Of a stretch of 64,000 bases of DNA, positions 1-64,000 are shown piece by piece. Position 1 is the stretch's first letter, and each line of letters opens with the position of its first letter. Under the pieces are notes generated by a model that was given only the letters and a program-made list of their open reading frames with translations, did no database searches and was not told where the DNA came from. The stretch is from the NCBI RefSeq assembly GCF_030286045.1, contig NZ_CP127390.1, positions 1,488,001-1,552,000 of the forward strand, given 5' to 3'. The position numbers and the translations under genes are program-made. The stretch comes from Propionimicrobium sp. PCR01-08-3. Lineage in GTDB: Bacteria > Actinomycetota > Actinomycetes > Propionibacteriales > Propionibacteriaceae.

Positions 1-422
1 GACATGGTCAGCACCCGGCGTTCTGCCCGGCGCACGACGGTGCGTGCCCGGTGCAGGGTCGCCGAGGGCAGATCACGGCCCGGGATGATGAACTGGGTTT
101 GTGGTCCGGTGATCTCGTTGCAACGATCGATCAAATGTTCCAGCGCGGAGATGTCGGCGTCGCCGATGGTGTCGATCAGCATCGCGCGGCCTTTTTCGTC
201 GCTCGCGAGTTCGGCGCCCAACACGAACAGCCGGCGTTGAATCTCGTGCAGCTGCTCCTTGGCCCGCTCATCGGTGGCCGCGACCTTGGCCTCGCCGATG
301 GACGAGTTCGCCTCGTCGACGGTGCCGTAGGCCTCGACGGCCACATCCTGCTTCGGCACGCGGGACGCACCGAACAAGCCGGTGGTGCCCTTGTCTCCGG
401 TCTTCGTATAGATCTGTGCCAT
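1..422 (-). CDS. pduO: PduO-type ATP:cob(I)alamin adenosyltransferase, C-terminus cut by window edge
   Basis: Attaches the 5'-deoxyadenosyl group of ATP to cob(I)alamin, making the coenzyme B12 that diol dehydratase needs inside the microcompartment. Translating the minus strand from ATG at 422 gives MAQIYTKTGDKGTTGLFG, the diagnostic N-terminal TKTGDKG ATP-binding motif of the PduO/MMAB family. About 140 residues are visible, including a VEAYGTVDEANS stretch and an RRLFVLGAELAS helix typical of the trimeric adenosyltransferase fold. The conserved RARTVVRRAER region is also present just before the edge. The start lies 2 bp after the pduN stop, so it is cotranscribed as the last visible gene of the pdu operon. 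Whether a C-terminal haem-binding PduOC domain follows cannot be seen. Confidence 0.93.
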   Translation of the reverse strand, partial: MAQIYTKTGDKGTTGLFGASRVPKQDVAVEAYGTVDEANSSIGEAKVAATDERAKEQLHEIQRRLFVLGAELASDEKGRAMLIDTIGDADISALEHLIDRCNEITGPQTQFIIPGRDLPSATLHRARTVVRRAERRVLTM

Positions 423-424
423 GA

Positions 425-694
425 CTACCGCGCGATCTCCACGGTGTCGACGATGCCGACGATGGTCGAGTCGAGGGGGGAGTCCTTGCGGTCGGCGGCG
501 AACCTCGCCGAGCTGCCCTTGGTCACGATGACGGTCGCGCCGTTACCGGCGCCGACGGTGTCGACCGCGATCTCTGGGTCACCGACATAGTTGTCGTCGA
601 TGCCGATCCGCTGAATAACCAGTAGCTTGAAGCCGACTAGTCGCTCGTCCTTGCTCGTCGAGACGACGTTGCCGCGCACCTTCGCCAAAAACAT
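425..694 (-). CDS. pduN: EutN/CcmL-type pentameric microcompartment vertex protein
   Basis: 89 residues, the normal size of the BMC-vertex (EutN/CcmL/PduN) family, whose pentamers cap the twelve corners of the shell. The sequence opens MFLAKVRGNVVSTSKDE, contains FKLLVIQRIG, and has the GAGNGATVIVTKGSSAR loop that is the hallmark of the family, ending with TIVGIVDTVEI. A GGGAGG ribosome binding site sits 8 nt before the ATG and overlaps the end of the upstream pduM-like gene (stop at 698). The pduO start follows after 2 bp. It is needed to close the shell, and its position between the PduM-like protein and PduO matches canonical pdu loci. Confidence 0.95.
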   Translation of the reverse strand: MFLAKVRGNVVSTSKDERLVGFKLLVIQRIGIDDNYVGDPEIAVDTVGAGNGATVIVTKGSSARFAADRKDSPLDSTIVGIVDTVEIAR

Positions 695-697
695 GCC

Positions 698-1570
698 TCA
701 GCCCTCCCGGACGATTCGAATGGAGCGGGTGGCAGCGGTGTCGCGGGCCAGCGCCGTGATGACGGCATTGGGTCCGACTCGTAGCTCGGTGCCCTCGGGC
801 AGGCCCTGGATGAGGCCCTGACTGAGCAGCTTCTGGCCGCAGACCACGACATTGGACGCTGTTGGCTTGGCCGCGGCAGGCGCGGGGGACTGGGCTGTCA
901 GAGCGGTACCGCCGGTCGCCGGAAGCGGGCATGACCCGGTTTGGCAGTCGGTTTTCGCGGCGAAGGCAGCGGCGCTTCCGAAGGCCTGACGTAGCGGGCC
1001 CTGTGTGGCGCGGTCATGTGCCTCGAAGGCAGCGATCGCGGTGCGGCACAGGCTGGCCGAACCGGTCAGGTGAACTCCGAATGATTCCAGTGCGGCAAGA
1101 TTGCCGCGGATCATCTCGGCATATCCGGTGGGCACGTTCGGGTACCACTGCTTCTTGCCCGCACCGTCGGGAGAAACCGGCGCCTTCGAGGCCACCACCG
1201 GCCGATTGCTCATGAGGAACTCGGAGACCACATTGCTGGCCAGGCAGTCGGCGATGCCATGAGCGACCTTGGCCGCGATATTCGAGGTCAGGGTGGGCAC
1301 GATCAGCATGTCGTGGTTGGCCACCAGATGCTCGGTCACATCACGCATGCCGAGCGAGCCGATCAGTTTCTGGTCGAGGATGCGCCGGGCGCTGGGGGTT
1401 TGGATGCACTGCAATTCCACACCGGTCGCCTGCAGCCTGCGCAGGCTCTCGATGGCGTCGGTGAAACCGATGAGGCCGCCGGTGAACAGCACCAGCGCCC
1501 GCTTCGGTTTCGGGGCCAGCAGGTCTGCTATGACCTGTCGGATGATGGACTTCAGTTCGTCTTCAGTCAT
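698..1570 (-). CDS. PduM-like microcompartment protein with flavoprotein-like N-terminal domain
   Basis: 290 residues. Residues 1-20 (MTEDELKSIIRQVIADLL) form an amphipathic helix like those on other Pdu cargo proteins here. Residues about 24-170 resemble the Flavoprotein/HFCD fold: a Rossmann-like strand RALVLFTGG, then PTLTSNIAAKVAHGIAD and SEFLMSNRPVVASKAP. Then comes a Ala/Pro/Ser-rich linker of about 65 residues. The last 45 residues (NVVVCGQKLLSQG ... VITALARDTAATRSIRIVREG) resemble the C-terminus of Salmonella PduM as I remember it, also in gene position between PduL and PduN. Enterobacterial PduM is only about 160 residues, so the flavoprotein-like part is extra or replaces its front half. 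Role unknown; a flavin-linked step such as cobalamin reduction is a guess. It overlaps the eutJ stop by 8 bp. Confidence 0.75.
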   Translation of the reverse strand: MTEDELKSIIRQVIADLLAPKPKRALVLFTGGLIGFTDAIESLRRLQATGVELQCIQTPSARRILDQKLIGSLGMRDVTEHLVANHDMLIVPTLTSNIAAKVAHGIADCLASNVVSEFLMSNRPVVASKAPVSPDGAGKKQWYPNVPTGYAEMIRGNLAALESFGVHLTGSASLCRTAIAAFEAHDRATQGPLRQAFGSAAAFAAKTDCQTGSCPLPATGGTALTAQSPAPAAAKPTASNVVVCGQKLLSQGLIQGLPEGTELRVGPNAVITALARDTAATRSIRIVREG

Positions 1571-2399
1571 TGCTTGACTCCGTCATCGGGACTCCGAGCG
1601 GGGTGATGAATAGCGGTTCCACGGGCCTGATCACCGGGCGTCCCAGTATGGAAGTGAATACTGCGGGGGCGTTCTCGAACGAGCTGGAACCTCCGACGAG
1701 GTAGATGACCGGCACATCCCGGCCTTCCAGCGCCTGCTTCGCGATGGTGGCCATCCGGTCCAAAGTGGGCCGGATCACGCCCTGCACCATGCGCTGACTA
1801 GCAGGATCCTTCTTCATCTCTTCGGCGGCTTCGTAGTCGATGCCGAGGTTGCCGGCCAGCACCAGTGCCATGTGGTGGCCTCCGGTCGCTTCGTCCACCG
1901 ACACCACCGTCTCGCCGTTCTCCAGAATCGAGACGCCGGTGGTGCCGTGGCCGATGTCGATGACCGCACCGTCGCGCATACCGAGCACTCGTGCGGCGGC
2001 GACCGGCTCGTCGACCAGTTCGTCCATGTCGAGGTTCGCGGACTGAATGACGTTGCCGAAGATCTTCGCGGTGGCCTCGCCCACTCCCGGGGGAATGGAC
2101 GCGGACGCCTTGGTGAACTCGTAGCCCAGCTTGGCCTCGAGCCCTTGGGTGAGTTTGCGTACTGCGGTGGTGGCACCGAGCCAATCGACGACGATGCCAT
2201 CCCGCACCACGCTGGAGTGCACCCAGCCTCCGGCGACCGGACGGTTGTCCGCGTCCACCACCGCTGCGACGATGTTCGCGGTTCCCAGATCGATACCCAG
2301 CCGCAAATCGCCGCTGAAATCCTCGACCTCGCCCGTGCGCACCAGTTCTGCGAACCGGCTGATCGCCGCTTCGCGAGCTTCGGTGCTCCGGTCTGCCAT
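1563..2399 (-). CDS. eutJ: EutJ-family actin/Hsp70-fold chaperone-like protein of microcompartment operons
   Basis: 278 residues with the actin-like ATPase layout: phosphate-1 loop LGIDLGTANIVAAVVD near residue 35, connecting motif VDEPVAAARVLG, phosphate-2 IDIGHGTTGVSIL, and adenosine motif VIYLVGGSSSFENAP. This is the EutJ family, which accompanies ethanolamine and propanediol microcompartments; a chaperone or reactivation role is assumed but not proven. ATG at 2399 was chosen over GTG at 2411 because the AAGGAG site overlapping the pduL stop lies about 11 nt before the ATG but abuts the GTG. The pduL end and this start are 8 bp apart. Enterobacterial pdu operons usually lack eutJ; its placement after pduL resembles the order I recall for Listeria. 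Confidence 0.9.
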   Translation of the reverse strand: MADRSTEAREAAISRFAELVRTGEVEDFSGDLRLGIDLGTANIVAAVVDADNRPVAGGWVHSSVVRDGIVVDWLGATTAVRKLTQGLEAKLGYEFTKASASIPPGVGEATAKIFGNVIQSANLDMDELVDEPVAAARVLGMRDGAVIDIGHGTTGVSILENGETVVSVDEATGGHHMALVLAGNLGIDYEAAEEMKKDPASQRMVQGVIRPTLDRMATIAKQALEGRDVPVIYLVGGSSSFENAPAVFTSILGRPVIRPVEPLFITPLGVPMTESSND

Positions 2400-2407
2400 G
2401 ATGAGAC

Positions 2408-3052
2408 TCACTCCTTGATCAACTTTCCGAAATCGCCATGCTTGAGGCCCAACGCGTTCGCTTCATCGGTGTCCAGATGAATCTCGGGCACCCAGTCCGA
2501 CTTCACGCGGACGATGAAGTTGTCCAGGACGCCGCCGCGCTGCCCGCCGAAGGCGAACTTCACGAGGTCCTGATCCTTCACACCGAGTTCCGCCGCGTCG
2601 GCGGGAGCAAGGTGAACGTGCCGGGCGGCAACCATCGCACCGTGTTCCAGGTGGATGCTGCCCAGCGGCCCCTCGATGTCGATGGGGCCGGCAGTCTCCA
2701 GATGGCCCGATTGCGTGACCGGGGCCTTGACTCCGAGGGTGAAGCAATCGGTGCGGCTCAGCTCGACCTGGCTCTTCGCGCGGCACGGGCCCATGGCACG
2801 AACCTTCGCGAACGAGCCCTTCGGCCCGTGCACGGCAACGAACTGCTCGGCCGCGAACTCGTTGGGCTGGCGGACCTGACGATACTTCGTCAGCGCATCG
2901 ATGCCGAACAGCGTCTTGAGATCGGCCTCGTTCAGGTGAACGTGGCGATTCGAGACGCCGAGCACGACGCGCGTCGGGTCCATCAGGCACTCGAGACGAT
3001 CCCAAACTTTATGGGTGATCTCGTCGACGAGTGCGGTGGTATCCAGCACCAT
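2408..3052 (-). CDS. pduL: PduL-type phosphate propanoyltransferase
   Basis: Converts propionyl-CoA and phosphate to propionyl-phosphate and CoA, recycling CoA inside the shell so that a kinase can make ATP. 214 residues, as expected. Two PTAC half-barrels are visible: the first has VLGVSNRHVHLNEADL, the second GAMVAARHVHLAPADAAELG with the zinc-binding HxH motifs, followed by VPEIHLDTDEANA. The first 20 residues (TTALVDEITHKVWDRL) look like the encapsulation helix known for PduL. It starts 1 bp after the pduJ stop with an AAGAAGG site overlapping the pduJ 3' end, so expression is tightly coupled. Confidence 0.96.
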   Translation of the reverse strand: MVLDTTALVDEITHKVWDRLECLMDPTRVVLGVSNRHVHLNEADLKTLFGIDALTKYRQVRQPNEFAAEQFVAVHGPKGSFAKVRAMGPCRAKSQVELSRTDCFTLGVKAPVTQSGHLETAGPIDIEGPLGSIHLEHGAMVAARHVHLAPADAAELGVKDQDLVKFAFGGQRGGVLDNFIVRVKSDWVPEIHLDTDEANALGLKHGDFGKLIKE

Positions 3053-3053
3053 C

Positions 3054-3332
3054 TCAGGCCTTCTTCGGCAGCAGCGACTCGACGTCGGTGTGCGGCCTGG
3101 GAATCACGTGGGTGCTGATGACCTCTTCGCCGACGCGGGCGGCGGCAACCTGACCGGCGTCCACAGCTGCCTTCACGGCGCCGACGTCGCCACGGACCAT
3201 GACGGTCACCATGCCGGCGCCGATCTTCTGGTAGCCGATCAGCACGACATTGGCCGCCTTGACCATGGCATCGGCCGCCTCGACGGCTCCGATGTAGCCC
3301 TTGGTCTCGATGAGGCCCAGTGCGTCTCCCAT
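3054..3332 (-). CDS. pduJ: BMC-H hexameric shell protein (PduJ/PduA type)
   Basis: 92 residues, a single BMC domain. The opening [21 protein letters not shown], the [14 protein letters not shown] strand, [20 protein letters not shown] and the VIPRPH end are canonical for the hexamer-forming facet proteins PduA and PduJ. It closely resembles the product at 9943-10221, so the locus has two near-paralogous major shell proteins, as in other pdu loci. Here it follows pduK rather than preceding it. A strong AGGAG site lies in the 27-bp gap after pduK. Assignment as PduJ rather than PduA rests on its position. Confidence 0.94.
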
Positions 3333-3359
3333 GAGCTTCTTCCTCTCCTAGTGGGTTTG

Positions 3360-3989
3360 TTACTTCTTGGTGGTATGTGAGCTGCGTCCGCTCGGGCGAG
3401 TGGGACGCTTGGTCTGCGCCGGCTTGCTCGCCTGTGCCGCAGGTTTCGTGCTACCGGCCGCAGGCTTGGTGTGCTCAGCCTTGGCCGATCCGGCTTCGGC
3501 AGTTTCGGCCTTCTCTGGCTGAGCCGTCTTTTCGGCGGTCCCTTCCGGCGCCTGGTCTGCCTGCGGAGCTTCGGCTGCTTGCGGTTCAGCAGTCTTGGTC
3601 TCCGCTGCCCCGCCGGCAGGTGCCGCATCCTCTGGCTTGTGGTCGCGAGGATGGGGCTTGGATTCGAGCGGCCTGGCCGAAGGGGAAGCCCCTCGTCCGA
3701 CCGTCACGTCGGTGTCGACCACGGTCTCGAGCTGGCTGCTCGGCCGCGGGATCACCGAAGTGGCGAAAACCTTGGAGATTCGTTCGGCGGCCGCTTTGGC
3801 TGCCGAGATCGCCGATTGCACGGCAGAAACGTCGCCCTCGATCTTGACGGCCACCATCCCGAGACCGTCGGTCGCCTCATAGCCGATCAGCTTGACGTTG
3901 GCCGACTTGGTGGCCACATCTGCGGCTTCCAGCGCTGCCGCAAGTCCATATACCTCGATATTGCCGAGGCTCATTTTCAGCATCTCCAT
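3360..3989 (-). CDS. pduK: BMC-domain shell protein with long charged Ala/Pro/Lys tail (PduK-like)
   Basis: About 209 residues. Residues 6-95 are one BMC domain (GNIEVYGLAAALEAADVATK, then VKLIGYEATDGLG, VKIEGDVSAVQSAI and SVIPRPS). The remaining 110 residues are a low-complexity tail rich in Ala, Pro, Glu and Lys, ending in a basic RPSGRSSHTTKK. The tail holds no cysteine, so it cannot carry an iron-sulfur cluster. Minor shell proteins with tails are called PduK, and its place after pduH fits the gene order I recall for Listeria. The start may be ATG 3989, or ATG 3974 (MSLGN), which has a GGAG site 9 nt upstream. The tail might bind cargo or interact with the cell interior; that is inference. 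Confidence 0.85.
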   Translation of the reverse strand: MEMLKMSLGNIEVYGLAAALEAADVATKSANVKLIGYEATDGLGMVAVKIEGDVSAVQSAISAAKAAAERISKVFATSVIPRPSSQLETVVDTDVTVGRGASPSARPLESKPHPRDHKPEDAAPAGGAAETKTAEPQAAEAPQADQAPEGTAEKTAQPEKAETAEAGSAKAEHTKPAAGSTKPAAQASKPAQTKRPTRPSGRSSHTTKK

Positions 3990-3996
3990 CAGTCCT

Positions 3997-4356
3997 TCAG
4001 TCAGCGGTGGAAAGTGTGGTGAGATCGATCAGGGGCATCCGCTTGACCAGCCTGGCCGCATCGGCCCCGGCGGCCCGATCCGAAGCGGCCGAGCGATTCA
4101 GCATGGCCGCCAGGTAGGGGCTCTGCTCGGGAAGCTTCTCGGTGGTGATCACGATGTACTCGAGGGCGATCCCGATGCCGATGCCCAGCCGGGACTTCTG
4201 CGCCGCGGTGTGGGCCAGCTTCAGCGGGTTCAGCTCGGACGACTGCTCCAACTCGACGGGCACTTGCTCCTCCTCGATGCCGTTCAGCACCGAGGCCAAC
4301 TGCGCCTTGTCGATACGCTCATTCACCAGCAGGCCGATGGCCGGACGATCACTCAT
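3997..4356 (-). CDS. pduH: Diol dehydratase-reactivating factor, small subunit
   Basis: 119 residues from ATG at 4356 (MSDRPAIGLLVNERIDKAQL). Together with PduG it swaps damaged cobalamin out of inactivated diol dehydratase. The fold is like that of the PduD/DhaF2 family: the stretch SRLGIGIGIALEYIVITTEKLPE is typical. A longer open frame upstream lies entirely inside pduG and is not used. The start overlaps the pduG stop by 8 bp, a coupling expected for subunits made in a fixed ratio. Confidence 0.93.
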   Translation of the reverse strand: MSDRPAIGLLVNERIDKAQLASVLNGIEEEQVPVELEQSSELNPLKLAHTAAQKSRLGIGIGIALEYIVITTEKLPEQSPYLAAMLNRSAASDRAAGADAARLVKRMPLIDLTTLSTAD

Positions 4357-6169
4357 GAGACGTGTCCCAGGCCAGCACCAGACCGGTGGCCACCGCGTTG
4401 CGGGGGCCTTCGCTGCCACGAATATTGCCTCTGCCGGCGACCACCCGGTATTCGGCCAACGCCCTGGTCACCAGCTGCGGAATCTCGAAGTCGAGGGAGG
4501 AACCTCCGACCATCACCACGTGCGCGATATCCCGCACGTTGTTGGTCGGGCTGACCGCTGCGAGCGCGCGAATCGCGTTGGTGACGAAAACCCGCTGCTT
4601 GGCCCGAATACGAACCTGCCGAATGGCCTCCAGCGGCTGCTTCAGGGGTAGCGGCACCATGCCGTCCGGTGTCAGCACGACGGTGCGGGCGAACACATTG
4701 GGCGGCAGGGGAGTGTCGAAGAACTGTACCGAGCCATCCTCGTGACGGACGTGAAAAAGAGTCTCCACTCGGGCCAACGGATAGCGCTTCACGTCTTCGG
4801 CGATGTCGTCACTGTCCAAGCCGAGTTCCGACTTGATCAGCAGCGTGACCATGTTGCCGGCGCCCGCCAGGTGGATCGAATGCGCGGTGCCATCGGCACG
4901 CAACACCGATGCGTCCGTGGAACCGGCACCCATGTCGAGGATCGCGATCGGCACCGAGGTACCCGGCGTGGTCAACGCGCCGCGGACGGCCATGTCGGCC
5001 TCCACTCCACCGACCTCCACCGGAATGCCGAACTGGGTGGTCATGTCGTCGGCGATCCGCTTCATCTGCAGATGGTCGGCTTTCACCATGGCTGCGATGC
5101 CGACCGCCGATTCCAGCGAGAACTCGCCGGCCAGGCCGCCGGTGACCTGCTGGGGCACCTGGGTGTCCACGGCGAGCAGATCGGTGACCTCGATACCGGC
5201 GGGATCACGATCGGTCAGCCGGCCCATCACAGTACGGACCTTCTCCAGCATGCCGCCGATATTGGTGCCGGGCTCGCCCTCGATGTTGATCATCGGGCCG
5301 ACGGTGCCGCCGACCCGCATGATCTCGTCGGCGCCACGCTCCACATCGACCTCCGCCTTGCGCTTCTCGCCGTTATAGGTGAGAGTTCCGGCAGGAATCC
5401 GGCGTTCGGTGACATCGCCCTTCGGGGTCTTGATCACCACCGCCGAGCGGTTGCCCACCAGCGCGCGGGCCATCGGAACCACCGAGGCGGTCTCGTCCGA
5501 GGTCAGCCCGAACATGGTGGCGATGCCATAGGGGTTCGACAGCGTCTCGATGACGCGGCCAGGCCCGGCCACCTCAATCGCCGCCAGCATGCCGATCGGA
5601 ACCTTGTCGATCAACCGGACCTCGTCCACGATCGGGATCTTGTGGTCCAGACGATTGTGCACGAGCACCCCGTCGTCCGATTGCAAGATCGCTCCGGTGA
5701 TGTCGAGCCTGGCCGACGCCCGGTTGATGCGGGCGGCCACGTCGCCGAAGGTGTGCGTTTTGTCGGCCACCACGATGACCGGCTTGCCGGCGTCGGCCGA
5801 ATCGAGCTGGTCGATCATGACAGTGGTCCCAACCCCGGTGCCCAGACCTCCAGGCGTGCCGGGGTTATGACCGATCATCGTCGATTCGGTGATGATGGTT
5901 TCGGAGATGGTCTCCATGGCGACGTCGCCGATGACCGGCGCCGCCTGATTGATCCGGATGCGCTCAAGATCTTCGAGCTTGTGCCCGCCGTTCTCCAGCG
6001 CGACACTCAGCGACTGAAAGATGCCCTGCGTGTTCTGCGGGGTGCCCTTGATGCCCGTGGTGGGCACGATCGACGATGCGACGAACCGCGGCTCGCTATT
6101 CGCAGAAACCTCCGCGAGAGCGACCTCGGTGGTCGCATTACCGATGTCGATGCCAGCAATCAATGCCAT
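4349..6169 (-). CDS. pduG: Diol dehydratase-reactivating factor, large ATPase subunit
   Basis: 606 residues, matching the family length. The N-terminus MALIAGIDIGNATTEVALAE is the Hsp70/actin-type ATP-binding loop of PduG/DdrA/DhaF1. Later motifs include GTPGGLGTGVGTTVMIDQ, the central AILDMGAGSTDASVL phosphate loop and VVMVGGSSLDFEIPQL near the C-terminus. ATP hydrolysis drives release of inactive cyanocobalamin-like cofactor from the dehydratase. ATG 6169 is preferred because it begins right at the conserved ATPase start, whereas the longer frame to 6193 would overlap the pduE end. It acts with PduH, whose gene overlaps its 3' end. Confidence 0.96.
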   Translation of the reverse strand: MALIAGIDIGNATTEVALAEVSANSEPRFVASSIVPTTGIKGTPQNTQGIFQSLSVALENGGHKLEDLERIRINQAAPVIGDVAMETISETIITESTMIGHNPGTPGGLGTGVGTTVMIDQLDSADAGKPVIVVADKTHTFGDVAARINRASARLDITGAILQSDDGVLVHNRLDHKIPIVDEVRLIDKVPIGMLAAIEVAGPGRVIETLSNPYGIATMFGLTSDETASVVPMARALVGNRSAVVIKTPKGDVTERRIPAGTLTYNGEKRKAEVDVERGADEIMRVGGTVGPMINIEGEPGTNIGGMLEKVRTVMGRLTDRDPAGIEVTDLLAVDTQVPQQVTGGLAGEFSLESAVGIAAMVKADHLQMKRIADDMTTQFGIPVEVGGVEADMAVRGALTTPGTSVPIAILDMGAGSTDASVLRADGTAHSIHLAGAGNMVTLLIKSELGLDSDDIAEDVKRYPLARVETLFHVRHEDGSVQFFDTPLPPNVFARTVVLTPDGMVPLPLKQPLEAIRQVRIRAKQRVFVTNAIRALAAVSPTNNVRDIAHVVMVGGSSLDFEIPQLVTRALAEYRVVAGRGNIRGSEGPRNAVATGLVLAWDTSHE

Positions 6170-6189
6170 GAGATTCTCCGAAGCCCCAC

Positions 6190-6726
6190 TCACTCGCTCT
6201 TCAGGCGTCCGCGCTTCTCGTAGACGTCGGCCGCTTCGCGAATGAACTTCGCGTTCACCACACAGCCGTAGTCCTTCTCGAGCTTGTCGGCGATCGTGTA
6301 CAGCTCGGCCTTGGTCGAGCGGTAGGGACGCATCGCGTTGTAGACGTCGAGCAACTCGTCGTCGGGCACCTTGATCAGTTCGGCTGCGCGACGCATGTTG
6401 CCTCCGAGGGGCTCACGATGAGCCGACTCGGCAACCTCGGCCTGCATACGCAAGGTGTCGGGAGCGATCCGGAAATCGGCCGCGCCGAGGTCGCCGGAAC
6501 GAACCTTCTCGAAGGTGAACTCCGAGAGCTTCTTACCGGACGCCGACTTGATCTCGTCGGGGACTTTCTCGCCGAGCGGATAGCTGCTGGCGTCGACCTT
6601 CGTGGCGCCCGAGGCCTGCGCCGCAGGCTTGGGTGCGGTGACGGTCGAGTTATGGGCCACCTGGTCGTTGCCGAGTTTGGCCATCACCTCTGCCATCACC
6701 TGGCGGATCAGATCTTCTGATTCCAT
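6190..6726 (-). CDS. pduE: Coenzyme B12-dependent propanediol dehydratase, small subunit
   Basis: 178 residues from ATG 6726 (MESEDLIRQVMAEVMAKLG). This gamma subunit completes the (alpha-beta-gamma)2 dehydratase that turns 1,2-propanediol into propionaldehyde. Recognisable core: YPLGEKVPDEIKSASGKKLSEFT, RIAPDTLRMQAEVAE, and the NMRRAAELIKVPDDELLDVYN helix. The first 18 residues are an amphipathic helix followed by an Ala/Pro/Thr linker, like the targeting segments of PduD. The extended frame upstream of 6726 is inside pduD and lacks a site; a purine-rich AGGTC lies just before the ATG. Confidence 0.95.
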   Translation of the reverse strand: MESEDLIRQVMAEVMAKLGNDQVAHNSTVTAPKPAAQASGATKVDASSYPLGEKVPDEIKSASGKKLSEFTFEKVRSGDLGAADFRIAPDTLRMQAEVAESAHREPLGGNMRRAAELIKVPDDELLDVYNAMRPYRSTKAELYTIADKLEKDYGCVVNAKFIREAADVYEKRGRLKSE

Positions 6727-6736
6727 GATTGACCTC

Positions 6737-7408
6737 CTATCGGTACTCGACCCGAAGGGCCGTGGGCTTCTTGTTCGGATCGGTGAGCTGAACTTCCTTG
6801 ATGTGCATGACCGCGGCAATCGCCTGGTAGGTCGGACGCGCCATCTGGTCGTTCTTCACCGGAACAGGCTCCGGAGACTCGCCCTTGGCATACTTGGCGG
6901 CGTTGCGGCCGATGGCGCGGAACGTCTCCAGATCGATCAGCGGTGCCTGCGGGAACAACTCGAGGTTCGACAGCGGCGGCAGATCGGCCTGATGAATGAC
7001 CGTCGTGCCGCGGGACTGAATGCCGATACCGATGCCCGAACCCGAGTACTCGGCCGCATCGTGGGCGATGAAGCCCACATCGGCCGTGCGGTAGGTGCGG
7101 ATGAACCGGTAGGTCAGACCCTCTTCCTCGATGCCTGCACAGATCTCGCGGAGCACCTTGGCGTGCGGAATACCGACAATCGTCTTGGTCATCTCGCCGC
7201 CGAAGGCGGGCGACAGTGCAATGACGACCTCGCGGGGGCTGACGCCCTTTTGAGCCGGACCGTCCTCGGTGACCGTGATCTGGTCGCCGGCCTGCTCGCT
7301 CAGCGAAGGTGCCGGAGCGGTCGCAACGGCGGTGCCGCCGGAGCTTGCGTTGCCGGCGAACTCGTTGACGACCTGTTCAATAATGGTGCGCAGTGTTTTC
7401 TCGTCCAT
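6737..7408 (-). CDS. pduD: Coenzyme B12-dependent propanediol dehydratase, medium subunit
   Basis: 223 residues from ATG 7408 ([17 protein letters not shown]). The beta subunit helps hold the cobalamin and carries the main packaging signal. The [19 protein letters not shown] strand, [17 protein letters not shown] loop and [16 protein letters not shown]-like region ([15 protein letters not shown]) are diagnostic. The first 17 residues form the known type of encapsulation helix, followed by an [14 protein letters not shown] linker. ATG 7408 has GAGG 8 nt upstream, overlapping the pduC stop; the GTG at 7417 has no site. Length matches the roughly 224 residues of the Salmonella protein. Confidence 0.95.
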
Positions 7409-7418
7409 TGTCATCACC

Positions 7419-9080
7419 TCAGATTTCCTCAGGGCTGATCGCCTGGCGGATGGTCTTCAACTGATCCCACTTCTCATCGGTGATCTGATAGCCGGTCTGC
7501 GGCCCGCGGTAATCATTCGGGTAGTTGACCGAGCTCATCACGTGGAAGTTCTCGTCGAGGATCGCCGAGGTGTGCAGGTAGTCGCCCGACACGCGCTGCT
7601 TCAGCATGTTGTAAACCGACGTCGCGACATCTTCGAAGCCGCCACGGTCAAGAGCCTTGACCAGGTCGACACCGGTGATGCCACGGTTCATCAGATCGTC
7701 GGTCGCCTTCAGGTCTTCGACGACATTGCGCTTGGGCATGTCCTCCGAACCGCGGGCGTAAGTTGCGGCCTCGACCTCTTCATCGGTGATCTCGGGCAAC
7801 CCGAGCTCACGGAAGATGGCCTGAATGGCCTTGGCGGCGTGATTGCGGACGCGAACCACGTCTTCTTCGAGGACAGGGACCAAACCGCCGTCGATCTTGA
7901 GATCGCGCTGGATGATCAGCCAGTCGTCGTAGTCGTCGGCATCCCAGTTGGAACCGGCGAACATGTTGTCGTAGTTCGGCGTGGACGAGTAGCCCGAGCA
8001 GATGAAGTCGGTGCCGGGCACAAACTGCATCAGGGTGCGGGCCACGCGGCGAAGATCCGAGTGGGTGAACGACTGGTCGTTGCTGGATGCGCATTCGAGG
8101 TCGATTGCCATGGCGATCAGGTTCTCGGCCAAGATGCCGCGGATACCGCCCGGAACAGCGGCCGGCACACCGACGCAGGAGACCGAACCGTTCTGGATGC
8201 CCTGCGATCCGGCGCCGCGGGCCACATACAGGCAGCGGGCCTCCAGGTAGAGCATCGACTTGCCTTCGGCGAAGCCCATCTGAACTTCGGAACCCGAGCC
8301 CGAGGTGAACCTCATCTTCAGACCACGCGATGCGTAGCAGGAAGCCAGGAACGCCTTCGAGTACGGGGTGTCATCGCCGTCCATGAAGACCTGCTCGGTG
8401 CCGTACACCGAAACGGTCTCGGCGTAGGCGGTGAATCCGCGCATACCGAGCGCCAACTCGGTGGCTTCCTCGACCGAGCATTGGGTCAGGATGCCGGGGC
8501 GGCCGACCTGTGCACCAACCATGATGGAGATCGCGTTGAACGGGGCGTAGCGGACGATGCCGACCGTGGTCTCTTCTTCTGCGAAACCACGCAGCGAGCC
8601 CTCTGCGGCGTCCGCTGCGATCTGCACCGGATTGTCCCGCACGTTGGTGACGTGGGCCTGGTTGGCCGGGAATGCGCGCGAGCGCATCTTGGTGCAGGCC
8701 ATCATCATCTCGAGGACGTTCATCTTGTTGACGACCTCGGTGATCTTCGCCGGAGTCATCGAGGTCGTCAACTTGACGACCTCGGCACGAGGAACGCGGA
8801 AGTCGACCATCTTCTGGGCCAACTCCAGGGAGTCCATCGCGTTGACCTTTTCCGCGCCGTCCAGGCGAATGCCATAGTCGGCGATGAAGGTGTCGAGCAT
8901 GTCGAACTCATCACGGCGCTTGCCGTCCAACTCGACGACGACACCGTTCTCGATCTTGATCGAGGGCTTGGGATCGTTCGGCGCATCAACTGCGATCAGA
9001 CCGACCTCGGGCCACTCGGTTACGTACCCGTCTTGGTTGACTGGGCGGGCATCCAGCGCTTCGAAACGCTTGCTTCTCAC
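7419..9080 (-). CDS. pduC: Coenzyme B12-dependent propanediol dehydratase, large catalytic subunit
   Basis: 553 residues, almost the same length as Salmonella PduC. The TIM-barrel alpha subunit holds the radical chemistry. Recognisable blocks include [19 protein letters not shown] at the N-terminus, [39 protein letters not shown] and the [19 protein letters not shown] region around the substrate-binding site. With PduD and PduE it dehydrates 1,2-propanediol; glycerol would be a possible alternative substrate. It sits 14 bp after pduB and its stop overlaps the ribosome site of pduD. Confidence 0.97.
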
Positions 9081-9094
9081 TAGAATCCCTCGGA

Positions 9095-9928
9095 TCAGAT
9101 GTAGGGCGTGGTGGTCGACTCGGGGTAGTCGCCGAGCGATGCGAGCAGATCGCGACCGACCTCGCGGGCGGCGATGATCGCCTGGCGGACAGCTCCGGAA
9201 TCACCGGCGAACGAGGCGATGACCTCATTGGAGAAGCTCGTTCCCTGTGCCGGGCTCGAGTACCCGATGATGTCGATCGTCGCGGCCTTGGCTGCGGTAT
9301 CGGCGAGCACCACACCGATGGCGGCAGGGGCACCCACGGTGATGCCGAACGCCTTGCCGATCGGGGCACCGAAGGCCTTGTTCAGCGCATAGCTGGCGCG
9401 AGCGGTGTACTGCAGCTCGATGTGGCCAGCGTCGTTGCCGTAGACGTCACCCATGGTGCGTTCGACATCGGACAGCGTGACTTCGACGGCGCGGCGGGCA
9501 TCGGAGACGTCCTCGGCACCGAAGATGATCAGCGAGCCGTGGCCGGCGCCGCCCTTGGTGTCGCGGGCCAACTCGATCTTCAAGATCTCGGTGTTGGTCG
9601 CCTTCACGGCCTCATCAGCGGCGAAGATCTGCGGGCCGGCGCCGGTGCGGTCACCGATGATGCCGATCGAGCGGAACTTCGGATCGATGCCCATCAAGGC
9701 ATGGATCTGCGGATCCACATTGGGGATCACCAGGCCGATGGTGTCGCCGAGAGCGGACGCACCGACGAACTCGGTGACGCCAGGCACCTTCCCCGGCACC
9801 TTCGGCAGCGAACCCTTCGGCGCTGAATTCTGCGCGGCGGCGGCCGGAGCAGCCTGCGCCGCCGGCTTGTTATCCACCCGCTGCAGAACTGCGGACATGA
9901 TCTGGTTGACCAGTTCCTCATTTGCCAT
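9095..9928 (-). CDS. pduB: Tandem-domain (BMC-T) trimeric shell protein
   Basis: 277 residues: an N-terminal helix MANEELVNQIMSAVLQRV, an Ala/Pro linker to about residue 40, then two fused BMC domains. The first includes EFVGASALGDTIGLVIPNVDP and GAGPQIFAADEAVKATN; the second AFGITVGAPAAIGVVLADTAAKAA and SFAGDSGAVRQAIIAAREVG. PduB trimers form pseudohexameric tiles with a gated pore. The N-terminal extension corresponds to the part that in Salmonella joins the enzyme core to the shell; no internal-start PduB' was analysed further. It is second in the operon, 14 bp after pduA. Confidence 0.96.
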   Translation of the reverse strand: MANEELVNQIMSAVLQRVDNKPAAQAAPAAAAQNSAPKGSLPKVPGKVPGVTEFVGASALGDTIGLVIPNVDPQIHALMGIDPKFRSIGIIGDRTGAGPQIFAADEAVKATNTEILKIELARDTKGGAGHGSLIIFGAEDVSDARRAVEVTLSDVERTMGDVYGNDAGHIELQYTARASYALNKAFGAPIGKAFGITVGAPAAIGVVLADTAAKAATIDIIGYSSPAQGTSFSNEVIASFAGDSGAVRQAIIAAREVGRDLLASLGDYPESTTTPYI

Positions 9929-9942
9929 CAGTGATCACGACC

Positions 9943-10221
9943 TCACTTCTGGATCGACGGGAGAATGAGCTCCACGTCGTTGTGCGGGCGAGGAATGACG
10001 TGGACCGAGACGAGCTCGCCCACCTTTTGCGCAGCGACCGCGCCGGCGTCGGTGGCGGCCTTCACAGCGCCGACATCGCCACGCACGAGGACGGTGACCA
10101 GACCGGACCCGACCTGCTGCTTACCGATAAGAACAACATTTGCCGACTTAACCATTGCATCGGCGGCTTCAACGGCGGGGACGAAACCCTTCGTCTCCAC
10201 CATTCCGAGAGCCTCTTGCAT
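9943..10221 (-). CDS. pduA: BMC-H hexameric shell protein, first gene of the operon
   Basis: 92 residues, one BMC domain. [21 protein letters not shown], the strand [21 protein letters not shown] and the [12 protein letters not shown] tail are standard PduA. Hexamers tile the facets and form the propanediol pore. It is the promoter-proximal gene of the minus-strand operon, with 452 bp of non-coding sequence upstream up to pduQ. A GGAGG-like site (CGGAGGAGTTCGG) precedes the ATG by about 7 nt. Confidence 0.95.
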
Positions 10222-10673
10222 TCCGAACTCCTCCGTTGGACGTCCCCGGGAGCATTCGCCACCCGGGCGCTCAACCAGAAGATTACGTCCGGATTACACG
10301 CAGAATTCCCTTATTAGATGACCAATATTGGGCACCTTTTCCTGACAATCAGAACCGGATCGTGCGCATCGGATAACCAAAATGTGCTACCCAAATCGGT
10401 AAAAGATGATTGTTTTGTGCAACTCTTGTCGATCATCATCGAGGTGCTTCCCGGCTCTTAATTCGGGCAGCGTGAGGCCTGGATTTGACCGAGTTTTCTG
10501 ATCACCTATAGGCGGCGATACCGATCGGCGATCGCATTCCGGGCCACTTGGCGCCGATCCACGCCCGGACGCTGTCGTGGCCTCCTCGCACGGTCATACA
10601 GTCCCGCTGGTCATCCAGCACCGAGGCCGGAGCCGTAGGCGAAGAAGCAGCTATGAGAAAGAGGCGCCGAAGA
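10222..10673. promoter_or_regulatory. Control region between pduQ and pduA
   Basis: 452 bp without a credible gene; it must hold the pduA promoter and the pduQ transcription end. The part near pduA is clearly AT-richer than its surroundings. On the minus strand GTAGCACATT (plus-strand 10381-10390) is identical to part of a direct repeat upstream of pocR, and a weaker copy, TTTGTGCAAC on the plus strand, lies at 10414-10423, 33 bp away. These are candidate PocR sites. No B12-riboswitch box was recognised and no strong terminator hairpin was seen after pduQ. Confidence 0.5.
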
Positions 10674-11804
10674 TCAGATGATCGCCGTCAAGATCGCGGC
10701 CAATTGCTTCTGGGTCGCCGGAACCGGATTGCCTGCGGTGCAGTAGTCACCGGTGGCCTTGTGGGCGATCTCGGGAATCCGTGACTTGAACTCCGAGCGG
10801 TCGACGCCCGCCTCGGTGATGGTGGTTGGCATCTCCATCTCGTGACGGACCTTCTTGATCCACTCGCACAACGCCAGCACCAGATTGCGCTGATTGGCGG
10901 CGGTCAGCCCAATTGCTGTGGCCAAAGCCGCATACCGCTCAGCGGTTGCGGTCAACGCGCCGGGGCCGAAGCCGAGTTCACCGGCGTTGAACTCGATGAC
11001 ATGGGGCAACAAGATGCCGTTCAGGCGTCCATGGGCCACGTGGAAGGTGCCGCCGATCGAGTGTGAAAGACCATGCACGATGCCCAACGCCGCATTTTCG
11101 AAGGCGATACCGGCCATGGTGGCGGCGGTGTGTTGATGCTCCCTGGCCTGCATGTCGTTGCCGTCCTTGAAGGAACGCACCAAATACTGGTTGGCAAGCC
11201 GTAACGACTTCTCGGCGAGCGCATCGGAGAAGTCATTGTGGCCCTTGCCGACATAGGCCTCGATCGCGTGGCTGATCGCGTCCATGCCCGAATCCGCGGT
11301 CAGTTTCGGGGGGGCAGTGCGCACTGCTTCGGGGTCGAGGATCGCGACATCGGCGACCATGTCCCGCGACTCCAGGGGAAGCTTCGCGTGGGTCTTGTTG
11401 TCGGTGACGACCGCGTAGGAGGAGACCTCTGATCCGGTGCCGCTGGTGGTGGGCAGAATATAGAAACCATCGGTGAGGCGACGTCCCTGCTCCAGCCCCA
11501 TCTTGCGCACTGCCTTGGCGGTATCGATGGCCGAACCGCCGCCGATGGCCAAGAGAGCGTCCGGCTCAAAGGTGAGGCAGGCCCGCAGGCCGGCCGCGAC
11601 CGTTTCGATATCAGGATTCGGCTGCACCTGGTCGAAGAATTCGATGGTTGCGTCGGCCAGGCGTTCGCGTACCCGATCCATTAGCGGAGTGCTGACCATG
11701 AAGCCGTCGGTGACAATAAGGACCTTATGCCCTGACAGCCCAGTCAGCTCCGCTAATGCCTCAGGCCCGTAACAAAGAGTCGTGGTGAGCTGAAAGCGAT
11801 GCAC
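10674..11804 (-). CDS. pduQ: Iron-containing 1-propanol dehydrogenase (PduQ-like)
   Basis: 376 residues of the group III iron-dependent alcohol dehydrogenase family. It would reduce propionaldehyde to 1-propanol and regenerate NAD+. Visible are the NAD-binding ALLAIGGGSAIDTAKAV, the PTTSGTGSEVSSYAV block, and the metal ligands in DSGMDAISHAIEAY and GIVHGLSHSIGGTFHVAHG. GTG 11804 is preferred: GGAGGT lies 7 nt upstream, while ATG 11819 has that same sequence inside its coding region. The start lies 44 bp inside the end of pocR, so the two genes are cotranscribed. EutG or butanol dehydrogenases are close relatives; the context argues for PduQ. Confidence 0.9.
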   Translation of the reverse strand: MHRFQLTTTLCYGPEALAELTGLSGHKVLIVTDGFMVSTPLMDRVRERLADATIEFFDQVQPNPDIETVAAGLRACLTFEPDALLAIGGGSAIDTAKAVRKMGLEQGRRLTDGFYILPTTSGTGSEVSSYAVVTDNKTHAKLPLESRDMVADVAILDPEAVRTAPPKLTADSGMDAISHAIEAYVGKGHNDFSDALAEKSLRLANQYLVRSFKDGNDMQAREHQHTAATMAGIAFENAALGIVHGLSHSIGGTFHVAHGRLNGILLPHVIEFNAGELGFGPGALTATAERYAALATAIGLTAANQRNLVLALCEWIKKVRHEMEMPTTITEAGVDRSEFKSRIPEIAHKATGDYCTAGNPVPATQKQLAAILTAII

Positions 11805-13095
11805 TGTTTGGACCTCCATTACGCGTCGAATGCTGACGCCGGTACTCGCTGGGGGTCATTCCGGTGTAGCTCCGGAAGACTCGCGAGAAGTAGTTCACCT
11901 GGTTGAAGCCCAGATCAGCTGCGATCCTGCGGACCGGCGTCTGCGTGAAAGCTAGCATCAGCCGCGCGCGCCAGACCCTCCGGGTAGCGATATACGACAC
12001 GAATGTGCATCCGGTGACCGATTTGAACAACTTCGAGAAGTGCCCGGGAGACCAATGCAACATCTCCGAGGCCTCGGTCAGCGTGTAGGGATGACTTGGA
12101 TGTTTGGCGATCTCATTCAACAAATCGCGCAGGTCCGGGCGCCGCTGCGGGCGTGAATGGGTGATCTCGTCCAACACCATGGTGACAAGCCGCTCGACAT
12201 AGAGCTGACATTGATATCTGTTGTTGGTTGTGGTGCGAGCACGTTGTTGGGCCTTCACCAATTCGGAAAGGTGGCCCGTGACACGCGGGGCGCAATCACT
12301 CGAGACCGAAACGATGGTCTCCTCAATCGCGGCGAGATGATCACGCAGATCTCCGTGGGACGCAAATGCTTCGTCCAACATCATGCTGGCTACGCTGAAC
12401 GCCTCGTCGAGATTCTCCGCGGCCAAAGCCTCGCACAGTTCTGCGTGATGCTCGGAGCTGGGCTCCGGCTCGGGATCATCATCCGATCGCGCCGGGGGCG
12501 GTACCAGCTGAAACTGCGGTTGGCTGCGTTCTGACTTAACCGCTTCGGCGGCCGGCGATCCGGCCTTGGTGGGGAGACTGATGATCGGGCATTCTCGTGT
12601 GACGCCTGCCGACTTGCTCAGTCCGAGCAGGGTCTCGGACGCAGCCATGATGCGGCGCGATGAATAGACCGGAATCTGGTTGTACATCTCGAACAGTTCG
12701 GGATCGTCGTGCCATTCGCTTCCGTTGGTCAAGTACGGGGGCTGGTCGCCGTCTCCCGACTGCCGCACCTGCCCGGATGCAATGGCGCCGAGATATTTGT
12801 CGCCGTCAACCATCGGCACAGTGAAATCGACCAGCCCGGCATGACACCGGTAGATGCGGGGCGACTGTTCGATCAGAGATTGCAATCCGCCATGAGCGTC
12901 GCAGCTCTCACACAACTTGGCACGTACCGGATCCGAGCGCATGGCCTTACAAAACTCTGTAAACGCGCACGGCGCCGCCACCGGCACTCCACGCGCTTGC
13001 ACTATTACCGAGGCGAGTCCCGTCGCCTCTGAATAGTCTTCGGTCATTCGCTGAATCTGGTCCAAGTTCCATCGCTCTTGTTCCAGATCTGTCAT
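11761..13095 (-). CDS. pocR: PocR-family AraC-type activator of propanediol genes
   Basis: 444 residues. The N-terminal 150 residues are a PocR sensory domain, with CKAMRSDPVRAKLCESCDAHGG and YRCHAGLVDFTVPMV, thought to bind propanediol-like ligands. A Pro/Glu-rich linker follows, then a helical middle part (YVERLVTMVLDEI). The last 110 residues are a double helix-turn-helix AraC domain: LTEASEMLHWSPGHFSKLFK and VRRIAADLGFNQVNYFSRVF, with the usual TGMTPSEYRR ending. In Salmonella PocR activates pdu and cob genes. Here it lies upstream of, and overlaps, pduQ on the same strand, so pduQ is read with the regulator rather than with pduA. Confidence 0.94.
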   Translation of the reverse strand: MTDLEQERWNLDQIQRMTEDYSEATGLASVIVQARGVPVAAPCAFTEFCKAMRSDPVRAKLCESCDAHGGLQSLIEQSPRIYRCHAGLVDFTVPMVDGDKYLGAIASGQVRQSGDGDQPPYLTNGSEWHDDPELFEMYNQIPVYSSRRIMAASETLLGLSKSAGVTRECPIISLPTKAGSPAAEAVKSERSQPQFQLVPPPARSDDDPEPEPSSEHHAELCEALAAENLDEAFSVASMMLDEAFASHGDLRDHLAAIEETIVSVSSDCAPRVTGHLSELVKAQQRARTTTNNRYQCQLYVERLVTMVLDEITHSRPQRRPDLRDLLNEIAKHPSHPYTLTEASEMLHWSPGHFSKLFKSVTGCTFVSYIATRRVWRARLMLAFTQTPVRRIAADLGFNQVNYFSRVFRSYTGMTPSEYRRQHSTRNGGPNSASLSAHHDSLLRA

Positions 13096-13477
13096 TCTTC
13101 CCTCCCACGGGTGTAACTGACAGTAGTTGGTTTTGTAGAGATTGAGAAGATGGTTGCATCACTTTTTTGTTGTTGCCGTCGAGGCGATGGATAAAATCCG
13201 AAGATTCGTGCTTCGCTGTAGCACGTTCGCGTTTGTAGCACATTGCGAAGAGATATCTTTACGTCAGATTCAAAAAATTGACGTGCACAAATAGAAGACT
13301 TGCGATCACCACTTCAACACCCGCCGACTAGCGCATAATTCTCGAAAAACAAGAAGGAATAGCACGACAATTTATGCCGGACGCAGCCTCGGCGCGTACC
13401 ACAGCGAGCGGGGCGTCGGCCCGCCTTGTGAGCAGGGGAGTTCATCGCGCTGCGGCCCGACTGGGAGACCCGCAGCG
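13096..13477. promoter_or_regulatory. pocR upstream region with direct repeats
   Basis: About 380 bp without a credible gene, notably AT-rich next to pocR. It contains TGTAGCACGTT (13217-13227) and TGTAGCACATT (13234-13244), two 11-bp direct repeats differing at one base and starting 17 bp apart. They are flanked by CTTCGC (13211-13216) and GCGAAG (13245-13250), which are inverted copies. Paired direct repeats are the usual form of AraC-family sites, so autoregulation by PocR is plausible. The open frames on both strands from about 13372 are overlapping low-complexity shadows. Confidence 0.5.
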
Positions 13478-13618
13478 TCAGCCCGCCCTGCGCACAGGCG
13501 AGTCATGCCCCTGGCAGCGGGCGCTGAGTGGCACACCGGCCAGCGCCTGCTCGATGTGCTCGCCGCAGCCGGCCCACGTCGGCTTCCCGCAGATCTCGCA
13601 GGTGACCTTCTGACACAT
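13478..13618 (-). CDS. Small conserved Cys-rich protein, zinc-ribbon-like
   Basis: 46 residues from ATG 13618: MCQKVTCEICGKPTWAGCG, then HIEQALAGVP and RCQGH. Cysteines at positions 2, 7, 10 and 18 plus a later CxxH suggest a metal-binding knuckle. Very similar tiny proteins are widespread and unnamed in actinobacteria, as far as I remember. GAGGGG lies 6 nt before the ATG, which is why the shorter frame is preferred to the open extension up to 13723. It is followed at a distance by pocR on the same strand and preceded by a CsoR-family gene. Function unknown. Confidence 0.72.
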   Translation of the reverse strand: MCQKVTCEICGKPTWAGCGEHIEQALAGVPLSARCQGHDSPVRRAG

Positions 13619-13734
13619 GACATCCCCTCTACCGGTTGCACCGTGAGCCACTGGTTTCGCCCTCCAGCAACTCCAAGTTGAACAGTGAACTATGCACCAT
13701 CCAGGTTTACCCCACCCGGACAAGAGCCAGAGAC

Positions 13735-14007
13735 CTAGGCAAGGGTGAGAAAGAGCTTCTCCAATTCGTCCAGATCGAGACCGTCGGCAACCTGCGTATC
13801 CCGATCATTCACACATTCCTGCATGGCCGCAGAGATTATCGTGAAACCAGCACGATCGAGCGCGCTCGAAACTGCGGCGAGTTGGGTGACGACGTCGCGG
13901 CAGGCTTCCCCTTGCTCGACGGCTCTGATCACACCGTCGAGCTGACCGCGCGCCCGGCGCAGCCGATTCAAAGTTTTGCGTCGCGCCTGTCCATCGGTGT
14001 CAGCCAT
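13735..14007 (-). CDS. CsoR/RcnR-family repressor lacking the metal-binding histidine
   Basis: 90 residues, all-helical DUF156 family. The pattern RLRRARGQLDGVIRAVEQGEAC and the helix ending MQECV are characteristic. By Mycobacterium CsoR numbering the copper ligands are Cys36, His61 and Cys65; here Cys36 and Cys65 are present at exactly those positions but residue 61 is alanine. That argues against classical Cu(I) sensing and for a thiol, persulfide or other signal, or for a divergent metal site. The gene is divergent from the UvrA-like gene at 14220, with 212 bp between, so it may control that gene or itself. Confidence 0.85.
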   Translation of the reverse strand: MADTDGQARRKTLNRLRRARGQLDGVIRAVEQGEACRDVVTQLAAVSSALDRAGFTIISAAMQECVNDRDTQVADGLDLDELEKLFLTLA

Positions 14008-14219
14008 GCCCAGAAGAATACCGTCCGGGGTATGGGTGAGAGAGGCCGGTCGGTCTCCGGCATGCCGTTACTTGATCTGCGACCGTTGTTTGCAGCGTGC
14101 TTGATCGCACGCCCACGTACCCGTTCCGGAAGACGATTGCGGACGGAGGGCCGGCCCCGGTTGCCGATGTGGGTTCGAGCCGTGACTAGACTGCCGTATC
14201 TGGCCGTAGCGTTGGAGCC

Positions 14220-16550
14220 ATGACCGCGGGCAGCGAAGACAACCAAGGCCGGGCCGAGTGGATCACGGTCGAGGGAGCACGGACGAACAACCTGCGCGAT
14301 GTCACGGTGCGGGTGCCGAAGCATCGCATCACGGTGTTCACCGGGGTATCCGGGTCGGGGAAGTCGTCCCTGGCGTTCGGTACGATCGCCGCCGAGGCAC
14401 AGCGGTTGGTCGCCGACTCGTATCCACTGTTCGTCCGCAACCGCCTGCCATCGAGCGGACGCGCCGATGTCGACCGCGTCGATGGGCTGATGTTCACCAC
14501 GGTGGTGGACCAGCGTCCGTTCACCGGTAATGCCCGCTCCACGGTCGGTACCGCAAGCGATATCGCGCCGCTGCTGCGCATGCTGTTCTCCCGCATCGGG
14601 GAGCCGAACGCCGGCTATTCACCGGCGTACTCATTCAACGATCCGTCCGGAATGTGCCCGAGATGTGAGGGCCTGGGCACGATCGACGACATCGACCTCG
14701 GCGAGTTGATCGATCCCTCACGCAGTCTCAACGAGGGCGCCATCCGATTCCCGACCTTCGCGCCGAGCACCTATAGGTGGAAGCGAATGGTGCACTCAGG
14801 GCTGGCTGACCCCGATTCGCCGCTGTCCCGGTTGCCGGACGAAGCCCTGCACACGCTGCTGTATGCCGAGAACCTGACCTTGCCGAACCCCGACCCGCAG
14901 TATCCGAAATCGAGCACCTTCGACGGGGTCATCCCGAGACTGCGCAAGAGTTATCTGCGCCGGACGCCATCTCGGCTCACCGATGACGAACGGGCCGGAT
15001 TGAACCGAGTCGTGACCCGCATGACCTGCCCGGAGTGCAGCGGCGCACGCTTGAATACAGCCGCGCGAGCCAGCCTGATCGATGGGCGATCGATCGCGGA
15101 CTGGTCGGCAGCACCGATCAGCGAATTGCGCACGATCGCCGGCGATGTCGACGATCAGCGAGTCGGCCCGGTGCTCGACGCCATCTTGGCCCGGCTCGAC
15201 TCGATGGACGAGGTCGGCCTCGGCTACCTCAGCCTGGATCGCCTGTCGACGACTCTTTCGGGCGGGGAGACCCAGCGCGTGAAGATCGTCCGTCATCTCG
15301 GCAGCGCGCTCAGCGATGTCTGTTACGTCTTCGATGAGCCGAGTGTGGGTCTTCATCCCCACGATGTCCACCGGCTGCTGACCCTTCTCGTCCGGTTGCG
15401 GGACGCTCACAACACCGTCCTGGTCGTCGAACACCATCCCGCCGTCATCACCGCCGCCGACCAGGTGATCGATCTGGGGCCCGGCGCCGGAACCGATGGC
15501 GGCTGCGTCCAGTTCACCGGGTCGCCGGATGTACTTGCCGCGACGGATACGGCAACAGGTCATATGCTGCACGCACCGATCCCCCTCAACCGCCGCCCTC
15601 GCCGGGCGTCGGGAACGGTGACGATCGAACACGCCGATGCCCACAACCTCCGCGACGTCACCGTGGACATTCCGCTCGGCGTGCTCACGGTCGTGTCCGG
15701 GGTTGCCGGATCGGGAAAGAGCACGTTGGTCGCTGACGTTCTGCCTCGTCAGCATCCCGAGTTCACGGTCATCGGCCAGGAGCCACTGCACGGCGGCACC
15801 AGATCGACCCCGGCGACCGTGCTCGGCATTGCCGAGCCCATCCGCAAGGCTTTTGCCGCCGCGAACGGTCTTTCCCAATCGTGGTTCAGCGCCAACGCCC
15901 GCGGCGCCTGCCCACAATGCAAAGGCAGGGGCAGCATCGTCACCGACCTCGCGTTTCTCGACGACGTGAGCACGCCCTGCGAAGCCTGCGGCGGCACCCG
16001 TTTCAACCCGACGGCGCTGGCTGCCACATTCTGCGGCCACACCATCGCCGAGGTCCTGGCGATGAATGTGACGCGGGCGGCCCCGTTGTTCGCCGCTCAT
16101 GCCGAGATCACCACTCGGCTGACCTGGTTGGACGATGTCGGACTGGGATACCTCGCCATCGGGCAGGCCACCAGCACTTTGTCCGGCGGGGAACGTCAGC
16201 GCCTGCTGCTCGCCAAGCACCTGTCCGACACGAGTGCGGCCGAAGGGCTACGGATCGTGCTCGACGAGCCCACCGCGGGGCTCCACGGAGATGACACCGA
16301 CCGGCTGCTGGCTCTGTTCGACCGCCTCGTCGACAACGGCGCGACCATCGTCGTGATCGAACACAACCAGCGCGTCATCGCCCACGCCGACCACATCATC
16401 GACATCGGGCCAGGAGCAGGACATGACGGCGGGACCGTCGTCTATCAGGGCCCGGTCGCCGGGCTGCTCACGGCTCCGGGATCGTTGACAGGCGAGTACC
16501 TTCACCGCGCTGGGGATGCCGAATCGAGGTCATCCACCGTGGTGAGGTAG
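14220..16550 (+). CDS. UvrA-like ABC ATPase, short form
   Basis: 776 residues, shorter than the roughly 950 of housekeeping UvrA. It has two ABC modules: Walker [15 protein letters not shown] near residue 40 with signature [11 protein letters not shown] and Walker [16 protein letters not shown], then a second Walker [15 protein letters not shown] with [13 protein letters not shown] and [13 protein letters not shown]. Zinc-type motifs CPRCEG, CPECSG and CPQCKG with CEACGG are present. The UvrB-binding segment of true UvrA appears to be missing, as in UvrA2/DrrC-like proteins of actinobacteria linked to DNA-damage or DNA-binding-drug tolerance. It is divergent from the CsoR-like gene and lies 5' of the SOS mutasome genes. 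Confidence 0.9.
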
Positions 16551-16688
16551 AACGGTCCGTCACGGCGCATTAGCGTAGGGGCGCCTTCGCGGCTCATCCC
16601 GACGCGGCGAGCGAACTGGCACGTCATTACTCTCCCTCCGACCACCGGTGCATACTTTCGATTGACGGCATTGTCCCTCTTGATTTTT

Positions 16689-16704
16689 TCGAACTCTTGT
16701 TCGA
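16689..16704 (+). promoter_or_regulatory. LexA-binding SOS box
   Basis: TCGAACTCTTGTTCGA is a perfect palindromic match to the mycobacterial/Bacillus-type consensus TCGAAC-N4-GTTCGA. It lies about 10 bp before the likely imuA' start, so LexA bound here would block the whole imuA'-imuB-dnaE2 operon until DNA damage. Confidence 0.93.
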
Positions 16705-16714
16705 TAGTAGAAGG

Positions 16715-17413
16715 GTGTTGGTCAACTCTGCTGCGGCTCGACCGGTTCCCCAGGGGGACCTTCTGCGGCGGCTGCATACTCAGGCAGCCGCCGGCACCCG
16801 GCTGCAGCAGAAAGTGCCGGTGCATCCGGTGCTGACAGGCCTTCTCGATGGCGGCTTGCAGCCCGGCGCCGCCTATTCGATAACAGGTGGCTCCTTGCTC
16901 CTGGCACTGTTGGCCGAACCTTCGAAGGCAGGCGCGTGGTGCGGGGTGGTGGGCGTCCCTGAGTTGGGGACGGAGGCCGCCCGCAGTGCGGGGGTCGCAT
17001 TGGATCGGCTTGTTCTGGTACCGAAACCGGGGGAGCGTTGGCTTTCGGTGGTGGCCGCGCTGGCCGAGGCGCTGCCGGTAGTGGCCGTGCGTCCACCTGG
17101 GCGGGTGCCAGATGCGGACGCCAACCGGCTCGCCGCCCGCCTTCGGGAGCGTTCAGCAGTGTTGCTGGTCTGCGGAGAGTGGCCCAGAACACAGATGACT
17201 CTCACTCTCACCGAGAGGCATTGGTCGGGGCTGGGTTCGGGCCACGGCTACCTGAGCTCTCGTGAGGTGGTGATCAGTGCCGTCGACAAGCGCCAAGCCA
17301 TGCCGCGCATCGCCCGGATGATCCTGCCCGATGCCCACGGACGACCGGCCGAGGCTCCCGAACGAGATTCTGATCAGTTCCGGTCACGTCCCAGGTTGAG
17401 GGCGGTGAGCTGA
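16715..17413 (+). CDS. imuA': ImuA'-type RecA-like mutasome accessory protein
   Basis: About 232 residues. The protein resembles actinobacterial ImuA': a degenerate RecA-fold with GLLDGGLQPGAAYSITGGSLLLALLAE in the place of a P-loop, then WCGVVGVPELGTEAARSAGVALDRL and the LAARLRERSAVLLV strand. No true Walker A is present, as is usual for this family. It would connect ImuB and the error-prone polymerase to the damage response. The open frame begins at TTG 16697 inside the LexA box, so a start at GTG 16715, TTG 16718 or further in is more likely; no clear ribosome site decides it. Its stop overlaps the next small ORF in TGATG. Confidence 0.82.
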   Translation: MLVNSAAARPVPQGDLLRRLHTQAAAGTRLQQKVPVHPVLTGLLDGGLQPGAAYSITGGSLLLALLAEPSKAGAWCGVVGVPELGTEAARSAGVALDRLVLVPKPGERWLSVVAALAEALPVVAVRPPGRVPDADANRLAARLRERSAVLLVCGEWPRTQMTLTLTERHWSGLGSGHGYLSSREVVISAVDKRQAMPRIARMILPDAHGRPAEAPERDSDQFRSRPRLRAVS

Positions 17414-17538
17414 TGAACAGCCAGCATCACATGCATGGGAAGGCCCGGGGCCCGCATCAAGAAGTTGTTCTCTGCTATTTCGGACCGCGGGAAACCTTCG
17501 TGTTCTTGCCTCGGTTCATGAAAGCGGTGGGCCAATGA
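17413..17538 (+). CDS. 41-residue ORF coupled to imuA' and imuB
   Basis: MNSQHHMHGKARGPHQEVV... to a C-terminal FLPRFMKAVGQ. The ATG overlaps the imuA' stop by one base (TGATG), and its TGA overlaps the imuB ATG by four bases (ATGA at 17535-17538). imuB has no recognisable ribosome site, so ribosomes terminating on this ORF could deliver its translation. The product is His-rich at the front and has an aromatic VLCYFGPRETFVFLPRF stretch. No family is recognised. It may be a real small mutasome component, a translational relay, or a chance open frame; the double overlap favours translation. Confidence 0.6.
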   Translation: MNSQHHMHGKARGPHQEVVLCYFGPRETFVFLPRFMKAVGQ

Positions 17539-19076
17539 ATACCGCATCTACCCCGACCAGATGCCTGGTCGCCTTGTTTCCTGATTGGCCGGTTACCGCT
17601 TGGTGGCTATCTGACCAGCGTCCGCACACCGGCGCGGTGGCGATCGTCGAAGCCAATCGGGTGATCTCCTGTTCACCGGACGCACGCGCCGAAGGCGTGC
17701 AAACCGGCCATCGCCTGCGCGAGGCACAATCCCGGTGTTCGAAACTGCAGATCGTGCCCGCCGACCCGGTGCGCGACGAATTGATGTTCACTCCGCTGGT
17801 GGTTCAGATCGAGCAGGTGACGCCGAAGGTGCAGATCGTGCGCCCGGGGTTGGCCGCCATGCGCGCCAGGGGACCGGCCCGTTACTACGGCGGTGAAGAC
17901 CAGGCAGCCTGCACGGTATTGGAACAGACCCACCAGCTGGGTATCGCGGGCGGCAAGGCGGCAGTGGCCGATGGCTTGTTCACCGCCGAGCAGGCAGCAC
18001 AATTCGCCGATCCGATAGCGGTGATACCTCCCGGCAGATCGGGTGAGTTCTTGGCACCTTTGCCGGTCGACCGGTTGGACGATGCCGAGCTGAGTGAACT
18101 GCTGCCCAGGCTCGGCATCCACAAACTCGGCGACTTCGCGGGCTTGACGACCACCGATGTGCGCGCCCGGTTCGGCGAGCATGGCGTCCGGTTGCATGAG
18201 CTGGCCCGCGGAAACGACCTGCGCGAGATCGTTCCCCGCGTTCAGCCTCGTGATTTCGCCCGGCAGATCGATTTCGATCCGCCGCTGGCGCTGGCCGAGC
18301 AGGTCGCCTTCAGTATGCAGACGACCGCCGATGATTTCATCGCCTCGCTGGCCGCCCAGCAGTTGGTATGTACCGAGCTTCGGGTGATCTTGCAGGCCGA
18401 GCAAGGCGAGTACTCCGAACGGGTCTGGGCCCACCCTGGTTGCTTCGATGCGCCGGGGGTGGTCGACCGGGTGCGCTGGCAACTGCAGGCAGCCGCAGGA
18501 GATGTGATCGGCAGCGGATTGGTACGGGTGCGTCTCGAACCGGTGGCGACCGATGCCATCGCCCATCACGCGCCCGGGCTGTTCGGTTCGGGCTCCGACG
18601 AGCGGGTTCATCATGTGCTCTCCAGGGTGCAGGCGATGCTCGGCCATGAATCGGTGGTGACACCAGCGATAGGCGGTGGCCGCGAATTGGCCGAGCGTCA
18701 GCTCTTGGTGCCATGGGGCGATCGGGTCGTCTCACCCAGGCCGGCCGATCGTCCATGGCCAGGGCACCTGCCCGATCCGCTACCGGCCACGGTTTTTCCC
18801 GGGCTTCGCCGGGTGGAAGTGACCGATGCCGATGGGGCCAGAGTTCGGGTGAATGACCGGCTGCTGTTGACCAGCGTCCCGGTACAGCTATCGGTGGGCG
18901 CCGTGACATTGCAGTTGGCGAGTTGGGCGGGCCCCTGGCCGGTCGACGAACGCGGCTGGGATGGTGAGCACGCCAAGCAAAATTGCCGCTTTCAGGTTGC
19001 GGACGCCACGGGCGGCGCCTGGCTGCTGGTGCTCGACGCCCAAGGTGCGTGGTGGGCGGAAGGCAGGTACGACTGA
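17535..19076 (+). CDS. imuB: ImuB, catalytically inactive Y-family polymerase homolog
   Basis: 513 residues. The N-terminal LVALFPDWPVTAWW, SPDARAEGVQTGHRLREAQSRC and the helix-hairpin LLPRLGIHKLGDFAGL follow the DinB/ImuB family, and the little-finger region (LAEQVAFSMQTTADDFI) follows. The acidic catalytic residues of a working Y-family polymerase are not in their usual places (LFPDWPV, then LAAMRARGPARYYGG), which fits its known role as a hub binding the beta clamp, ImuA' and DnaE2. A plausible clamp-binding QLASWAGPW-like patch is near the C-terminus, but this is not certain. It overlaps dnaE2 by one base (TGATG). Confidence 0.92.
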   Translation: MNTASTPTRCLVALFPDWPVTAWWLSDQRPHTGAVAIVEANRVISCSPDARAEGVQTGHRLREAQSRCSKLQIVPADPVRDELMFTPLVVQIEQVTPKVQIVRPGLAAMRARGPARYYGGEDQAACTVLEQTHQLGIAGGKAAVADGLFTAEQAAQFADPIAVIPPGRSGEFLAPLPVDRLDDAELSELLPRLGIHKLGDFAGLTTTDVRARFGEHGVRLHELARGNDLREIVPRVQPRDFARQIDFDPPLALAEQVAFSMQTTADDFIASLAAQQLVCTELRVILQAEQGEYSERVWAHPGCFDAPGVVDRVRWQLQAAAGDVIGSGLVRVRLEPVATDAIAHHAPGLFGSGSDERVHHVLSRVQAMLGHESVVTPAIGGGRELAERQLLVPWGDRVVSPRPADRPWPGHLPDPLPATVFPGLRRVEVTDADGARVRVNDRLLLTSVPVQLSVGAVTLQLASWAGPWPVDERGWDGEHAKQNCRFQVADATGGAWLLVLDAQGAWWAEGRYD

Positions 19077-22000
19077 TGGGCTACCACAATCCGCCGATCA
19101 CCTGGCGCCAACTCGAGGGGACGCTGACCGGGCGCAAGAAACCCGACGAATCGGATGCGCCGTTCTCCTGGAAACGTGGTCCCTATCAGGCACCGCCGAT
19201 CGTGCGTCCCGAAGATGGCGTGCCCTATGCCGAACTGCATGCTCATTCGTCCTTCTCGTTCTTGGACGGCGCATCCGGGCCCGCCGAACTGGTCGAGGAG
19301 GCCGAACGGTTGGGGCTGTACGGGATGGCGTTGACCGATCATGACGGGCTGTATGGCATCGTCCGGTTTGCGGAAGCCGCCGAGCAGACCAGCGTGAAGA
19401 CCATCTTCGGGGCAGAACTTTCACTGGAGCTACCTGCACCGCAGAAGGGGGTTGCCGATCCGGTCGGCAGTCATCTGCTGGTGCTGGCTCGCGGCGAGGA
19501 GGGGTACCACCGGTTGGCCGGTGCGCTCACTGCTGCCCAGCTGGCCGGGAAGGAGAAGGGGCGCCCGGTCTATGACCTGGATGATCTGGCCGATCGTGCC
19601 AATGGCGAGTGGGTGATTCTGACTGGCTGCCGCAAGGGCACGGTCCGGCAGGCGCTGGTGGCAGGTGGGCCCACCGAGGCCTCACGGGCAATGGCCGACC
19701 TGGTCGATCGTTTCGGACGCGAACAGGTTTACGTCGAGTTGACCGACCACGGCAATCCGATGGACTCCACGCACAACGATGTGCTCGCCGAGCTGGCCGG
19801 TGAGCAGACGCTGCCGGTGGTGGCGACCGGTAACGTGCACTATGCGAACCCCGGCAAGCATCAGCTGGCTCAGGCGGTGGCCGCGGTCAGGGCGAACCGC
19901 AGCATGGATGAACTCGATGGTTGGCTGCCCGCTGCAGGCACGGCGTTTGTGCGCTCGGGGGCAGAGATGCAGCAGCTTTTCGCGCGTTACCCGGATGCTG
20001 TTGAACGCACCGTCGAGTTGGCCGATGAGCTTGCTTTTCCGTTGCGCCGGGCCAAACCCGCCCTGCCGAAACAAGAAGTGCCGCCCGGTCACACGCCGAT
20101 GTCGTGGCTGCGTGAGCTGGTGTGGCAGGCGGTGCCGCGCAAGTATCCCGATCTGGACGATGCCGGACGCACCCGCATCGCCCATGAGCTGGAGGTGATC
20201 GAGACCAAGGATTTTCCCGGCTACTTCTTGATCGTGCATGACATCGTGGCCGAGGCCAGACGCCGGGGCATCTTGTGCCAGGGCCGGGGTTCGGCGGCCA
20301 ATTCGGCGATCTGTTATCTGCTCGACATCACCGCTGTCGATGCGATCTTCTTCAACCTGCCGTTCGAGAGGTTCTTGTCGTCGCTGCGTGAAGAAGAACC
20401 AGACATCGATGTCGATTTTGATTCCGATCGCCGCGAGGAGATCATTCAATGGGTCTTCGAAAAATATGGACGCGAACGTGCCGCCCAGGTCTGCAATGTC
20501 ATTCAGTACCGCCCGAAGAACGCGGTACGCGATATCGCGAAATCGCTCGGATATTCCTCGGGCCAGCAGGACGCATTCTCGCGTGATCTCGAACGCCATG
20601 ACATATCTCTTGGTAGCGGTCCGGGTGACGATATTCCATCCCAGGTCGCCAGCCTTGCGAACCAGCTGCTGAAGGCACCCAGGCATTTGGGTATTCATTC
20701 CGGCGGCATGGTGCTGACCGAGCGTCCGGTGGGGGAAGTGGTGCCGATCGAGCATGCCCGGATGCCGGGCCGCACGGTGATCCAGTGGGACAAGGACGAT
20801 GCCGCCTGGATGGGGTTGGTGAAGTTCGACCTGCTGGGGTTGGGCATGCTGGCTGCGCTGCAGCATTGCTTCGATCTGATCCAGAGCTCGACCGGTGAGG
20901 TGTGGGAGTTGGCCACCTTGCCGAAGGAGGAAAAGAGCGTCTACGACATGTTGTGCCGAGCCGATTCGATCGGTGTTTTTCAGGTCGAATCTCGTGCTCA
21001 GATGGGGTTGTTGCCGAGGCTTCAGCCGCGCCGATTCTATGATCTGGCGATTCAGATCGCACTGATCAGGCCCGGGCCCATTCAAGGTGGGGCGGTGCAT
21101 CCGTTCGTGCGCCGCAAGCTCGGGCGCGATCCGGTGAGCTACCTGCACCCCAAACTGGAGCCGGTTTTGGCCCGCACCTTGGGGGTGCCGGTCTTTCAGG
21201 AGCAGCTGATGCAGATGGCCATGGCGGTGGGGGACTGCTCCGGTGAGGACGCCGACCTGCTGCGCCGGGCCATGGGTTCGAAACGCGGCCTGGAGCGCAT
21301 CGAATCGGTGCGGGAGCGGCTCTATGCCGGCATGAAACGCAATGGTCTGGACGATGACTCGGCCGATATTATTTATAACCAGATTCAGGCCTTCGCCAAT
21401 TTCGGGTTCGCCGAATCACATTCGCTGAGTTTCGCATTATTGGTTTACGCCAGTTCGTGGCTCAAGCTGCATTATCCGGCGGCTTTTCTTGCCGGGTTAC
21501 TCAGGGCCCAGCCGATGGGCTTTTATTCTTCGGAGACATTGACGGCCGATGCCCGCAGGCATGGGGTCGAGGTGAGGCGGCCCGATTTACTGCTCTCCGG
21601 GGTGGACGCCGGACTCGAGCTCGGAACAAATGAAATACCCTCGGCCGTACCGGCCACAGATCGTGAACACGCACCCGAACGGCTACCGGCGAAAGCTGCA
21701 GCAATCTCCGATCCAGATCACGCTCATTCCGGTAATGAAACGAGCCTCTCCTGCACACCCTCGCCCCTGAATAATGCGCGGTCTCAATGTAGGCAGGCCG
21801 GGCCCACCGGAATGGCGTCGTGTCTGGAGCGCTACCAGCCGCCAGTAGGGGAGTTCGACCCGAATGAGCCCGACGAGGGGGCCGCGCATCGCCGCGATGG
21901 TCACTTCGTGGTGCGGTTGGGATTAACGAATGTGCATGGCATCGGACGTGATCTGGCCACACGCATCGTCACCGAGCGCGAACAGGCGGGGAAGTACCGC

Positions 22001-22609
22001 TCGATGGAGGACCTCGTCCGCAGGACCGGGGTGACCGAGGCGCAGCTAACGGCGCTGGCAACGGCAGGAGCCTTCGACCCGCTGGGATTGACCAGGCGAC
22101 AGGCCTTGTGGCGCGCCGGCACCGCAGCCCTTGACCGGGCCGATACCTTGCCGGGCACGATCAATCCGCTGCAGCCGCCGCTGTTCGAAGACCAGACCGG
22201 CTTGGAGCGCCTGTCCGATGATCTGTCTTCGACCGGGGTATCCGTTGATGACCACGCGATCGCCCATATCCGCAATCAGTTGGCGAAGCGCGGGGTTCTG
22301 ACCTCTGCCGAGCTGCGCACCTTTGAATCCGGACGCCGGGTCCAGGCGGCAGGGTTGGTGACGCATCGGCAGCGCCCCTCGACCGCGTCCGGGATCACCT
22401 TCATGAACCTGGAGGACGAATTCGGCCTGATCAATGTGATCTGCTCTCGGGGGCTGTGGCAACGTTACCGGCGTATCGCCCGATCGTCGGCGGCACTGAT
22501 CGTCCGGGGCAAGCTGGAACGCTCTCCGGAAGGAATCGTCAACCTGCTGGCCGACCGTCTTGAGCCGGTGACCATAGACGTCACCCATCGCTCGCGCGAT
22601 TTTCAATGA
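19076..22609 (+). CDS. dnaE2: Error-prone DNA polymerase DnaE2 with an unusual insertion
   Basis: 1177 residues from ATG 19076; the frame upstream is inside imuB. It performs damage-induced mutagenic synthesis with ImuB. The PHP domain starts at YAELHAHSSFSFLDGA and has LTDHDGLYGIV; the polymerase active site has EEPDIDVDFDSDRREE and the upstream ILCQGRGSAANSAICYL; then AFANFGFAESHSLSFALLVY and a C-terminal OB-fold with GLINVICSRGLWQRYR. Around residues 845-930 (nucleotides about 21600-21880) lies a low-complexity, Ser/Thr/Ala-rich segment between SGVDAGLELG and HFVVRLGLTNVHGIGRDL that ordinary DnaE2 sequences do not have, as far as I recall. Confidence 0.94.
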   Translation: MGYHNPPITWRQLEGTLTGRKKPDESDAPFSWKRGPYQAPPIVRPEDGVPYAELHAHSSFSFLDGASGPAELVEEAERLGLYGMALTDHDGLYGIVRFAEAAEQTSVKTIFGAELSLELPAPQKGVADPVGSHLLVLARGEEGYHRLAGALTAAQLAGKEKGRPVYDLDDLADRANGEWVILTGCRKGTVRQALVAGGPTEASRAMADLVDRFGREQVYVELTDHGNPMDSTHNDVLAELAGEQTLPVVATGNVHYANPGKHQLAQAVAAVRANRSMDELDGWLPAAGTAFVRSGAEMQQLFARYPDAVERTVELADELAFPLRRAKPALPKQEVPPGHTPMSWLRELVWQAVPRKYPDLDDAGRTRIAHELEVIETKDFPGYFLIVHDIVAEARRRGILCQGRGSAANSAICYLLDITAVDAIFFNLPFERFLSSLREEEPDIDVDFDSDRREEIIQWVFEKYGRERAAQVCNVIQYRPKNAVRDIAKSLGYSSGQQDAFSRDLERHDISLGSGPGDDIPSQVASLANQLLKAPRHLGIHSGGMVLTERPVGEVVPIEHARMPGRTVIQWDKDDAAWMGLVKFDLLGLGMLAALQHCFDLIQSSTGEVWELATLPKEEKSVYDMLCRADSIGVFQVESRAQMGLLPRLQPRRFYDLAIQIALIRPGPIQGGAVHPFVRRKLGRDPVSYLHPKLEPVLARTLGVPVFQEQLMQMAMAVGDCSGEDADLLRRAMGSKRGLERIESVRERLYAGMKRNGLDDDSADIIYNQIQAFANFGFAESHSLSFALLVYASSWLKLHYPAAFLAGLLRAQPMGFYSSETLTADARRHGVEVRRPDLLLSGVDAGLELGTNEIPSAVPATDREHAPERLPAKAAAISDPDHAHSGNETSLSCTPSPLNNARSQCRQAGPTGMASCLERYQPPVGEFDPNEPDEGAAHRRDGHFVVRLGLTNVHGIGRDLATRIVTEREQAGKYRSMEDLVRRTGVTEAQLTALATAGAFDPLGLTRRQALWRAGTAALDRADTLPGTINPLQPPLFEDQTGLERLSDDLSSTGVSVDDHAIAHIRNQLAKRGVLTSAELRTFESGRRVQAAGLVTHRQRPSTASGITFMNLEDEFGLINVICSRGLWQRYRRIARSSAALIVRGKLERSPEGIVNLLADRLEPVTIDVTHRSRDFQ

Positions 22610-22682
22610 CGCTGCTCCCACCGAACCGGCCTGCGGCCTCCACTCTGTTCCCGAACGCGCACATGCCGCATACGATTGAGGT

Positions 22683-22958
22683 ATGGAGACGCAACCGTTT
22701 ATCGACACTGTGGACCGGCTTGCCGATGTGGTTCGGGAGGCACGCACCCGGCAGGGCTGGACCCAGGCGGAGCTTGCCCAAGAAGCCGGCGTCGGCCGAC
22801 GGTTCGTCGTCGACTTGGAGAAGGGGCACGCCCGAGCGGAGTTGGAGAAAACACTGGATGTTCTAAGAGTGTTGGGATTGCGTCCCCGTGCTATCCCCGC
22901 CTACCAACCATGGGCCTACGGCACCGATGGCAGATTGAAGGAGGATACCCATGGCTGA
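22683..22958 (+). CDS. hipB: HipB-like helix-turn-helix antitoxin
   Basis: 91 residues with a Cro/CI helix-turn-helix: LADVVREARTRQGWTQAEL and VGRRFVVDLEKGHARAELE. It should neutralise the HipA kinase encoded next and repress the operon. The stop overlaps the hipA start by 8 bp. There is no well-spaced ribosome site; TACGAT lies just upstream, so the mRNA may be leaderless. Together with hipA it forms a complete-looking type II toxin-antitoxin module after the SOS genes. Confidence 0.88.
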   Translation: METQPFIDTVDRLADVVREARTRQGWTQAELAQEAGVGRRFVVDLEKGHARAELEKTLDVLRVLGLRPRAIPAYQPWAYGTDGRLKEDTHG

Positions 22959-24162
22959 CGCGTTGGAGACGTTTTGGGACGGGCTGCATATCGGGGTCTT
23001 CACCCGCGAGGCCGGCCGAGTCAGGTTCGTCTACGACGACGATGCACCCGAATATCCGGTATCGCTTTCGTTGCCCAGGCTTGGCGGGTGGACCAGGCGT
23101 GCTCCAGAAGTATTCCTGGACAATTTGCTGCCCAACAACCCCCGTGTGAGGCAACTCTGGTCCGACTCACTGCAAACCCCCAACACCCCGTTCGACCTGC
23201 TGGGGCAAGTGGGCGAAGATGTGGCTGGTGCACTGTCTTTCCTGCCCGAGGGCCAAACCTTGGAACGTGTGAGCACACCAGTGGAAGTGGCCTCCGATGA
23301 TGAAATCGCAGCTCGGATTGCCGCCATCCAACGGAATCCAGATATGTGGCTGAACCGGGAACAGCTGGGCAAGGCACGCATGTCTTTGGCCGGGGCGCAG
23401 GGAAAATTCTCGCTGTCCCGGATCGGAGAAACGTGGGTGTGGCCGACGATCTCCCGGCCCTCCACCCATATTTTGAAGCCGAAACTTTCCTGGCTGGACG
23501 AGACCATTTCTCTTGAACATGGCGGACAGTTACTGGCATCAAGGATTGGATTGCCGGCAGCGAAGTCCAGCGTATTAGAGTTCCGCAGCCAACAGGCATA
23601 TGTCACCGAGAGGTTTGATCGGGCCGAGATCGATGGGGCTTTGCACCGGGTCCATATGGAGGACGTTGCACAAGCCCTCGGGATTTCGGCGGACAGGAAA
23701 TATGAGATCCGCGCTGACCAGGCGATCCGATTGCTGTGGGATCGGGTTTCTACAGATTCGGCATACGATTTCGTCCGGCTGTTGGCCTACAACACCGCCA
23801 TCGGGAACGCAGATGCGCACGGGAAGAACTACTCGATCTTTTTGGGTCAGTCGATGTCACTCGCGCCTTTGTACGACGCTGTTCCCACGACCGTGTGGCC
23901 GGAGTTGACGGACAAGCGGTTGGCGATGCCCATCACGGGAGCGACGATCGCACAAGCCGTGCAGGAGTCGCACTGGGCGAAGCTGGCCCGCCGGACGGGG
24001 CTCGATGAGGACCGGATTCTCGTGATCGTCCGGGAAGTCGCTACCGGGGTGCGGGAGCAGGCCCACGATGCATTCCAGGATGCAGGGGTATCTGCTGGCA
24101 TGCTCGAAAGATTGGATGTTCTGTTCAAGAAAACGACAGCCAAGTTTGGGAAGCCCATATAG
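22951..24162 (+). CDS. hipA: HipA-family serine/threonine kinase toxin
   Basis: 403 residues, close to the family norm of 400-440. The N-terminal subdomain has PRLGGWTRRAPEVFLDNLLPNN and NTPFDLLGQVGEDVAGALSFLP. The kinase core has MSLAGAQGKFSLSR (the glycine-rich ejectable loop), STHILKP with the ATP-binding lysine, VTERFDR, and the catalytic NTAIGNADAHGKNYS followed by LAPLYDAV with the metal-binding aspartate. All expected catalytic residues appear intact, so it is probably active. In Escherichia coli HipA phosphorylates glutamyl-tRNA synthetase and causes persistence; the target here is unknown. An AAGGAG site precedes the start within hipB. Confidence 0.93.
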   Translation: MADALETFWDGLHIGVFTREAGRVRFVYDDDAPEYPVSLSLPRLGGWTRRAPEVFLDNLLPNNPRVRQLWSDSLQTPNTPFDLLGQVGEDVAGALSFLPEGQTLERVSTPVEVASDDEIAARIAAIQRNPDMWLNREQLGKARMSLAGAQGKFSLSRIGETWVWPTISRPSTHILKPKLSWLDETISLEHGGQLLASRIGLPAAKSSVLEFRSQQAYVTERFDRAEIDGALHRVHMEDVAQALGISADRKYEIRADQAIRLLWDRVSTDSAYDFVRLLAYNTAIGNADAHGKNYSIFLGQSMSLAPLYDAVPTTVWPELTDKRLAMPITGATIAQAVQESHWAKLARRTGLDEDRILVIVREVATGVREQAHDAFQDAGVSAGMLERLDVLFKKTTAKFGKPI

Positions 24163-24204
24163 TCGCGTCGCTCCTGGTCTGCCGACCTTTCCGGAGCCCT
24201 GAGG

Positions 24205-25992
24205 TCATTCGATACCTGATAAAGAAAGACGCAGACCAGTCCAATTGCGGCGCAGCCATCTGTCGTGGGACGCGACCACGACCGCGCCCGGGTAGCCGGG
24301 GATCGCCGCTTCGAGTTCGGTGACCAGCAGCAACGAGAGATGGTTGGTCGGTTCGTCCAGGAGTAGGACGTCGGGCGGATCGGCCAGCACCACTGCCAGT
24401 GCCAGCCGGCGCTGTTGCCCGACACTCAACGCGGCCAGAGGCCGGTTCTCGTCACGTCCGGAAACCAACCCGAACTTCGACAGCTGCGCGCGCTCAGCGA
24501 TTTCCTCACCGACCAGATCCTGGTAGGTCTGCCGCACTGTGCGCTGGTCGCCACGCCCGACCGGATCGGGTAGGTCCACGTCTTGGCTGAGCATCCCGAT
24601 CCGCAATCCGGCAGGAGCATTCACCGAACCGCCCGTGGGCTGGAGCATGCCCGCGAGCACCTTCAGCAGCGTTGATTTTCCCGACCCATTCGGGCCGGTC
24701 ACCAACCATTTCTCTGCCGCGCTCACGGTCAGCGACGTGGACGCGAGGCGCCCGGCGACCGCGACATCGGAGGCGGCCAGCACCGGACCACTGAATTCGC
24801 GGCGGGAGCTCTCGCTCCGGGCGCCGGGAACCGACGAGCCGGCGTGGGGTGCCGCTCCTTGAGACCGGCCCACGGTCAATCCACCGAATTGAAGGTCGGC
24901 CGGTGGTCTGCGGATCTGACGCTGTTCCAGATCGTCCAGCCTCGACCTGGCATCGTTCACCCGCCTGGAGACCACCGTTGCATTGCGGTCCGAATAGAAC
25001 TTGGCCGCGCCCCGTACCTCGGTGCGCGGCTTCCAGTTCTCGTGGCCGACCTGGTGATTGTCGCGTACCTGGGCCCGCAGCCTTTTCAGCTCGGCCTGTT
25101 CGTCGCGGTACTGCAGCTCCCAGCGCCGTCTGGCGAGGCGCCGCGCCTCCAGATATTCGGAATAGCTGCCAGTGAATCTGGTCACGCCGATGCCCGAGCC
25201 CGGGCCGTCGCCGGTCAGCGAGCCGGTCACCGAATGGGGGACCGGAGCGGGATCGAGATCGATCAGGGTGGTGACGGCTTCGTCCAAGAACGCGCGATCA
25301 TGGCTGGCCAGCAACACCGGACCGCGCCAAGCAAGCAGCACACCCCGCAGGTAGGCGGTCGCCCGGTCGTCCAGATGGTTCGTCGGCTCATCGAGCAGCA
25401 AGACATCGGGGGCGCTCAGCAACAGCCACGCCAGCGAGAGGCGAGCGCGCTGGCCACCGGAGATCTCACCGGTGGGGCGGTCGGTAGACAGATCGTCCAG
25501 GCCGAGTCCGGCCAGCATGGACGCGATGCGGGCGTCGGTCTCCCAGGCGCTCAGCCGCTCGGCATCGTCCAAAGCCTGCGCATAGCCGGACGCCGCATTC
25601 TCGTCGTCCGGATCTTCGGCCATGAGTGCCGCAAAGCGATCCATGTCCTGCAGAACCTGGCGGGCCGGCGCAACCGCTGACTCGAGCGCCTCGGCGATCG
25701 TGTCGTTGGTGCGAAAGGGCGCCTCTTGATGCAACAGACCGATAGTGGGGGAGATGCCGCCGGGTCCGGTAGCGGTGACCGATCCGGAGTCCGGTGCCAG
25801 CAAGCCGGCGATGATCCGCAGCAGGGTGGACTTGCCCGATCCGTTCTCGCCGATGATGCCCACGCGCTCACCCGCGGAAGCCACGAACGAAATGTCGGTC
25901 AGCACCCGGCGATCGGGAAAAGAAAGCGAAACGCCGTCGATACGTAGCTGGGTGCCGGAAGCCGCGCCGTCGAAGTGGGGAAGTGAGTTCAT
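24205..25992 (-). CDS. ABC-F family ATPase, possible ribosome-protection antibiotic resistance protein
   Basis: 595 residues, two ABC cassettes and no membrane segment. First cassette: Walker A GIIGENGSGKSTLLRIIAG, signature EISGGQRARLSLAW, Walker B VLLLDEPTNHLDD. Then a charged linker (residues about 300-370, RRLARRRWELQYRDEQAELKR). Second cassette: TGPNGSGKSTLLKVLAG, LSVGQQRRLALAVVL, VLLLDEPTNHL. Such proteins act on the ribosome; several in actinobacteria protect against macrolides, lincosamides or pleuromutilins, but others are housekeeping factors. ATG 25992 is chosen because AAGGA lies 6 nt upstream. An attenuation-like leader precedes it (see 26010-26071), which supports an antibiotic-responsive role. 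Substrate drug unknown. Confidence 0.88.
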   Translation of the reverse strand: MNSLPHFDGAASGTQLRIDGVSLSFPDRRVLTDISFVASAGERVGIIGENGSGKSTLLRIIAGLLAPDSGSVTATGPGGISPTIGLLHQEAPFRTNDTIAEALESAVAPARQVLQDMDRFAALMAEDPDDENAASGYAQALDDAERLSAWETDARIASMLAGLGLDDLSTDRPTGEISGGQRARLSLAWLLLSAPDVLLLDEPTNHLDDRATAYLRGVLLAWRGPVLLASHDRAFLDEAVTTLIDLDPAPVPHSVTGSLTGDGPGSGIGVTRFTGSYSEYLEARRLARRRWELQYRDEQAELKRLRAQVRDNHQVGHENWKPRTEVRGAAKFYSDRNATVVSRRVNDARSRLDDLEQRQIRRPPADLQFGGLTVGRSQGAAPHAGSSVPGARSESSRREFSGPVLAASDVAVAGRLASTSLTVSAAEKWLVTGPNGSGKSTLLKVLAGMLQPTGGSVNAPAGLRIGMLSQDVDLPDPVGRGDQRTVRQTYQDLVGEEIAERAQLSKFGLVSGRDENRPLAALSVGQQRRLALAVVLADPPDVLLLDEPTNHLSLLLVTELEAAIPGYPGAVVVASHDRWLRRNWTGLRLSLSGIE

Positions 25993-26009
25993 GTCATGTC
26001 CTTGAAGAT

Positions 26010-26071
26010 GAGTTGAGACCTGCCGGGCATTCGCGCCGCGGACGCAGGATGGCAAGAACTCACAAGAACAT
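26010..26071 (-). promoter_or_regulatory. Three-codon leader ORF and nested hairpin upstream of the ABC-F gene
   Basis: On the minus strand ATG-TTC-TTG-TGA (26071-26060) encodes Met-Phe-Leu. It is followed by a nested inverted repeat: outer arms GAGTT/AACTC at 26057-26061 and 26010-26014, inner arms CCTGC/GCAGG at 26044-26048 and 26019-26023. The ABC-F start follows 18 nt later. The outer left arm begins at the leader stop, so a ribosome stalled on the leader would block that pairing. This is the layout of ribosome-mediated attenuation known for several antibiotic-resistance ABC-F genes, but the mechanism here is inferred. Confidence 0.45.
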
Positions 26072-26170
26072 GCAGCCAGGCTAACAAGCGAACCAAGTGG
26101 CGTCCAAACTCACTCCAGAGTTTGAATCACCTTCCCGTAACATGGTGGGGCAAGGGGAAAGGAGACCGCT

Positions 26171-26854
26171 ATGAGTGACACGACCATCCAGCGCGGCTGG
26201 CGCTACGAAGATCACATTCCGTATGCGACACCGGATTCACTGGACGATCTGCGTGGCCCCTTGTCGGGCCTGGTCGAAGTCGGCGGCCATATCGACACGA
26301 GCATGCGCCCGATCTACGATCTGGCTGATCCTGAGCATCGCTTCGTTCTCTATGCCCGTGTTGTGCGTTCTGGCACCTCCGCCGATCAAGTCTCATTGTT
26401 GGATCGAGATACCCTCATCGGGCTTTGGCCATCCCTCAACCTGCCACACCGTTGTCGACAAAATATGGCAAGGCAAATTCCCAGAGCTCGCTCATTCATC
26501 TGTCAAGAGCGCGTAATGCGTGATTTTCACCGGCGCCTTGCGGAGATCGCCCTTCGTGCAGCAGAATCCTACGGCTTCGTGCTGGCAGGTGGATACGCGA
26601 TCTCGTCCAATGGCATGGGTGACCGGCCGTCGGCCGATGTCGATCTCTTTACGAACCAGTTCCAGCCGGATAAGTTCTCTGAAGCACTTGACGCCGTCCG
26701 ACGTGCATTTCGCGACAATCAGCTTGAGATCAATGACAACTTCATCGGCCCCTTGTTCGCCGATATGAAGATCACCGATCCCCGGACAGGTGAAAGTAGA
26801 AGCCGTTCGCACCCGACCATCCGCGTCCGCACACCAAGGCGGTTCAGCCACTAG
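26171..26854 (+). pseudogene. Frameshifted AbiEi-like regulator run into a truncated AbiEii-like nucleotidyltransferase
   Basis: One open frame of 227 residues joins two unrelated parts. Residues 1-97 (GWRYEDHIPYATPDSLDDL, VGGHIDTSMRPIYDL, ARVVRSGTSADQV) belong to a small protein that normally precedes AbiEii-like nucleotidyltransferases. Removing one A from the AAAA at 26460-26463 restores a natural end IWQGKFPELAHSSVKSA and a stop at 26514-26516. A second gene would then start at ATG 26516 (TAATG overlap): MRDFHRRLAEIALRA, with AGGYAISSNG and SADVDLFT matching the nucleotidyltransferase GG...DVDLF signature. It stops after 112 residues, about half the usual length. The pair is therefore probably a decaying type IV toxin-antitoxin or abortive-infection module. 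The frameshift could also be a sequencing error. Confidence 0.75.
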
Positions 26855-26863
26855 CGTTGATAC

Positions 26864-27304
26864 ATGACTTTCGAGAACGCCGAGATTTACGGCTACCTGA
26901 GTGAATATGCCGCTGCGATGGCTTCGTTCGATGCGGAACGTGTTGCTGCATTGTGGGGAAATCCAGCAACCGTGCTGACCGACGATGACGTCATTGTTGC
27001 TCAGACCCACGCGGAGACGGTGTCCGCAATGGACGATTCCTATCCGAAGCTCAAGAAACTCGGACTTGCCTCAGTCGGTCACGAACTCATCGAGGTCAGC
27101 GAACTCAGCGAAAAGCTTGTTCGCGTGCGAGTGCGCTGGATCTTCCACGACAAGGATGGTGCCGTCCTCACCGCGATCTCTTATATCTTCGTGCTGCGCC
27201 GTGACGACGATGGCCAGCTGCGCGCCTACATCGCGATTCCGATGGAAGAGAACGAAAAGCTCGCCAGGGTCGCGCAACGGCGTGGGGTTGACCTCGACAA
27301 CTGA
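26864..27304 (+). CDS. SnoaL/NTF2-like small protein
   Basis: 146 residues with the alpha+beta cone pattern of NTF2/SnoaL-like proteins: an N-terminal helix IYGYLSEYAAAMASFDAERVAALW, PATVLTDDDVIVAQTHAETV, then long strands VRVRVRWIFHDKDGAVL and ISYIFVLRRDDDGQLRAYIA. Such folds serve as small-molecule enzymes or binding modules and the exact function cannot be told. There is little upstream sequence after the pseudogene (9 bp), so it may be read from the same transcript or from a leaderless start. It is followed by 227 bp containing an iron-box promoter. Confidence 0.7.
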   Translation: MTFENAEIYGYLSEYAAAMASFDAERVAALWGNPATVLTDDDVIVAQTHAETVSAMDDSYPKLKKLGLASVGHELIEVSELSEKLVRVRVRWIFHDKDGAVLTAISYIFVLRRDDDGQLRAYIAIPMEENEKLARVAQRRGVDLDN

Positions 27305-27482
27305 ACGGCCGTTGATGCCCTCGCGCGTCCGCTTACACCAGGTGTGAAAGATCAGGTCCGCCGATACTCAGCGATCGTTGGCTGAGGCACTGATGAACTG
27401 CGCCAGGCCTTGCGCCGAGTGACTCAAAGTTTTTCGATCGTCGGACTGTGATAGCGGAAGCGCCTATCCTCGCGAATCATAC

Positions 27483-27496
27483 TTAGTGTACCCTAA
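27483..27496 (+). promoter_or_regulatory. DtxR/IdeR-like iron box
   Basis: TTAGTGTACCCTAA has the TTAG...CTAA inverted ends, correctly spaced, of the actinobacterial iron-regulator operator TTAGGTTAGGCTAACCTAA. It lies 36 bp before the siderophore-interacting reductase gene, where repression by iron-loaded DtxR/IdeR would make sense. The half-sites are imperfect in the middle. Confidence 0.6.
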
Positions 27497-27531
27497 CCAA
27501 TGTTTGGCGACCTGGTCTAGGAGGAATAGCG

Positions 27532-28287
27532 ATGGGCAAGCGCGGGGTTTCGGGCGCGATCATGCGCGGGTTGGGCGCGAAGGATCACGCCGTGACCATC
27601 GTCGGCAAAACCACGCTCGCGCCTGACCTCGTCCAAGTTCGAATGACCTCACCGACGCTGCTGGCGCATCTGGACGCCGGACCCACCGCGTGGGTGCGCT
27701 TTTGGTTTCCGGGCACGGAATCCGCAGCACGTGAATACCAGCGCGGCTACACGATCCTCAACGCCGATACGGCAAGCGGCGAATTCAACGTGAACTTTGT
27801 CTTACATGAGCCTGCGGGCCCGGCTTCTGCTTGGGCGGCGAAGGCCAAGACCGGAGACACCGTGCAAGCGATGATCTACGGATCGGCGCGATTTGAGATG
27901 TCTGGCACCCTTGCGGCTGGTTATCTGATCATTGGCGATTCGGCCTCCATGCCCGCCATCGGAGCCATTTTCGAAGCACTTCCCGACGGGGCCACCATCG
28001 AGTGCTACCTCGAAGAACATAGCTCTGCCGATCACCAGATTCCGTTGCCCGATCATCCCGGCGCGACTATTCATTGGGTGCCGAGGCAGAGCAAGGAATC
28101 ATTGGCCCGCACGATTGTGGCACGTGATTACAGCGGCTGGTATGCCTGGATCGCCCCAGAGGCAGGATCGCTCAAGGCGCTTCGCCCGCGCCTGAAGAAC
28201 GAGTTCGGCTTCGACAAGACGAACTCGCACGTGCAGGCCTATTGGTCCGAAGGCCGGACGATGGGCTCGGAGCGCGGAACAAGGTAG
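27532..28287 (+). CDS. Siderophore-interacting FAD-dependent ferric reductase
   Basis: 251 residues of the ViuB/YqjH (SIP) family, which releases iron from imported ferric siderophores by reduction in the cytoplasm. Visible: the FAD-binding barrel with VRFWFPG and the family motif EYQRGYTILNAD (R-x-Y-T), FVLHEPAGPASAWAAKAKTGD, then the NAD(P)H-like domain GYLIIGDSASMPAIGAIFEALP and the ending HVQAYWSEGR. A strong AGGAGG site lies 8 nt upstream of the ATG. The iron box at 27483-27496 suggests induction in iron starvation. No siderophore transporter gene is adjacent. Confidence 0.92.
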   Translation: MGKRGVSGAIMRGLGAKDHAVTIVGKTTLAPDLVQVRMTSPTLLAHLDAGPTAWVRFWFPGTESAAREYQRGYTILNADTASGEFNVNFVLHEPAGPASAWAAKAKTGDTVQAMIYGSARFEMSGTLAAGYLIIGDSASMPAIGAIFEALPDGATIECYLEEHSSADHQIPLPDHPGATIHWVPRQSKESLARTIVARDYSGWYAWIAPEAGSLKALRPRLKNEFGFDKTNSHVQAYWSEGRTMGSERGTR

Positions 28288-28397
28288 CGCTAAAGGCCTA
28301 CTCGGGTACAGATTGCCCCCGGCACGCGCCCTGCTCACACCAACGGATTCCAGCATTTCGCTGGACCATCGCACAGCCGGGTTGTTTCACCATCGCC

Positions 28398-29126
28398 ATG
28401 GCAGTGCCCGATACTGACGTGGTGACGTTACATGCACTCGCGATTCGGCACCTCGCCTTCGAAGACCTCGGTTTGATCGGCCCGCTCTTGCAGGCGCGCG
28501 GATTCCGGGTTGACTACTTGGAGGCAGGCATCGACCCAATCACCACCGAAGCAGTGTTGACACCAGATCTGGTTGTCGTGCTCGGCGGCCCCATCGGTGT
28601 CTACGAGACGGACGCCTACCCGTTTCTCACCGCCGAGAAGGACGCGATCGCCGCCAGGCTCGAAGCCCGGCGCCCGACCGTCGGCGTCTGCCTGGGCGCC
28701 CAACTGATGGCAGCCGCACTCGGCGCCCCCGTGACATCAACCGGACGCAAAGAGATCGGCTACGCGCCACTACAGCTCACCGCCGCTGGTCTCGATTCCC
28801 CACTGGCAGCACTTGCCGGGAGGCCGGTATTGCATTGGCACGGCGACGAATTCGCGATCCCCGAAGGCGCCGTGCGGCTGGCCGAAACTCCAGGTTTCCC
28901 GAATCAGGCATTCGCTTTGGACGACTACGCACTCGGACTGCAGTTTCACATCGAAGCCGACTACCGCCGCATTGAGCAGTGGCTGATCGGGCATGCCAAC
29001 GAGCTCGCGAGTTCGGGCATAGATCCACGCCAGATCCGTGCCGATGCGGCGAACTTTGGTCCTGAACTGGCGCAGGCCGCAACCCAAGTGATCAATACCT
29101 GGCTTGGTGAATCCGCACGAGGCTAA
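28398..29126 (+). CDS. Class I glutamine amidotransferase-like protein
   Basis: 242 residues from ATG 28398; other starts are possible because no good ribosome site is seen. The Triad amidotransferase core is intact: oxyanion VVVLGGPIGVYE, nucleophile elbow RPTVGVCLGAQLMAAALGA with Cys, LHWHGDEFAIP, and the catalytic His/Glu in LGLQFHIEAD. Proteins of this GuaA-like stand-alone type often handle gamma-glutamyl compounds, but the substrate cannot be told. The longer frame upstream overlaps the reductase end and has no family similarity. It stands between the iron gene and vapBC. Confidence 0.82.
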   Translation: MAVPDTDVVTLHALAIRHLAFEDLGLIGPLLQARGFRVDYLEAGIDPITTEAVLTPDLVVVLGGPIGVYETDAYPFLTAEKDAIAARLEARRPTVGVCLGAQLMAAALGAPVTSTGRKEIGYAPLQLTAAGLDSPLAALAGRPVLHWHGDEFAIPEGAVRLAETPGFPNQAFALDDYALGLQFHIEADYRRIEQWLIGHANELASSGIDPRQIRADAANFGPELAQAATQVINTWLGESARG

Positions 29127-29152
29127 TACCGCCCTCCACCTGGAAACGGCTC

Positions 29153-29178
29153 ATATAAAAGCCTGTATCATTTTATAT
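29153..29178. promoter_or_regulatory. Inverted repeat, likely vapBC promoter/operator
   Basis: ATATAAAA (29153-29160) and TTTTATAT (29171-29178) form a perfect 8-bp inverted repeat with a 10-nt spacer, in an otherwise GC-rich stretch. It is 13 bp before vapB and overlaps the region where the promoter must lie, so binding of the VapB-VapC complex here would give the usual autorepression. Confidence 0.6.
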
Positions 29179-29191
29179 AGGAGGAGAAAAG

Positions 29192-29398
29192 ATGACACTC
29201 ACATCCGTTGACCTTGATCGAGATCTCGTCGATCGCGTGAAGAAGTTGACTGGCGCCCGCACCAACCGAGAAGCGATAACCCGTGCTTTGGAATCCGTGG
29301 AGAAGCGAGCACGCCAGCATGCGTCCATCGAGGCCTTGTTGCGGCTCCCAGTCGACGCCGAGCCACCCACGACACTTGACTATCCGCTTGACTCATGA
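29192..29398 (+). CDS. vapB: VapB-like antitoxin
   Basis: 68 residues. VDLDRDLVDRVKKLTGARTNREAITRAL is the DUF2191/VapB type: a short strand then two helices that bind DNA as a dimer, followed by a flexible tail (LPVDAEPPTTLDYPLDS) that should wrap the toxin. AGGAGG lies 7 nt upstream of the ATG. Its TGA overlaps the vapC ATG by 4 bp (ATGA at 29395-29398), typical for an antitoxin-toxin pair. Confidence 0.87.
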   Translation: MTLTSVDLDRDLVDRVKKLTGARTNREAITRALESVEKRARQHASIEALLRLPVDAEPPTTLDYPLDS

Positions 29399-29811
29399 GA
29401 GTTCTTCTCGACAATTCCGTGCTTCGACGAAGGAACAATGAAGCAGTCGCTTTGGAGATCCGCACCCTCGACGCTGATGACTCGGTAGAGCTTATGTCCT
29501 GCCCGCCGCAGGTGCTGGAGTTCTGCTTCTCAGCACAGCAGGGAGTCCGCTCTTACGACGTCTTCCGCGACGTCATTTCGGGATGGACCCCACTGCTGCA
29601 CACACCATCGGTCGAGACTGTGCTCGAGCTGCAACGCAAATTGTGGGAGGCCGAAAAATACCGTGCCGCAGGCGCCATGGATACGCTCATCGCAGCATGG
29701 GCACTTGTCAATGACACTTCCGTGGTGCATTATGACCGCGACTTTGTGCACCTCGCGTCGGTGATTCCCGAATTTAAACAGGCACCGATCCTGCCTTTCG
29801 GGTCCATCTAG
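29395..29811 (+). CDS. vapC: VapC-like PIN-domain ribonuclease toxin
   Basis: 138 residues of the PIN fold. The acidic residues expected to bind Mg2+ are visible: Asp6 in MRVLLDNSVLRR, a glutamate in QVLEFCFS, and the C-terminal AMDTLIAAWA and VVHYDRDFVHLA aspartates. VapC toxins cut specific tRNAs or rRNA. The catalytic set looks complete, so the module is probably functional. The neighbouring antitoxin and palindrome support the assignment. Confidence 0.88.
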   Translation: MRVLLDNSVLRRRNNEAVALEIRTLDADDSVELMSCPPQVLEFCFSAQQGVRSYDVFRDVISGWTPLLHTPSVETVLELQRKLWEAEKYRAAGAMDTLIAAWALVNDTSVVHYDRDFVHLASVIPEFKQAPILPFGSI

Positions 29812-29945
29812 GTGTACCGATCAAGGCCGGACGTAACAAGCAGCAACCCGGCAACTTGATCGTGCAAGAGGTGGGTAGGGTTGGGCCTTGTTCGAAATAG
29901 CCGCCCGGGTGAGCCGGGCTTACCTTCGTTGCCGAGGGAGATTTC

Positions 29946-31919
29946 ATGGCACTGCGCGACCTGTACACCGCTACCGACGCTGGTATCTACGAGGTGCGGA
30001 CGCATGCGCCAGGCCCCGCCGGAAGCCTTCCGATAACACCGGAGCAGCTCAGGGGCGCGCCCAGCGGTGATCTGTTCGGCATGACCATGAACGTCGGCAT
30101 GGGCTGGAACCCAGCAGACGTGAACAAAGATGCCGTGATGATCATCAGCACCGCGGGCGGCGCCACCGATGCCGACGGAAACCCGATCGCCCTGGGCCTG
30201 CACACCGGCCACTATCAACTCGCCGAACTGGTCAACGAGGCCGCCCAGGAGGTCGCCGCACAAGGTGCGTTGCCGTATGCCACCTACGTCTCCGACCCCT
30301 GCGACGGCAGATCCCAGGGCACCGCCGGCATGTTCGATTCGCTGCCGTACCGCAATGACGCCGCCATCGTGATGCGCCGGCTGATCCGCTCGTTGCCCAC
30401 CCGCCGCGCGGTGATGGGCATCGCGTCGTGCGACAAGGGCCTGCCCGCCATGATGATCGCGCTCGCGTCCATGCATAAAGACCCAACCATCCTGATTCCT
30501 GGCGGCACCACGCTGCGCGCATCCGATGGCGAGGACAACGGTGCGGTGCAGACCATCGGCGTGCGCTACGCATCCGGTGAGATGACCTTCCACGATGCAG
30601 CCGATGCCGGCTGCCGGGCATGCGCGTCTCCCGGTGGCGGCTGCCAATTCCTCGGCACCGCCGGCACCAGCCAGGTGATCGGCGAGGCGCTCGGTCTGGC
30701 CCTGACGCACTCGGCACTGGCACCCTCGGGCGAACCGATCTGGCATGACCTGGCCCGGGCGTCCGCCGATGCCCTGCTCGATCTCAAGCATCGCAAGATC
30801 TTTACCCGCGACATCCTTACCGACCACGCCATCGAGAACGCAATGGTGCTGCATGCGGCCTTCGGCGGCTCCACCAATCTGCTGCTGCATCTGCCGGCGA
30901 TCGCCTTCGCCGCCGGATTGAATGTGCCTACCGTGTACGACTGGGCGCGCATCAACGCCGACGTGCCGCGGCTGGTGAGCGTGCTGCCGGTCGGCCCGGT
31001 CGACTATCCGACTCCTGTCGTTTATCTGGCTGGCGGGGTGCCCGAGGCCATGCTGTATCTGCGCAAGCTGGGGCTGCTGCACACCGACGTGCTCACGGTC
31101 ACCGGTGAGACCTTGGACGAGAACCTCGACTGGTGGGCCTCATCCGAGCGTCGCCAGGTGCTGCGGCGGAGGCTGCGCGAGGTCGACGGAGTCGATCCCG
31201 ATGACGTCATCTTGTCGCCGGAGGGCGCCAAGGCGAAGGGCATGGCGTCCACCATCACCTTCCCGCTCGGCAATATCGCCCCCGAGGGCTCGGTGGTGAA
31301 GTCGGCGGCCATCGATCCGAGCGTGATCGACCCCGACGGCGTGTTCCGCCACACCGGTCCGGCGAAGGTCTTCACCAGCGAGAAGGCGGCCATCGCCGCC
31401 ATCAAGCAGCAGAAAATCGGCGCGGGCGACATCATGATCGTGCTCGGCGCCGGGCCGCTCGGCACCGGCATGGAGGAGACTTACCAACTCACCTCGGCAC
31501 TGAAGAAGGTGCCCTACGGTAAGCATGTGTCCCTGATCACGGACGCCCGGTTCTCCGGCGTGTCGACCGGTGCCTGTTTCGGGCATGTCGGGCCCGAGGC
31601 CCTGGCCGGCGGTCCGATCGGCAAACTGCGCGACGGCGACATCGTCCAGATCATCGTCGACACCGGCAAGCTCACCGGCTCACTCGATTTCGTCGGTACC
31701 CCGGACGCGCGGCTGTCGCCCGAGCAGGGGGCCGAGGTCTTGGCGGCCAGGGACATCTATCCGGGGCTTGCACCCGATCGCGACCTGCCCGACGACACCC
31801 GGTTGTGGGCGGCGCTGCAGGATGTCTCCGGCGGCACCTGGGGCGGCTGCGTCTATGATGTCGATCGCATCATCGAGGTGCTCGACGCCGGTAAGAAGGC
31901 GCTTGCGGCAGGGGAGTGA
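29946..31919 (+). CDS. yjhG: YjhG/YagF-type D-xylonate dehydratase (IlvD/Edd family)
   Basis: 657 residues, the length of the YjhG branch (about 655) rather than dihydroxy-acid dehydratase (about 560-615). It would dehydrate D-xylonate to 2-dehydro-3-deoxy-D-pentonate. Fe-S ligands and core: [62 protein letters not shown], and [15 protein letters not shown]; the catalytic serine region is [22 protein letters not shown]. The start has a GAGGGAGATTTC site. No aldolase, dehydrogenase or regulator of a xylonate pathway is adjacent, so its physiological use is uncertain. Confidence 0.93.
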
Positions 31920-32077
31920 CACCCTGTCATTAACGTGACCCGCAACATCAGATATGGAAACTCTCGCGCGCGGATTCGTATTCTGTGCGCCGCTATCTCA
32001 AGACGGGCAGGCTGGCGTGGCCGGCAGGTGGACCGACTGGCGTCAGAGTAGTTATGCCAGGCGGGTGACGTCACCGC

Positions 32078-32452
32078 TCAACTGCTCCGCGGACGCCCGG
32101 GTTTGCGCATCGGGCCCGCTTTCACTGCGCGTCCGGATCGCTTCAGATCATCACGCAGCAGCTTCTCGATCAGCGAGTTGACGCTGCGCAGATCGTCGGC
32201 GGCCCATTTGGCCAGCGCGTCATAGACGACCGGGTCGAGGCGCAGCAGCACCGACTTGCGTGATGGCTTCGCCGATCTCTTTCCGCCCGGAGAACTGCCC
32301 GCAGGCTGCCCGGCGGGTGCCGATGGCATGGTCACCTCCGACCGAACACGATCCGGATCAGCCTTGGAAGCAGATTCATCGCGAGCTTCGGAAGCCGAAT
32401 CGGTGGCCTGAGACTCATCACCTCGGGCCACCTCTTCGTCGCTGCTTGTCAT
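32078..32452 (-). CDS. Ribbon-helix-helix-like DNA-binding protein
   Basis: 124 residues. The front 60 are disordered and rich in Ser, Glu and Ala; the core KSVLLRLDPVVYDALAKWAADDLRSVNSLIEKLLRDDL has the strand-helix-helix pattern of Arc/CopG-like proteins. The tail is basic (PMRKPGRPRSS). It starts 16 bp after the SPFH gene stop on the same strand. SPFH protein plus small Arc-like protein is a recurring actinobacterial pair; the small partner may repress the operon by binding the palindrome at 33466-33482. Exact role unknown. Confidence 0.75.
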   Translation of the reverse strand: MTSSDEEVARGDESQATDSASEARDESASKADPDRVRSEVTMPSAPAGQPAGSSPGGKRSAKPSRKSVLLRLDPVVYDALAKWAADDLRSVNSLIEKLLRDDLKRSGRAVKAGPMRKPGRPRSS

Positions 32453-32467
32453 GGCAAGAATCCTTGG

Positions 32468-33445
32468 TTACCCGTAGAGCGTTCCCGTGTTGATCACCGG
32501 GGTCGATCGGGAATCGCCGCAGAGCACCACGAGCAGGTTGGAGACCATGGCCGCCTTACGCTCGTCGTCCAAGGACACGACCTCGTCGCTCTCCAACCGG
32601 TCCAATGCCTGCTCGACCATGCCGACCGCGCCCTCCACGATCTTGCTGCGGGCGGCGAGCACCGCCGACGCCTGCTGGCGCTGCAGCATCGCCTGGGCGA
32701 TCTCTTGCGCGTACGCGAGCGACGAGATGCGCGTCTCGACGACCTCGAGGCCCGCTATCGAAATGCGGGCGGCCACCTCATCGGCGAGTTCGCCCGACAC
32801 CAAATCGGTCGAACCACGCAAGCTCTCTTCGCCCGGTTCGGCGAAGTCATACGGGTGTGAGGTCGCCACATGCCGCAGGGCAGATTCGGCCTGCACCGCG
32901 ACGAAATCCTCATATGCCTCGACGGCGAATACCGACTTCGCGGTATCGGCAACCTGCCAGACCACGATGGCCGCGATGTTGATCGGATTCCCATCGGCGT
33001 CGTTGACCTTCAACTCGTTGGTCTCGAAGTTGCGGACCTTGACCGAGACCTTCTTCTTGTTCGACAGCGGAACAGTCAGCAGCAGGCCCTGCTTGCGGAT
33101 CGTGCCGATGTAGCGTCCGAAGAATTGCACGACCTTGGTGTCGCCGGGCGCGACGACCGTCAGCGAGGTGAAGGCCAGGCAAGCCACCACATATCCGAGG
33201 ATGGATCCGCCGATCACCAGCGCATTAATCTGTCGGCCCGCATCGTAGTCGACCCCGGTGTCAATGATTCCCCAGGTCGAGGCGGCCAAGACCACAATGG
33301 CCAACAGCAATGCCAGCGCGCCCGATATCGTCCAAGCGGGACGCTCGGCTATCGTCACCCGAGTGCCCTCATGGCCCACCGGCTTGCCCGCGGCCAATCC
33401 GCCAACCGATGCCTCATCGGGTATTTCGGGCATCTCATTCGACAT
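32468..33445 (-). CDS. SPFH/Band 7 membrane protein
   Basis: 325 residues. A cytoplasmic front of about 40 residues, two membrane segments (about 40-62, ALALLLAIVVLAASTW, and 75-95, LVIGGSILGYVVACLAFT), then the SPFH domain: [52 protein letters not shown]-like strand (AAIVVWQVAD) and a coiled-coil with LQRQQASAVLAARSKIVEGAV. Stomatin/flotillin-like proteins organise membrane domains. A perfect GAGGAGG site lies 5 nt before the ATG. Upstream is an AT-rich promoter with a palindrome. Confidence 0.88.
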   Translation of the reverse strand: MSNEMPEIPDEASVGGLAAGKPVGHEGTRVTIAERPAWTISGALALLLAIVVLAASTWGIIDTGVDYDAGRQINALVIGGSILGYVVACLAFTSLTVVAPGDTKVVQFFGRYIGTIRKQGLLLTVPLSNKKKVSVKVRNFETNELKVNDADGNPINIAAIVVWQVADTAKSVFAVEAYEDFVAVQAESALRHVATSHPYDFAEPGEESLRGSTDLVSGELADEVAARISIAGLEVVETRISSLAYAQEIAQAMLQRQQASAVLAARSKIVEGAVGMVEQALDRLESDEVVSLDDERKAAMVSNLLVVLCGDSRSTPVINTGTLYG

Positions 33446-33465
33446 GATGTCCTCCTCAATATTTA

Positions 33466-33482
33466 GATATCAAAGTGATATC
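33466..33482. promoter_or_regulatory. 17-bp palindrome in the SPFH promoter
   Basis: GATATCA-AAG-TGATATC is a perfect 7-bp inverted repeat with a 3-nt centre, within an AT-rich island 20 bp upstream of the SPFH start. Short inverted sites of this kind suit ribbon-helix-helix or other dimeric repressors, and the second gene of the operon encodes such a protein. Confidence 0.6.
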
Positions 33483-33721
33483 ATATTTTTGGGTCGCCCC
33501 GCGGCGTCGGTCGGCTTTTACGCGATATTTCTTCGCGACGCGATACGTATCCGTGGCGGTGTCCGCGTTCGTAGAGGATTGGTTTTCGGGTCATCGGCCG
33601 CCGGCGCATCTGTTTTGTGTCTGACGTATTTCTTGCGCCGACCCGCATTCCGTACGCAACGGGAGACGGCAGGACACGAATTCGTGGAGGGACGACCCAC
33701 TATTTCCCCGCCCGGTGAACA

Positions 33722-34780
33722 ATGGGGCAGGTGACTACCGACTGCGTGATTCACTCGATCGTCTGGCGAAACGACCAGGTGAGTGAAACCGACATCGAGT
33801 TCGCGTCCATCTCCGATCGGCTCGCCGACCCCGAGCAGGTGCTGTGGGTGGGGCTACAGAACCCGAGCACGGACGACCTGGCCGGCCTGGGCGACGAATT
33901 GGGCATCAACGCCGCCGCCATTGAGGACGCTCTCAACCACGTCGAGCGCTCGAAGGCGATCCGCTACCCGAAGTATTCGTTCATCACCGTCTATGCGGCA
34001 AAGTGGTCGGGCACCAGCACCGCGATGATGCCTGCCGATTCACCACTCGCCGCAGGTGAAGCACCTACGGCGCTGCCCGGCGACCTCACCCTCACCAAGC
34101 TCTCGGCGTTCGTCTTTCCGCGCGGGATGGTGTGTGTCTGGTACGACCCCGACTTCAGCTTCGACGAGATCGTGGAGCGTTGGAACGAGGACGGTTTCAT
34201 CTCGCAGTACGGTTCGCCGATGCTGGTGCACGGCATGCTCGACTATGTCATCGACGGCTATTTCCAGGTCACCCAGGATCTTGATGACGTGGTCGAGGAC
34301 CTTGAGGACGAGGTGCTCGAGCAGGTGGCTGGGTCCCGCTCTTTGCAACGGCGCATCTACCGGCTGCGCTCTTGCCTGGTCAGGCTGCGCCGCGCAGTGG
34401 TGCCGATGCGCGAGGTGGTGGCGTCCATCATGCGGCACCGCCGCGAAACCGACGCCGACCAGGCGCTCGACCCGTGGTTCGACGATCTCTACGACCATTC
34501 GTTGCGCGCCGCCGATTGGGCCGATTCGCTGCGTGATCTGGTGACCACCATCTTCGAGACGAATATGTCGTTGCAGGACACTCAGCTGAACGTCGTGATG
34601 CGCCGGCTGGCCGCCTGGGCCGCGATCATCGCGGTGCCCACCGCCATCACCGGCTGGTTCGGCCAGAATCTGCCCTACTTCGGCTACAACGAACCGTACG
34701 GCCTGTGGCTGTCGGTCGGCTCCATCGTCGTGCTGTCGGTGGGTCTTTATATCGCCTTCAAGCGCCGCGACTGGTTGTGA
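33722..34780 (+). CDS. corA: CorA-family divalent cation channel
   Basis: 352 residues. Cytoplasmic funnel with WVGLQNPSTDDLAGLGDELGI, HVERSKAIRYPKYSFIT and the long stalk helix with many acidic residues (VTQDLDDVVEDLEDEVLEQVAG), then two C-terminal membrane segments. The first ends AIIAVPTAITGWFGQN. The selectivity loop is GQN instead of the classical GMN, a variant seen in many actinobacterial CorA-like proteins, so Mg2+ specificity is not assured. The start may be ATG 33722 or GTG 33731; neither has a good site. It is the first gene of the long plus-strand core block. Confidence 0.88.
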   Translation: MGQVTTDCVIHSIVWRNDQVSETDIEFASISDRLADPEQVLWVGLQNPSTDDLAGLGDELGINAAAIEDALNHVERSKAIRYPKYSFITVYAAKWSGTSTAMMPADSPLAAGEAPTALPGDLTLTKLSAFVFPRGMVCVWYDPDFSFDEIVERWNEDGFISQYGSPMLVHGMLDYVIDGYFQVTQDLDDVVEDLEDEVLEQVAGSRSLQRRIYRLRSCLVRLRRAVVPMREVVASIMRHRRETDADQALDPWFDDLYDHSLRAADWADSLRDLVTTIFETNMSLQDTQLNVVMRRLAAWAAIIAVPTAITGWFGQNLPYFGYNEPYGLWLSVGSIVVLSVGLYIAFKRRDWL

Positions 34781-34996
34781 CAGCCGGGACCTGCGGTAGA
34801 CGCGGGCACGGCGAGACGACGATCGAGTGGCCGCCGCTGGGATCGGGTGGCCGCCGCCGGCCGAGACGGCACTCGCTGCGCGCAACCGATCGGCAGCGAC
34901 AACGCAGGTACCGGTCGGAGGTCGTTTGCGCTTGGACGAATCATCACGGATGACCCGCAATTCCTGCTTCACGCCGATTCGGGCAGAATAGAACCC

Positions 34997-35015
34997 GGTG
35001 CGCGCCCCGCGCACC
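34997..35015 (+). promoter_or_regulatory. Perfect hairpin in the thrS leader
   Basis: GGTGCGCG-CCC-CGCGCACC is an 8-bp GC stem with a 3-nt loop, 45 bp before the thrS start and 33 bp before its ribosome site. There is no following U-run, so it is not a standard terminator. It could be an operator or a structured mRNA leader controlling the synthetase. Confidence 0.4.
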
Positions 35016-35059
35016 TTACGACAATCAGGCGGCCGGGTATGCCGCCGAAAGGAAGAGAA

Positions 35060-37081
35060 GTGTCGGTCAACATCATCATCACCCGTGACCAGAACCCCGA
35101 ACCACAGGTGGTGACCCAGGGCACTACCGGTCTGGATCTGTTCGGCGACGATCGCAGCATCGTCGCGATGGCCATCAACGGAACCACCGTCGATCTGGCC
35201 ACCGCCGTCAACGAGGGCGACGAGATCGTCCCCATTCTGATGACATCGGACGAAGGCCTGGCCATCGTCCGGCATTCCGCCGCGCACGTCACCGCCCAGG
35301 CCCTGCAAGACGTCTTTCCCGAGGCCAAGCTCGGTATCGGCCCGCCCATCACCGACGGCTTCTACTACGACTTCCAGACCGAGCCGCTCAGCCCCGATGA
35401 TCTGAAGACCATCGAGAAGAAGATGCAGCAGATCATCAAGGAGCGCCAGCGCTTCGTCCGCCGCGTCGTCACCGACCAACAGGCCCTGGAAGAAGAGGCC
35501 AACGAGCCCTTCAAGATCGAACTGATCCACGACAAAGGATCGGCGACCTCCGAAGACGGATCGTCGGTCGAGGTCGGCGGTGGCGAACTCACCATGTACG
35601 ACAACGTTCGACGTACCGGCGAGGTCGCCTGGAAGGACCTGTGCCGCGGCCCGCATGTGCCGCACACCGGCTACATCAATGCGGTCGCACTGACCAAGAC
35701 CTCGTCCGCCTACTGGCGCGGCGACCAGGCCAACCAGCAGCTGCAGCGCGTCTATGGCACCGCCTGGGCGACGCGCGACGATTTGAAGGCCTACCAGCAC
35801 CGGATGGCCGAAGCAGCCAAGCGCGACCACCGCAAACTGGGCGCCGAGCTCGACCTGTTCAGCTTCCACGAGCAGATCGGGTCGGGGCTGCCGCTGTTCC
35901 ACCCCAAGGGCGGCGTGATCAAGCGGGTGATGGAGGACTACGTCCGCACCCGGCACATCGAAGAAGGCTTCCTCTATGTGGGCACCCCACACATCGCCAA
36001 AGAGGAGCTCTTCTATACCTCGGGCCACCTGCCCTATTACGGCGAGGCCATGTTCCCGCCGCTGGACGACGACGGCCAGGCCTACCGCCTCAAGGCGATG
36101 AACTGCCCGATGCACAACCTGATCTACTCATCCAGGGGACGTTCCTACCGCGAACTGCCGCTGCGGTTCTTCGAATTCGGCACCGTGTACCGCAACGAGA
36201 AATCGGGTGTCGTGCAGGGGCTGACCCGCGTCCGCTCAATCACCCAGGACGACTCGCACTCCTACTGCACTCCCGAACAAGCCCCCGACGAGGTGCGTCA
36301 TCTGCTCAAGTTCATCTTGAGCCTGCTCGCCGACTTCGGGATGACCGATCTCGCCCTCGAATTGTCGACCCGCGACGAGAACGGCAAGAAGAAGGACAAG
36401 TTCATCGGTTCGGACGAGCAGTGGGACAAGGCGACCAAGGTGCTCGCCGAGATCGCCTACGAGTCCGGCCTCAACGTGGTGGACGATCCGGGCGGCGCCG
36501 CCTATTACGGTCCGAAGATCTCGATCCAGGCCAAGGACGCGATCGGACGCATCTGGCAGATGTCGACCATTCAGTACGACTTCAACCAGCCGGAGCGTTT
36601 CGGTCTGGAATATGTCGCCTCCGACGGCTCTCATCAGCAGCCGGTGATGATTCACTCGGCCAAGTTCGGCTCGATCGAACGGTTCATGGGGGTGCTCATC
36701 GAGCACTATGCGGGAGCCTTCCCGGTCTGGCTGGCGCCGGTTCAGGTGGTCGGTATCCCGGTCGCGGCAAGCTTCAACGACTACCTCGATGGCATCCTCG
36801 GCAAGCTGAAGGCCGCAGGCGTGCGCACCGAGCTGGATGCCGGCGACGACCGGATGCAGAAGAAGATCCGCAACGCCCAGAAGCAGAAGATCCCGTTCAT
36901 GCTGATCGCCGGCGAAACCGACGCCGACGCGAATACCGTGTCGTTCCGGTTCCGCGATGGTTCGCAGCGCAACGGCGTGCCGATCGCAGACGCGGTGGAG
37001 TTCATCCGCCACTGGGCCGACTCGAGGCGCAACGATGATCCGACGGCCGGCCAGCCGGAGGCGGCGACGCACGGTGAGTGA
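35060..37081 (+). CDS. thrS: Threonyl-tRNA synthetase
   Basis: 673 residues from GTG 35060 ([15 protein letters not shown]); AAAGGA lies 6 nt upstream, which decides against the longer frame. TGS domain with [19 protein letters not shown]; editing domain with the zinc-type [30 protein letters not shown] and [11 protein letters not shown]; class II catalytic core with [23 protein letters not shown] (motif 1-2 area), [23 protein letters not shown], and motif 3 [20 protein letters not shown]; anticodon domain at the end. Its stop overlaps the next gene by 8 bp, as in the Mycobacterium thrS-HIT-pgsA1-patA-pimA block. Confidence 0.97.
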
Positions 37082-37673
37082 CGAACAACCCTGCGAGGTC
37101 ATCGAGCCGGGGGAGTTGCCCGGCACCCCGGACGCGCTGCAACGGCTGTGGACCCCTTACCGGATGGTCTACATCCAGGGGGAATCCAAACCGGCCGACA
37201 CCAGCGCGGGAGAGTGCCCGTTCTGCCGCGCGCCGCGGCAGGCCGACGAGGACTCACTGATCGTGCATCGCGGGAAAGCCGCATATGTGATCTGCAACCT
37301 CTACCCGTACAACCCGGGCCATCTGCTGGTCTGCACCTACCGGCACGTCTCGTCGTACATCGATCTGACACCCGAGGAGACCTGGGAGGTGGCCGAGCTC
37401 ACCCAGCAGGCCATCAAGATGATCATGCACGTGTCGGGGCCGGCCGGATTCAACCTGGGTATGAACCAAGGCGAGATCGCCGGCGCCGGTATCGCCGCGC
37501 ATCTGCATCAGCACATCGTGCCCAGGTGGCAGGGTGATGCGAACTTCCTGCCGGTGATCGGACGCACCAAGGCGCTGCCGCAGTTCCTCGCCGATACCCG
37601 GCAGCTGTTCGCCGACGGTTGGGCCGAACTCTTCGGTTCCGGCGAAAGTCCCACCTCCGCCGCGGAAAGGTAG
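37074..37673 (+). CDS. HIT-family nucleotide hydrolase (AP4A phosphorylase-like)
   Basis: 199 residues from GTG 37074 ([12 protein letters not shown]), overlapping thrS in GTGAGTGA. CPFCRAP is a CxxC zinc motif, [20 protein letters not shown] follows, and the catalytic histidine triad is [12 protein letters not shown]. The Mycobacterium homolog in the same position (Rv2613c) acts as an AP4A phosphorylase; threonyl-tRNA synthetase can make AP4A, giving a sensible reason for the pairing. The longer frame before 37074 lies inside thrS. Confidence 0.9.
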
Positions 37674-37675
37674 TC

Positions 37676-38311
37676 ATGCTCGAGAAGATCCGGGCCCAGT
37701 GGACGAAGGTCATTCGTCCACTGGCGCTTCGCCTGCTGAAGCTGGGCATCACTCCCGACATCGTCACCTGGACGGGCACGATCGGCGCCATCCTGGTCGC
37801 CGTCATCTGCTTCCCGCAGGGCTGGCTGTGGCAGGGGACGCTCGTCATGCTGGTGTTCATCTTCTCCGATTCGCTGGACGGCACGATGGCCCGCGAATCG
37901 GGCCGCAGCTCGAAGTGGGGGGCGTTCCTCGATTCCACCCTCGACCGGCTGGCCGATGGCGCGATCCTCGGCGGGCTGGCGCTCTACTACGCCAGCCGGC
38001 CCGACGGCCTCATCTGGTGCGGGCTGGCCATCGCCGCACTTGTCTTCGCCCTGGTCACCTCGTACTCCAAGGCGCGCGGCGAATCGGTGGGCATCGAGGT
38101 GCACGCCGGGCTGGCCGGGCGCGCCGACCGCCTGGTGCTGTCGCTGGTGGGGGCTTTCGCAACCGGAGTGGGCGTGAGCTGGGCGCTGCCGGTTGCGTTG
38201 ATCTATCTGTGCGCGGCCGGAGCCTTCACCGTCGGCCAGCGGATGTGGATCGTCCGCAAGGCGATCGTCGCCGAACAGGCGACGCGCCCGGATGCGGACG
38301 AGAAGGCATGA
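37676..38311 (+). CDS. pgsA1: Phosphatidylinositol phosphate synthase (CDP-alcohol phosphotransferase)
   Basis: 211 residues from ATG 37676 (MLEKIRAQW); GGAAAGG lies just upstream. It joins CDP-diacylglycerol with inositol 1-phosphate, the first step to phosphatidylinositol mannosides. The signature D-x2-D-G-x2-A-R-x8-G-x3-D-x3-D is complete in DSLDGTMARESGRSSKWG followed by AFLDSTLDR. Six membrane helices are expected. It overlaps patA by 4 bp (ATGA). Neighbours patA and pimA use its product, which fixes the assignment better than the sequence alone. Confidence 0.93.
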   Translation: MLEKIRAQWTKVIRPLALRLLKLGITPDIVTWTGTIGAILVAVICFPQGWLWQGTLVMLVFIFSDSLDGTMARESGRSSKWGAFLDSTLDRLADGAILGGLALYYASRPDGLIWCGLAIAALVFALVTSYSKARGESVGIEVHAGLAGRADRLVLSLVGAFATGVGVSWALPVALIYLCAAGAFTVGQRMWIVRKAIVAEQATRPDADEKA

Positions 38312-39174
38312 GCCGGCGCGCAACGGCCACCTTATGGGCCTTCGAGCTGGCGGCCCGCGTCCCGCAGGCGATCTGGCTACCCCTGGCAAGGTTCGTGAGC
38401 CTGCTGCTGGCGGCTCGTCCGCCGAAGCCACTGCGGCAATGGGCGTTGAATGCCGGAGTGGTGACCGGCCGGGTCCCAGGATACCTGGACCGCGTCCGGG
38501 CCCAGGTCTCCTGGTTTCGCAATACGATCGGTTCGCTCCAGCTGGGTCACCTGACGCCGAAACAGATCCGAGCCCGGGTGCGCGCCGATCCCGGGCAGCT
38601 GGCCGGGCTGCTCGCAGCGCAGCAGAGCAACGGGGTGGTCATCGCGCTGCCGCACATGGGCTCCTGGGATCTCGCGGGCGCCTATGCCTGCGTGATCGGG
38701 CTGCCGGTCACTTCGGTCGCCGAGCGGCTGCCGGCAGGGCAGTATGAATACTTCAGCAGGCTGCGGGCCCGGCTCGGGTTCGAGATCTATCCCTACGATC
38801 AGCACGGCCTGATCGGCGTCCTGGGTGACGACGTGCTGCACGGGCGCGCGGTCTGCCTGATCGCGGACCGGGACTTCCACCGGCACGGTATCGCTGTGCA
38901 GTGGCCCATCCCCGGCGGTCACCGGGATCTCACCGTGCCGCCGGGGCCGGTGCTGATAGCCCAGCAGACCGGAGCCGATCTATACGCCGGAGTCACCTGG
39001 TTCGATGGAAAACATTTGCGGCTGAGCTTCAGCGACCCGATCGTGCGTCGTCACGGCGCCGATGGCGCTGGCCAAATGGCCCAGCAGATGGTTGACTTCT
39101 TTGCGTCCCAGATCGCGGAGCACCCCACCGATTGGCACATGATGCAACGATTTTTCCCAGGAGAGACCGCATGA
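38308..39174 (+). CDS. patA: Phosphatidylinositol mannoside acyltransferase
   Basis: 288 residues from ATG 38308; the long frame starting at 37699 is only an overlap with pgsA1. LpxL/HtrB-type acyltransferase: the HxxxxE-like catalytic box is changed to VVIALPHMGSWDLAGAY (H-x4-D), as in PatA of mycobacteria. Then VAERLPAGQYEYFSRLRARLG and VCLIADRDFHRHGIAVQWPI. It acylates the mannose of PIM1/PIM2 at the inner membrane face. It overlaps its neighbours on both sides by ATGA. Confidence 0.93.
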   Translation: MSRRATATLWAFELAARVPQAIWLPLARFVSLLLAARPPKPLRQWALNAGVVTGRVPGYLDRVRAQVSWFRNTIGSLQLGHLTPKQIRARVRADPGQLAGLLAAQQSNGVVIALPHMGSWDLAGAYACVIGLPVTSVAERLPAGQYEYFSRLRARLGFEIYPYDQHGLIGVLGDDVLHGRAVCLIADRDFHRHGIAVQWPIPGGHRDLTVPPGPVLIAQQTGADLYAGVTWFDGKHLRLSFSDPIVRRHGADGAGQMAQQMVDFFASQIAEHPTDWHMMQRFFPGETA

Positions 39175-40322
39175 AGGTCGGACTAGTCTGCCCCTACTCC
39201 TTCAACCGGCCCGGCGGGGTGCAGAACCACGTGCTGGGCTTGGCCGGCTGGCTGAAGACCAAAGGCCACCGGGTTTCCGTCCTGGCACCGGGTTTTCCGC
39301 CCAAAGGAATGCTCGCAGACTACGGACTGACGCCTACCGAATACACCACCGGCGGCAAGGCGGTGCCGTTCAAGGTCAACGAATCCGTCGCCCGGATCAA
39401 CTTCGGCTTCGGCCCGGCGCATAAGGCCAAAGCGTGGCTGGACGCCGGCGATTTCGATGTGGTTCATCTGCATGAGCCGATCGCACCCAACCTGGGTCTG
39501 CTCACGCTGTGGCTCACCGATCGTCCGGTGACCGCCACCTTTCACAGCAATTCGCCGACCATCAAGACCTGGAAACGCATCAACGAGATGCTGCCCGGAG
39601 CCGTGCACAGGCTGGACGCCACCATCGCCGTCTCATCCGTGGCGGCAAAGGTGGCGCGCAACCACACCGGCGTCGTGCCCGTGGTGATCGGAAACGGCCT
39701 CGCCATCGACGACTACGAGCTGAAGCAGACGCCCGGACGCTGGCGCGGCGGCGATCATCCACGCGTCGCCTTTTTGGGCCGCTACGCCGAGCCGCGCAAG
39801 GGGTTCAACGTATTGACGGCCTCCTTGCCGCTGGTCAGAGAGTATTTCCCCGATCTCGAGGTCATCGTCATGGGGCACGGCCCCGAGATGTCGATCGAGG
39901 GCGTGCGGTTCGTCGGGGGCGTGTCCGACGCGGAACGTAACCGCTGGCTGGGGGTGAGCGATGTCTACGTTGCCCCACAGACCGGACGCGAAAGCTTCGG
40001 CATCGTGCTGATCGAGGCGCTGGCCTGCGGAGCGCCGGTGGTCGCGTCCAATCTGTCGGCATTCGTCGAGGTGCTCACCGATCGTGAAGGAGTGGTCGGT
40101 CACACCTTCAGGACCGGCAACTCCCACGCCCTGGCCAATGCCATCATCACCAGCTTGAACGAACCACGCGACCTGCGCCTGGAGCGGGGGAGAGCCCAAG
40201 CGGCAGCCTTCGACTGGTCGGTCATTGGGCCCCAGGTGGTAGCAATGTACGAGATCGCCGCCGAAAACCGGTACTTGGCCGTCGACAAACCCAAGGGTCG
40301 GATGCGCCGCGGTGCCAGGTAG
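39171..40322 (+). CDS. pimA: Phosphatidylinositol alpha-mannosyltransferase PimA
   Basis: 383 residues from ATG 39171, overlapping patA by 4 bp. GT4, GT-B fold: MKVGLVCPYSFNRPGGVQNHV with the diglycine acceptor loop, DVVHLHEPIAPNLGLL, ATFHSNSP, then the GDP-mannose half VAFLGRYAEPRKGFNVL with the Arg/Lys pair, and VYVAPQTGRESFGIVLIEALACGAPVVAS with the E-x7-E motif. It puts the first mannose on phosphatidylinositol. Gene order thrS-HIT-pgsA1-patA-pimA is the same as in Mycobacterium tuberculosis. Confidence 0.95.
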   Translation: MKVGLVCPYSFNRPGGVQNHVLGLAGWLKTKGHRVSVLAPGFPPKGMLADYGLTPTEYTTGGKAVPFKVNESVARINFGFGPAHKAKAWLDAGDFDVVHLHEPIAPNLGLLTLWLTDRPVTATFHSNSPTIKTWKRINEMLPGAVHRLDATIAVSSVAAKVARNHTGVVPVVIGNGLAIDDYELKQTPGRWRGGDHPRVAFLGRYAEPRKGFNVLTASLPLVREYFPDLEVIVMGHGPEMSIEGVRFVGGVSDAERNRWLGVSDVYVAPQTGRESFGIVLIEALACGAPVVASNLSAFVEVLTDREGVVGHTFRTGNSHALANAIITSLNEPRDLRLERGRAQAAAFDWSVIGPQVVAMYEIAAENRYLAVDKPKGRMRRGAR

Positions 40323-40343
40323 CGCACCGCGTAGATTGGAGTC

Positions 40344-40973
40344 GTGTCAGTGAGTGGATCGGCCGAAGACAAGCAGGTTGCCACCGAGCAGGTCGCCAGC
40401 GACCGTATCTGGACCATCCCGAATGTGCTGAGCTTCCTGCGCCTGATCGGGGTGCCTTTCTTCTTCGCGCTCATCTGGACCAGCCACGATGTGGCGGCGG
40501 TGGTGCTGCTGGCGGTCGCCAGCCTCACCGATCTTCTCGATGGACGCATCGCCCGACGCTTCAATCAGATCTCGAAGCTGGGGGAGATGCTCGATCCCGC
40601 GGCCGATCGCCTCTATATCTTCGCGACCGTGCTCGGGCTGGCGGTGCGCGGCATCATTCCCTGGTGGCTGCTGGTGGTGCTGGCCGGACGAGACGTCATG
40701 ATGGCCTGTCTGCTGACCGTGCTGAAGCCTCGCGGTTTCACCAGCCTGCCGGTCAATTTCATCGGCAAGGCGGCCACCTTCTGTCTGCTCTACGCGCTGC
40801 CGCTCATCTTGCTGGGAGCGGGCTCCTGGGTGATCTCGCCCGCGGCCAACGTCATCGGTTGGGCGTTCGCCATCTGGGGAGCCTTCCTGTACTGGTGGGC
40901 AGGCCTGATGTATGTCGGTCAGACCCTGCAAGTTGCCCGCACCATGCCCAAGCTCAGGTCACGAGCCGTCTGA
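40344..40973 (+). CDS. pgsA2: CDP-alcohol phosphatidyltransferase (PgsA2-like)
   Basis: 209 residues from GTG 40344, with GGAG 2 nt before it. After a short charged front come IWTIPNVLSFLRLIGVP and the full signature DLLDGRIARRFNQISKLGEM with LDPAADR. It belongs to the phosphatidylglycerophosphate/cardiolipin synthase branch. Its homolog in Mycobacterium (Rv1822) also precedes a DUF881 gene, small basic protein gene and second DUF881 gene, so the call follows that block. Which head-group alcohol it uses cannot be decided from sequence. Confidence 0.88.
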   Translation: MSVSGSAEDKQVATEQVASDRIWTIPNVLSFLRLIGVPFFFALIWTSHDVAAVVLLAVASLTDLLDGRIARRFNQISKLGEMLDPAADRLYIFATVLGLAVRGIIPWWLLVVLAGRDVMMACLLTVLKPRGFTSLPVNFIGKAATFCLLYALPLILLGAGSWVISPAANVIGWAFAIWGAFLYWWAGLMYVGQTLQVARTMPKLRSRAV

Positions 40974-40975
40974 CG

Positions 40976-41779
40976 ATGAGCGCCAAGAAGGGCACTGCGG
41001 CTCCTGCGAAGAGGCGTCCACCGGATGCCTCGATGGAGTTGCTCACCTCGATCCAGCGCGACACCATCGAGCCCGAGTACGGCGTCCATTACGGCGAGCA
41101 CAGGCCGGCACGCGGACGATCGCGCTGGCTGATGCTCGCGATCTGCTTTCTTGCCGGGTTGATGTTCGCCACCTCGTCCATGGGAACCGGACGAGGCGCC
41201 GATGACGCCGCCGGGGAGCGCTCCGATCTGATCAGCCAGATCAACGCCGCTCAGCAGCGCAACGCCGAGCTTCAGGCCCAAGCCGATGAGCTCGCCAATC
41301 AGGTGCACGAATTGGAGCAGGACCGACTCGGCCAACAGGTTCGGTTCGATGACTCGGCGCAAGTCATGTCCGGCGTGATCCCGGTTTCGGGTCCGGGCAT
41401 CGTGTTGATCATCACCGACAGTCCCGATGACGAGACGGGGATCATCGTCGATCAGGACATTCGCCAGGTTATCAACGGATTGTGGCTGGCCGGGGCCGAG
41501 TCGATATCGGTCAACGATCACCGGTTGAGCGCGCGCACCGCGATTCGTCAGGCAGGTTCGGCCATCACGGTCGACTACAAATCATTGACCGGCCCCTACC
41601 GGATCGAAGTGATCGGTGATCCCGACACCTTGGCCACCAACTTCGGCGCCGGGCCCGGGGGCGCCTGGCTGAATTTCCTGAAACGCAACCACGGGGTGAG
41701 TTGGACGCTTGGCACCAGCACCGAGCTCGAACTCGGCGCCGATCCCGGTCTCGATACCGATAACGCTGGTGTACGGTAA
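40976..41779 (+). CDS. DUF881 membrane-anchored protein
   Basis: 267 residues from ATG 40976, 2 bp after pgsA2. A cytoplasmic front of 50 residues, one membrane segment (WLMLAICFLAGLMFATSS), a coiled-coil (LISQINAAQQRNAELQAQADEL) and the DUF881 domain with VSGPGIVLIITDSPDDE and QVINGLWLAGAESISVNDHRL. This matches Rv1823 in position and shape. The family is linked to the actinobacterial cell envelope/division region; its biochemical function is not known. Confidence 0.9.
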   Translation: MSAKKGTAAPAKRRPPDASMELLTSIQRDTIEPEYGVHYGEHRPARGRSRWLMLAICFLAGLMFATSSMGTGRGADDAAGERSDLISQINAAQQRNAELQAQADELANQVHELEQDRLGQQVRFDDSAQVMSGVIPVSGPGIVLIITDSPDDETGIIVDQDIRQVINGLWLAGAESISVNDHRLSARTAIRQAGSAITVDYKSLTGPYRIEVIGDPDTLATNFGAGPGGAWLNFLKRNHGVSWTLGTSTELELGADPGLDTDNAGVR

Positions 41780-41828
41780 CCGCCATGCTGGTTGATGTGC
41801 GCCTGACACGCCGAAGAGGGGAAGTCTC

Positions 41829-42161
41829 ATGCTCGCCATCATCGGATTGATCGCCGGAGTCGTGCTCGCCATCGTCTGGCAACCCGATATGCCCACCTGG
41901 TTACAGCCCTATCTGCCGATCATGATCGTCGCCGCCCTGGACGCGCTGGTCGGCGCCGCACGCGCCGGCCTCGAGCACACCTTCTCCGACAAGGTCTTCG
42001 CGGTCTCCTTCATCTCGAATGTGGCGATCGCCGCCCTGATTGTGTGGATCGGCGACCTGATCGGGGTCGGCTCACAGTTGTCGACAGCGGTGCTGGTGGT
42101 GCTCGGCATCCGCATCTTCACCAACGCCGCCGTCATCCGCAGGAGCGTGCTGCATGCCTGA
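41829..42161 (+). CDS. sbp: Small basic protein family (Sbp, DUF1290) membrane protein
   Basis: 110 residues with about three membrane segments: MLAIIGLIAGVVLAIVW, LPIMIVAALDALVGAARAGLE and AVSFISNVAIAALIVWIGDL, then LVVLGIRIFTNAAVIRRSVL. This is the family called small basic protein that sits between two DUF881 genes in Mycobacterium (Rv1824) and between envelope/division genes in Bacillus. GAGGGGAA precedes the ATG by 5 nt. It overlaps the following DUF881 gene by 8 bp. Function unknown, probably envelope-related. Confidence 0.9.
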   Translation: MLAIIGLIAGVVLAIVWQPDMPTWLQPYLPIMIVAALDALVGAARAGLEHTFSDKVFAVSFISNVAIAALIVWIGDLIGVGSQLSTAVLVVLGIRIFTNAAVIRRSVLHA

Positions 42162-43038
42162 GCCGACCACCGAATCACCCGAACCGGTCGACCCCGGCGT
42201 GGCGGACGCGCCGGTCGATCCTGGTGTGGCGGATGCGCATAACCCCTCCGGAGCAGATGGGCCCGGCCAATCCGGTCAATCCGGCCAGCCCCGGCAACCG
42301 GGTCTCCAGGATGCGGCCGCGAAGCCGTGGCGGCAAACGTTGCTTCGCTGGCTGCGTCCCAGCCGGGCTCAGCTGGTTTGGGCGCTCGCGCTGGCCGTGG
42401 TGGTCGCAGCAATCGTCGTCCAGGTGCGGTCGACGCAAGCCAGCGACCGTTACGCCGGGATGCGCCGCGACGACCTGGTCCAGTTGCTCGATGGGCTGAC
42501 TCAGGAGACCGATCAGCTCTCCGGAGAGGTGGCCGAGCTCGAGCGCACCCGCGATTCTCTGCAATCGGGTGTGGACGCCGGCGAAGTGGCCCGCGAGCAG
42601 GCCCAGAAACGCGCCGACACGCTCGCCATCCTGGCCGGTACCGTGCCTGCGTCCGGTCCCGGGGTGCGCATCACGATCTCCGCCGATGCGGGCTCGATCA
42701 GCGCGAGCCTTCTTCTGGACACCATCCATGAGCTGCGCGACGCAGGAGCCGAAGTCATCGAGATCAACGATGCCGTCCGGCTGGTCGCTCAAAGCTGGAC
42801 GGGGCAGAACGAGCAGAACATCTTGATCGTCGACAACCAGCAGATCGACCTGCCGATCGTCATCGACGCCATCGGGGATGCCCATGCGCTGGCCGAAAGT
42901 GCCCGTTTCCGCGGTGGCCTGGTGAGTCAGGTCGAAAGCGACCGGGTCAACGGCTCGGTGACCATTGAAGAACTCGATACGGTCGAGATCACCAGCCTCG
43001 CGCAGGTCCACGACCCGCAATATGCCGAGCCCGCGTAG
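42154..43038 (+). CDS. Second DUF881 membrane-anchored protein
   Basis: 294 residues. The first 60 are Pro/Gly/Asp-rich with an imperfect internal repeat (PVDPGVADA occurs twice), followed by a membrane segment (LVWALALAVVVAAIVVQV), a coiled-coil (LTQETDQLSGEVAELERTRDSL) and the DUF881 domain VPASGPGVRITISADAGSI and LLLDTIHELRDAGAEVIEIND. It is the paralog of the gene at 40976 and corresponds to Rv1825. It overlaps sbp by 8 bp, indicating a single membrane complex may be made from the three genes. Confidence 0.9.
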   Translation: MPEPTTESPEPVDPGVADAPVDPGVADAHNPSGADGPGQSGQSGQPRQPGLQDAAAKPWRQTLLRWLRPSRAQLVWALALAVVVAAIVVQVRSTQASDRYAGMRRDDLVQLLDGLTQETDQLSGEVAELERTRDSLQSGVDAGEVAREQAQKRADTLAILAGTVPASGPGVRITISADAGSISASLLLDTIHELRDAGAEVIEINDAVRLVAQSWTGQNEQNILIVDNQQIDLPIVIDAIGDAHALAESARFRGGLVSQVESDRVNGSVTIEELDTVEITSLAQVHDPQYAEPA

Positions 43039-43100
43039 CATCGCCAGGCCTCGGGGCGCTACGGTGTGTGCGGCAGGACATTGATCTTCAGGAGGAATCC

Positions 43101-43487
43101 ATGACCGAGCTACCCGAGGATCTGTACTTCACAGCAGATCACGAATGGGTGCGCATCGAGAACGCCCCGATTGCGCGCGTGGGCGTCACGTCGTACGCGA
43201 CCGGTGAGCTGGGCGACATCGTCTATGTCTCGCTGCCCACCGTCGGTTCATCGGTGGTCGCCGGAGACAGCTGTGGAGAATTGGAATCGACAAAGTCTGT
43301 TTCCGACATCTTCGCCCCTGTGTCAGGCGTGGTCGTCAGCGTCAACGATGCGGTAGCCGACCAACCCGAGCAGATCGGCCACGATCCCTTTGACGAGGGC
43401 TGGTTGTTCGAAGTGGAGATGACCGATCCTCATGAGACCGACAACCTGCTCGAAGCCGCTGACTACGCCGAACAGATCGGCGAGTAG
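43101..43487 (+). CDS. gcvH: Glycine cleavage system H protein
   Basis: 128 residues from ATG 43101, which has a perfect AGGAGG 5 nt upstream. It carries the lipoyl arm that shuttles the methylamine group between the P, T and L proteins. LYFTADHEWVRIE opens it, GELGDIVYVSLPTVG follows, and the lipoylated lysine is Lys65 in GELESTKSVSDI. The P protein is encoded 2.6 kb downstream; gcvT and lpd are not in the window. The same placement is seen in Mycobacterium (Rv1826). Confidence 0.96.
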   Translation: MTELPEDLYFTADHEWVRIENAPIARVGVTSYATGELGDIVYVSLPTVGSSVVAGDSCGELESTKSVSDIFAPVSGVVVSVNDAVADQPEQIGHDPFDEGWLFEVEMTDPHETDNLLEAADYAEQIGE

Positions 43488-43589
43488 CCTTTGAAGCCGC
43501 GCGGCGCCGCCGCGTGTGACGGCCCCGCGAACCCAGTAAGGAGCACAGCCCGGTTACAGGCGGAAGCCGGTAAACTGTCACCCAACCAT

Positions 43590-43606
43590 CCATCGCCTGG
43601 CGATGG
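43590..43606. promoter_or_regulatory. 17-bp perfect palindrome before the FHA gene
   Basis: CCATCGCC-T-GGCGATGG lies 26-42 bp upstream of the garA start and just after a plausible promoter (TTACAG at 43554-43559, TAAACT at 43571-43576). It is either an operator or a hairpin at the very beginning of the mRNA. Confidence 0.5.
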
Positions 43607-43631
43607 CACGTAGACAAGAAAGCCTCCGATC

Positions 43632-44129
43632 ATGATCGATTGCCCTAAATGCGGTCACTCGAACCCGGCCGGCAGCAATTTCTGCTCCAAGTGCGGTAAT
43701 GCACTATCGCCGGCGCCTTCGGCGTCCGAGACAACGCGTGTGATCGTCGTGCCCGAGGAGGACGCCCGCACATTGGAGATCAGCGCTGAGGACGCAGACG
43801 CCCTCAGCACACTGCCCGCCGGTAACGCATTGCTCATCGTGACCCGCGGTCCCGATGTGGGTGCCCGCTATCTGCTCGACAAAGACATCATCACCGCCGG
43901 GCGCAGCCCCAAGTGCGACATCTTCCTGGACGACATCACCGTCTCGCGGCATCACGCCGAATTCGTGAAAAGCGATGGTCAGATCAGCCTGGTCGACAAG
44001 GGCAGCCTGAACGGGACCTACGTCAACCGCACCCTGGTCGATCAGGCCGCGGTGCTGCGCCCCGGAGACGAGGTACAGATCGGCAAGTTCCGGATGCTGT
44101 TCTTCGTGAGCGAGCACGGGCTGAGTTGA
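43632..44129 (+). CDS. garA: FHA-domain regulator GarA/OdhI-like
   Basis: 165 residues. N-terminal zinc ribbon (CPKCGHS and CSKCGN), then a phospho-switch ETTRV with Thr34/Thr35, then the FHA domain: ITAGRSPKCDIFLDDITVSRHHAEF and VDKGSLNGTYVNRTLV. In Mycobacterium and Corynebacterium the unphosphorylated protein inhibits 2-oxoglutarate dehydrogenase and tunes glutamate dehydrogenase; a PknG-type kinase phosphorylates the ETT motif. The zinc ribbon is an added module compared with GarA. It overlaps the next gene in TGATG. Confidence 0.93.
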   Translation: MIDCPKCGHSNPAGSNFCSKCGNALSPAPSASETTRVIVVPEEDARTLEISAEDADALSTLPAGNALLIVTRGPDVGARYLLDKDIITAGRSPKCDIFLDDITVSRHHAEFVKSDGQISLVDKGSLNGTYVNRTLVDQAAVLRPGDEVQIGKFRMLFFVSEHGLS

Positions 44130-44842
44130 TGCCCCCATCGGCCAAACGAAGCATCGGCCAAGTACTCCCTCTCCTCAAGAACGAGTTTCCCGATATCTCG
44201 ATTTCGAAGATCAGATTCCTGGAGAGCGAGGGCTTGGTCTCACCGGAGCGCGCCCCCTCCGGATATCGCCGTTACGCCGATGAAGACATTGAGCGGCTGC
44301 GCTATATCCTGCGGATGCAGCGCGATCACTACCTGCCGCTGAAGGTCATCAGACAAAACCTCGATCTGATGGACCGCGGCATCGAACCGCCCACCGTGGA
44401 GACCCCGGCGAGCACCGCCGATCAGCCGTCCACGGCCCAGCCCGCTGCGGGCCGTACCCAAGCGAACGCGTCTGGGCCACAGACTCCGAAGCGTCCGATG
44501 AAGTTGACCCGCCGCGAGTTGCTGCAGGTGAGCGGTCTATCGGAAGCCACCTTGATCGAGTTGGAGCGTCAGCAGATGGTGATGCCCAGGAGGGGTTCCA
44601 TCTACTACGGCAGAGAAGCGCTCACCGTGTGCGTGGTCGCCCGTAGATTGCAGGAGTACGGCATGGATACCCGCCACATGCGTGCCATCAAGCAGGCCGC
44701 AGAACGGGAAGCCGGCCTGGTCGAGCAGGCCGTGCGTCCCTATCTCGCGACCAGCTCGAAGCCGGCCCAGACGTTGCACGACGTCAGCCAGCTCGTGGTG
44801 CATGCCCATGCCGCGCTGATCTACACGCTCCTCGAAGGCTGA
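44129..44842 (+). CDS. ftsR: MerR-family regulator FtsR
   Basis: 237 residues. Winged helix-turn-helix with ISISKIRFLESEGLVSPERAPSGYRRY near residue 24, LRYILRMQRDHYLPLKVIRQNL, a Pro/Ala linker, and a C-terminal domain with LTRRELLQVSGLSEATLIELE and YYGREALTVCVVARRLQEYG. In Corynebacterium and Mycobacterium (Rv1828) the homolog activates ftsZ. Its location directly after garA is conserved. It begins on the garA stop. Confidence 0.93.
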   Translation: MPPSAKRSIGQVLPLLKNEFPDISISKIRFLESEGLVSPERAPSGYRRYADEDIERLRYILRMQRDHYLPLKVIRQNLDLMDRGIEPPTVETPASTADQPSTAQPAAGRTQANASGPQTPKRPMKLTRRELLQVSGLSEATLIELERQQMVMPRRGSIYYGREALTVCVVARRLQEYGMDTRHMRAIKQAAEREAGLVEQAVRPYLATSSKPAQTLHDVSQLVVHAHAALIYTLLEG

Positions 44843-44873
44843 TCCTCTTTCAGGCCGAAGCTAGGCTGGATGC

Positions 44874-45335
44874 GTGATCGAGCTCGACATCATGGGGGTA
44901 CGCGTAGAGGTACCCTCCAACGCCCCGATGCTTCTGCTCAAAGAGTCCGGGGGCCAGCGCTACCTACCCATCTGGATCGGCGCAGCCGAAGCATCGGCAA
45001 TCGTCAATGCACTGGAAGGTATCGTCCCGGAGCGGCCGATGACCCATGACCTGATGGCCGACCTGCTGTCACAGCTGGGGCACGTCAACCTCGAGGGGCG
45101 CATCACCACGGTGAACGACGGCACCTTCTATGCCGAGTTGTGGGTCGACGGCCACGTGATCAGCGCACGCCCTTCCGATGTCGCGGCGCTGGCGCTTCGT
45201 TCCGGCTTCAAGCTCACCTGTCCGTCCGAGCTGCTGGATCAAGTAGGGGTTGAGCTTTCCGAGCCCGCCGAGGACGAAGTCGAGAAGTTCCGCGAGTTTC
45301 TCGATCACATCAGCCCCGACGACTTCGAGAACTGA
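44874..45335 (+). CDS. Bifunctional nuclease domain (BFN/DUF151) protein
   Basis: 153 residues from GTG 44874. IELDIMGVRVEVPSNAPMLLLKE, the active-site-like RYLPIWIGAAEASAI and EGIVPERPMTHDLMADLL and FYAELWVDG, SARPSDVAALALRSG are typical of the BFN family, homolog of Rv1829. Nuclease activity has been reported for a plant member, but bacterial function is uncertain. It is in the conserved ftsR-bfn-merR block, 31 bp after ftsR. Confidence 0.92.
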   Translation: MIELDIMGVRVEVPSNAPMLLLKESGGQRYLPIWIGAAEASAIVNALEGIVPERPMTHDLMADLLSQLGHVNLEGRITTVNDGTFYAELWVDGHVISARPSDVAALALRSGFKLTCPSELLDQVGVELSEPAEDEVEKFREFLDHISPDDFEN

Positions 45336-45521
45336 ATCAGCTTGTCACATACGTTTTGATCGCTTTCGGTCGATGGTCGGCCGACAGGACACGCCGAAAA
45401 CCGTTCAAGCCGAGGTGATTGCTCGCAGCCACCGGTGGGCCTACCGTTTGAAGGGCAACGCGGTACAACTACCGCAGCCAGACCGGCAACGGTCGGTCTC
45501 AGGCCCGTGAGGAGAAGAGTC

Positions 45522-46091
45522 GTGAGCAGTGCCCAGGAGAACGTGATCGCCTCCACCGGCCAAGACGCGCTCTTCGAAGGCGACTTCGGTCCGCTGCCCG
45601 ACGACCTGGCATTCCGTGGGCCGGTCGCGTGCAACGTTGCCGGCATCACTTACCGCCAGCTCGATTACTGGGCACGTACCGGCCTGGTCACCCCCGAGAT
45701 CCGAGGTGCCGGCGGGTCGGGCACCCAGCGGCTTTATTCGTTCCGCGACATCCTGATGCTCAAGGTCGTCAAACGGCTTTTGGACGCGGGAATCTCGCTG
45801 CAACAGATCCGTACCGCCATCGATCATCTGCGGATGCGCGGTGTACAGGATCTGTCTCAGGTCACGTTGATGAGCGACGGCATCTCGGTTTACGAATGCA
45901 CCACCGACAACGAGGTCATCGACCTGCTCCGCGGCGGCCAGGGTATGTTCGCCATCGCATTGGGTGGTGTCTGGCGCGACATCGAGGGCACCCTGCTCGC
46001 CTTGCCCGGCGAACGTACCGCGGCCGACGACAATCTCATCGCGATGGACGACGAGCTGGCCCGGCGGCGCTCGCAGCGGATGGCCAACTAG
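45522..46091 (+). CDS. MerR-family regulator (Rv1830-like)
   Basis: 189 residues from GTG 45522, with GAGGAGA 6 nt upstream. Winged helix-turn-helix VAGITYRQLDYWARTGLVTPEIR, then GSGTQRLYSFRDILMLKVVKRLLDAGISLQQIR. C-terminal ligand-type region with LMSDGISVYECTTDNEVIDLLRGGQGMFAIAL. It lies 9 bp before gcvP and is probably cotranscribed, so it may sense a signal tied to glycine metabolism or division. The longer frame has no ribosome site. Confidence 0.92.
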   Translation: MSSAQENVIASTGQDALFEGDFGPLPDDLAFRGPVACNVAGITYRQLDYWARTGLVTPEIRGAGGSGTQRLYSFRDILMLKVVKRLLDAGISLQQIRTAIDHLRMRGVQDLSQVTLMSDGISVYECTTDNEVIDLLRGGQGMFAIALGGVWRDIEGTLLALPGERTAADDNLIAMDDELARRRSQRMAN

Positions 46092-46100
46092 TCTGTCGGT

Positions 46101-48920
46101 GTGTCTTCGTTTGCGCACCGCCATATCGGCCCCGATCCCGCCCAGCAATCCCGGATGCTCGACTATCTGGGCGTCCACGATCTTGATGAGCTTTCTCGCC
46201 GGATAATGCCCGCCGATATCGCCTCGGCCGACCGGCTCGAGCTGCCCGAGGCTTTGGATGAGGCCGAGGCGCTGCGAAAGCTCCGGTCGCTTTCTGAACG
46301 CAACAATCCGGGCCGCGCCATGATCGGGCTCGGCTATTACGGCACCATCACCCCGGCGGTGATCAGGCGCAACATCTTGGAGAATCCGTCCTGGTACACC
46401 GCCTACACGCCGTATCAGCCCGAGATCAGCCAGGGACGTCTGGAGATGCTGCTGAATTTCCAGACCATGGTCGCCGACCTGACCGCGCTGCCACTGGCCG
46501 GGGCGAGTCTTTTGGACGAGGCCACGGCTTTGGCCGAGGGAGTCGCGATGGCGCGCCGCTCGGTGCGCACCGGCGAGATCGTGGTGGTCGATCCCGGTAT
46601 TCTGCCCAGCTCGCTGGCCGTGTTGCGCACCCGGATGACCGCGCTCGGCATCGAGGTGATGCTTGCGGGCGACGATCTGGCGACCGATGAACATCTCGCC
46701 GACGCATTCTGTGTCGTCGTCCAAACCCCGGCCGCCGACGGAGCACTGCAGTCCACCGCCGAGCTGGCCCGAATAGCCGAGGCCGCGCACGGTGCCGGTG
46801 CTCAGGTGGTGGCGGCAGCCGACCTGTTGGCGCTCACCTTGGTGACCCCGCCGGGGGAGTGGGGCGCCGACATCGCAGTGGGCAGCACTCAACGATTCGG
46901 GGTCCCGCTGTTCTATGGCGGCCCGCATGCCGGCTATATCGCGGCCCGGGCCGGGGCCGAGCGCAAGTTGCCGGGCCGGCTGGTCGGGGTTTCCGCGGAC
47001 GCCGATGGCGCACCGGCGTTGCGGCTGGCGCTGCAGACCAGGGAACAACATATTCGTCGCGAGAAGGCGACTTCGAACATCTGCACCTCGCAGGTGTTGC
47101 TGGCGGTCACCGCGGCCGGCTATGCGATCTATCACGGGCCGGAGGGTTTGCGCGAGATCGCGTCCACGATCCACGACAACGCCACGCGGCTCGCGGCGGT
47201 CATCGATGCCACGGGACGGGCCGAGGTGGTCCATCGCGCCTTCTTCGACACCTTGCTGGTGAAGACTCCGCAGGCCAGCCATGTCGTAGAACATGCCCGA
47301 GCCGTCGGCTTGCATCTTCGGCTGGTCGACGACACTCATGTCGGCATTTCGGTGGGGGAGGACGCCACCGAGCAGGATCTCCGCATGGTCGCCATGGCGT
47401 TCGGGGCGTCCGAACCCGGGGAGCGGCGCCTCGGATCGCTCGGTGCCGATGCCCGCACCAGCGACTTCCTGACTCATCCGGTCTTCACCAGTCATCATTC
47501 CGAGACCAGCATGATGCGCTATCTGAAGGCCCTGGCCGATCGGGATTTCGCGCTCGACCGGGGCATGATCCCGCTGGGCAGCTGCACCATGAAGCTGAAT
47601 GCGGCTGCCGAGTTGGAGCCGATCAGCTACCCGGGGTTCGCCGACCTGCATCCGCTGGTGCCCGCCGAGGACGCTCAGGGCATTCGCGAACTGATCGCCG
47701 ATCTCGAAGACCGGCTCGCTGAGATCAGCGGCTACGACAAGGTTTCGTTACAACCCAATTCGGGGGCTCAGGGCGAGTTCTCCGGGCTGTTGGCGATCCG
47801 CCGCTACTACCAGGCCCAGGGCGATCATCAGCGCACTGTCTGCCTGATTCCTTCGTCCGCGCACGGCACGAATGCCGCCTCGGCCACCATGGCCGGGCTG
47901 AAGGTCGTGGTGGTCAAGGCGGCCAAAGATGGTTCCATCGATCTGGACGACCTGCGCGCCAAGGTGGAGGCCCATGCCGACCGGCTCGCCGCCATCATGA
48001 TCACCTATCCGTCCACTCACGGCGTGTTCGAAGACACCATCCGGGCGGCCAGCGAATTGGTGCATGCGGCAGGCGGCCAGGTCTATGTCGACGGCGCGAA
48101 TATGAATGCGCTGGTCGGCCTCGCGCGTCCGGGCAAATTCGGCGCCGACGTCAGCCACCTGAATCTGCACAAGACCTTCGCGATTCCCCACGGTGGCGGA
48201 GGCCCCGGCGTGGGTCCGGTCGCGGTGCGGTCACATCTGGCCGGCTATCTTCCGGACGCCGAGTTTCCGGTCAGCGGTGCGCCCTTCGGCTCGGCCGGCG
48301 TGCTGCCGATCAGCTACGCCTATATCGCGATGATGGGCGCCGAAGGTCTGACCCGGGCCAGCCAGGTGGCGCTACTCAACGCGAACTTCATCGCGAAACG
48401 GCTGAGTGAGGCCTTTCCCGTCTTGTACGCGGGAAAGGACGGGTTCGTCGCCCACGAATGCATCATCGACCCGCGCGCCATCTGCAAGAAGGCGGGCCTG
48501 ACCATCGATGACATCGCGAAACGTCTCATCGACTACGGGTTCCATGCGCCGACCATGAGCTTCCCGGTGCCCGGCACGCTGATGATCGAGCCCACAGAGA
48601 GCGAAAATCTGGGCGAACTCGACCGGTTCTGCGACGCGATGATCAGCATTCGCGCCGAGATTGATCGGCTGATCGCCGGTGAGTGGCCGGCCGACGACAA
48701 TCCGCTGGTGAACGCGCCCCACACCCTGGCACGCTGCATGGCCGATGAGTGGACGCATCCGTACTCACGGGAACTGGCCTGCTATCCCGCCGGACGCGTC
48801 AGCGGCCCGCTGGGCGGGGCCGACTCGGAAAAGTACTGGCCTGCCGTCGCTCGTATCGACAACGCCTATGGCGACCGGCATCTGGTCTGCACCTGCCCGC
48901 CGATCTCCGAATACGAATGA
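46101..48920 (+). CDS. gcvP: Glycine dehydrogenase (decarboxylating), P protein
   Basis: 939 residues, full single-chain P protein. [18 protein letters not shown] opens it; [21 protein letters not shown] and [21 protein letters not shown] follow in the first half. In the second half [27 protein letters not shown], and the pyridoxal-phosphate lysine in [19 protein letters not shown] are visible. It decarboxylates glycine and hands the methylamine to GcvH (43101). A GTG start at 46101 places the conserved N-terminus right away. Confidence 0.97.
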
Positions 48921-49098
48921 TCCCTTAGCGCTCATTCGACCTGAGCCGAACGATCTGGTTGCCGTGTAGCGAGCCCGTCTTTTGTTTTCCGGCGAGCGGC
49001 GGCAGCCGGTCGGGAGGCGATCCACCAAGCGACGGGAAGCGATCCAATTAGCGCGTCCATCACCTGGGGGTACGGGGATTGCTGCAAGGATAGGGTTC

Positions 49099-50241
49099 AT
49101 GTCGTGGGTTCGTAGGCTCGCCGAGAAGTTGCAGGCCAGCCCTGCCGGCGCGCACCTGCTGCGCGGCTACTTCCGCTACATGAACCGGCTCGGCAATCAG
49201 TTGTCTGCCGCCATGGCCTTCTTCTCCATCCTGGCCATCGTGCCTGTGCTGATGTTCGCGTTCGCCGCCGTCGGGTTCACCCTGACCGTGCTGCGTCCTG
49301 ATCTGCTGGGCCAGGTGCAGATCTTCCTCGTCGACAATCTGTCGGCGGGCATCGTGCAGAACCAGGTGCTGATCTTGCTCAGCGAGTACCTGCTGAACTG
49401 GCGCAGGGTCGGTCTGCTCGCCACCGGCGTCGCCTTGGTGGTGGGCATCAGCTGGGTCGCCAATCTGAAGGGCGTCATCCGTGGCATGGGACGCCCCAGC
49501 TTCGACATGGCACGCCGCCGCACTCCATGGCAGGAACCTTTGATCAACCTGGGATTGTTGCTGGTCATCCTGATCTTGTTCGCCGCGACCTTTTGCGCAA
49601 CGGTGATCGGCACTCAGCTGGCCGGCACCATCGTGGACTGGTTGCACGTCAGTGATATCGCCAACTGGATCTCGAGCGGGCTGGTGCGCGTGGTGTCGTT
49701 GACGTTCTCGCTGCTGGGCGCAGCCCTGCTGTTCTGGTTGATGTACCGCTTCTTCCCCGATGAACGGCCCCCCAAGAGGGCGCTTTGGCGCGGTTCACTG
49801 GGGGCGGGGTTGTGTTTTGTCGTCTTGCAGGCGGCTGCCGGGCTGGTCACCACCTTGCTGAGTTTCGGACGCGCGACTCAGCTCTTCGGCCCGGTGATCG
49901 TGGCGATGCTCTTCATCAATTTCTTCGCCAACATCATCTTGTTCTGGTGTGCCTGGATCGCCACCTCGAACCAGCCGGCGGTGGCCCGCCGGCACAGTCC
50001 CGGCGACGAGATCCTGCGCGAGCAGCCGAGCACGCTGACGGTGGACGACCACTGGGATTTCGCGGACGCCGAGGTCTCCCAGCGCCTGCAGACAGACCGT
50101 TCCGCGCCTCATCGTGGCGTCCACATGCCGCATCTCGACGCACGCCCGCGGCCCCTGCGCGCGCTGGCCGGACGAGGCGTGCACATCAAACGTGGTGCAA
50201 GCCCGGCGCGGCTACGCAGATCCAAGAGATCGCACGGCTGA
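49099..50241 (+). CDS. YihY/BrkB-family inner-membrane protein
   Basis: 380 residues from ATG 49099. Six membrane segments are visible, such as FFSILAIVPVLMFAFAAVGF, LLATGVALVVGISWVANLKGVI, LGLLLVILILFAATFCATVIG and PVIVAMLFINFFANIILFWCAW. Motifs GNQLSAAMAFFSILAIVP and RFFPDERPPKRALWRGSLGAGL are typical. The last 70 residues are soluble and basic. The family is of uncertain function; the old ribonuclease BN name is wrong. It ends 211 bp from the convergent phosphofructokinase gene. Confidence 0.88.
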   Translation: MSWVRRLAEKLQASPAGAHLLRGYFRYMNRLGNQLSAAMAFFSILAIVPVLMFAFAAVGFTLTVLRPDLLGQVQIFLVDNLSAGIVQNQVLILLSEYLLNWRRVGLLATGVALVVGISWVANLKGVIRGMGRPSFDMARRRTPWQEPLINLGLLLVILILFAATFCATVIGTQLAGTIVDWLHVSDIANWISSGLVRVVSLTFSLLGAALLFWLMYRFFPDERPPKRALWRGSLGAGLCFVVLQAAAGLVTTLLSFGRATQLFGPVIVAMLFINFFANIILFWCAWIATSNQPAVARRHSPGDEILREQPSTLTVDDHWDFADAEVSQRLQTDRSAPHRGVHMPHLDARPRPLRALAGRGVHIKRGASPARLRRSKRSHG

Positions 50242-50406
50242 TCCCCGGCCCATCGATTTTGGCCCATGGCGCGGCGCTTCATACGGATCACGCCGATCAC
50301 GCGTCGCGCGCTCGACAGGCTTCCCGCTTGCCCCGTGCGATTCGGCTTGTGATCGTGCCCCGCCCGACTATCAAGCGCGAAGGTGCCGAACCCGAAGGCA
50401 CAGAAA

Positions 50407-50438
50407 GGTGGGCGCGCCCGCAAATGGCCGCGCTCACC
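50407..50438. terminator. Bidirectional terminator-like hairpin
   Basis: GGTGGGCGCG (50407-50416) can pair with CGCGCTCACC (50429-50438) around a 12-nt loop, with one G-U wobble. Read on the minus strand it is followed by TTTCT, on the plus strand by CCTTCT. It sits between the convergent yihY-like and phosphofructokinase genes. Confidence 0.6.
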
Positions 50439-50452
50439 CCTTCTGCTGTCTG

Positions 50453-51667
50453 CTACTTCACCGCCTCGGGAGCCGGCATGCCGATCTGCTCGCACAGCTC
50501 GACGAACCAGCGCTGGGTGATGTCGAAGGGCTTGTGGCCTGCGATCCTGGCGAAGTCGATCACCGAGAGCAGGTCGCCGTTCTCCTCGTCCATGCCCACC
50601 ACGCCGGAGCGCCCTTGCAGTGCTGCGTCGACGGCCATCACGCAGGTGCGCAGGATCAGTTGGAGGTCTTCCTTGTTGGAGGGAGCCGAACGGCTGAAGT
50701 AACCGGACTTCTGCACCATCGTCTTCTGCGCGCCGATCCGCTTGCTGAACTGTTCGCCGAACCAGGCACCCGGGTTGATCTTGTCGATCTGCACGTGACC
50801 GAAGGCGTCTTTGGGAACCTCCTGGCCCTCGCGTTCCATCTGTTCGACGATCTCGGAGACCCCGGCACCTTCCGACAAGAAGATGTTGACGTTGCCGACC
50901 TCGTCCATGATCTTCGACAGGCGCTCGGCTTCCTCGTCCAGATCGACGGCGACCTCGGGAAGGTAGCAGGCGTGCACGGCCCACGCCTGTTTCGACAAAC
51001 CGATCTCCGGAAGCCACTCCTGCTCGTCCAGCCAAGCCTGGTATCGCTTGGTCGTTTCGGCAGCCAGATAGCCACAGTTGCGGCCCATGATCTCGTGAAT
51101 GATCAGTTCGCGCGGCGCAGCGTTGTGCTCGGCGACCACATTCTTGGCGTAATCGGCGGCTTCGTCGGCGGCCGTCCACGCCCCCAGCGACTGGCGGATC
51201 GGCACGATGTCGTTGTCGATGGTCTTGGGCAGACCGACCACGGTCAGACCGAAATCGTTGTCAGCGAGATATCCGGCCAGATCGGCCGCGGTGGTGTTGG
51301 TGTCGTCGCCACCGATCGTGTGAAGCACGTCGACGCCGTCGGCCACCAGTTGTTTGGCAGCGATCGCGAGCGGGTCATCGCCTTCGGAAACCAGCCCGCG
51401 TTTGACCAGATCGGCCGCGTTGGTGAGTTTCACGCGTGAATTGCCGATGGGGGAGCCGCCGAACTTGTAGAGGCGGTCGGCATGCTCGCGCACCTCGGGA
51501 GTGACGACGATCGAATCGCCGGTCAGCAGACCCTCATAGCCATGCCGGTAGGCGATGATCTCCACCTCCGGGGCAAGTTCGGTATAACGCTTGATGAGGC
51601 CCGCGACCGCCGATGAGAGACAGGGAGCAAAACCACCAGCAGTGAGCAATCCAACCTTGTTGACCAT
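50453..51667 (-). CDS. pfp: Pyrophosphate-dependent 6-phosphofructokinase
   Basis: 404 residues, the length of the characterised Propionibacterium freudenreichii enzyme, which it resembles closely throughout as I recall it (MVNKVGLLTAGGFAPCLSSA, FGGSPIGNSRVKLTN, DGVDVLHTIGGDDTNTTAAD). The GGDD (residues 119-122) marks PPi use in place of the GGDG of ATP enzymes, and PKTIDND (147-153) carries the lysine typical of PPi-dependent forms. It runs reversibly in glycolysis and gluconeogenesis. ATG 51667 is preferred to 51694 because it has a GAAAGG site and starts at the conserved N-terminus. Confidence 0.95.
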   Translation of the reverse strand: MVNKVGLLTAGGFAPCLSSAVAGLIKRYTELAPEVEIIAYRHGYEGLLTGDSIVVTPEVREHADRLYKFGGSPIGNSRVKLTNAADLVKRGLVSEGDDPLAIAAKQLVADGVDVLHTIGGDDTNTTAADLAGYLADNDFGLTVVGLPKTIDNDIVPIRQSLGAWTAADEAADYAKNVVAEHNAAPRELIIHEIMGRNCGYLAAETTKRYQAWLDEQEWLPEIGLSKQAWAVHACYLPEVAVDLDEEAERLSKIMDEVGNVNIFLSEGAGVSEIVEQMEREGQEVPKDAFGHVQIDKINPGAWFGEQFSKRIGAQKTMVQKSGYFSRSAPSNKEDLQLILRTCVMAVDAALQGRSGVVGMDEENGDLLSVIDFARIAGHKPFDITQRWFVELCEQIGMPAPEAVK

Positions 51668-51798
51668 AGTGAGAGAACCTTTCGTCTTGGCCACGCGAAC
51701 ACCACTAGCCTATCGGCGGCAGCCATTGTCAGCGAACGCCATCCATGACAAACTGAGCCTGCATCCAACGACGGAGCAATCTCACCCCAGGAGCCGAC

Positions 51799-52269
51799 AT
51801 GAACGCACCCGACGACGGTGATTTCAAGCGGGTCCGTCGATGGACGAAAAGGCCGCCAGGCACGGGCGGTGCGACCGGGCAGCGGGGATTCAGCGTTTCG
51901 GTGCTGATCTGTTTGTTGATCCCCACCCTGTTGATCTGTATCGGATTAGCCGTCGACGGGGCAGCAAAGGCGGCCGCCGACAGACGTGCCGAGGCATTGG
52001 CGGCGCAGGCGGCCCGTGTCGGCCTGGACGCCGCTGCGCCTGCCTTGGTCTCCGGTTCGACGATCGATGATGCCGGGCAACAGGCCGTCGCGGCAGCGGC
52101 TCAGCTGATCGCTGCCGATTCCGAAATCAGCGGAGCCGCCACGGTGTCACCGGACGGCACTTTGCAGGTGGTCACCTCGACCAGCGTCCCAACCACCTTC
52201 TTGTCGTTGGCCGGCGTGGACGAACTGCCGGGCCACGGGTCAGCGACCGTCGAGCTGCGAATGCGCTGA
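51799..52269 (+). CDS. Orphan TadE/TadG-like membrane-anchored protein
   Basis: 156 residues. A basic front of 30 residues (RRWTKRPPGTGGATGQRGFS) precedes one membrane segment SVLICLLIPTLLICIGLAVDG, then AAKAAADRRAEALAAQAARVGLDAA, the usual pattern after the membrane anchor in TadE/TadG-like pseudopilins. The outside part is Ala/Ser/Thr-rich and ends VPTTFLSLAGVDELPGHGSATVELR. No other tad/flp pilus gene lies nearby. It may be a relic, a stand-alone envelope protein, or part of a system encoded elsewhere. Confidence 0.72.
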   Translation: MNAPDDGDFKRVRRWTKRPPGTGGATGQRGFSVSVLICLLIPTLLICIGLAVDGAAKAAADRRAEALAAQAARVGLDAAAPALVSGSTIDDAGQQAVAAAAQLIAADSEISGAATVSPDGTLQVVTSTSVPTTFLSLAGVDELPGHGSATVELRMR

Positions 52270-52447
52270 ACGGTCACGCAGACCTTCGAGTTCACGCAGC
52301 CGCTTGATCGAAGAATCGATACGCCCTGCCGCCTCATGGACGATCGTTAGCTGAAACACATGTGCCATCCTGGTTCAGAGGCATTGCCGCCGACGAACGC
52401 AACGGCTTCGCCCGGTGGCCCAGAATCAATTCGGAGGGAAGATCCTC

Positions 52448-53365
52448 GTGACTGACATCGTCTCGTTGACGATCGGTTCGGCATCCGGTCCGCTGCTCAT
52501 CGTCCACGGTGGCGCGGGACACCGCTCGAAGGCTCTCGCCACATTCGGCAACGATTTCGAGCACGCCGCCTTGCGTGCGGCGCTCGAAGCCGGATACTCC
52601 GTGCTCTCATCGGGGGGATCCGCCGAGGAATCCGTCATCGCGGCAGTGTGCGAGCTCGAGAACGCTCCCTGCTTCAATGCCGGTCGCGGTGCGGCACTGA
52701 CATCTACCGGAACTGTCGAAATGGACGCCTGCGTGATGACCGGTGACAGCAAGGCAGGAGCGGTCACGGGCGTCCAGAACGTGAAGAACCCGGTTCTCGC
52801 AGCTCAGGCGGTGAAGGACCGGACGCCCCACGTACTCCTCGGCTCACCTAGCTCGGAGCAGCTGGAGCAGTGGGGGATCGCGACGGCAGATCCGTCCTAC
52901 TTCACGGTCGCCGAACGCGTTCAGGAGCTCGCCAACGCTCAGGCCGGCGCGGCGCCCGAAGCCCAACACGGCACGGTCGGCGCGGTGGCACGCGATCGAT
53001 CCGGCCACCTTGCCGCCGCCACCTCGACCGGCGGAATCGTGAACCAGCTGCCCGGACGCATCGGCGACACACCGCTCGTCGGGGCGGGCAACTACGCGAA
53101 CGATCAGACGGTGGCGATCTCATGCACCGGCACCGGCGAATCGTTCGTGCTGGAAGTCGCAGCTCATAGCGTTCATTCGCTCGTGTCGCTGACAGACGCA
53201 TCGGTGCCCGTCGCCGTGGACTCGGTACTGGATCGAGTCTGTGGCCGAGGCGGCATGGGTGGGGCCATCGCCATCCCGAAGACCGGGCCCGGCTACGTGG
53301 CCTACAACAGCGGCGAGATGTACTACGGGACCGCCACCGAGGAGGGTCTGAACACTCATGTCTGA
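52448..53365 (+). CDS. Isoaspartyl peptidase/plant-type L-asparaginase
   Basis: 305 residues from GTG 52448, preceded by GGAGGG at 9 nt. Ntn-hydrolase of the threonine type: PLLIVHGGAGHRSK at the front, CFNAGRGAALTSTGTVEMDA, and the cleavage/nucleophile site AQHGTVGAVARDRSGHLAAATSTGGIVNQLPGRIGD-like region, with the autoproteolysis Thr in HGTVGAV. The precursor should split into alpha and beta chains. It hydrolyses isoaspartyl dipeptides or asparagine. No operon partner is evident. Confidence 0.9.
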   Translation: MTDIVSLTIGSASGPLLIVHGGAGHRSKALATFGNDFEHAALRAALEAGYSVLSSGGSAEESVIAAVCELENAPCFNAGRGAALTSTGTVEMDACVMTGDSKAGAVTGVQNVKNPVLAAQAVKDRTPHVLLGSPSSEQLEQWGIATADPSYFTVAERVQELANAQAGAAPEAQHGTVGAVARDRSGHLAAATSTGGIVNQLPGRIGDTPLVGAGNYANDQTVAISCTGTGESFVLEVAAHSVHSLVSLTDASVPVAVDSVLDRVCGRGGMGGAIAIPKTGPGYVAYNSGEMYYGTATEEGLNTHV

Positions 53366-53562
53366 TCGCGTCCAACGTCGTCCGCTGGCCCCACGCCACC
53401 GCATGAACTCATTCACCGACAATCAAGCAACGGACAAGACTCTCGGCGAAGGGCTGTAGGGCATGGGCTGCAGGCTCTATCGGCAACAGATCGACTGACC
53501 GATCCGCTGGTGAGGCGCTTCATTCGGCTTGCCTGCAAGGTCGTGTGTCCTACACTGGGCGA

Positions 53563-54186
53563 ATGGCTCGGTACTTCGATGTGCATCCTGTCAATCCCCA
53601 ACCACGCGTCCTCCACCAGGTGACCCGTATTTTGCAGGATTCTGGGGTGATCGCGTACGCGACCGATTCGGGTTTCGCGCTCGGGTCGCTGCTCGGCAAC
53701 CATTCGGGTGCCGAACGCATCCGCGAGATCCGCCACCTCGACCAACGCCACGACATGACGGTCGTGGTCAGCGAGTTCGCACAGCTCGGCCGCTACGTTC
53801 AGATGGACAACCGGGTCTTTCGTGCGGTGAAGGCCGCCACCCCCGGACCCTTCACCTTCATTCTGCCGGCCACCCGCGAAGTGCCACGCACCATGCAGCA
53901 TCCCAAGAAGAAGACCATCGGGGTGCGAGTACCGAGCCATACGGCCGTGCTTGCGCTGCTGGATCGGCTGGGCGAACCGCTGGTGTCGTCCACCTTGATT
54001 CTGCCCGGCGAGACGGAGCCGATGACCGATGGCTGGCAGGTCAACGAAGAGATCGGGCATCTGATCGATGCGGTCTATGACTCGGGAGACGCCGGTGTCA
54101 CCCCGACCACGGTTGTCGACCTGACCGGCGATGAGCCCGAGATCAGGCGCCAAGGCGGGGGAGACCCGGAGCTTTTCGTCGCTTAG
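53563..54186 (+). CDS. YrdC/YciO-type (Sua5 superfamily) protein
   Basis: 207 residues from ATG 53563. QVTRILQDSGVIAYATDSGFALGS replaces the usual YPTDTVYGLGC, RHDMTVVVSEFAQLGRYVQMDN and TPGPFTFILPATREVPR follow, and VRVPSHTAVLALLDRLGEPLVSST closes the fold. It is closer to YciO than to the threonylcarbamoyl-AMP synthase TsaC, so the tRNA t6A role is not certain. TACACT lies 7 nt upstream and no ribosome site is seen, so the mRNA may be leaderless. Confidence 0.82.
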   Translation: MARYFDVHPVNPQPRVLHQVTRILQDSGVIAYATDSGFALGSLLGNHSGAERIREIRHLDQRHDMTVVVSEFAQLGRYVQMDNRVFRAVKAATPGPFTFILPATREVPRTMQHPKKKTIGVRVPSHTAVLALLDRLGEPLVSSTLILPGETEPMTDGWQVNEEIGHLIDAVYDSGDAGVTPTTVVDLTGDEPEIRRQGGGDPELFVA

Positions 54187-54271
54187 GGCGTGACGAAGAA
54201 TGGGCGTGCCACGCAACGGTTATTCTGCCGACGGCGCGCCAATGACCTTGTCCCGATATTTCGCCCGGGCT

Positions 54272-55081
54272 TCAGCCGGCCTGGGAGCGACGCACAGGTC
54301 GGGTTGTTTCCGCGACGGCACCCACGAACCAGCCCTCAGAAGCCACGTCGGTCTCGACGACGTCGCCCACCACGACGGTGATGTTATCGAGGCTGTGCGG
54401 CCAGCACAGATCAACCAAAACGTCGGCCGCCTTCGACGGGTCGTATTTCTCGGCCAGCTGCTCAGCGATGACCTCGGCCGGTAGGTAGCCGGTCAGCCCG
54501 TCGGTGGCTATCAGCCACCGATCGCCTGCGCGCAGGTCGACAGGCGTCACCCGCGCGTATTCGGGGTCGCGCAGCGCTCCGGACAGCGAATGCATCAACA
54601 TGTTACGCATCGGATGGGTAGAGACCTCTGCGGGATCGAGCATGCCTTCGTCCATCAGCATCTGTACCCAGGACTGGTCGACCGTCATCTGCTCGAAGAC
54701 GCCGTCACGCAACCGGAACGCGCGCGAGTCACCCACGTGCACCAGATATCCGACGTCGCCGGCCATGACCAGCCCGGTCATCGTGGTTGCCATGCCCCGC
54801 ACGCTGGGATAGTCGCGTCCGGTTTGCGCCAGCATGGCGTTTGCCCGGACGACCTGTTCCTGTACCGAATTCGCATCGGGTTCGGTCATCTCGCCCAGAC
54901 CGGCCACCATGGATTTCACCGCGAGCCCGGACGCCAAATGCCCCGCCGGCGCCCCGCCGACGCCGTCGGCAACCAGCATCAGCCGGCCGCTCGCATAGCC
55001 CGAATCTTGATTCTCGCTGCGCCTGGGACCGATATCGGAGCGCGCACCAGGCAACAATCGATAGGCCGCCGGTGAATGCAC
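54272..55081 (-). CDS. PP2C-family serine/threonine phosphatase
   Basis: 269 residues from GTG 55081; TTG 55171 is an alternative start but has no ribosome site. Metal-dependent phosphatase core: ARSDIGPRRSENQDSGY, LMLVADGVGGAPAGHLAS, VHVGDSRAFRLRDG, DQSWVQMLMDEGML, WLIATDGLTGYL and SLDNITVVVGD, with all expected aspartates. It should reverse Hanks-type kinase phosphorylation. It lies just after the rhomboid gene on the same strand, though the two are not clearly linked in function. Confidence 0.88.
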   Translation of the reverse strand: MHSPAAYRLLPGARSDIGPRRSENQDSGYASGRLMLVADGVGGAPAGHLASGLAVKSMVAGLGEMTEPDANSVQEQVVRANAMLAQTGRDYPSVRGMATTMTGLVMAGDVGYLVHVGDSRAFRLRDGVFEQMTVDQSWVQMLMDEGMLDPAEVSTHPMRNMLMHSLSGALRDPEYARVTPVDLRAGDRWLIATDGLTGYLPAEVIAEQLAEKYDPSKAADVLVDLCWPHSLDNITVVVGDVVETDVASEGWFVGAVAETTRPVRRSQAG

Positions 55082-55174
55082 CTTTTGACGATATCCGCTA
55101 CGAGGTGGTCCAACGCAAATCCTAAGGTTGAGACTCGAGACTTTTCCGGACGCCCGGCCTCGAGCGTCCAAACC

Positions 55175-56167
55175 TCACACGGTCGCGTATTTCGCCACGT
55201 TCACACCGATCAGCAGAACCGTGACGCCGGCCAGTCCGAGCCAGACGAAACGACCGCCGTCTCGGCGAGGCCTGCGAATATCCCTGATGATGACGGCCGT
55301 CGCGGCTGCCCCGGCAATGAAGCCACCGATATGGGCCGCCCAGCCGATGCCCGGCACCAGCACCGCGATCACCAGGTTGAGCGCCAGCAGTGCGAGCATC
55401 GGCGTCAGCGACTGTTTCATCGCCCATGCGAATACCAGATACGCCCCGAACAGCCCGAAAACGGCGCCGGACGCACCCAGGGCGGCTGTATTCCAGTTGG
55501 ATCCCTGGCCGGCGCCATCAGGCGGGGAGGCGAGCACGACGAACAAGGTGCTGCCGCCCAGCGCGGAGATCAGGTAGACGGCCAGGAATCTCCCCGTCTT
55601 CAGCATCGGTTCGAGGTAGCGGCCCATCAGCCACAGCGTCAGCATATTGAAGCCGATGTGGGTCAGCGAGCGAGGAGCATGCACGAAAGCCGAGGTGATG
55701 AACCGCCAGGGCTCGACGGCAGCGACCGAGGGAACCAGCATCATCGCGCTGGTGATCATCGGCACGATGTTCTGCAGAACCCACAACACGACGCAGACCA
55801 CGATCAATGTGGTGGTGACCGGGGTCCGGCCGCGACCTCCCGGGAAGTAGCTCGCCGGGGTGCCGCCGGCTGCCGGACGATTGAACCACCGGTCCGCCGA
55901 CTGCTTACGCTCACGACCCGCAGACGCCTGAGCTCCACTCGGCGAATGCCCGGCCCCGTTCGTCCAATAGCCTGCGTTGCCCGCCCCTGTCGACCAATTG
56001 CCGCCGGACCAGTTGCTGCCGCCGGAATCACCAACGGGAGGCAGGACCGGACCAGATGCGGTGGGGGGAGGAGTCGGCTGATCGGGTGCATCCGCGTCGG
56101 GCTGCTCGAACTCCGGGGGAATGAAGTCGGGCCATTCGTGATCGGAGTCGTCCTGTTTGCCTGCCAT
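55175..56167 (-). CDS. Rhomboid-family intramembrane serine protease
   Basis: 330 residues from ATG 56167. A long cytoplasmic front (about 115 residues, Pro/Gly/Asn/Trp-rich with SGGNWS and NAGYWTNGAG) precedes about seven membrane segments. The catalytic serine is in AALGASGAVFGLFGAY and the histidine in IGWAAHIGGFIAGA; ITSAFVHAPRSLTHIGFNMLTLWLMGRYLE is the usual L1/TM2 region with His and Asn. Substrates are unknown. The front region is unusual but such extensions occur in actinobacterial rhomboids. Confidence 0.9.
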   Translation of the reverse strand: MAGKQDDSDHEWPDFIPPEFEQPDADAPDQPTPPPTASGPVLPPVGDSGGSNWSGGNWSTGAGNAGYWTNGAGHSPSGAQASAGRERKQSADRWFNRPAAGGTPASYFPGGRGRTPVTTTLIVVCVVLWVLQNIVPMITSAMMLVPSVAAVEPWRFITSAFVHAPRSLTHIGFNMLTLWLMGRYLEPMLKTGRFLAVYLISALGGSTLFVVLASPPDGAGQGSNWNTAALGASGAVFGLFGAYLVFAWAMKQSLTPMLALLALNLVIAVLVPGIGWAAHIGGFIAGAAATAVIIRDIRRPRRDGGRFVWLGLAGVTVLLIGVNVAKYATV

Positions 56168-56190
56168 CAAGCCAGTTTAGGACGCTCCGA

Positions 56191-57702
56191 CTAGCCGGCC
56201 CCCAATTGATGGGTCTGCTGATAGCCGGTGTCTTTGTCGGTGATCGTCACCGAGACGATGCCATGCTGGTCGAGCCGATACAGTTCCTCGATCAGGTGGC
56301 CTTCACCGGTGCGGCGTATCTCCACCTCGCCTGCGCCCGGCAACGACTTCTGCAGACGCGAGTCGAAGGGGAAGACCACATCGCCGTACGGAACGATGTC
56401 TCCTTCGGGTTGCCCGGCCGCCGAGAGTCCCGCATATTCCACGAAGCGATACCAGCCGAGGTTGTGCGCGGCCCGATAGGTTCGCTGCACCAGCACATCG
56501 GAGCCTGCCATCATGGCCTGGTTGCGGTCGAAGATCGAATCGAACTGCAACCGCAGGCCGCCTTCTGCTTCCCGGAAGACCCCGAAACCTCGTGAAAGGC
56601 GGTCGGACAAGGTGTATCCCGATTCCGGGTCCGAGGCGATGGCCAGTCCGATCGCGGTGGAGGCGGCAGGGTAGGGGGAGCGATAGACCCGGCGTCCGAA
56701 GCTTTCTTTCAGCATTCTCGGCACCAGCGGCAGTGAACTCGCCCCGCCCACCAGGTAGAGCCCGGCGAGCGTCGACAGGTCGGGGGTACCGGCGTCCAGC
56801 CCCTCCACCAGCGGATCCATCGCCTGAATCGACTGCTCGACCAAAGACGTGCACGCCTGGTAGTAGTCGGGCACCGGCACGATCACGGTTTGATCGCGAA
56901 CGTCGAGGACGATCCGACGCGATTGCGGCGCCAGTTGCTCCTTGCCGAGCTGGGCATCGCCCAGCAGCCGGAAATAGTCGTCCACGCCGAGTTCGTCGGG
57001 GGTGACGCCCGCCCGCTCGCAGGCCAGGTCGGCCAGCACGATGTCGAAATCGTCGCCGCCGAGCCGGTTGATTCCGACCGATCCGAGAACAGCGTGACTG
57101 CGATCATGGATGGCCACCAAGGAGGCGTCGAAGGTGCCGCCGCCCAGATCGTAGACGACCAGCCTGCTGCGCCGCGCACTGGGAGTGCTGGCCAGCCGGT
57201 GGGTGTATTCGAATCCGGCCGCCGAGGGCTCGTTCAGCATGGCGGTCACCGGAAATCCTGCCTGCCGGAAGGCCTCCAAAGTAAGAAATCGTTGGGCGCT
57301 GTTGGCATGTGCGGGTACCGCTATCACCACGCTGCTGATCGGATCGGCGTCCAGCAGCCGTGCGATGGTGGACGACGTCTCCAGTTCGGTCCGCAGCTGA
57401 CTGAGGAAGCCGCCCAGTGCGTCCACGAGCTTGATCTGGTGACCGGCGATGGTGACCTCGGTGGCCGCACTCACACTGGTCGAAGCGAGCTCTCGCTTGA
57501 TCGAGCGAAGCACGGGTTTTCCTGCGGCCTGCAAGACGCCGGCGGTAAAACCGAAGCATGGCCCGTCGTCCCACCCGATCAACGAGGGCCAGAACTCATG
57601 GGCATCTCCCTCGTGATCGGTGAAAGCGACCACCGGATAGTTGCCGCGATCGGCATACGCAACCACGGTGCGGGTAGTACCAAAATCGATGCCCAACTGC
57701 AT
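56191..57702 (-). CDS. Hsp70-like ATPase without a standard substrate-binding domain
   Basis: 503 residues from ATG 57702 (MQLGIDFGTTRTVVAYADRG). The ATPase domain is clear: phosphate-1 loop as above, connecting motif MLNEPSAAGFEYTH, VVYDLGGGTFDASLVAIHD and GLYLVGGASSLPLVPRML. After about residue 350 it departs from DnaK: the tail is a beta-rich segment without the DnaK substrate pocket or lid and ends YRLDQHGIVSVTITDKD. No GrpE or DnaJ gene is adjacent. It is 23 bp upstream of the rhomboid gene on the same strand, so the two are probably cotranscribed. Confidence 0.85.
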   Translation of the reverse strand: MQLGIDFGTTRTVVAYADRGNYPVVAFTDHEGDAHEFWPSLIGWDDGPCFGFTAGVLQAAGKPVLRSIKRELASTSVSAATEVTIAGHQIKLVDALGGFLSQLRTELETSSTIARLLDADPISSVVIAVPAHANSAQRFLTLEAFRQAGFPVTAMLNEPSAAGFEYTHRLASTPSARRSRLVVYDLGGGTFDASLVAIHDRSHAVLGSVGINRLGGDDFDIVLADLACERAGVTPDELGVDDYFRLLGDAQLGKEQLAPQSRRIVLDVRDQTVIVPVPDYYQACTSLVEQSIQAMDPLVEGLDAGTPDLSTLAGLYLVGGASSLPLVPRMLKESFGRRVYRSPYPAASTAIGLAIASDPESGYTLSDRLSRGFGVFREAEGGLRLQFDSIFDRNQAMMAGSDVLVQRTYRAAHNLGWYRFVEYAGLSAAGQPEGDIVPYGDVVFPFDSRLQKSLPGAGEVEIRRTGEGHLIEELYRLDQHGIVSVTITDKDTGYQQTHQLGAG

Positions 57703-57734
57703 ATCGGAAAGCCTAACGTCTGGGCAGATGCCGG

Positions 57735-57772
57735 CGGGTGGGGCCACGCCCCTCAGGACGCGACCCCACCCG
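57735..57772 (-). terminator. Hairpin after the methylmalonyl-CoA decarboxylase operon
   Basis: CGGGTGGGG (57735-57743) pairs perfectly with CCCCACCCG (57764-57772), a 9-bp stem with a 20-nt loop between the mmdB stop and the Hsp70-like start. No T-run follows, so it may be a weak terminator or a leader structure. Confidence 0.4.
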
Positions 57773-57804
57773 CTCGGTAGATGTGCTTTGCCGGTTGTCG
57801 GCCG

Positions 57805-58938
57805 CTAGACGGCGCCTGCCATCAGGGCCAGCACCACACCACCGGCCATCGCCGAGGCAACCTGGCCGGCAGCATTCGCACCCATGGCGTGCATGAGGAC
57901 GAAGTTGTTGTCGTCTTCGCGGCTGACTTCCCTCTGCACCACGCGAGCAGCCATCGGGAACGCGGAGATGCCTGCGGCACCGATCAGCGGGTTGAAACCC
58001 TTGCGGCTGAACAGGTTCATGATCTTGCCGAACACCACACCGGTCGCGGTGTCGAGGACGAAGGCCAGCAGGCCGAGCACCAGGATGAACAGCGTCTGCG
58101 GCTTGATGAAGTTGTCGCCAACCATCGTCGAACCGATCGCGAGCCCCAAGAACAAGGTCACGATATTGTTCAACTCATTCTGTGCAGCACCCGACAGGCG
58201 CTCCACGACCTTCGACTCGCGCATCAGATTGCCGAGCATCAACGTGCCGATCAGCGGCAGTGCAAAAGGCACCAACAGGCCGACGATGATGGTCACCACG
58301 ATCGGGAAGATGATGCGGGTGCGCTGGCTGATCTCCCTGGAGGAGTACTCCATGCGAATGGAGCGTTCCTTCTTGGTGGTGAGCAAACGCATCACCGGCG
58401 GCATGATGATCGGCACCAGCGACATATAGCTATATGCCGCCACCGTGATCGGGCCCAGCAGGTGCGGCGCCAATTCGGCGGACACGTAGATCGAGGTCGG
58501 GCCGTCGATGGCACCGATGATGCCGATGGAGGCAGCCTCGTTGCGGTCGAAGCCGAGCAGCAACGCCAGGATCAAGGTCAGGAAGATACCGAATTGCCCG
58601 GCAGCACCCAGCAGCACCATCTTCGGGTTCTCCAGCAGCGGGCCGAAGTCTGTCATCGCACCGATGCCGATGAAGATCAGCAGCGGAAACAGCTCGTTCT
58701 GGACGCCTACGTTGTAGAGCACCTGCAGCATGCCCGGCTCGTCGGCTGTGCCCACCATCATCGAGATGGGCATGTTCGCCAAGATACAGCCGGCACCGAT
58801 CGGCAGCAGAAGCAAGGGTTCGTATTCCTTGGCGATGGCCAACCAGATCAGCAGAGCGCCGACCACGATCATCACCACACCTTGCCAATGCAGGTTCTCG
58901 AACCCGGTCAGCAGATTTTGGATAGTGGATGCGTCCAT
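57805..58938 (-). CDS. mmdB: Na+-translocating decarboxylase beta subunit (methylmalonyl-CoA decarboxylase type)
   Basis: 377 residues, all membrane helices. This is the OadB/MmdB/GcdB family that decarboxylates carboxybiotin and pumps Na+ out. Motifs such as MIVVGALLIWLAIAKEYEPLLLLPIGAG, GIGAMTDFGPLLENPKMVLLGAAGQFGIF, GIIGAIDGPTSIYVSAELAPHL and GFNPLIGAAGISAFPMAARVVQ are characteristic, with the aspartate in FGPLL/DGPTS regions used for ion coupling. It is the last gene of the mmdA-D-C-B operon. The transport role means the complex is probably a membrane pump rather than the soluble transcarboxylase of propionibacteria. Confidence 0.95.
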   Translation of the reverse strand: MDASTIQNLLTGFENLHWQGVVMIVVGALLIWLAIAKEYEPLLLLPIGAGCILANMPISMMVGTADEPGMLQVLYNVGVQNELFPLLIFIGIGAMTDFGPLLENPKMVLLGAAGQFGIFLTLILALLLGFDRNEAASIGIIGAIDGPTSIYVSAELAPHLLGPITVAAYSYMSLVPIIMPPVMRLLTTKKERSIRMEYSSREISQRTRIIFPIVVTIIVGLLVPFALPLIGTLMLGNLMRESKVVERLSGAAQNELNNIVTLFLGLAIGSTMVGDNFIKPQTLFILVLGLLAFVLDTATGVVFGKIMNLFSRKGFNPLIGAAGISAFPMAARVVQREVSREDDNNFVLMHAMGANAAGQVASAMAGGVVLALMAGAV

Positions 58939-58939
58939 C

Positions 58940-59440
58940 TCAGCCCTCTGCGAACCGCAGCAGCACCTGGCCGTACTTCACCTGGGCGCCCTGCTCCACA
59001 TCGACCGACCCGACTACGCCATCTTGGCTGGCGTGCAGCTCGTTCTTCATCTTCATCGCCTCCAGCACCATGACCACGTCACCCTTGCTGACGGCATCAC
59101 CCGGGGCCACCTTGATCTGATCGATCACGCCGGGCATCGGCGCACTCATCGAGTGGGCGAGGGCAGCTCCGCCGGCAACGGCCGGAGACGGAGTCCTGGG
59201 CTTCGCCGAACGCATCTCCGCGGGCACCTTGGGCGCCCTCGGAATGCCGGTCGCTGCGGCAGCAACCCTGGCCTCGATCTGGGGAGTGATGGCGGCCTGA
59301 GCCGCATCCTCTTGCGAATCGAGAGTCACATCGACGCTCTGACCATCAATGGTGACGGCGAATTCAGTGGCCGACAGATCCTCGACTTCGATCTCGTATT
59401 GATTGTTATTGACTGTGAGTTCGTAGCGACGCACTGTCAT
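58940..59440 (-). CDS. mmdC: Biotin carboxyl carrier protein subunit
   Basis: 166 residues. A front domain with RRYELTVNNNQYEIEVEDL, a Pro/Ala linker (residues 55-95) and a C-terminal biotinyl domain: SAPMPGVIDQIKVAPGDAVSKGD and the biotinylated Lys130 in VLEAMKMKNE. It ferries carboxyl groups from the carboxyltransferase to the beta subunit. Its ATG overlaps the mmdD stop by 4 bp and the mmdB start is 1 bp further on. It resembles the 1.3S transcarboxylase subunit in shape. Confidence 0.95.
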   Translation of the reverse strand: MTVRRYELTVNNNQYEIEVEDLSATEFAVTIDGQSVDVTLDSQEDAAQAAITPQIEARVAAAATGIPRAPKVPAEMRSAKPRTPSPAVAGGAALAHSMSAPMPGVIDQIKVAPGDAVSKGDVVMVLEAMKMKNELHASQDGVVGSVDVEQGAQVKYGQVLLRFAEG

Positions 59441-59841
59441 CTCCTCCGGGTGTTACTCATCTGGGTACTGCGCCCTTGGGCCACCCAGCGGCTCGCCCAT
59501 AGACGCGAGCCGGGAGCATAGACGCGGTTCTTAAGGGCGCCCTGCTTGCGGCGCACGTCCGCATGCGTGGCTACGGCAACCGAAACGGCGGCGATCTGCT
59601 CGGGAGTCAGGCCGCTGTCGTCAGCGATCGTCATCCAGGCCTTGTTGTCCACCGGCTGTGCAGTATCGGTCTCTAATCCGGTTTCCACCTCAGGGGTGGC
59701 CGGTGCTTCTTCGATTTCCGGGGCCGGCTGCTTGTCCAAGCGGCCGAGAAGCATCAGTACAACCATCAGCACGATGAGCATGATGACCACGGTCCCCATG
59801 CCCAACAGCATCATCCAAAAGCCCCATCCAATGTCTGCCAT
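59437..59841 (-). CDS. mmdD: OadG-like small membrane subunit (delta/gamma)
   Basis: 134 residues. One membrane helix at residues 6-33 (WGFWMMLLGMGTVVIMLIVL), a Pro/Glu linker, then a C-terminal part with LTPEQIAAVSVAVATHADVRR and ending SRLWASRWVAQGRS. This is the layout of the OadG/MmdD subunit that holds the complex at the membrane and joins the alpha and beta subunits. It lies between mmdA and mmdC, overlapping the latter by 4 bp. Confidence 0.9.
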   Translation of the reverse strand: MADIGWGFWMMLLGMGTVVIMLIVLMVVLMLLGRLDKQPAPEIEEAPATPEVETGLETDTAQPVDNKAWMTIADDSGLTPEQIAAVSVAVATHADVRRKQGALKNRVYAPGSRLWASRWVAQGRSTQMSNTRRR

Positions 59842-59847
59842 CGCGGA

Positions 59848-61425
59848 TTACACCGGGAACAGGCCGTGCTTTTTGGCAACGGTCTGAGAGACTTTGGTTT
59901 GCAGTACCTCGAGCGCACGCGCCAACCGCGGCCGCGTTTCCTTGGGCTCGATCACCTCATCGATCTGGCCGAGGTCGGCGGCACGATAGGGATTGAAGAA
60001 CCTCTCCCGGTACTCTGCGATGAACTCGGATTCGGCGGCAGCCGGATCTTCGGCCTGCTTGATCTCCTTGCCGTGCAGCAGGCCCGCGGCACCTTCCGGT
60101 CCCATCACTGCGATCTGCGCGGTCGGCCAGGCGAAGGCGACATCCGCCCCCATCTGTTTGGAGCTCAAAGCCACGTAGGAACCGCCGATCGCCTTGCGCG
60201 TCACCACCGAGATCTTCGGGACGGACGCCTGGCAGTAGGCGTAGATGATCTTCGCTCCGTGCCTGATCACACCGTTGTATTCCTGCTCGACGCCGGGCAG
60301 ATAGCCGGGGCAGTCGACGAAGGTGATCACCGGCAGCGAATACACGTCGCAGATGCGGATGAAGCGGCTGATCTTGTCGGACGAATCGATGTCCAAAACC
60401 CCGGACATCACCATCGGCTGGTTCGCCACGATGCCCACGGGGCGACCATCGAGCCTGGCGAACGCGGTGATGGCATTCGGGGCGAATGCCTCGTGCTGTT
60501 CCAGGATCGAGTCGGTGTCGAAGATCTGGTCGAGCACCTCACGCATGTCGTAGGCCTTGCGCTCATCGGTCGACACGATCGTGTTGAGCGCCTCGTTCAT
60601 GCGGTCGGGATCATCGTCGCTGATCAGAACCGGAGCATCCTCGGACGTATTGGACGGCAAGTAGCTGAGCAGCAACTTGGTCATCTGCAACGCTTCCATC
60701 TCGGACTTCGCCTCGAAGTGCGCGTTGCCGCTGCGTCCGGCGTGCACGGCGGCCCCGCCGAGTTCCTCGGCGCTGACCTGTTCGCCGGTCACCGACGCCA
60801 CGACCCCGGGACCGGTGAGGAACATGTTCGAGGTCTGGTCGACCATGATCGTGAAATCGGTCAGTGCCGGCGAGTAGACCGCACCGCCGGCGCAGGGCCC
60901 CATGATCAGGCTGACCTGAGGAATAACGCCCGATGCCTGCACATTGCGTTGGAAGACCTCGCCATAGGCAGCAAGGCTGCGGACGCCTTCTTGGACTCGG
61001 GCGCCACCGGAATCATTCAATCCGACAATCGGAATACCGGACTCAAGCGCCAAGTCTTGAATTTTGTTTATCTTCTGGGCCTGCACCTGGCTGAAAGACC
61101 CACCCAAGACGGTGAAGTCTTGCGCGTAGACCGCTACTCGGCGGCCGTTGATCTTTCCGAATCCAGTGATTACGCCGTCACCCGGATAGCGTTTGTCGCC
61201 CATTCCGAATTCTGTCAGATTATGGGTGGCCAAGGCCCCAAGTTCTTGGAATGATCCCTCATCCAAAAGGATCGACAGGCGTTCTCGCGCCGTCATCTTT
61301 CCCTTGGCGTGCTGCGCTTCTACACGCTTTGGCCCGCCTCCTTGGATGGCCTTCTCCCGCATATCCCGCAGAGTTGCTAGATGCTCATCTGCTGGCGACT
61401 GTTCTGGCCTCACGGTGTCGGTCAT
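59848..61425 (-). CDS. mmdA: Methylmalonyl-CoA carboxyltransferase subunit (alpha)
   Basis: 525 residues from ATG 61425, chosen for GAGG 5 nt upstream. Acetyl/propionyl-CoA carboxylase beta family: GSFQELGALATHNLTEFGMGDKRYPGDG, SGGARVQEGVRSLAAYGEVFQRN, IMGPCAGGAVYSPALTDF, FLTGPGVVASVTGEQVSAEELGG, and the FVDCPGYLPGVEQEYNGVIRHGAK region. It transfers the carboxyl group of (S)-methylmalonyl-CoA to biotin on MmdC, yielding propionyl-CoA. A 12S transcarboxylase or propionyl-CoA carboxylase role is possible, but the linked pump subunits argue for the decarboxylase. Confidence 0.95.
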   Translation of the reverse strand: MTDTVRPEQSPADEHLATLRDMREKAIQGGGPKRVEAQHAKGKMTARERLSILLDEGSFQELGALATHNLTEFGMGDKRYPGDGVITGFGKINGRRVAVYAQDFTVLGGSFSQVQAQKINKIQDLALESGIPIVGLNDSGGARVQEGVRSLAAYGEVFQRNVQASGVIPQVSLIMGPCAGGAVYSPALTDFTIMVDQTSNMFLTGPGVVASVTGEQVSAEELGGAAVHAGRSGNAHFEAKSEMEALQMTKLLLSYLPSNTSEDAPVLISDDDPDRMNEALNTIVSTDERKAYDMREVLDQIFDTDSILEQHEAFAPNAITAFARLDGRPVGIVANQPMVMSGVLDIDSSDKISRFIRICDVYSLPVITFVDCPGYLPGVEQEYNGVIRHGAKIIYAYCQASVPKISVVTRKAIGGSYVALSSKQMGADVAFAWPTAQIAVMGPEGAAGLLHGKEIKQAEDPAAAESEFIAEYRERFFNPYRAADLGQIDEVIEPKETRPRLARALEVLQTKVSQTVAKKHGLFPV

Positions 61426-61918
61426 TGTCACCTCACTGTCACATGTTGTTTGCACCGACATCCGATGCTGAAGCCCAAACTAGCATGATGCCACCGTGGG
61501 CTCATTGTGGGGTTGCCGATAATTTCCATCGCTAGTCAGAGCTGTATTGATCATGTATTTGATCACATAACGTTTCGGCCTTTCAGGGCCTTCCCGCGAG
61601 GCGCGTCGGCTCCCGCCGGGACTAAGCCCACCCCTATATGTCAGTTGATCATTAACCTGCTAAGGTCAAGACGACCCATCAGTCGGGCCGCTGATCACTG
61701 CCTGATTCACACGGAGGAGATTTGTCAGCAGCGCATTAGAGGGAACAGAGATGTTCTTCAACTTGCGAGATGTCCGCCGTCGGGGATCCCGTTTGCTTTC
61801 CACATCTCTTTTCGGCTGAGCCGTGGGCCTACGCCTGGCAGTCCAACTGCCAGCGGTAAGTGTTTCATCGACAACGTTCGTCGATGAAATGACGCCACGT
61901 AGAGTTAGGAGGTCATTA
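61426..61918. promoter_or_regulatory. Divergent control region with repeated TGATCA sites
   Basis: 493 bp without a credible gene between mmdA and the MatC-like gene. TTGATCA occurs at 61547-61553, 61559-61565 and 61645-61651, with a fourth CTGATCA at 61691-61697. The first two are spaced by 12 bp. The repeats suggest binding by a dimeric regulator controlling both directions. AGGAGG precedes the plus-strand gene. Confidence 0.55.
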
Positions 61919-63208
61919 ATGACCTTTCCAGCGATAATTTCGCTTATCGCGGTCGCGGTGATCGTCATCTTGTCGTGTTTCCGCGATTTGAACGTAGGTA
62001 TTCTTGGTGTCGCTGCAGCGCTCGCGATCGGGGTGTTCGTCCTCAATCTGGAGCTCGGTGAGGTGCTCGAGAATTGGCCGATCAGCCTGTTCATGACACT
62101 GACCGGTGTGACCTTCATGTTCTCCTGCGCTCAAGTCAACGGGACCATGGAGAAGATCACCTCGTATGCCGTCCGGCTGGCCCGGACGAATACAGCCCTC
62201 ATCCCGATCATCATCTTCGTGCTGATCGCCGCCATCACCACTGCCGGCCCCGGAAACATTCCGACGGTCGCATTGATGGCTCCGGTGGCAATGGCGATGG
62301 CCGGGCGAATCGGTCTGCCCGCCTTCGCGATGACGCTGTTGGTCGTCGGTGCCGCAGATGGCGCAGCATTCTCGCCGATCGCGCCGACCGGCATCATCGC
62401 CAACGGGCTGATCTCGAAGATGGCCCCGGAGCTGGGTATCACGATGACGAACGGGTTCGCCTGGACGCTGTACATTGCGTCATTCCTCGCGCAGACCCTC
62501 ATCAACTTCGGTGGATTCTTTATCTTCGGTGGCTGGAAATGGATGCGTGAACAACGATCCGGCAAGATCAGCATCGACGATCTGGCGCCGAAGCCGGAGC
62601 CGATGACCTGGCGGCAGTGGGTGACGACCGGAGCGATCGTCGCGCTCATCGTGATGGTGTTGTTCTTCGGCTGGGATGTCGGCATGACCGCGTTCATTCT
62701 GGGTGCCATCTTCGTGATGTTCACCGTCGCCGACGATGCCGAGGCGATCAAGAAGATGCCCTGGGGTGTCATCGTGATGGTCGGCGGCATGTCGATGATC
62801 ATCGCCATCATGGATCTGGCCGGTGGCCTGGATATTCTCACCAGGTCGATCGGCGTCATCTCGACGCCGGTCACGGCAAACGGCGTTCTCGCACTGTTCA
62901 GCGGATTCATCTCCGCGTATTCCAGCTCGTCGGGCGTCGTGCTGCCGATGTTCTTGCCGATGGTACCGGGCGTCATCAGCGAGATCGGCGGTGGCGATCC
63001 GCTGTCCTTGATCACCTCTATCTGCGTCGGTTCTCACATTGTCGACACATCTCCGTTGTCGTTGTTCGGCGCGATGTGCCTGGCGACCGCCGACCCGAGT
63101 GAGGACAAGGCAAAGCTCTTCCGTAACCTGCTGATCTGGGGCCTGTCGATGGCCGTCGTCGGCGCGCTGGTGTGCCTGCTCTTCTTCGGAGTTCTGGGGC
63201 TGCCGTGA
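61919..63208 (+). CDS. MatC-like carboxylate carrier
   Basis: 429 residues from ATG 61919, with AGGAGG 6 nt upstream. About eleven membrane segments. The N-terminus (SLIAVAVIVILSCFRDLNVGILGVAAA) fits the MatC_N family of putative malonate/dicarboxylate carriers. Repeated signatures include TTAGPGNIPTVALMAPVAMA, GAADGAAFSPIAPTGIIANGL, FISAYSSSSGVVLPMFLP and SHIVDTSPLSLFGAMCLA, the paired Ser/Pro loops of ion-transporter superfamily carriers. Its place opposite the methylmalonyl-CoA decarboxylase operon suggests a C3-C4 carboxylate, but substrate and coupling ion are unproven. Confidence 0.82.
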   Translation: MTFPAIISLIAVAVIVILSCFRDLNVGILGVAAALAIGVFVLNLELGEVLENWPISLFMTLTGVTFMFSCAQVNGTMEKITSYAVRLARTNTALIPIIIFVLIAAITTAGPGNIPTVALMAPVAMAMAGRIGLPAFAMTLLVVGAADGAAFSPIAPTGIIANGLISKMAPELGITMTNGFAWTLYIASFLAQTLINFGGFFIFGGWKWMREQRSGKISIDDLAPKPEPMTWRQWVTTGAIVALIVMVLFFGWDVGMTAFILGAIFVMFTVADDAEAIKKMPWGVIVMVGGMSMIIAIMDLAGGLDILTRSIGVISTPVTANGVLALFSGFISAYSSSSGVVLPMFLPMVPGVISEIGGGDPLSLITSICVGSHIVDTSPLSLFGAMCLATADPSEDKAKLFRNLLIWGLSMAVVGALVCLLFFGVLGLP

Positions 63209-63291
63209 TCCAAGGTCTCTAAGCGGTCAAGGACGCGCCGTTCGCCGGCCTGCGCATCGGTCGGATGCGGTGAGCTCACGTTGACGGCGAA

Positions 63292-63331
63292 GGGGCTGGG
63301 ACCCGGACTGTTGTGGTCGGGTCCCAGCCCC
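63292..63331. terminator. Strong rho-independent terminator
   Basis: GGGGCTGGGACCCG (63292-63305) and CGGGTCCCAGCCCC (63318-63331) form a perfect 14-bp stem with a 12-nt loop, followed by TTT on the plus strand and preceded by purines that give a short U-run on the minus strand. It ends the MatC-like gene and can also serve the convergent glycosyltransferase gene. Confidence 0.85.
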
Positions 63332-63428
63332 TTTCATAAGGCCCACGCTCCCGCGGGGAGCAGGGGACCTGGGACGGCAGCATCCCGATCGTCCGGGTAT
63401 GCAGATAGCTGTCAGCGACAGGCGAGAG

Positions 63429-64000
63429 TCATCGTTCTGTTCGTCCGGCTGAGTGCCGGTCGATGGCCAGTTGGTAATAGCCGACCAGCGCTTCGGTGGC
63501 GCTACGCCAGGAGTATCTCTCGGCTTCGGTGCGGGCCGCGCGTCCCATCCGCTCGCGAAGCTGCGGGTTGTCGGCCAGCAACCGCACCTTGCTCGCGAAT
63601 TCGTCCGAATCGTGTGGCGTGACCAAGAAACCCTGCACGCCGTCGTCGAAGAGATGGGGGATGCCGCCGGCATTTGCGCCGATCACCGGCACCCCGGAGG
63701 CCATCGCCTCCAACCCTGCGAACCCGAGAGTCTCGGTCGTCGACGGAAAACAGAAGACGTCGGCGCTGGCATAGGCCTCCGCCAGTTCGTGGCCCCGCAA
63801 ATAGCCGGTGAACACCGTGTTCGTTCCCGAGAACGCATTCTGCAGATGATCTTTGGCCGGCCCCGAGCCCACGAATGCGAACCGGACGCCCGGCATCTGG
63901 TGCACAACCGGCAGCAGATCGTCCAGACTCTTCTCGTGAGAGAGCCTCCCCACGTAGATCGCCAGCGGCAGTTCCGGATGGCCGTCGGTGAGCCTGCGGC
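63429..64000 (-). CDS. GT4 glycosyltransferase, N-terminus beyond the window
   Basis: The C-terminal 190 or so residues of a GT-B glycosyltransferase. The donor-binding half begins LPLAIYVGRLSHEKSLDDLLP (Arg/Lys pair), continues VRFAFVGSGPAKDHLQ and ADVFCFPSTTETLGFAGLEAMASG with the E-x7-E motif (E...GLEAMA), and ends RYSWRSATEALVGYYQLAI. The pattern is close to the mannosyl/sulfoquinovosyl-lipid transferases of actinobacteria (for example PimB- or MgtA-type). The acceptor domain is outside the window, so the substrate cannot be judged. Confidence 0.9.
   Translation of the reverse strand, partial: RRLTDGHPELPLAIYVGRLSHEKSLDDLLPVVHQMPGVRFAFVGSGPAKDHLQNAFSGTNTVFTGYLRGHELAEAYASADVFCFPSTTETLGFAGLEAMASGVPVIGANAGGIPHLFDDGVQGFLVTPHDSDEFASKVRLLADNPQLRERMGRAARTEAERYSWRSATEALVGYYQLAIDRHSAGRTER

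Follow-up and report, generated by a model that had tools for sequence, protein, structure and literature searches.

The window, as the whole 64,000-nucleotide stretch of DNA analysed here is called, carries an SOS mutasome cassette in which imuA', a 41-codon ORF, imuB and dnaE2 follow one another in that order, the genes being recognized by family-level matches (Table 1). A LexA box similar to that of the window was found at the imuA' start in 8 of the 9 relative loci scanned, the exception being L129. Because the box in the window covers TTG 16697, the first possible start of imuA', the true start is probably located further downstream, e.g. at 16715 or 16718. The initial annotation described the cassette as a four-step chain with an overlap at each junction, and this arrangement was confirmed. 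The ORF, encoding the peptide MNSQHHMHGKARGPHQEVVLCYFGPRETFVFLPRFMKAVGQ, starts on the imuA' stop codon (TGA 17411-17413 and ATG 17413, forming TGATG) and ends on the imuB start codon (TGA 17536-17538 and ATG 17535, forming ATGA), and the stop codon of imuB also overlaps the start codon of dnaE2 (TGA 19074-19076 and ATG 19076, again TGATG).

Table 1. Features of the mutasome cassette and of the imuA'-imuB junction in the window
Feature	Position	Strand	Basis
LexA (SOS) box TCGAACTCTTGTTCGA	16689..16704	+	Exact match, 0 mismatches; upstream of the cassette
imuA'	16697..17413	+	NCBIfam NF058630, 174 bits (cut-off 65); ORF list
Junction element copy 1 TGAGGGCGGTGAGCTGATGAA	17397..17417	+	imuA' 3' end; direct repeat D1, spacing 122
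41-codon out-of-frame bridging ORF (putative relay)	17413..17538	+	Reading frame; absent in the relatives examined
Junction element copy 2 TGAAAGCGGTGGGCCAATGAA	17519..17539	+	76% to copy 1
imuB	17535..19076	+	Pfam IMS PF00817, 32.8 bits (cut-off 23.2), E 8e-8
dnaE2	19076..22609	+	NCBIfam NF004225, 1394 bits (cut-off 939)

Relatives of imuB are present in four genomes of the same genus (59-75% identity). No convincing imuB match was found in three of the eight same-genus genomes (G001, G002, and G003); G001 and G003 are fragmented drafts, and the weak-match region in G002 contains neither imuA' nor dnaE2. Upstream of the cassette and on the same strand (14220-16550), a UvrA-like protein of 776 aa is encoded, whose scores do not reach the cut-offs of the UvrA families. 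DnaE2 of the window is longer than that of its closest relatives, L128 and L129, by ~50 residues in a variable linker (21630-21800), which makes this the second place in the operon with an expansion specific to the lineage.

Extra sequence between imuA' and imuB

The collection of imuB relatives drew on 57 genomes of the same genus, family, or order, on GTDB contigs (10 loci, including those of Propionicimonas and Micropruina), and on 198 genomes of the family, 69 of which yielded a match at E 1e-30. To judge from the named loci, the window probably has its place close to these two genera within the Propionibacteriaceae. Among the 27 distinct junctions with an imuB at least 50% identical, imuB overlaps imuA' in 19 and follows after a gap of 1-3 nt in 7, and only in the window are the two genes separated. 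L071 (imuB 58% identical) was left out of the junction counts because its imuA' is not recognizable. In the closest relatives (imuB 75, 72, 69, 67, and 66% identical), the imuA' stop and imuB start codons overlap directly, the imuA' product ends in LRAVG or LQAVG, and the DNA reads, for example, GCGGTGGGCTGATG. Since the relatives start imuB at the imuA' stop, the ATG of the 41-codon ORF occupies the position of their imuB start, and ~122 nt are extra in the window. This is also the distance from the ORF start to the imuB start, and imuA' and imuB of the window are connected by overlaps only via the additional ORF. Direct contact between the two genes is not strictly defining for such cassettes; 22 of 174 and 13 of 76 junctions in the surveys described below are separated by >12 nt. 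The 41-codon ORF is lineage-specific among the relatives examined.

The extra stretch has a G+C content of 57% (63% in the window), and no homology between the 122 nt and imuA' or imuB was found, the DNA level included. An insertion element or repeat was rejected as its source: there is no further significant copy of the 181-nt junction stretch (next best match in its own genome, E 0.28; in the genus, E ≥0.02), and plasmid matches span at most 19% of it. A decayed imuA' tail or imuB start was likewise rejected, as the score of the ORF against profiles of the relatives was reached by 1085 of 1121 shuffles (close relatives) and 1113 of 1307 (all), and by 859 of 1083 in a further profile test; with the former profiles, another frame of the stretch outscored the ORF (2.5 bits). 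As for a riboswitch or other RNA element, the one Rfam match lies outside the ORF and under the gathering score of its family. The RNA fold at the junction is not unusual (z 0.21), and no internal sigma-70-type promoter was found. Just inside the imuB coding start (17554-17571), there is a terminator-like stem-loop of 7 pairs (CGACCAGATGCCTGGTCG) followed by a T-rich tail; the region contains two terminator-like sites, with 0.7 expected.

imuB was initially regarded as having no visible ribosome site, which is only partly true. A relay calls for a downstream gene without a strong site, and GCGGTGGGC stands directly before ATG 17535, as it does in relatives; GGTGG or GGTCGG precedes imuB in 25 of the 27 junctions, the window included. 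When all 5610 start codons of the window were ranked with a matrix built on the junctions of 18 relatives, the junction element at the imuA' 3' end (copy 1) ranked first and that before imuB (copy 2) 15th. Copy 2 is likely to be the ribosome site of imuB. The two copies form a repeat of 21-22 nt, matching at 16 of 22 positions with all six mismatches being transitions, and this repeat at a spacing of 122, the only sign of a duplication, suggests, without proving it, that the junction was duplicated. It could instead be explained by a shared ribosome site, because a score of 16/22 is also reached by one other among the 1915 ATGs compared, transitions account for only 6 of the 10 mismatches when the repeat is widened to 26 nt, and copy 2 falls to rank 125 of 1917 ATGs once the core columns are left out.

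Survey of imuA'-imuB junctions

Junctions were surveyed in two sets, with d denoting how far the conserved ImuB core lies from the imuA' stop, and a bridge defined as an out-of-frame mini-ORF beginning at the imuA' stop and ending in a stop that overlaps an in-frame imuB start. The first set comprised 192 imuB loci, mostly from the same order, drawn among others from one genus (36 of 38 genomes matched, all examined) and from 293 genomes (179 matched, of which the loci listed and a choice of further places were examined). Eight loci without a recognizable imuA' (including L071) were left out; the remaining 184 gave 177 distinct junctions, and three of these were dropped because the imuB N-terminus was unmatched. 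In the 174 junctions used, imuB overlaps imuA' in 129, follows at a distance of up to 12 nt in 23, and lies further away in 22. Among the separated junctions with d <450, 11 of 17 are bridged, by mini-ORFs of 10 to 72 codons (6.95 expected from shuffles, P 0.0008), and none of the five with d >450 is. The five junctions with d <58, which is too short for a bridge, contain none; within the range of 58-450, 11 of 12 are bridged (6.97 expected, P 0.0006), the lower limit and the looser definition having been chosen after this set was seen. Under the tight test, which accepts exactly -4 or -1 at both ends, the count is 8 of 12 (5.94 expected, P 0.07).

The definitions and range fixed from the first set were applied to a second set of 85 further loci of the class, drawn from part of 159 matching genomes among 394. 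imuA' was recognized in 83 of these; 78 were new and distinct, two were dropped, and 76 were used. Overlaps were found in 51, gaps of ≤12 nt in 11, and separated genes in 13, and one had no usable start. Two of the 10 junctions in the tested range are bridged (L255, 41 codons; L282, 17 codons) and eight are not, the expectation being 0.45 bridges under the loose definition (P 0.06) and 0.38 under the tight one (P 0.04). The two sets combined give 13 of 22 (7.42 expected, P 9e-5; loose) and 10 of 22 (6.33 expected, P 0.005; tight), or 12 of 21 (7.27 expected, P 0.0005) and 9 of 21 (6.18 expected, P 0.02), respectively, without the window; these combined tests treat junctions as independent, and for six of the 13 bridged junctions the four nearest include a further bridged one. 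This recurrence of bridges is the more interesting result, and its statistical support is moderate. The separated junctions that are unbridged (8 of 10 in the second set; five with d <58 and five with d >450 in the first) indicate that coupling is not indispensable.

In 12 cases, the nearest sampled relative of a bridged junction (69-95% DNA identity) has a plain overlap, and in the remaining one an 18-nt gap. That the nearest relatives are unbridged points to separate origins of the bridges, with a reservation for the six that have bridged neighbours. The bridging peptides, compared for 12 of the 13 junctions (L146, with ten residues, was left out), are mostly unrelated. Among these few peptides, the pairs with E <1 were L001-L153 (13 residues, 46%, E 0.006-0.011), L011-L151 (5-6 proline-rich residues, E 0.003 at best), L011-L255 (E 0.02-0.035), and L142-L153 and L255-L282 (both E 0.5-0.8). 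The 36-codon bridge of L156 consists of an ImuB start (MAGRGLTRSM..PDRPVTAAAVATG) followed by an ImuA' tail (WQEEWAEEIGAVG), and a repeat matching at 22 of 26 nt occurs there at a spacing of 110; either match was reached by none of 500 shuffles. The L156 bridge is plainly a tandem duplication of the imuA'-imuB junction. The L011 bridge resembles the 5' region of its own imuB (0 of 500 shuffles) but is of low complexity, and the L146, L151, and L153 bridges show marginal matches (6-10 of 500 shuffles).

Expansions that stay in frame, with the imuB start ≤3 nt from the imuA' stop and 60 ≤ d < 450, were found at 40 junctions. In-frame N-terminal leaders of ImuB at L073, L074, L066, and L136 correspond to d values of 140 to 260 nt, and that of L073 contains repeated motifs. 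In L016-L019, which belong to one genus, a separate gene for a protein of 119-135 aa lies between imuA' and imuB, and the L018 copy matches Pfam DUF1330; no family was obtained for the L016 copy, whose coordinates may have been read on the turned strand.

Interpretation of the 41-codon ORF

The initial annotation offered two readings of the ORF, a translational relay and a small mutasome subunit. The relay is the most likely reading, on the grounds that bridges of mostly unrelated sequence recur above the level of shuffles and that comparable mechanisms have been published (PMC10666635 and PMC11260477); a small subunit is not supported and unlikely. On balance, we favour an out-of-frame expansion of the imuB leader, specific to this lineage and bridged by a mini-ORF that keeps the translation of imuA' and imuB linked. 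An increase of ~122 nt in the short leader that separates the ImuB core from the imuA' stop would, by its length, have shifted the original imuB start (ATG 17413) into another frame. That codon would now be the start of the 41-codon ORF, whose stop overlaps the new imuB start (ATG 17535) with GCGGTGGGC in front. Ribosomes finishing imuA' would begin again at TGATG, translate the ORF to its end at ATGA, and there initiate imuB, and the link between two interacting mutasome subunits would thereby be kept across an insertion that would otherwise break it. ImuA' and ImuB are described as binding each other (PMC11791113), and short overlaps are reported to be common where two genes encode subunits of the same complex (PMC10666635). 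The same article reports that ~20 nt between native gene pairs nearly abolishes termination-reinitiation, and cites earlier studies in which coupling spanned 73 nt and 150-850 nt. By analogy with such systems, the ORF would pass ribosomes from imuA' to imuB. We infer that the ORF is translated, that termination-reinitiation takes place, and that coupling is under selection.

The main rival account, which we regard as possible though rather unlikely, is that of a neutral spacer, in which the 122 nt are inert and open by chance, imuB starts from its own GCGGTGGGC, and the ORF has no role. Thirty-nine codons stay open in 21% of composition-matched shuffles, and 19% of random inserts of the same composition end in exactly the ATGA overlap, since any frame that stays open through an insert of 2 mod 3 in length necessarily runs into the TGA of ATGA; dinucleotide shuffles of the window junction produce a bridge in ~15%. 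The double overlap in the window alone is therefore only weakly beyond chance. A neutral spacer would also fit the presence of the usual imuB junction element before ATG 17535 and the 8 of 10 separated class-level junctions that are unbridged. What argues against it is the excess of bridging in relatives over shuffles, together with codon use in the ORF frame that is better than that of most shuffles: the score is reached by 22 of 5000 plain and 14 of 5000 stop-free plain shuffles and, with the last six codons removed, by 33 of 3000 stop-free dinucleotide shuffles. The cassette region also contains 20 further ATG ORFs with lengths of 35-60 codons, however; the score is exceeded by two of them, both antisense, and nearly matched by another two.

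A genuine mutasome protein of 41 aa, possibly a lineage-specific subunit, is very unlikely. The position of the ORF inside an SOS cassette and its coding-like codon positions (G+C 0.65/0.38/0.68) would suit such a protein, but all 26 relatives have an imuA'-imuB overlap or a gap of ≤3 nt, so that the conserved ORF sought in a check set beforehand proved to be absent. Searches for the peptide in the genus, family, and class genomes yielded no convincing relative: weak matches (E 0.02-1) occurred in 29 of the 198 family genomes besides the window's own, and at E 0.01 the other 393 of the 394 genomes of the class gave no match. Plasmids and phages matched only at E 3 or more, and no family was found in Pfam, NCBIfam, or PHROGs. 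AlphaFold2 run without an alignment gave a low-confidence hairpin (pLDDT 56.6, pTM 0.21), and the bridging peptides at other loci, as noted, mostly share no sequence. The peptide is probably not a conserved functional subunit.

It is equally improbable that the ORF and imuB encode one protein, an N-terminally extended ImuB produced by frameshifting or hidden by a base missing in the assembly. No stop interrupts the imuB frame back to 17409, the two frames would be joined by a change of one base, long in-frame leaders are common in the survey, and stop suppression with frameshifting has been reported for uPPE2-PPE2 (PMC11260477); against this, the ORF frame has the better codon scores as far as about 17503-17535, the longest base run in the ORF is ≤4, and leaders are short in the closest relatives.

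Returning to the relay and taking it beyond the window, we tentatively propose, with less confidence than for this single locus, that the imuA'-imuB junction of Actinomycetes is a site of natural operon repair. The leader would expand repeatedly, at least once by junction duplication, and the out-of-frame cases would keep sequence-independent, doubly overlapping mini-ORFs only as ribosome relays that preserve the translational coupling of two interacting subunits. If this is true, there would be a class of tiny genes in which only the frame and the ends matter and the sequence does not, and such bridging ORFs would be open to misannotation as small proteins. Selection for translational coupling would become visible in natural sequences, and linked synthesis of ImuA' and ImuB would seem to matter for controlled mutagenesis.

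Comparison with known systems

The window encodes the same three components as the ImuA'-ImuB-DnaE2 mutasome described in Actinobacteria (PMC12926913, PMC11791113, and PMC10421592). No further subunit is described in the available parts of these articles, and the window adds the 41-codon ORF. Mycobacterial imuA'-imuB is presented as a two-gene operon (PMC10421592), whereas dnaE2 follows directly in the window. Among the literature matches listed, none referred to bridging ORFs in the imuA'-imuB cassette in its title or the beginning of its abstract.

Overlaps of small ORFs with their neighbours are not rare, to judge from figures given for Enterobacteriaceae (PMC11188072): ~13% of co-directed intergenic small ORFs end ≤10 nt from the downstream start, with an overlap of 1-4 nt in ~37% of such cases. 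Those small ORFs are put forward there as candidate microproteins on the basis of conservation, whereas the ORF of the window is unconserved and overlaps its neighbours at both ends. A small ORF within an operon is also represented by mgtQ, located between mgtC and mgtB of Salmonella (PMC8092293), which is reported to promote translation of the next gene. mgtQ differs in having 8 codons and in its mode of action, the release of a ribosome site from a stem-loop with the aid of ribosome-destabilizing codons; the fold at the window junction, as stated above, is an ordinary one.

The other likeness is to uPPE2-PPE2 of Mycobacterium tuberculosis, which has been named a translational relay (PMC12713380). 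According to PMC11260477, PPE2 needs an out-of-frame uORF with an AUGA overlap, as examined with reporters in M. smegmatis. uPPE2 is located in a riboswitch leader, whereas the ORF of the window lies between two genes of an operon, overlaps at both ends, and is associated with no Rfam family at threshold. The two cases are alike in that a small out-of-frame ORF ends in a TGA overlapping the ATG of the next gene, as seen at 17535-17538, and possibly in that the downstream gene has no strong Shine-Dalgarno site.
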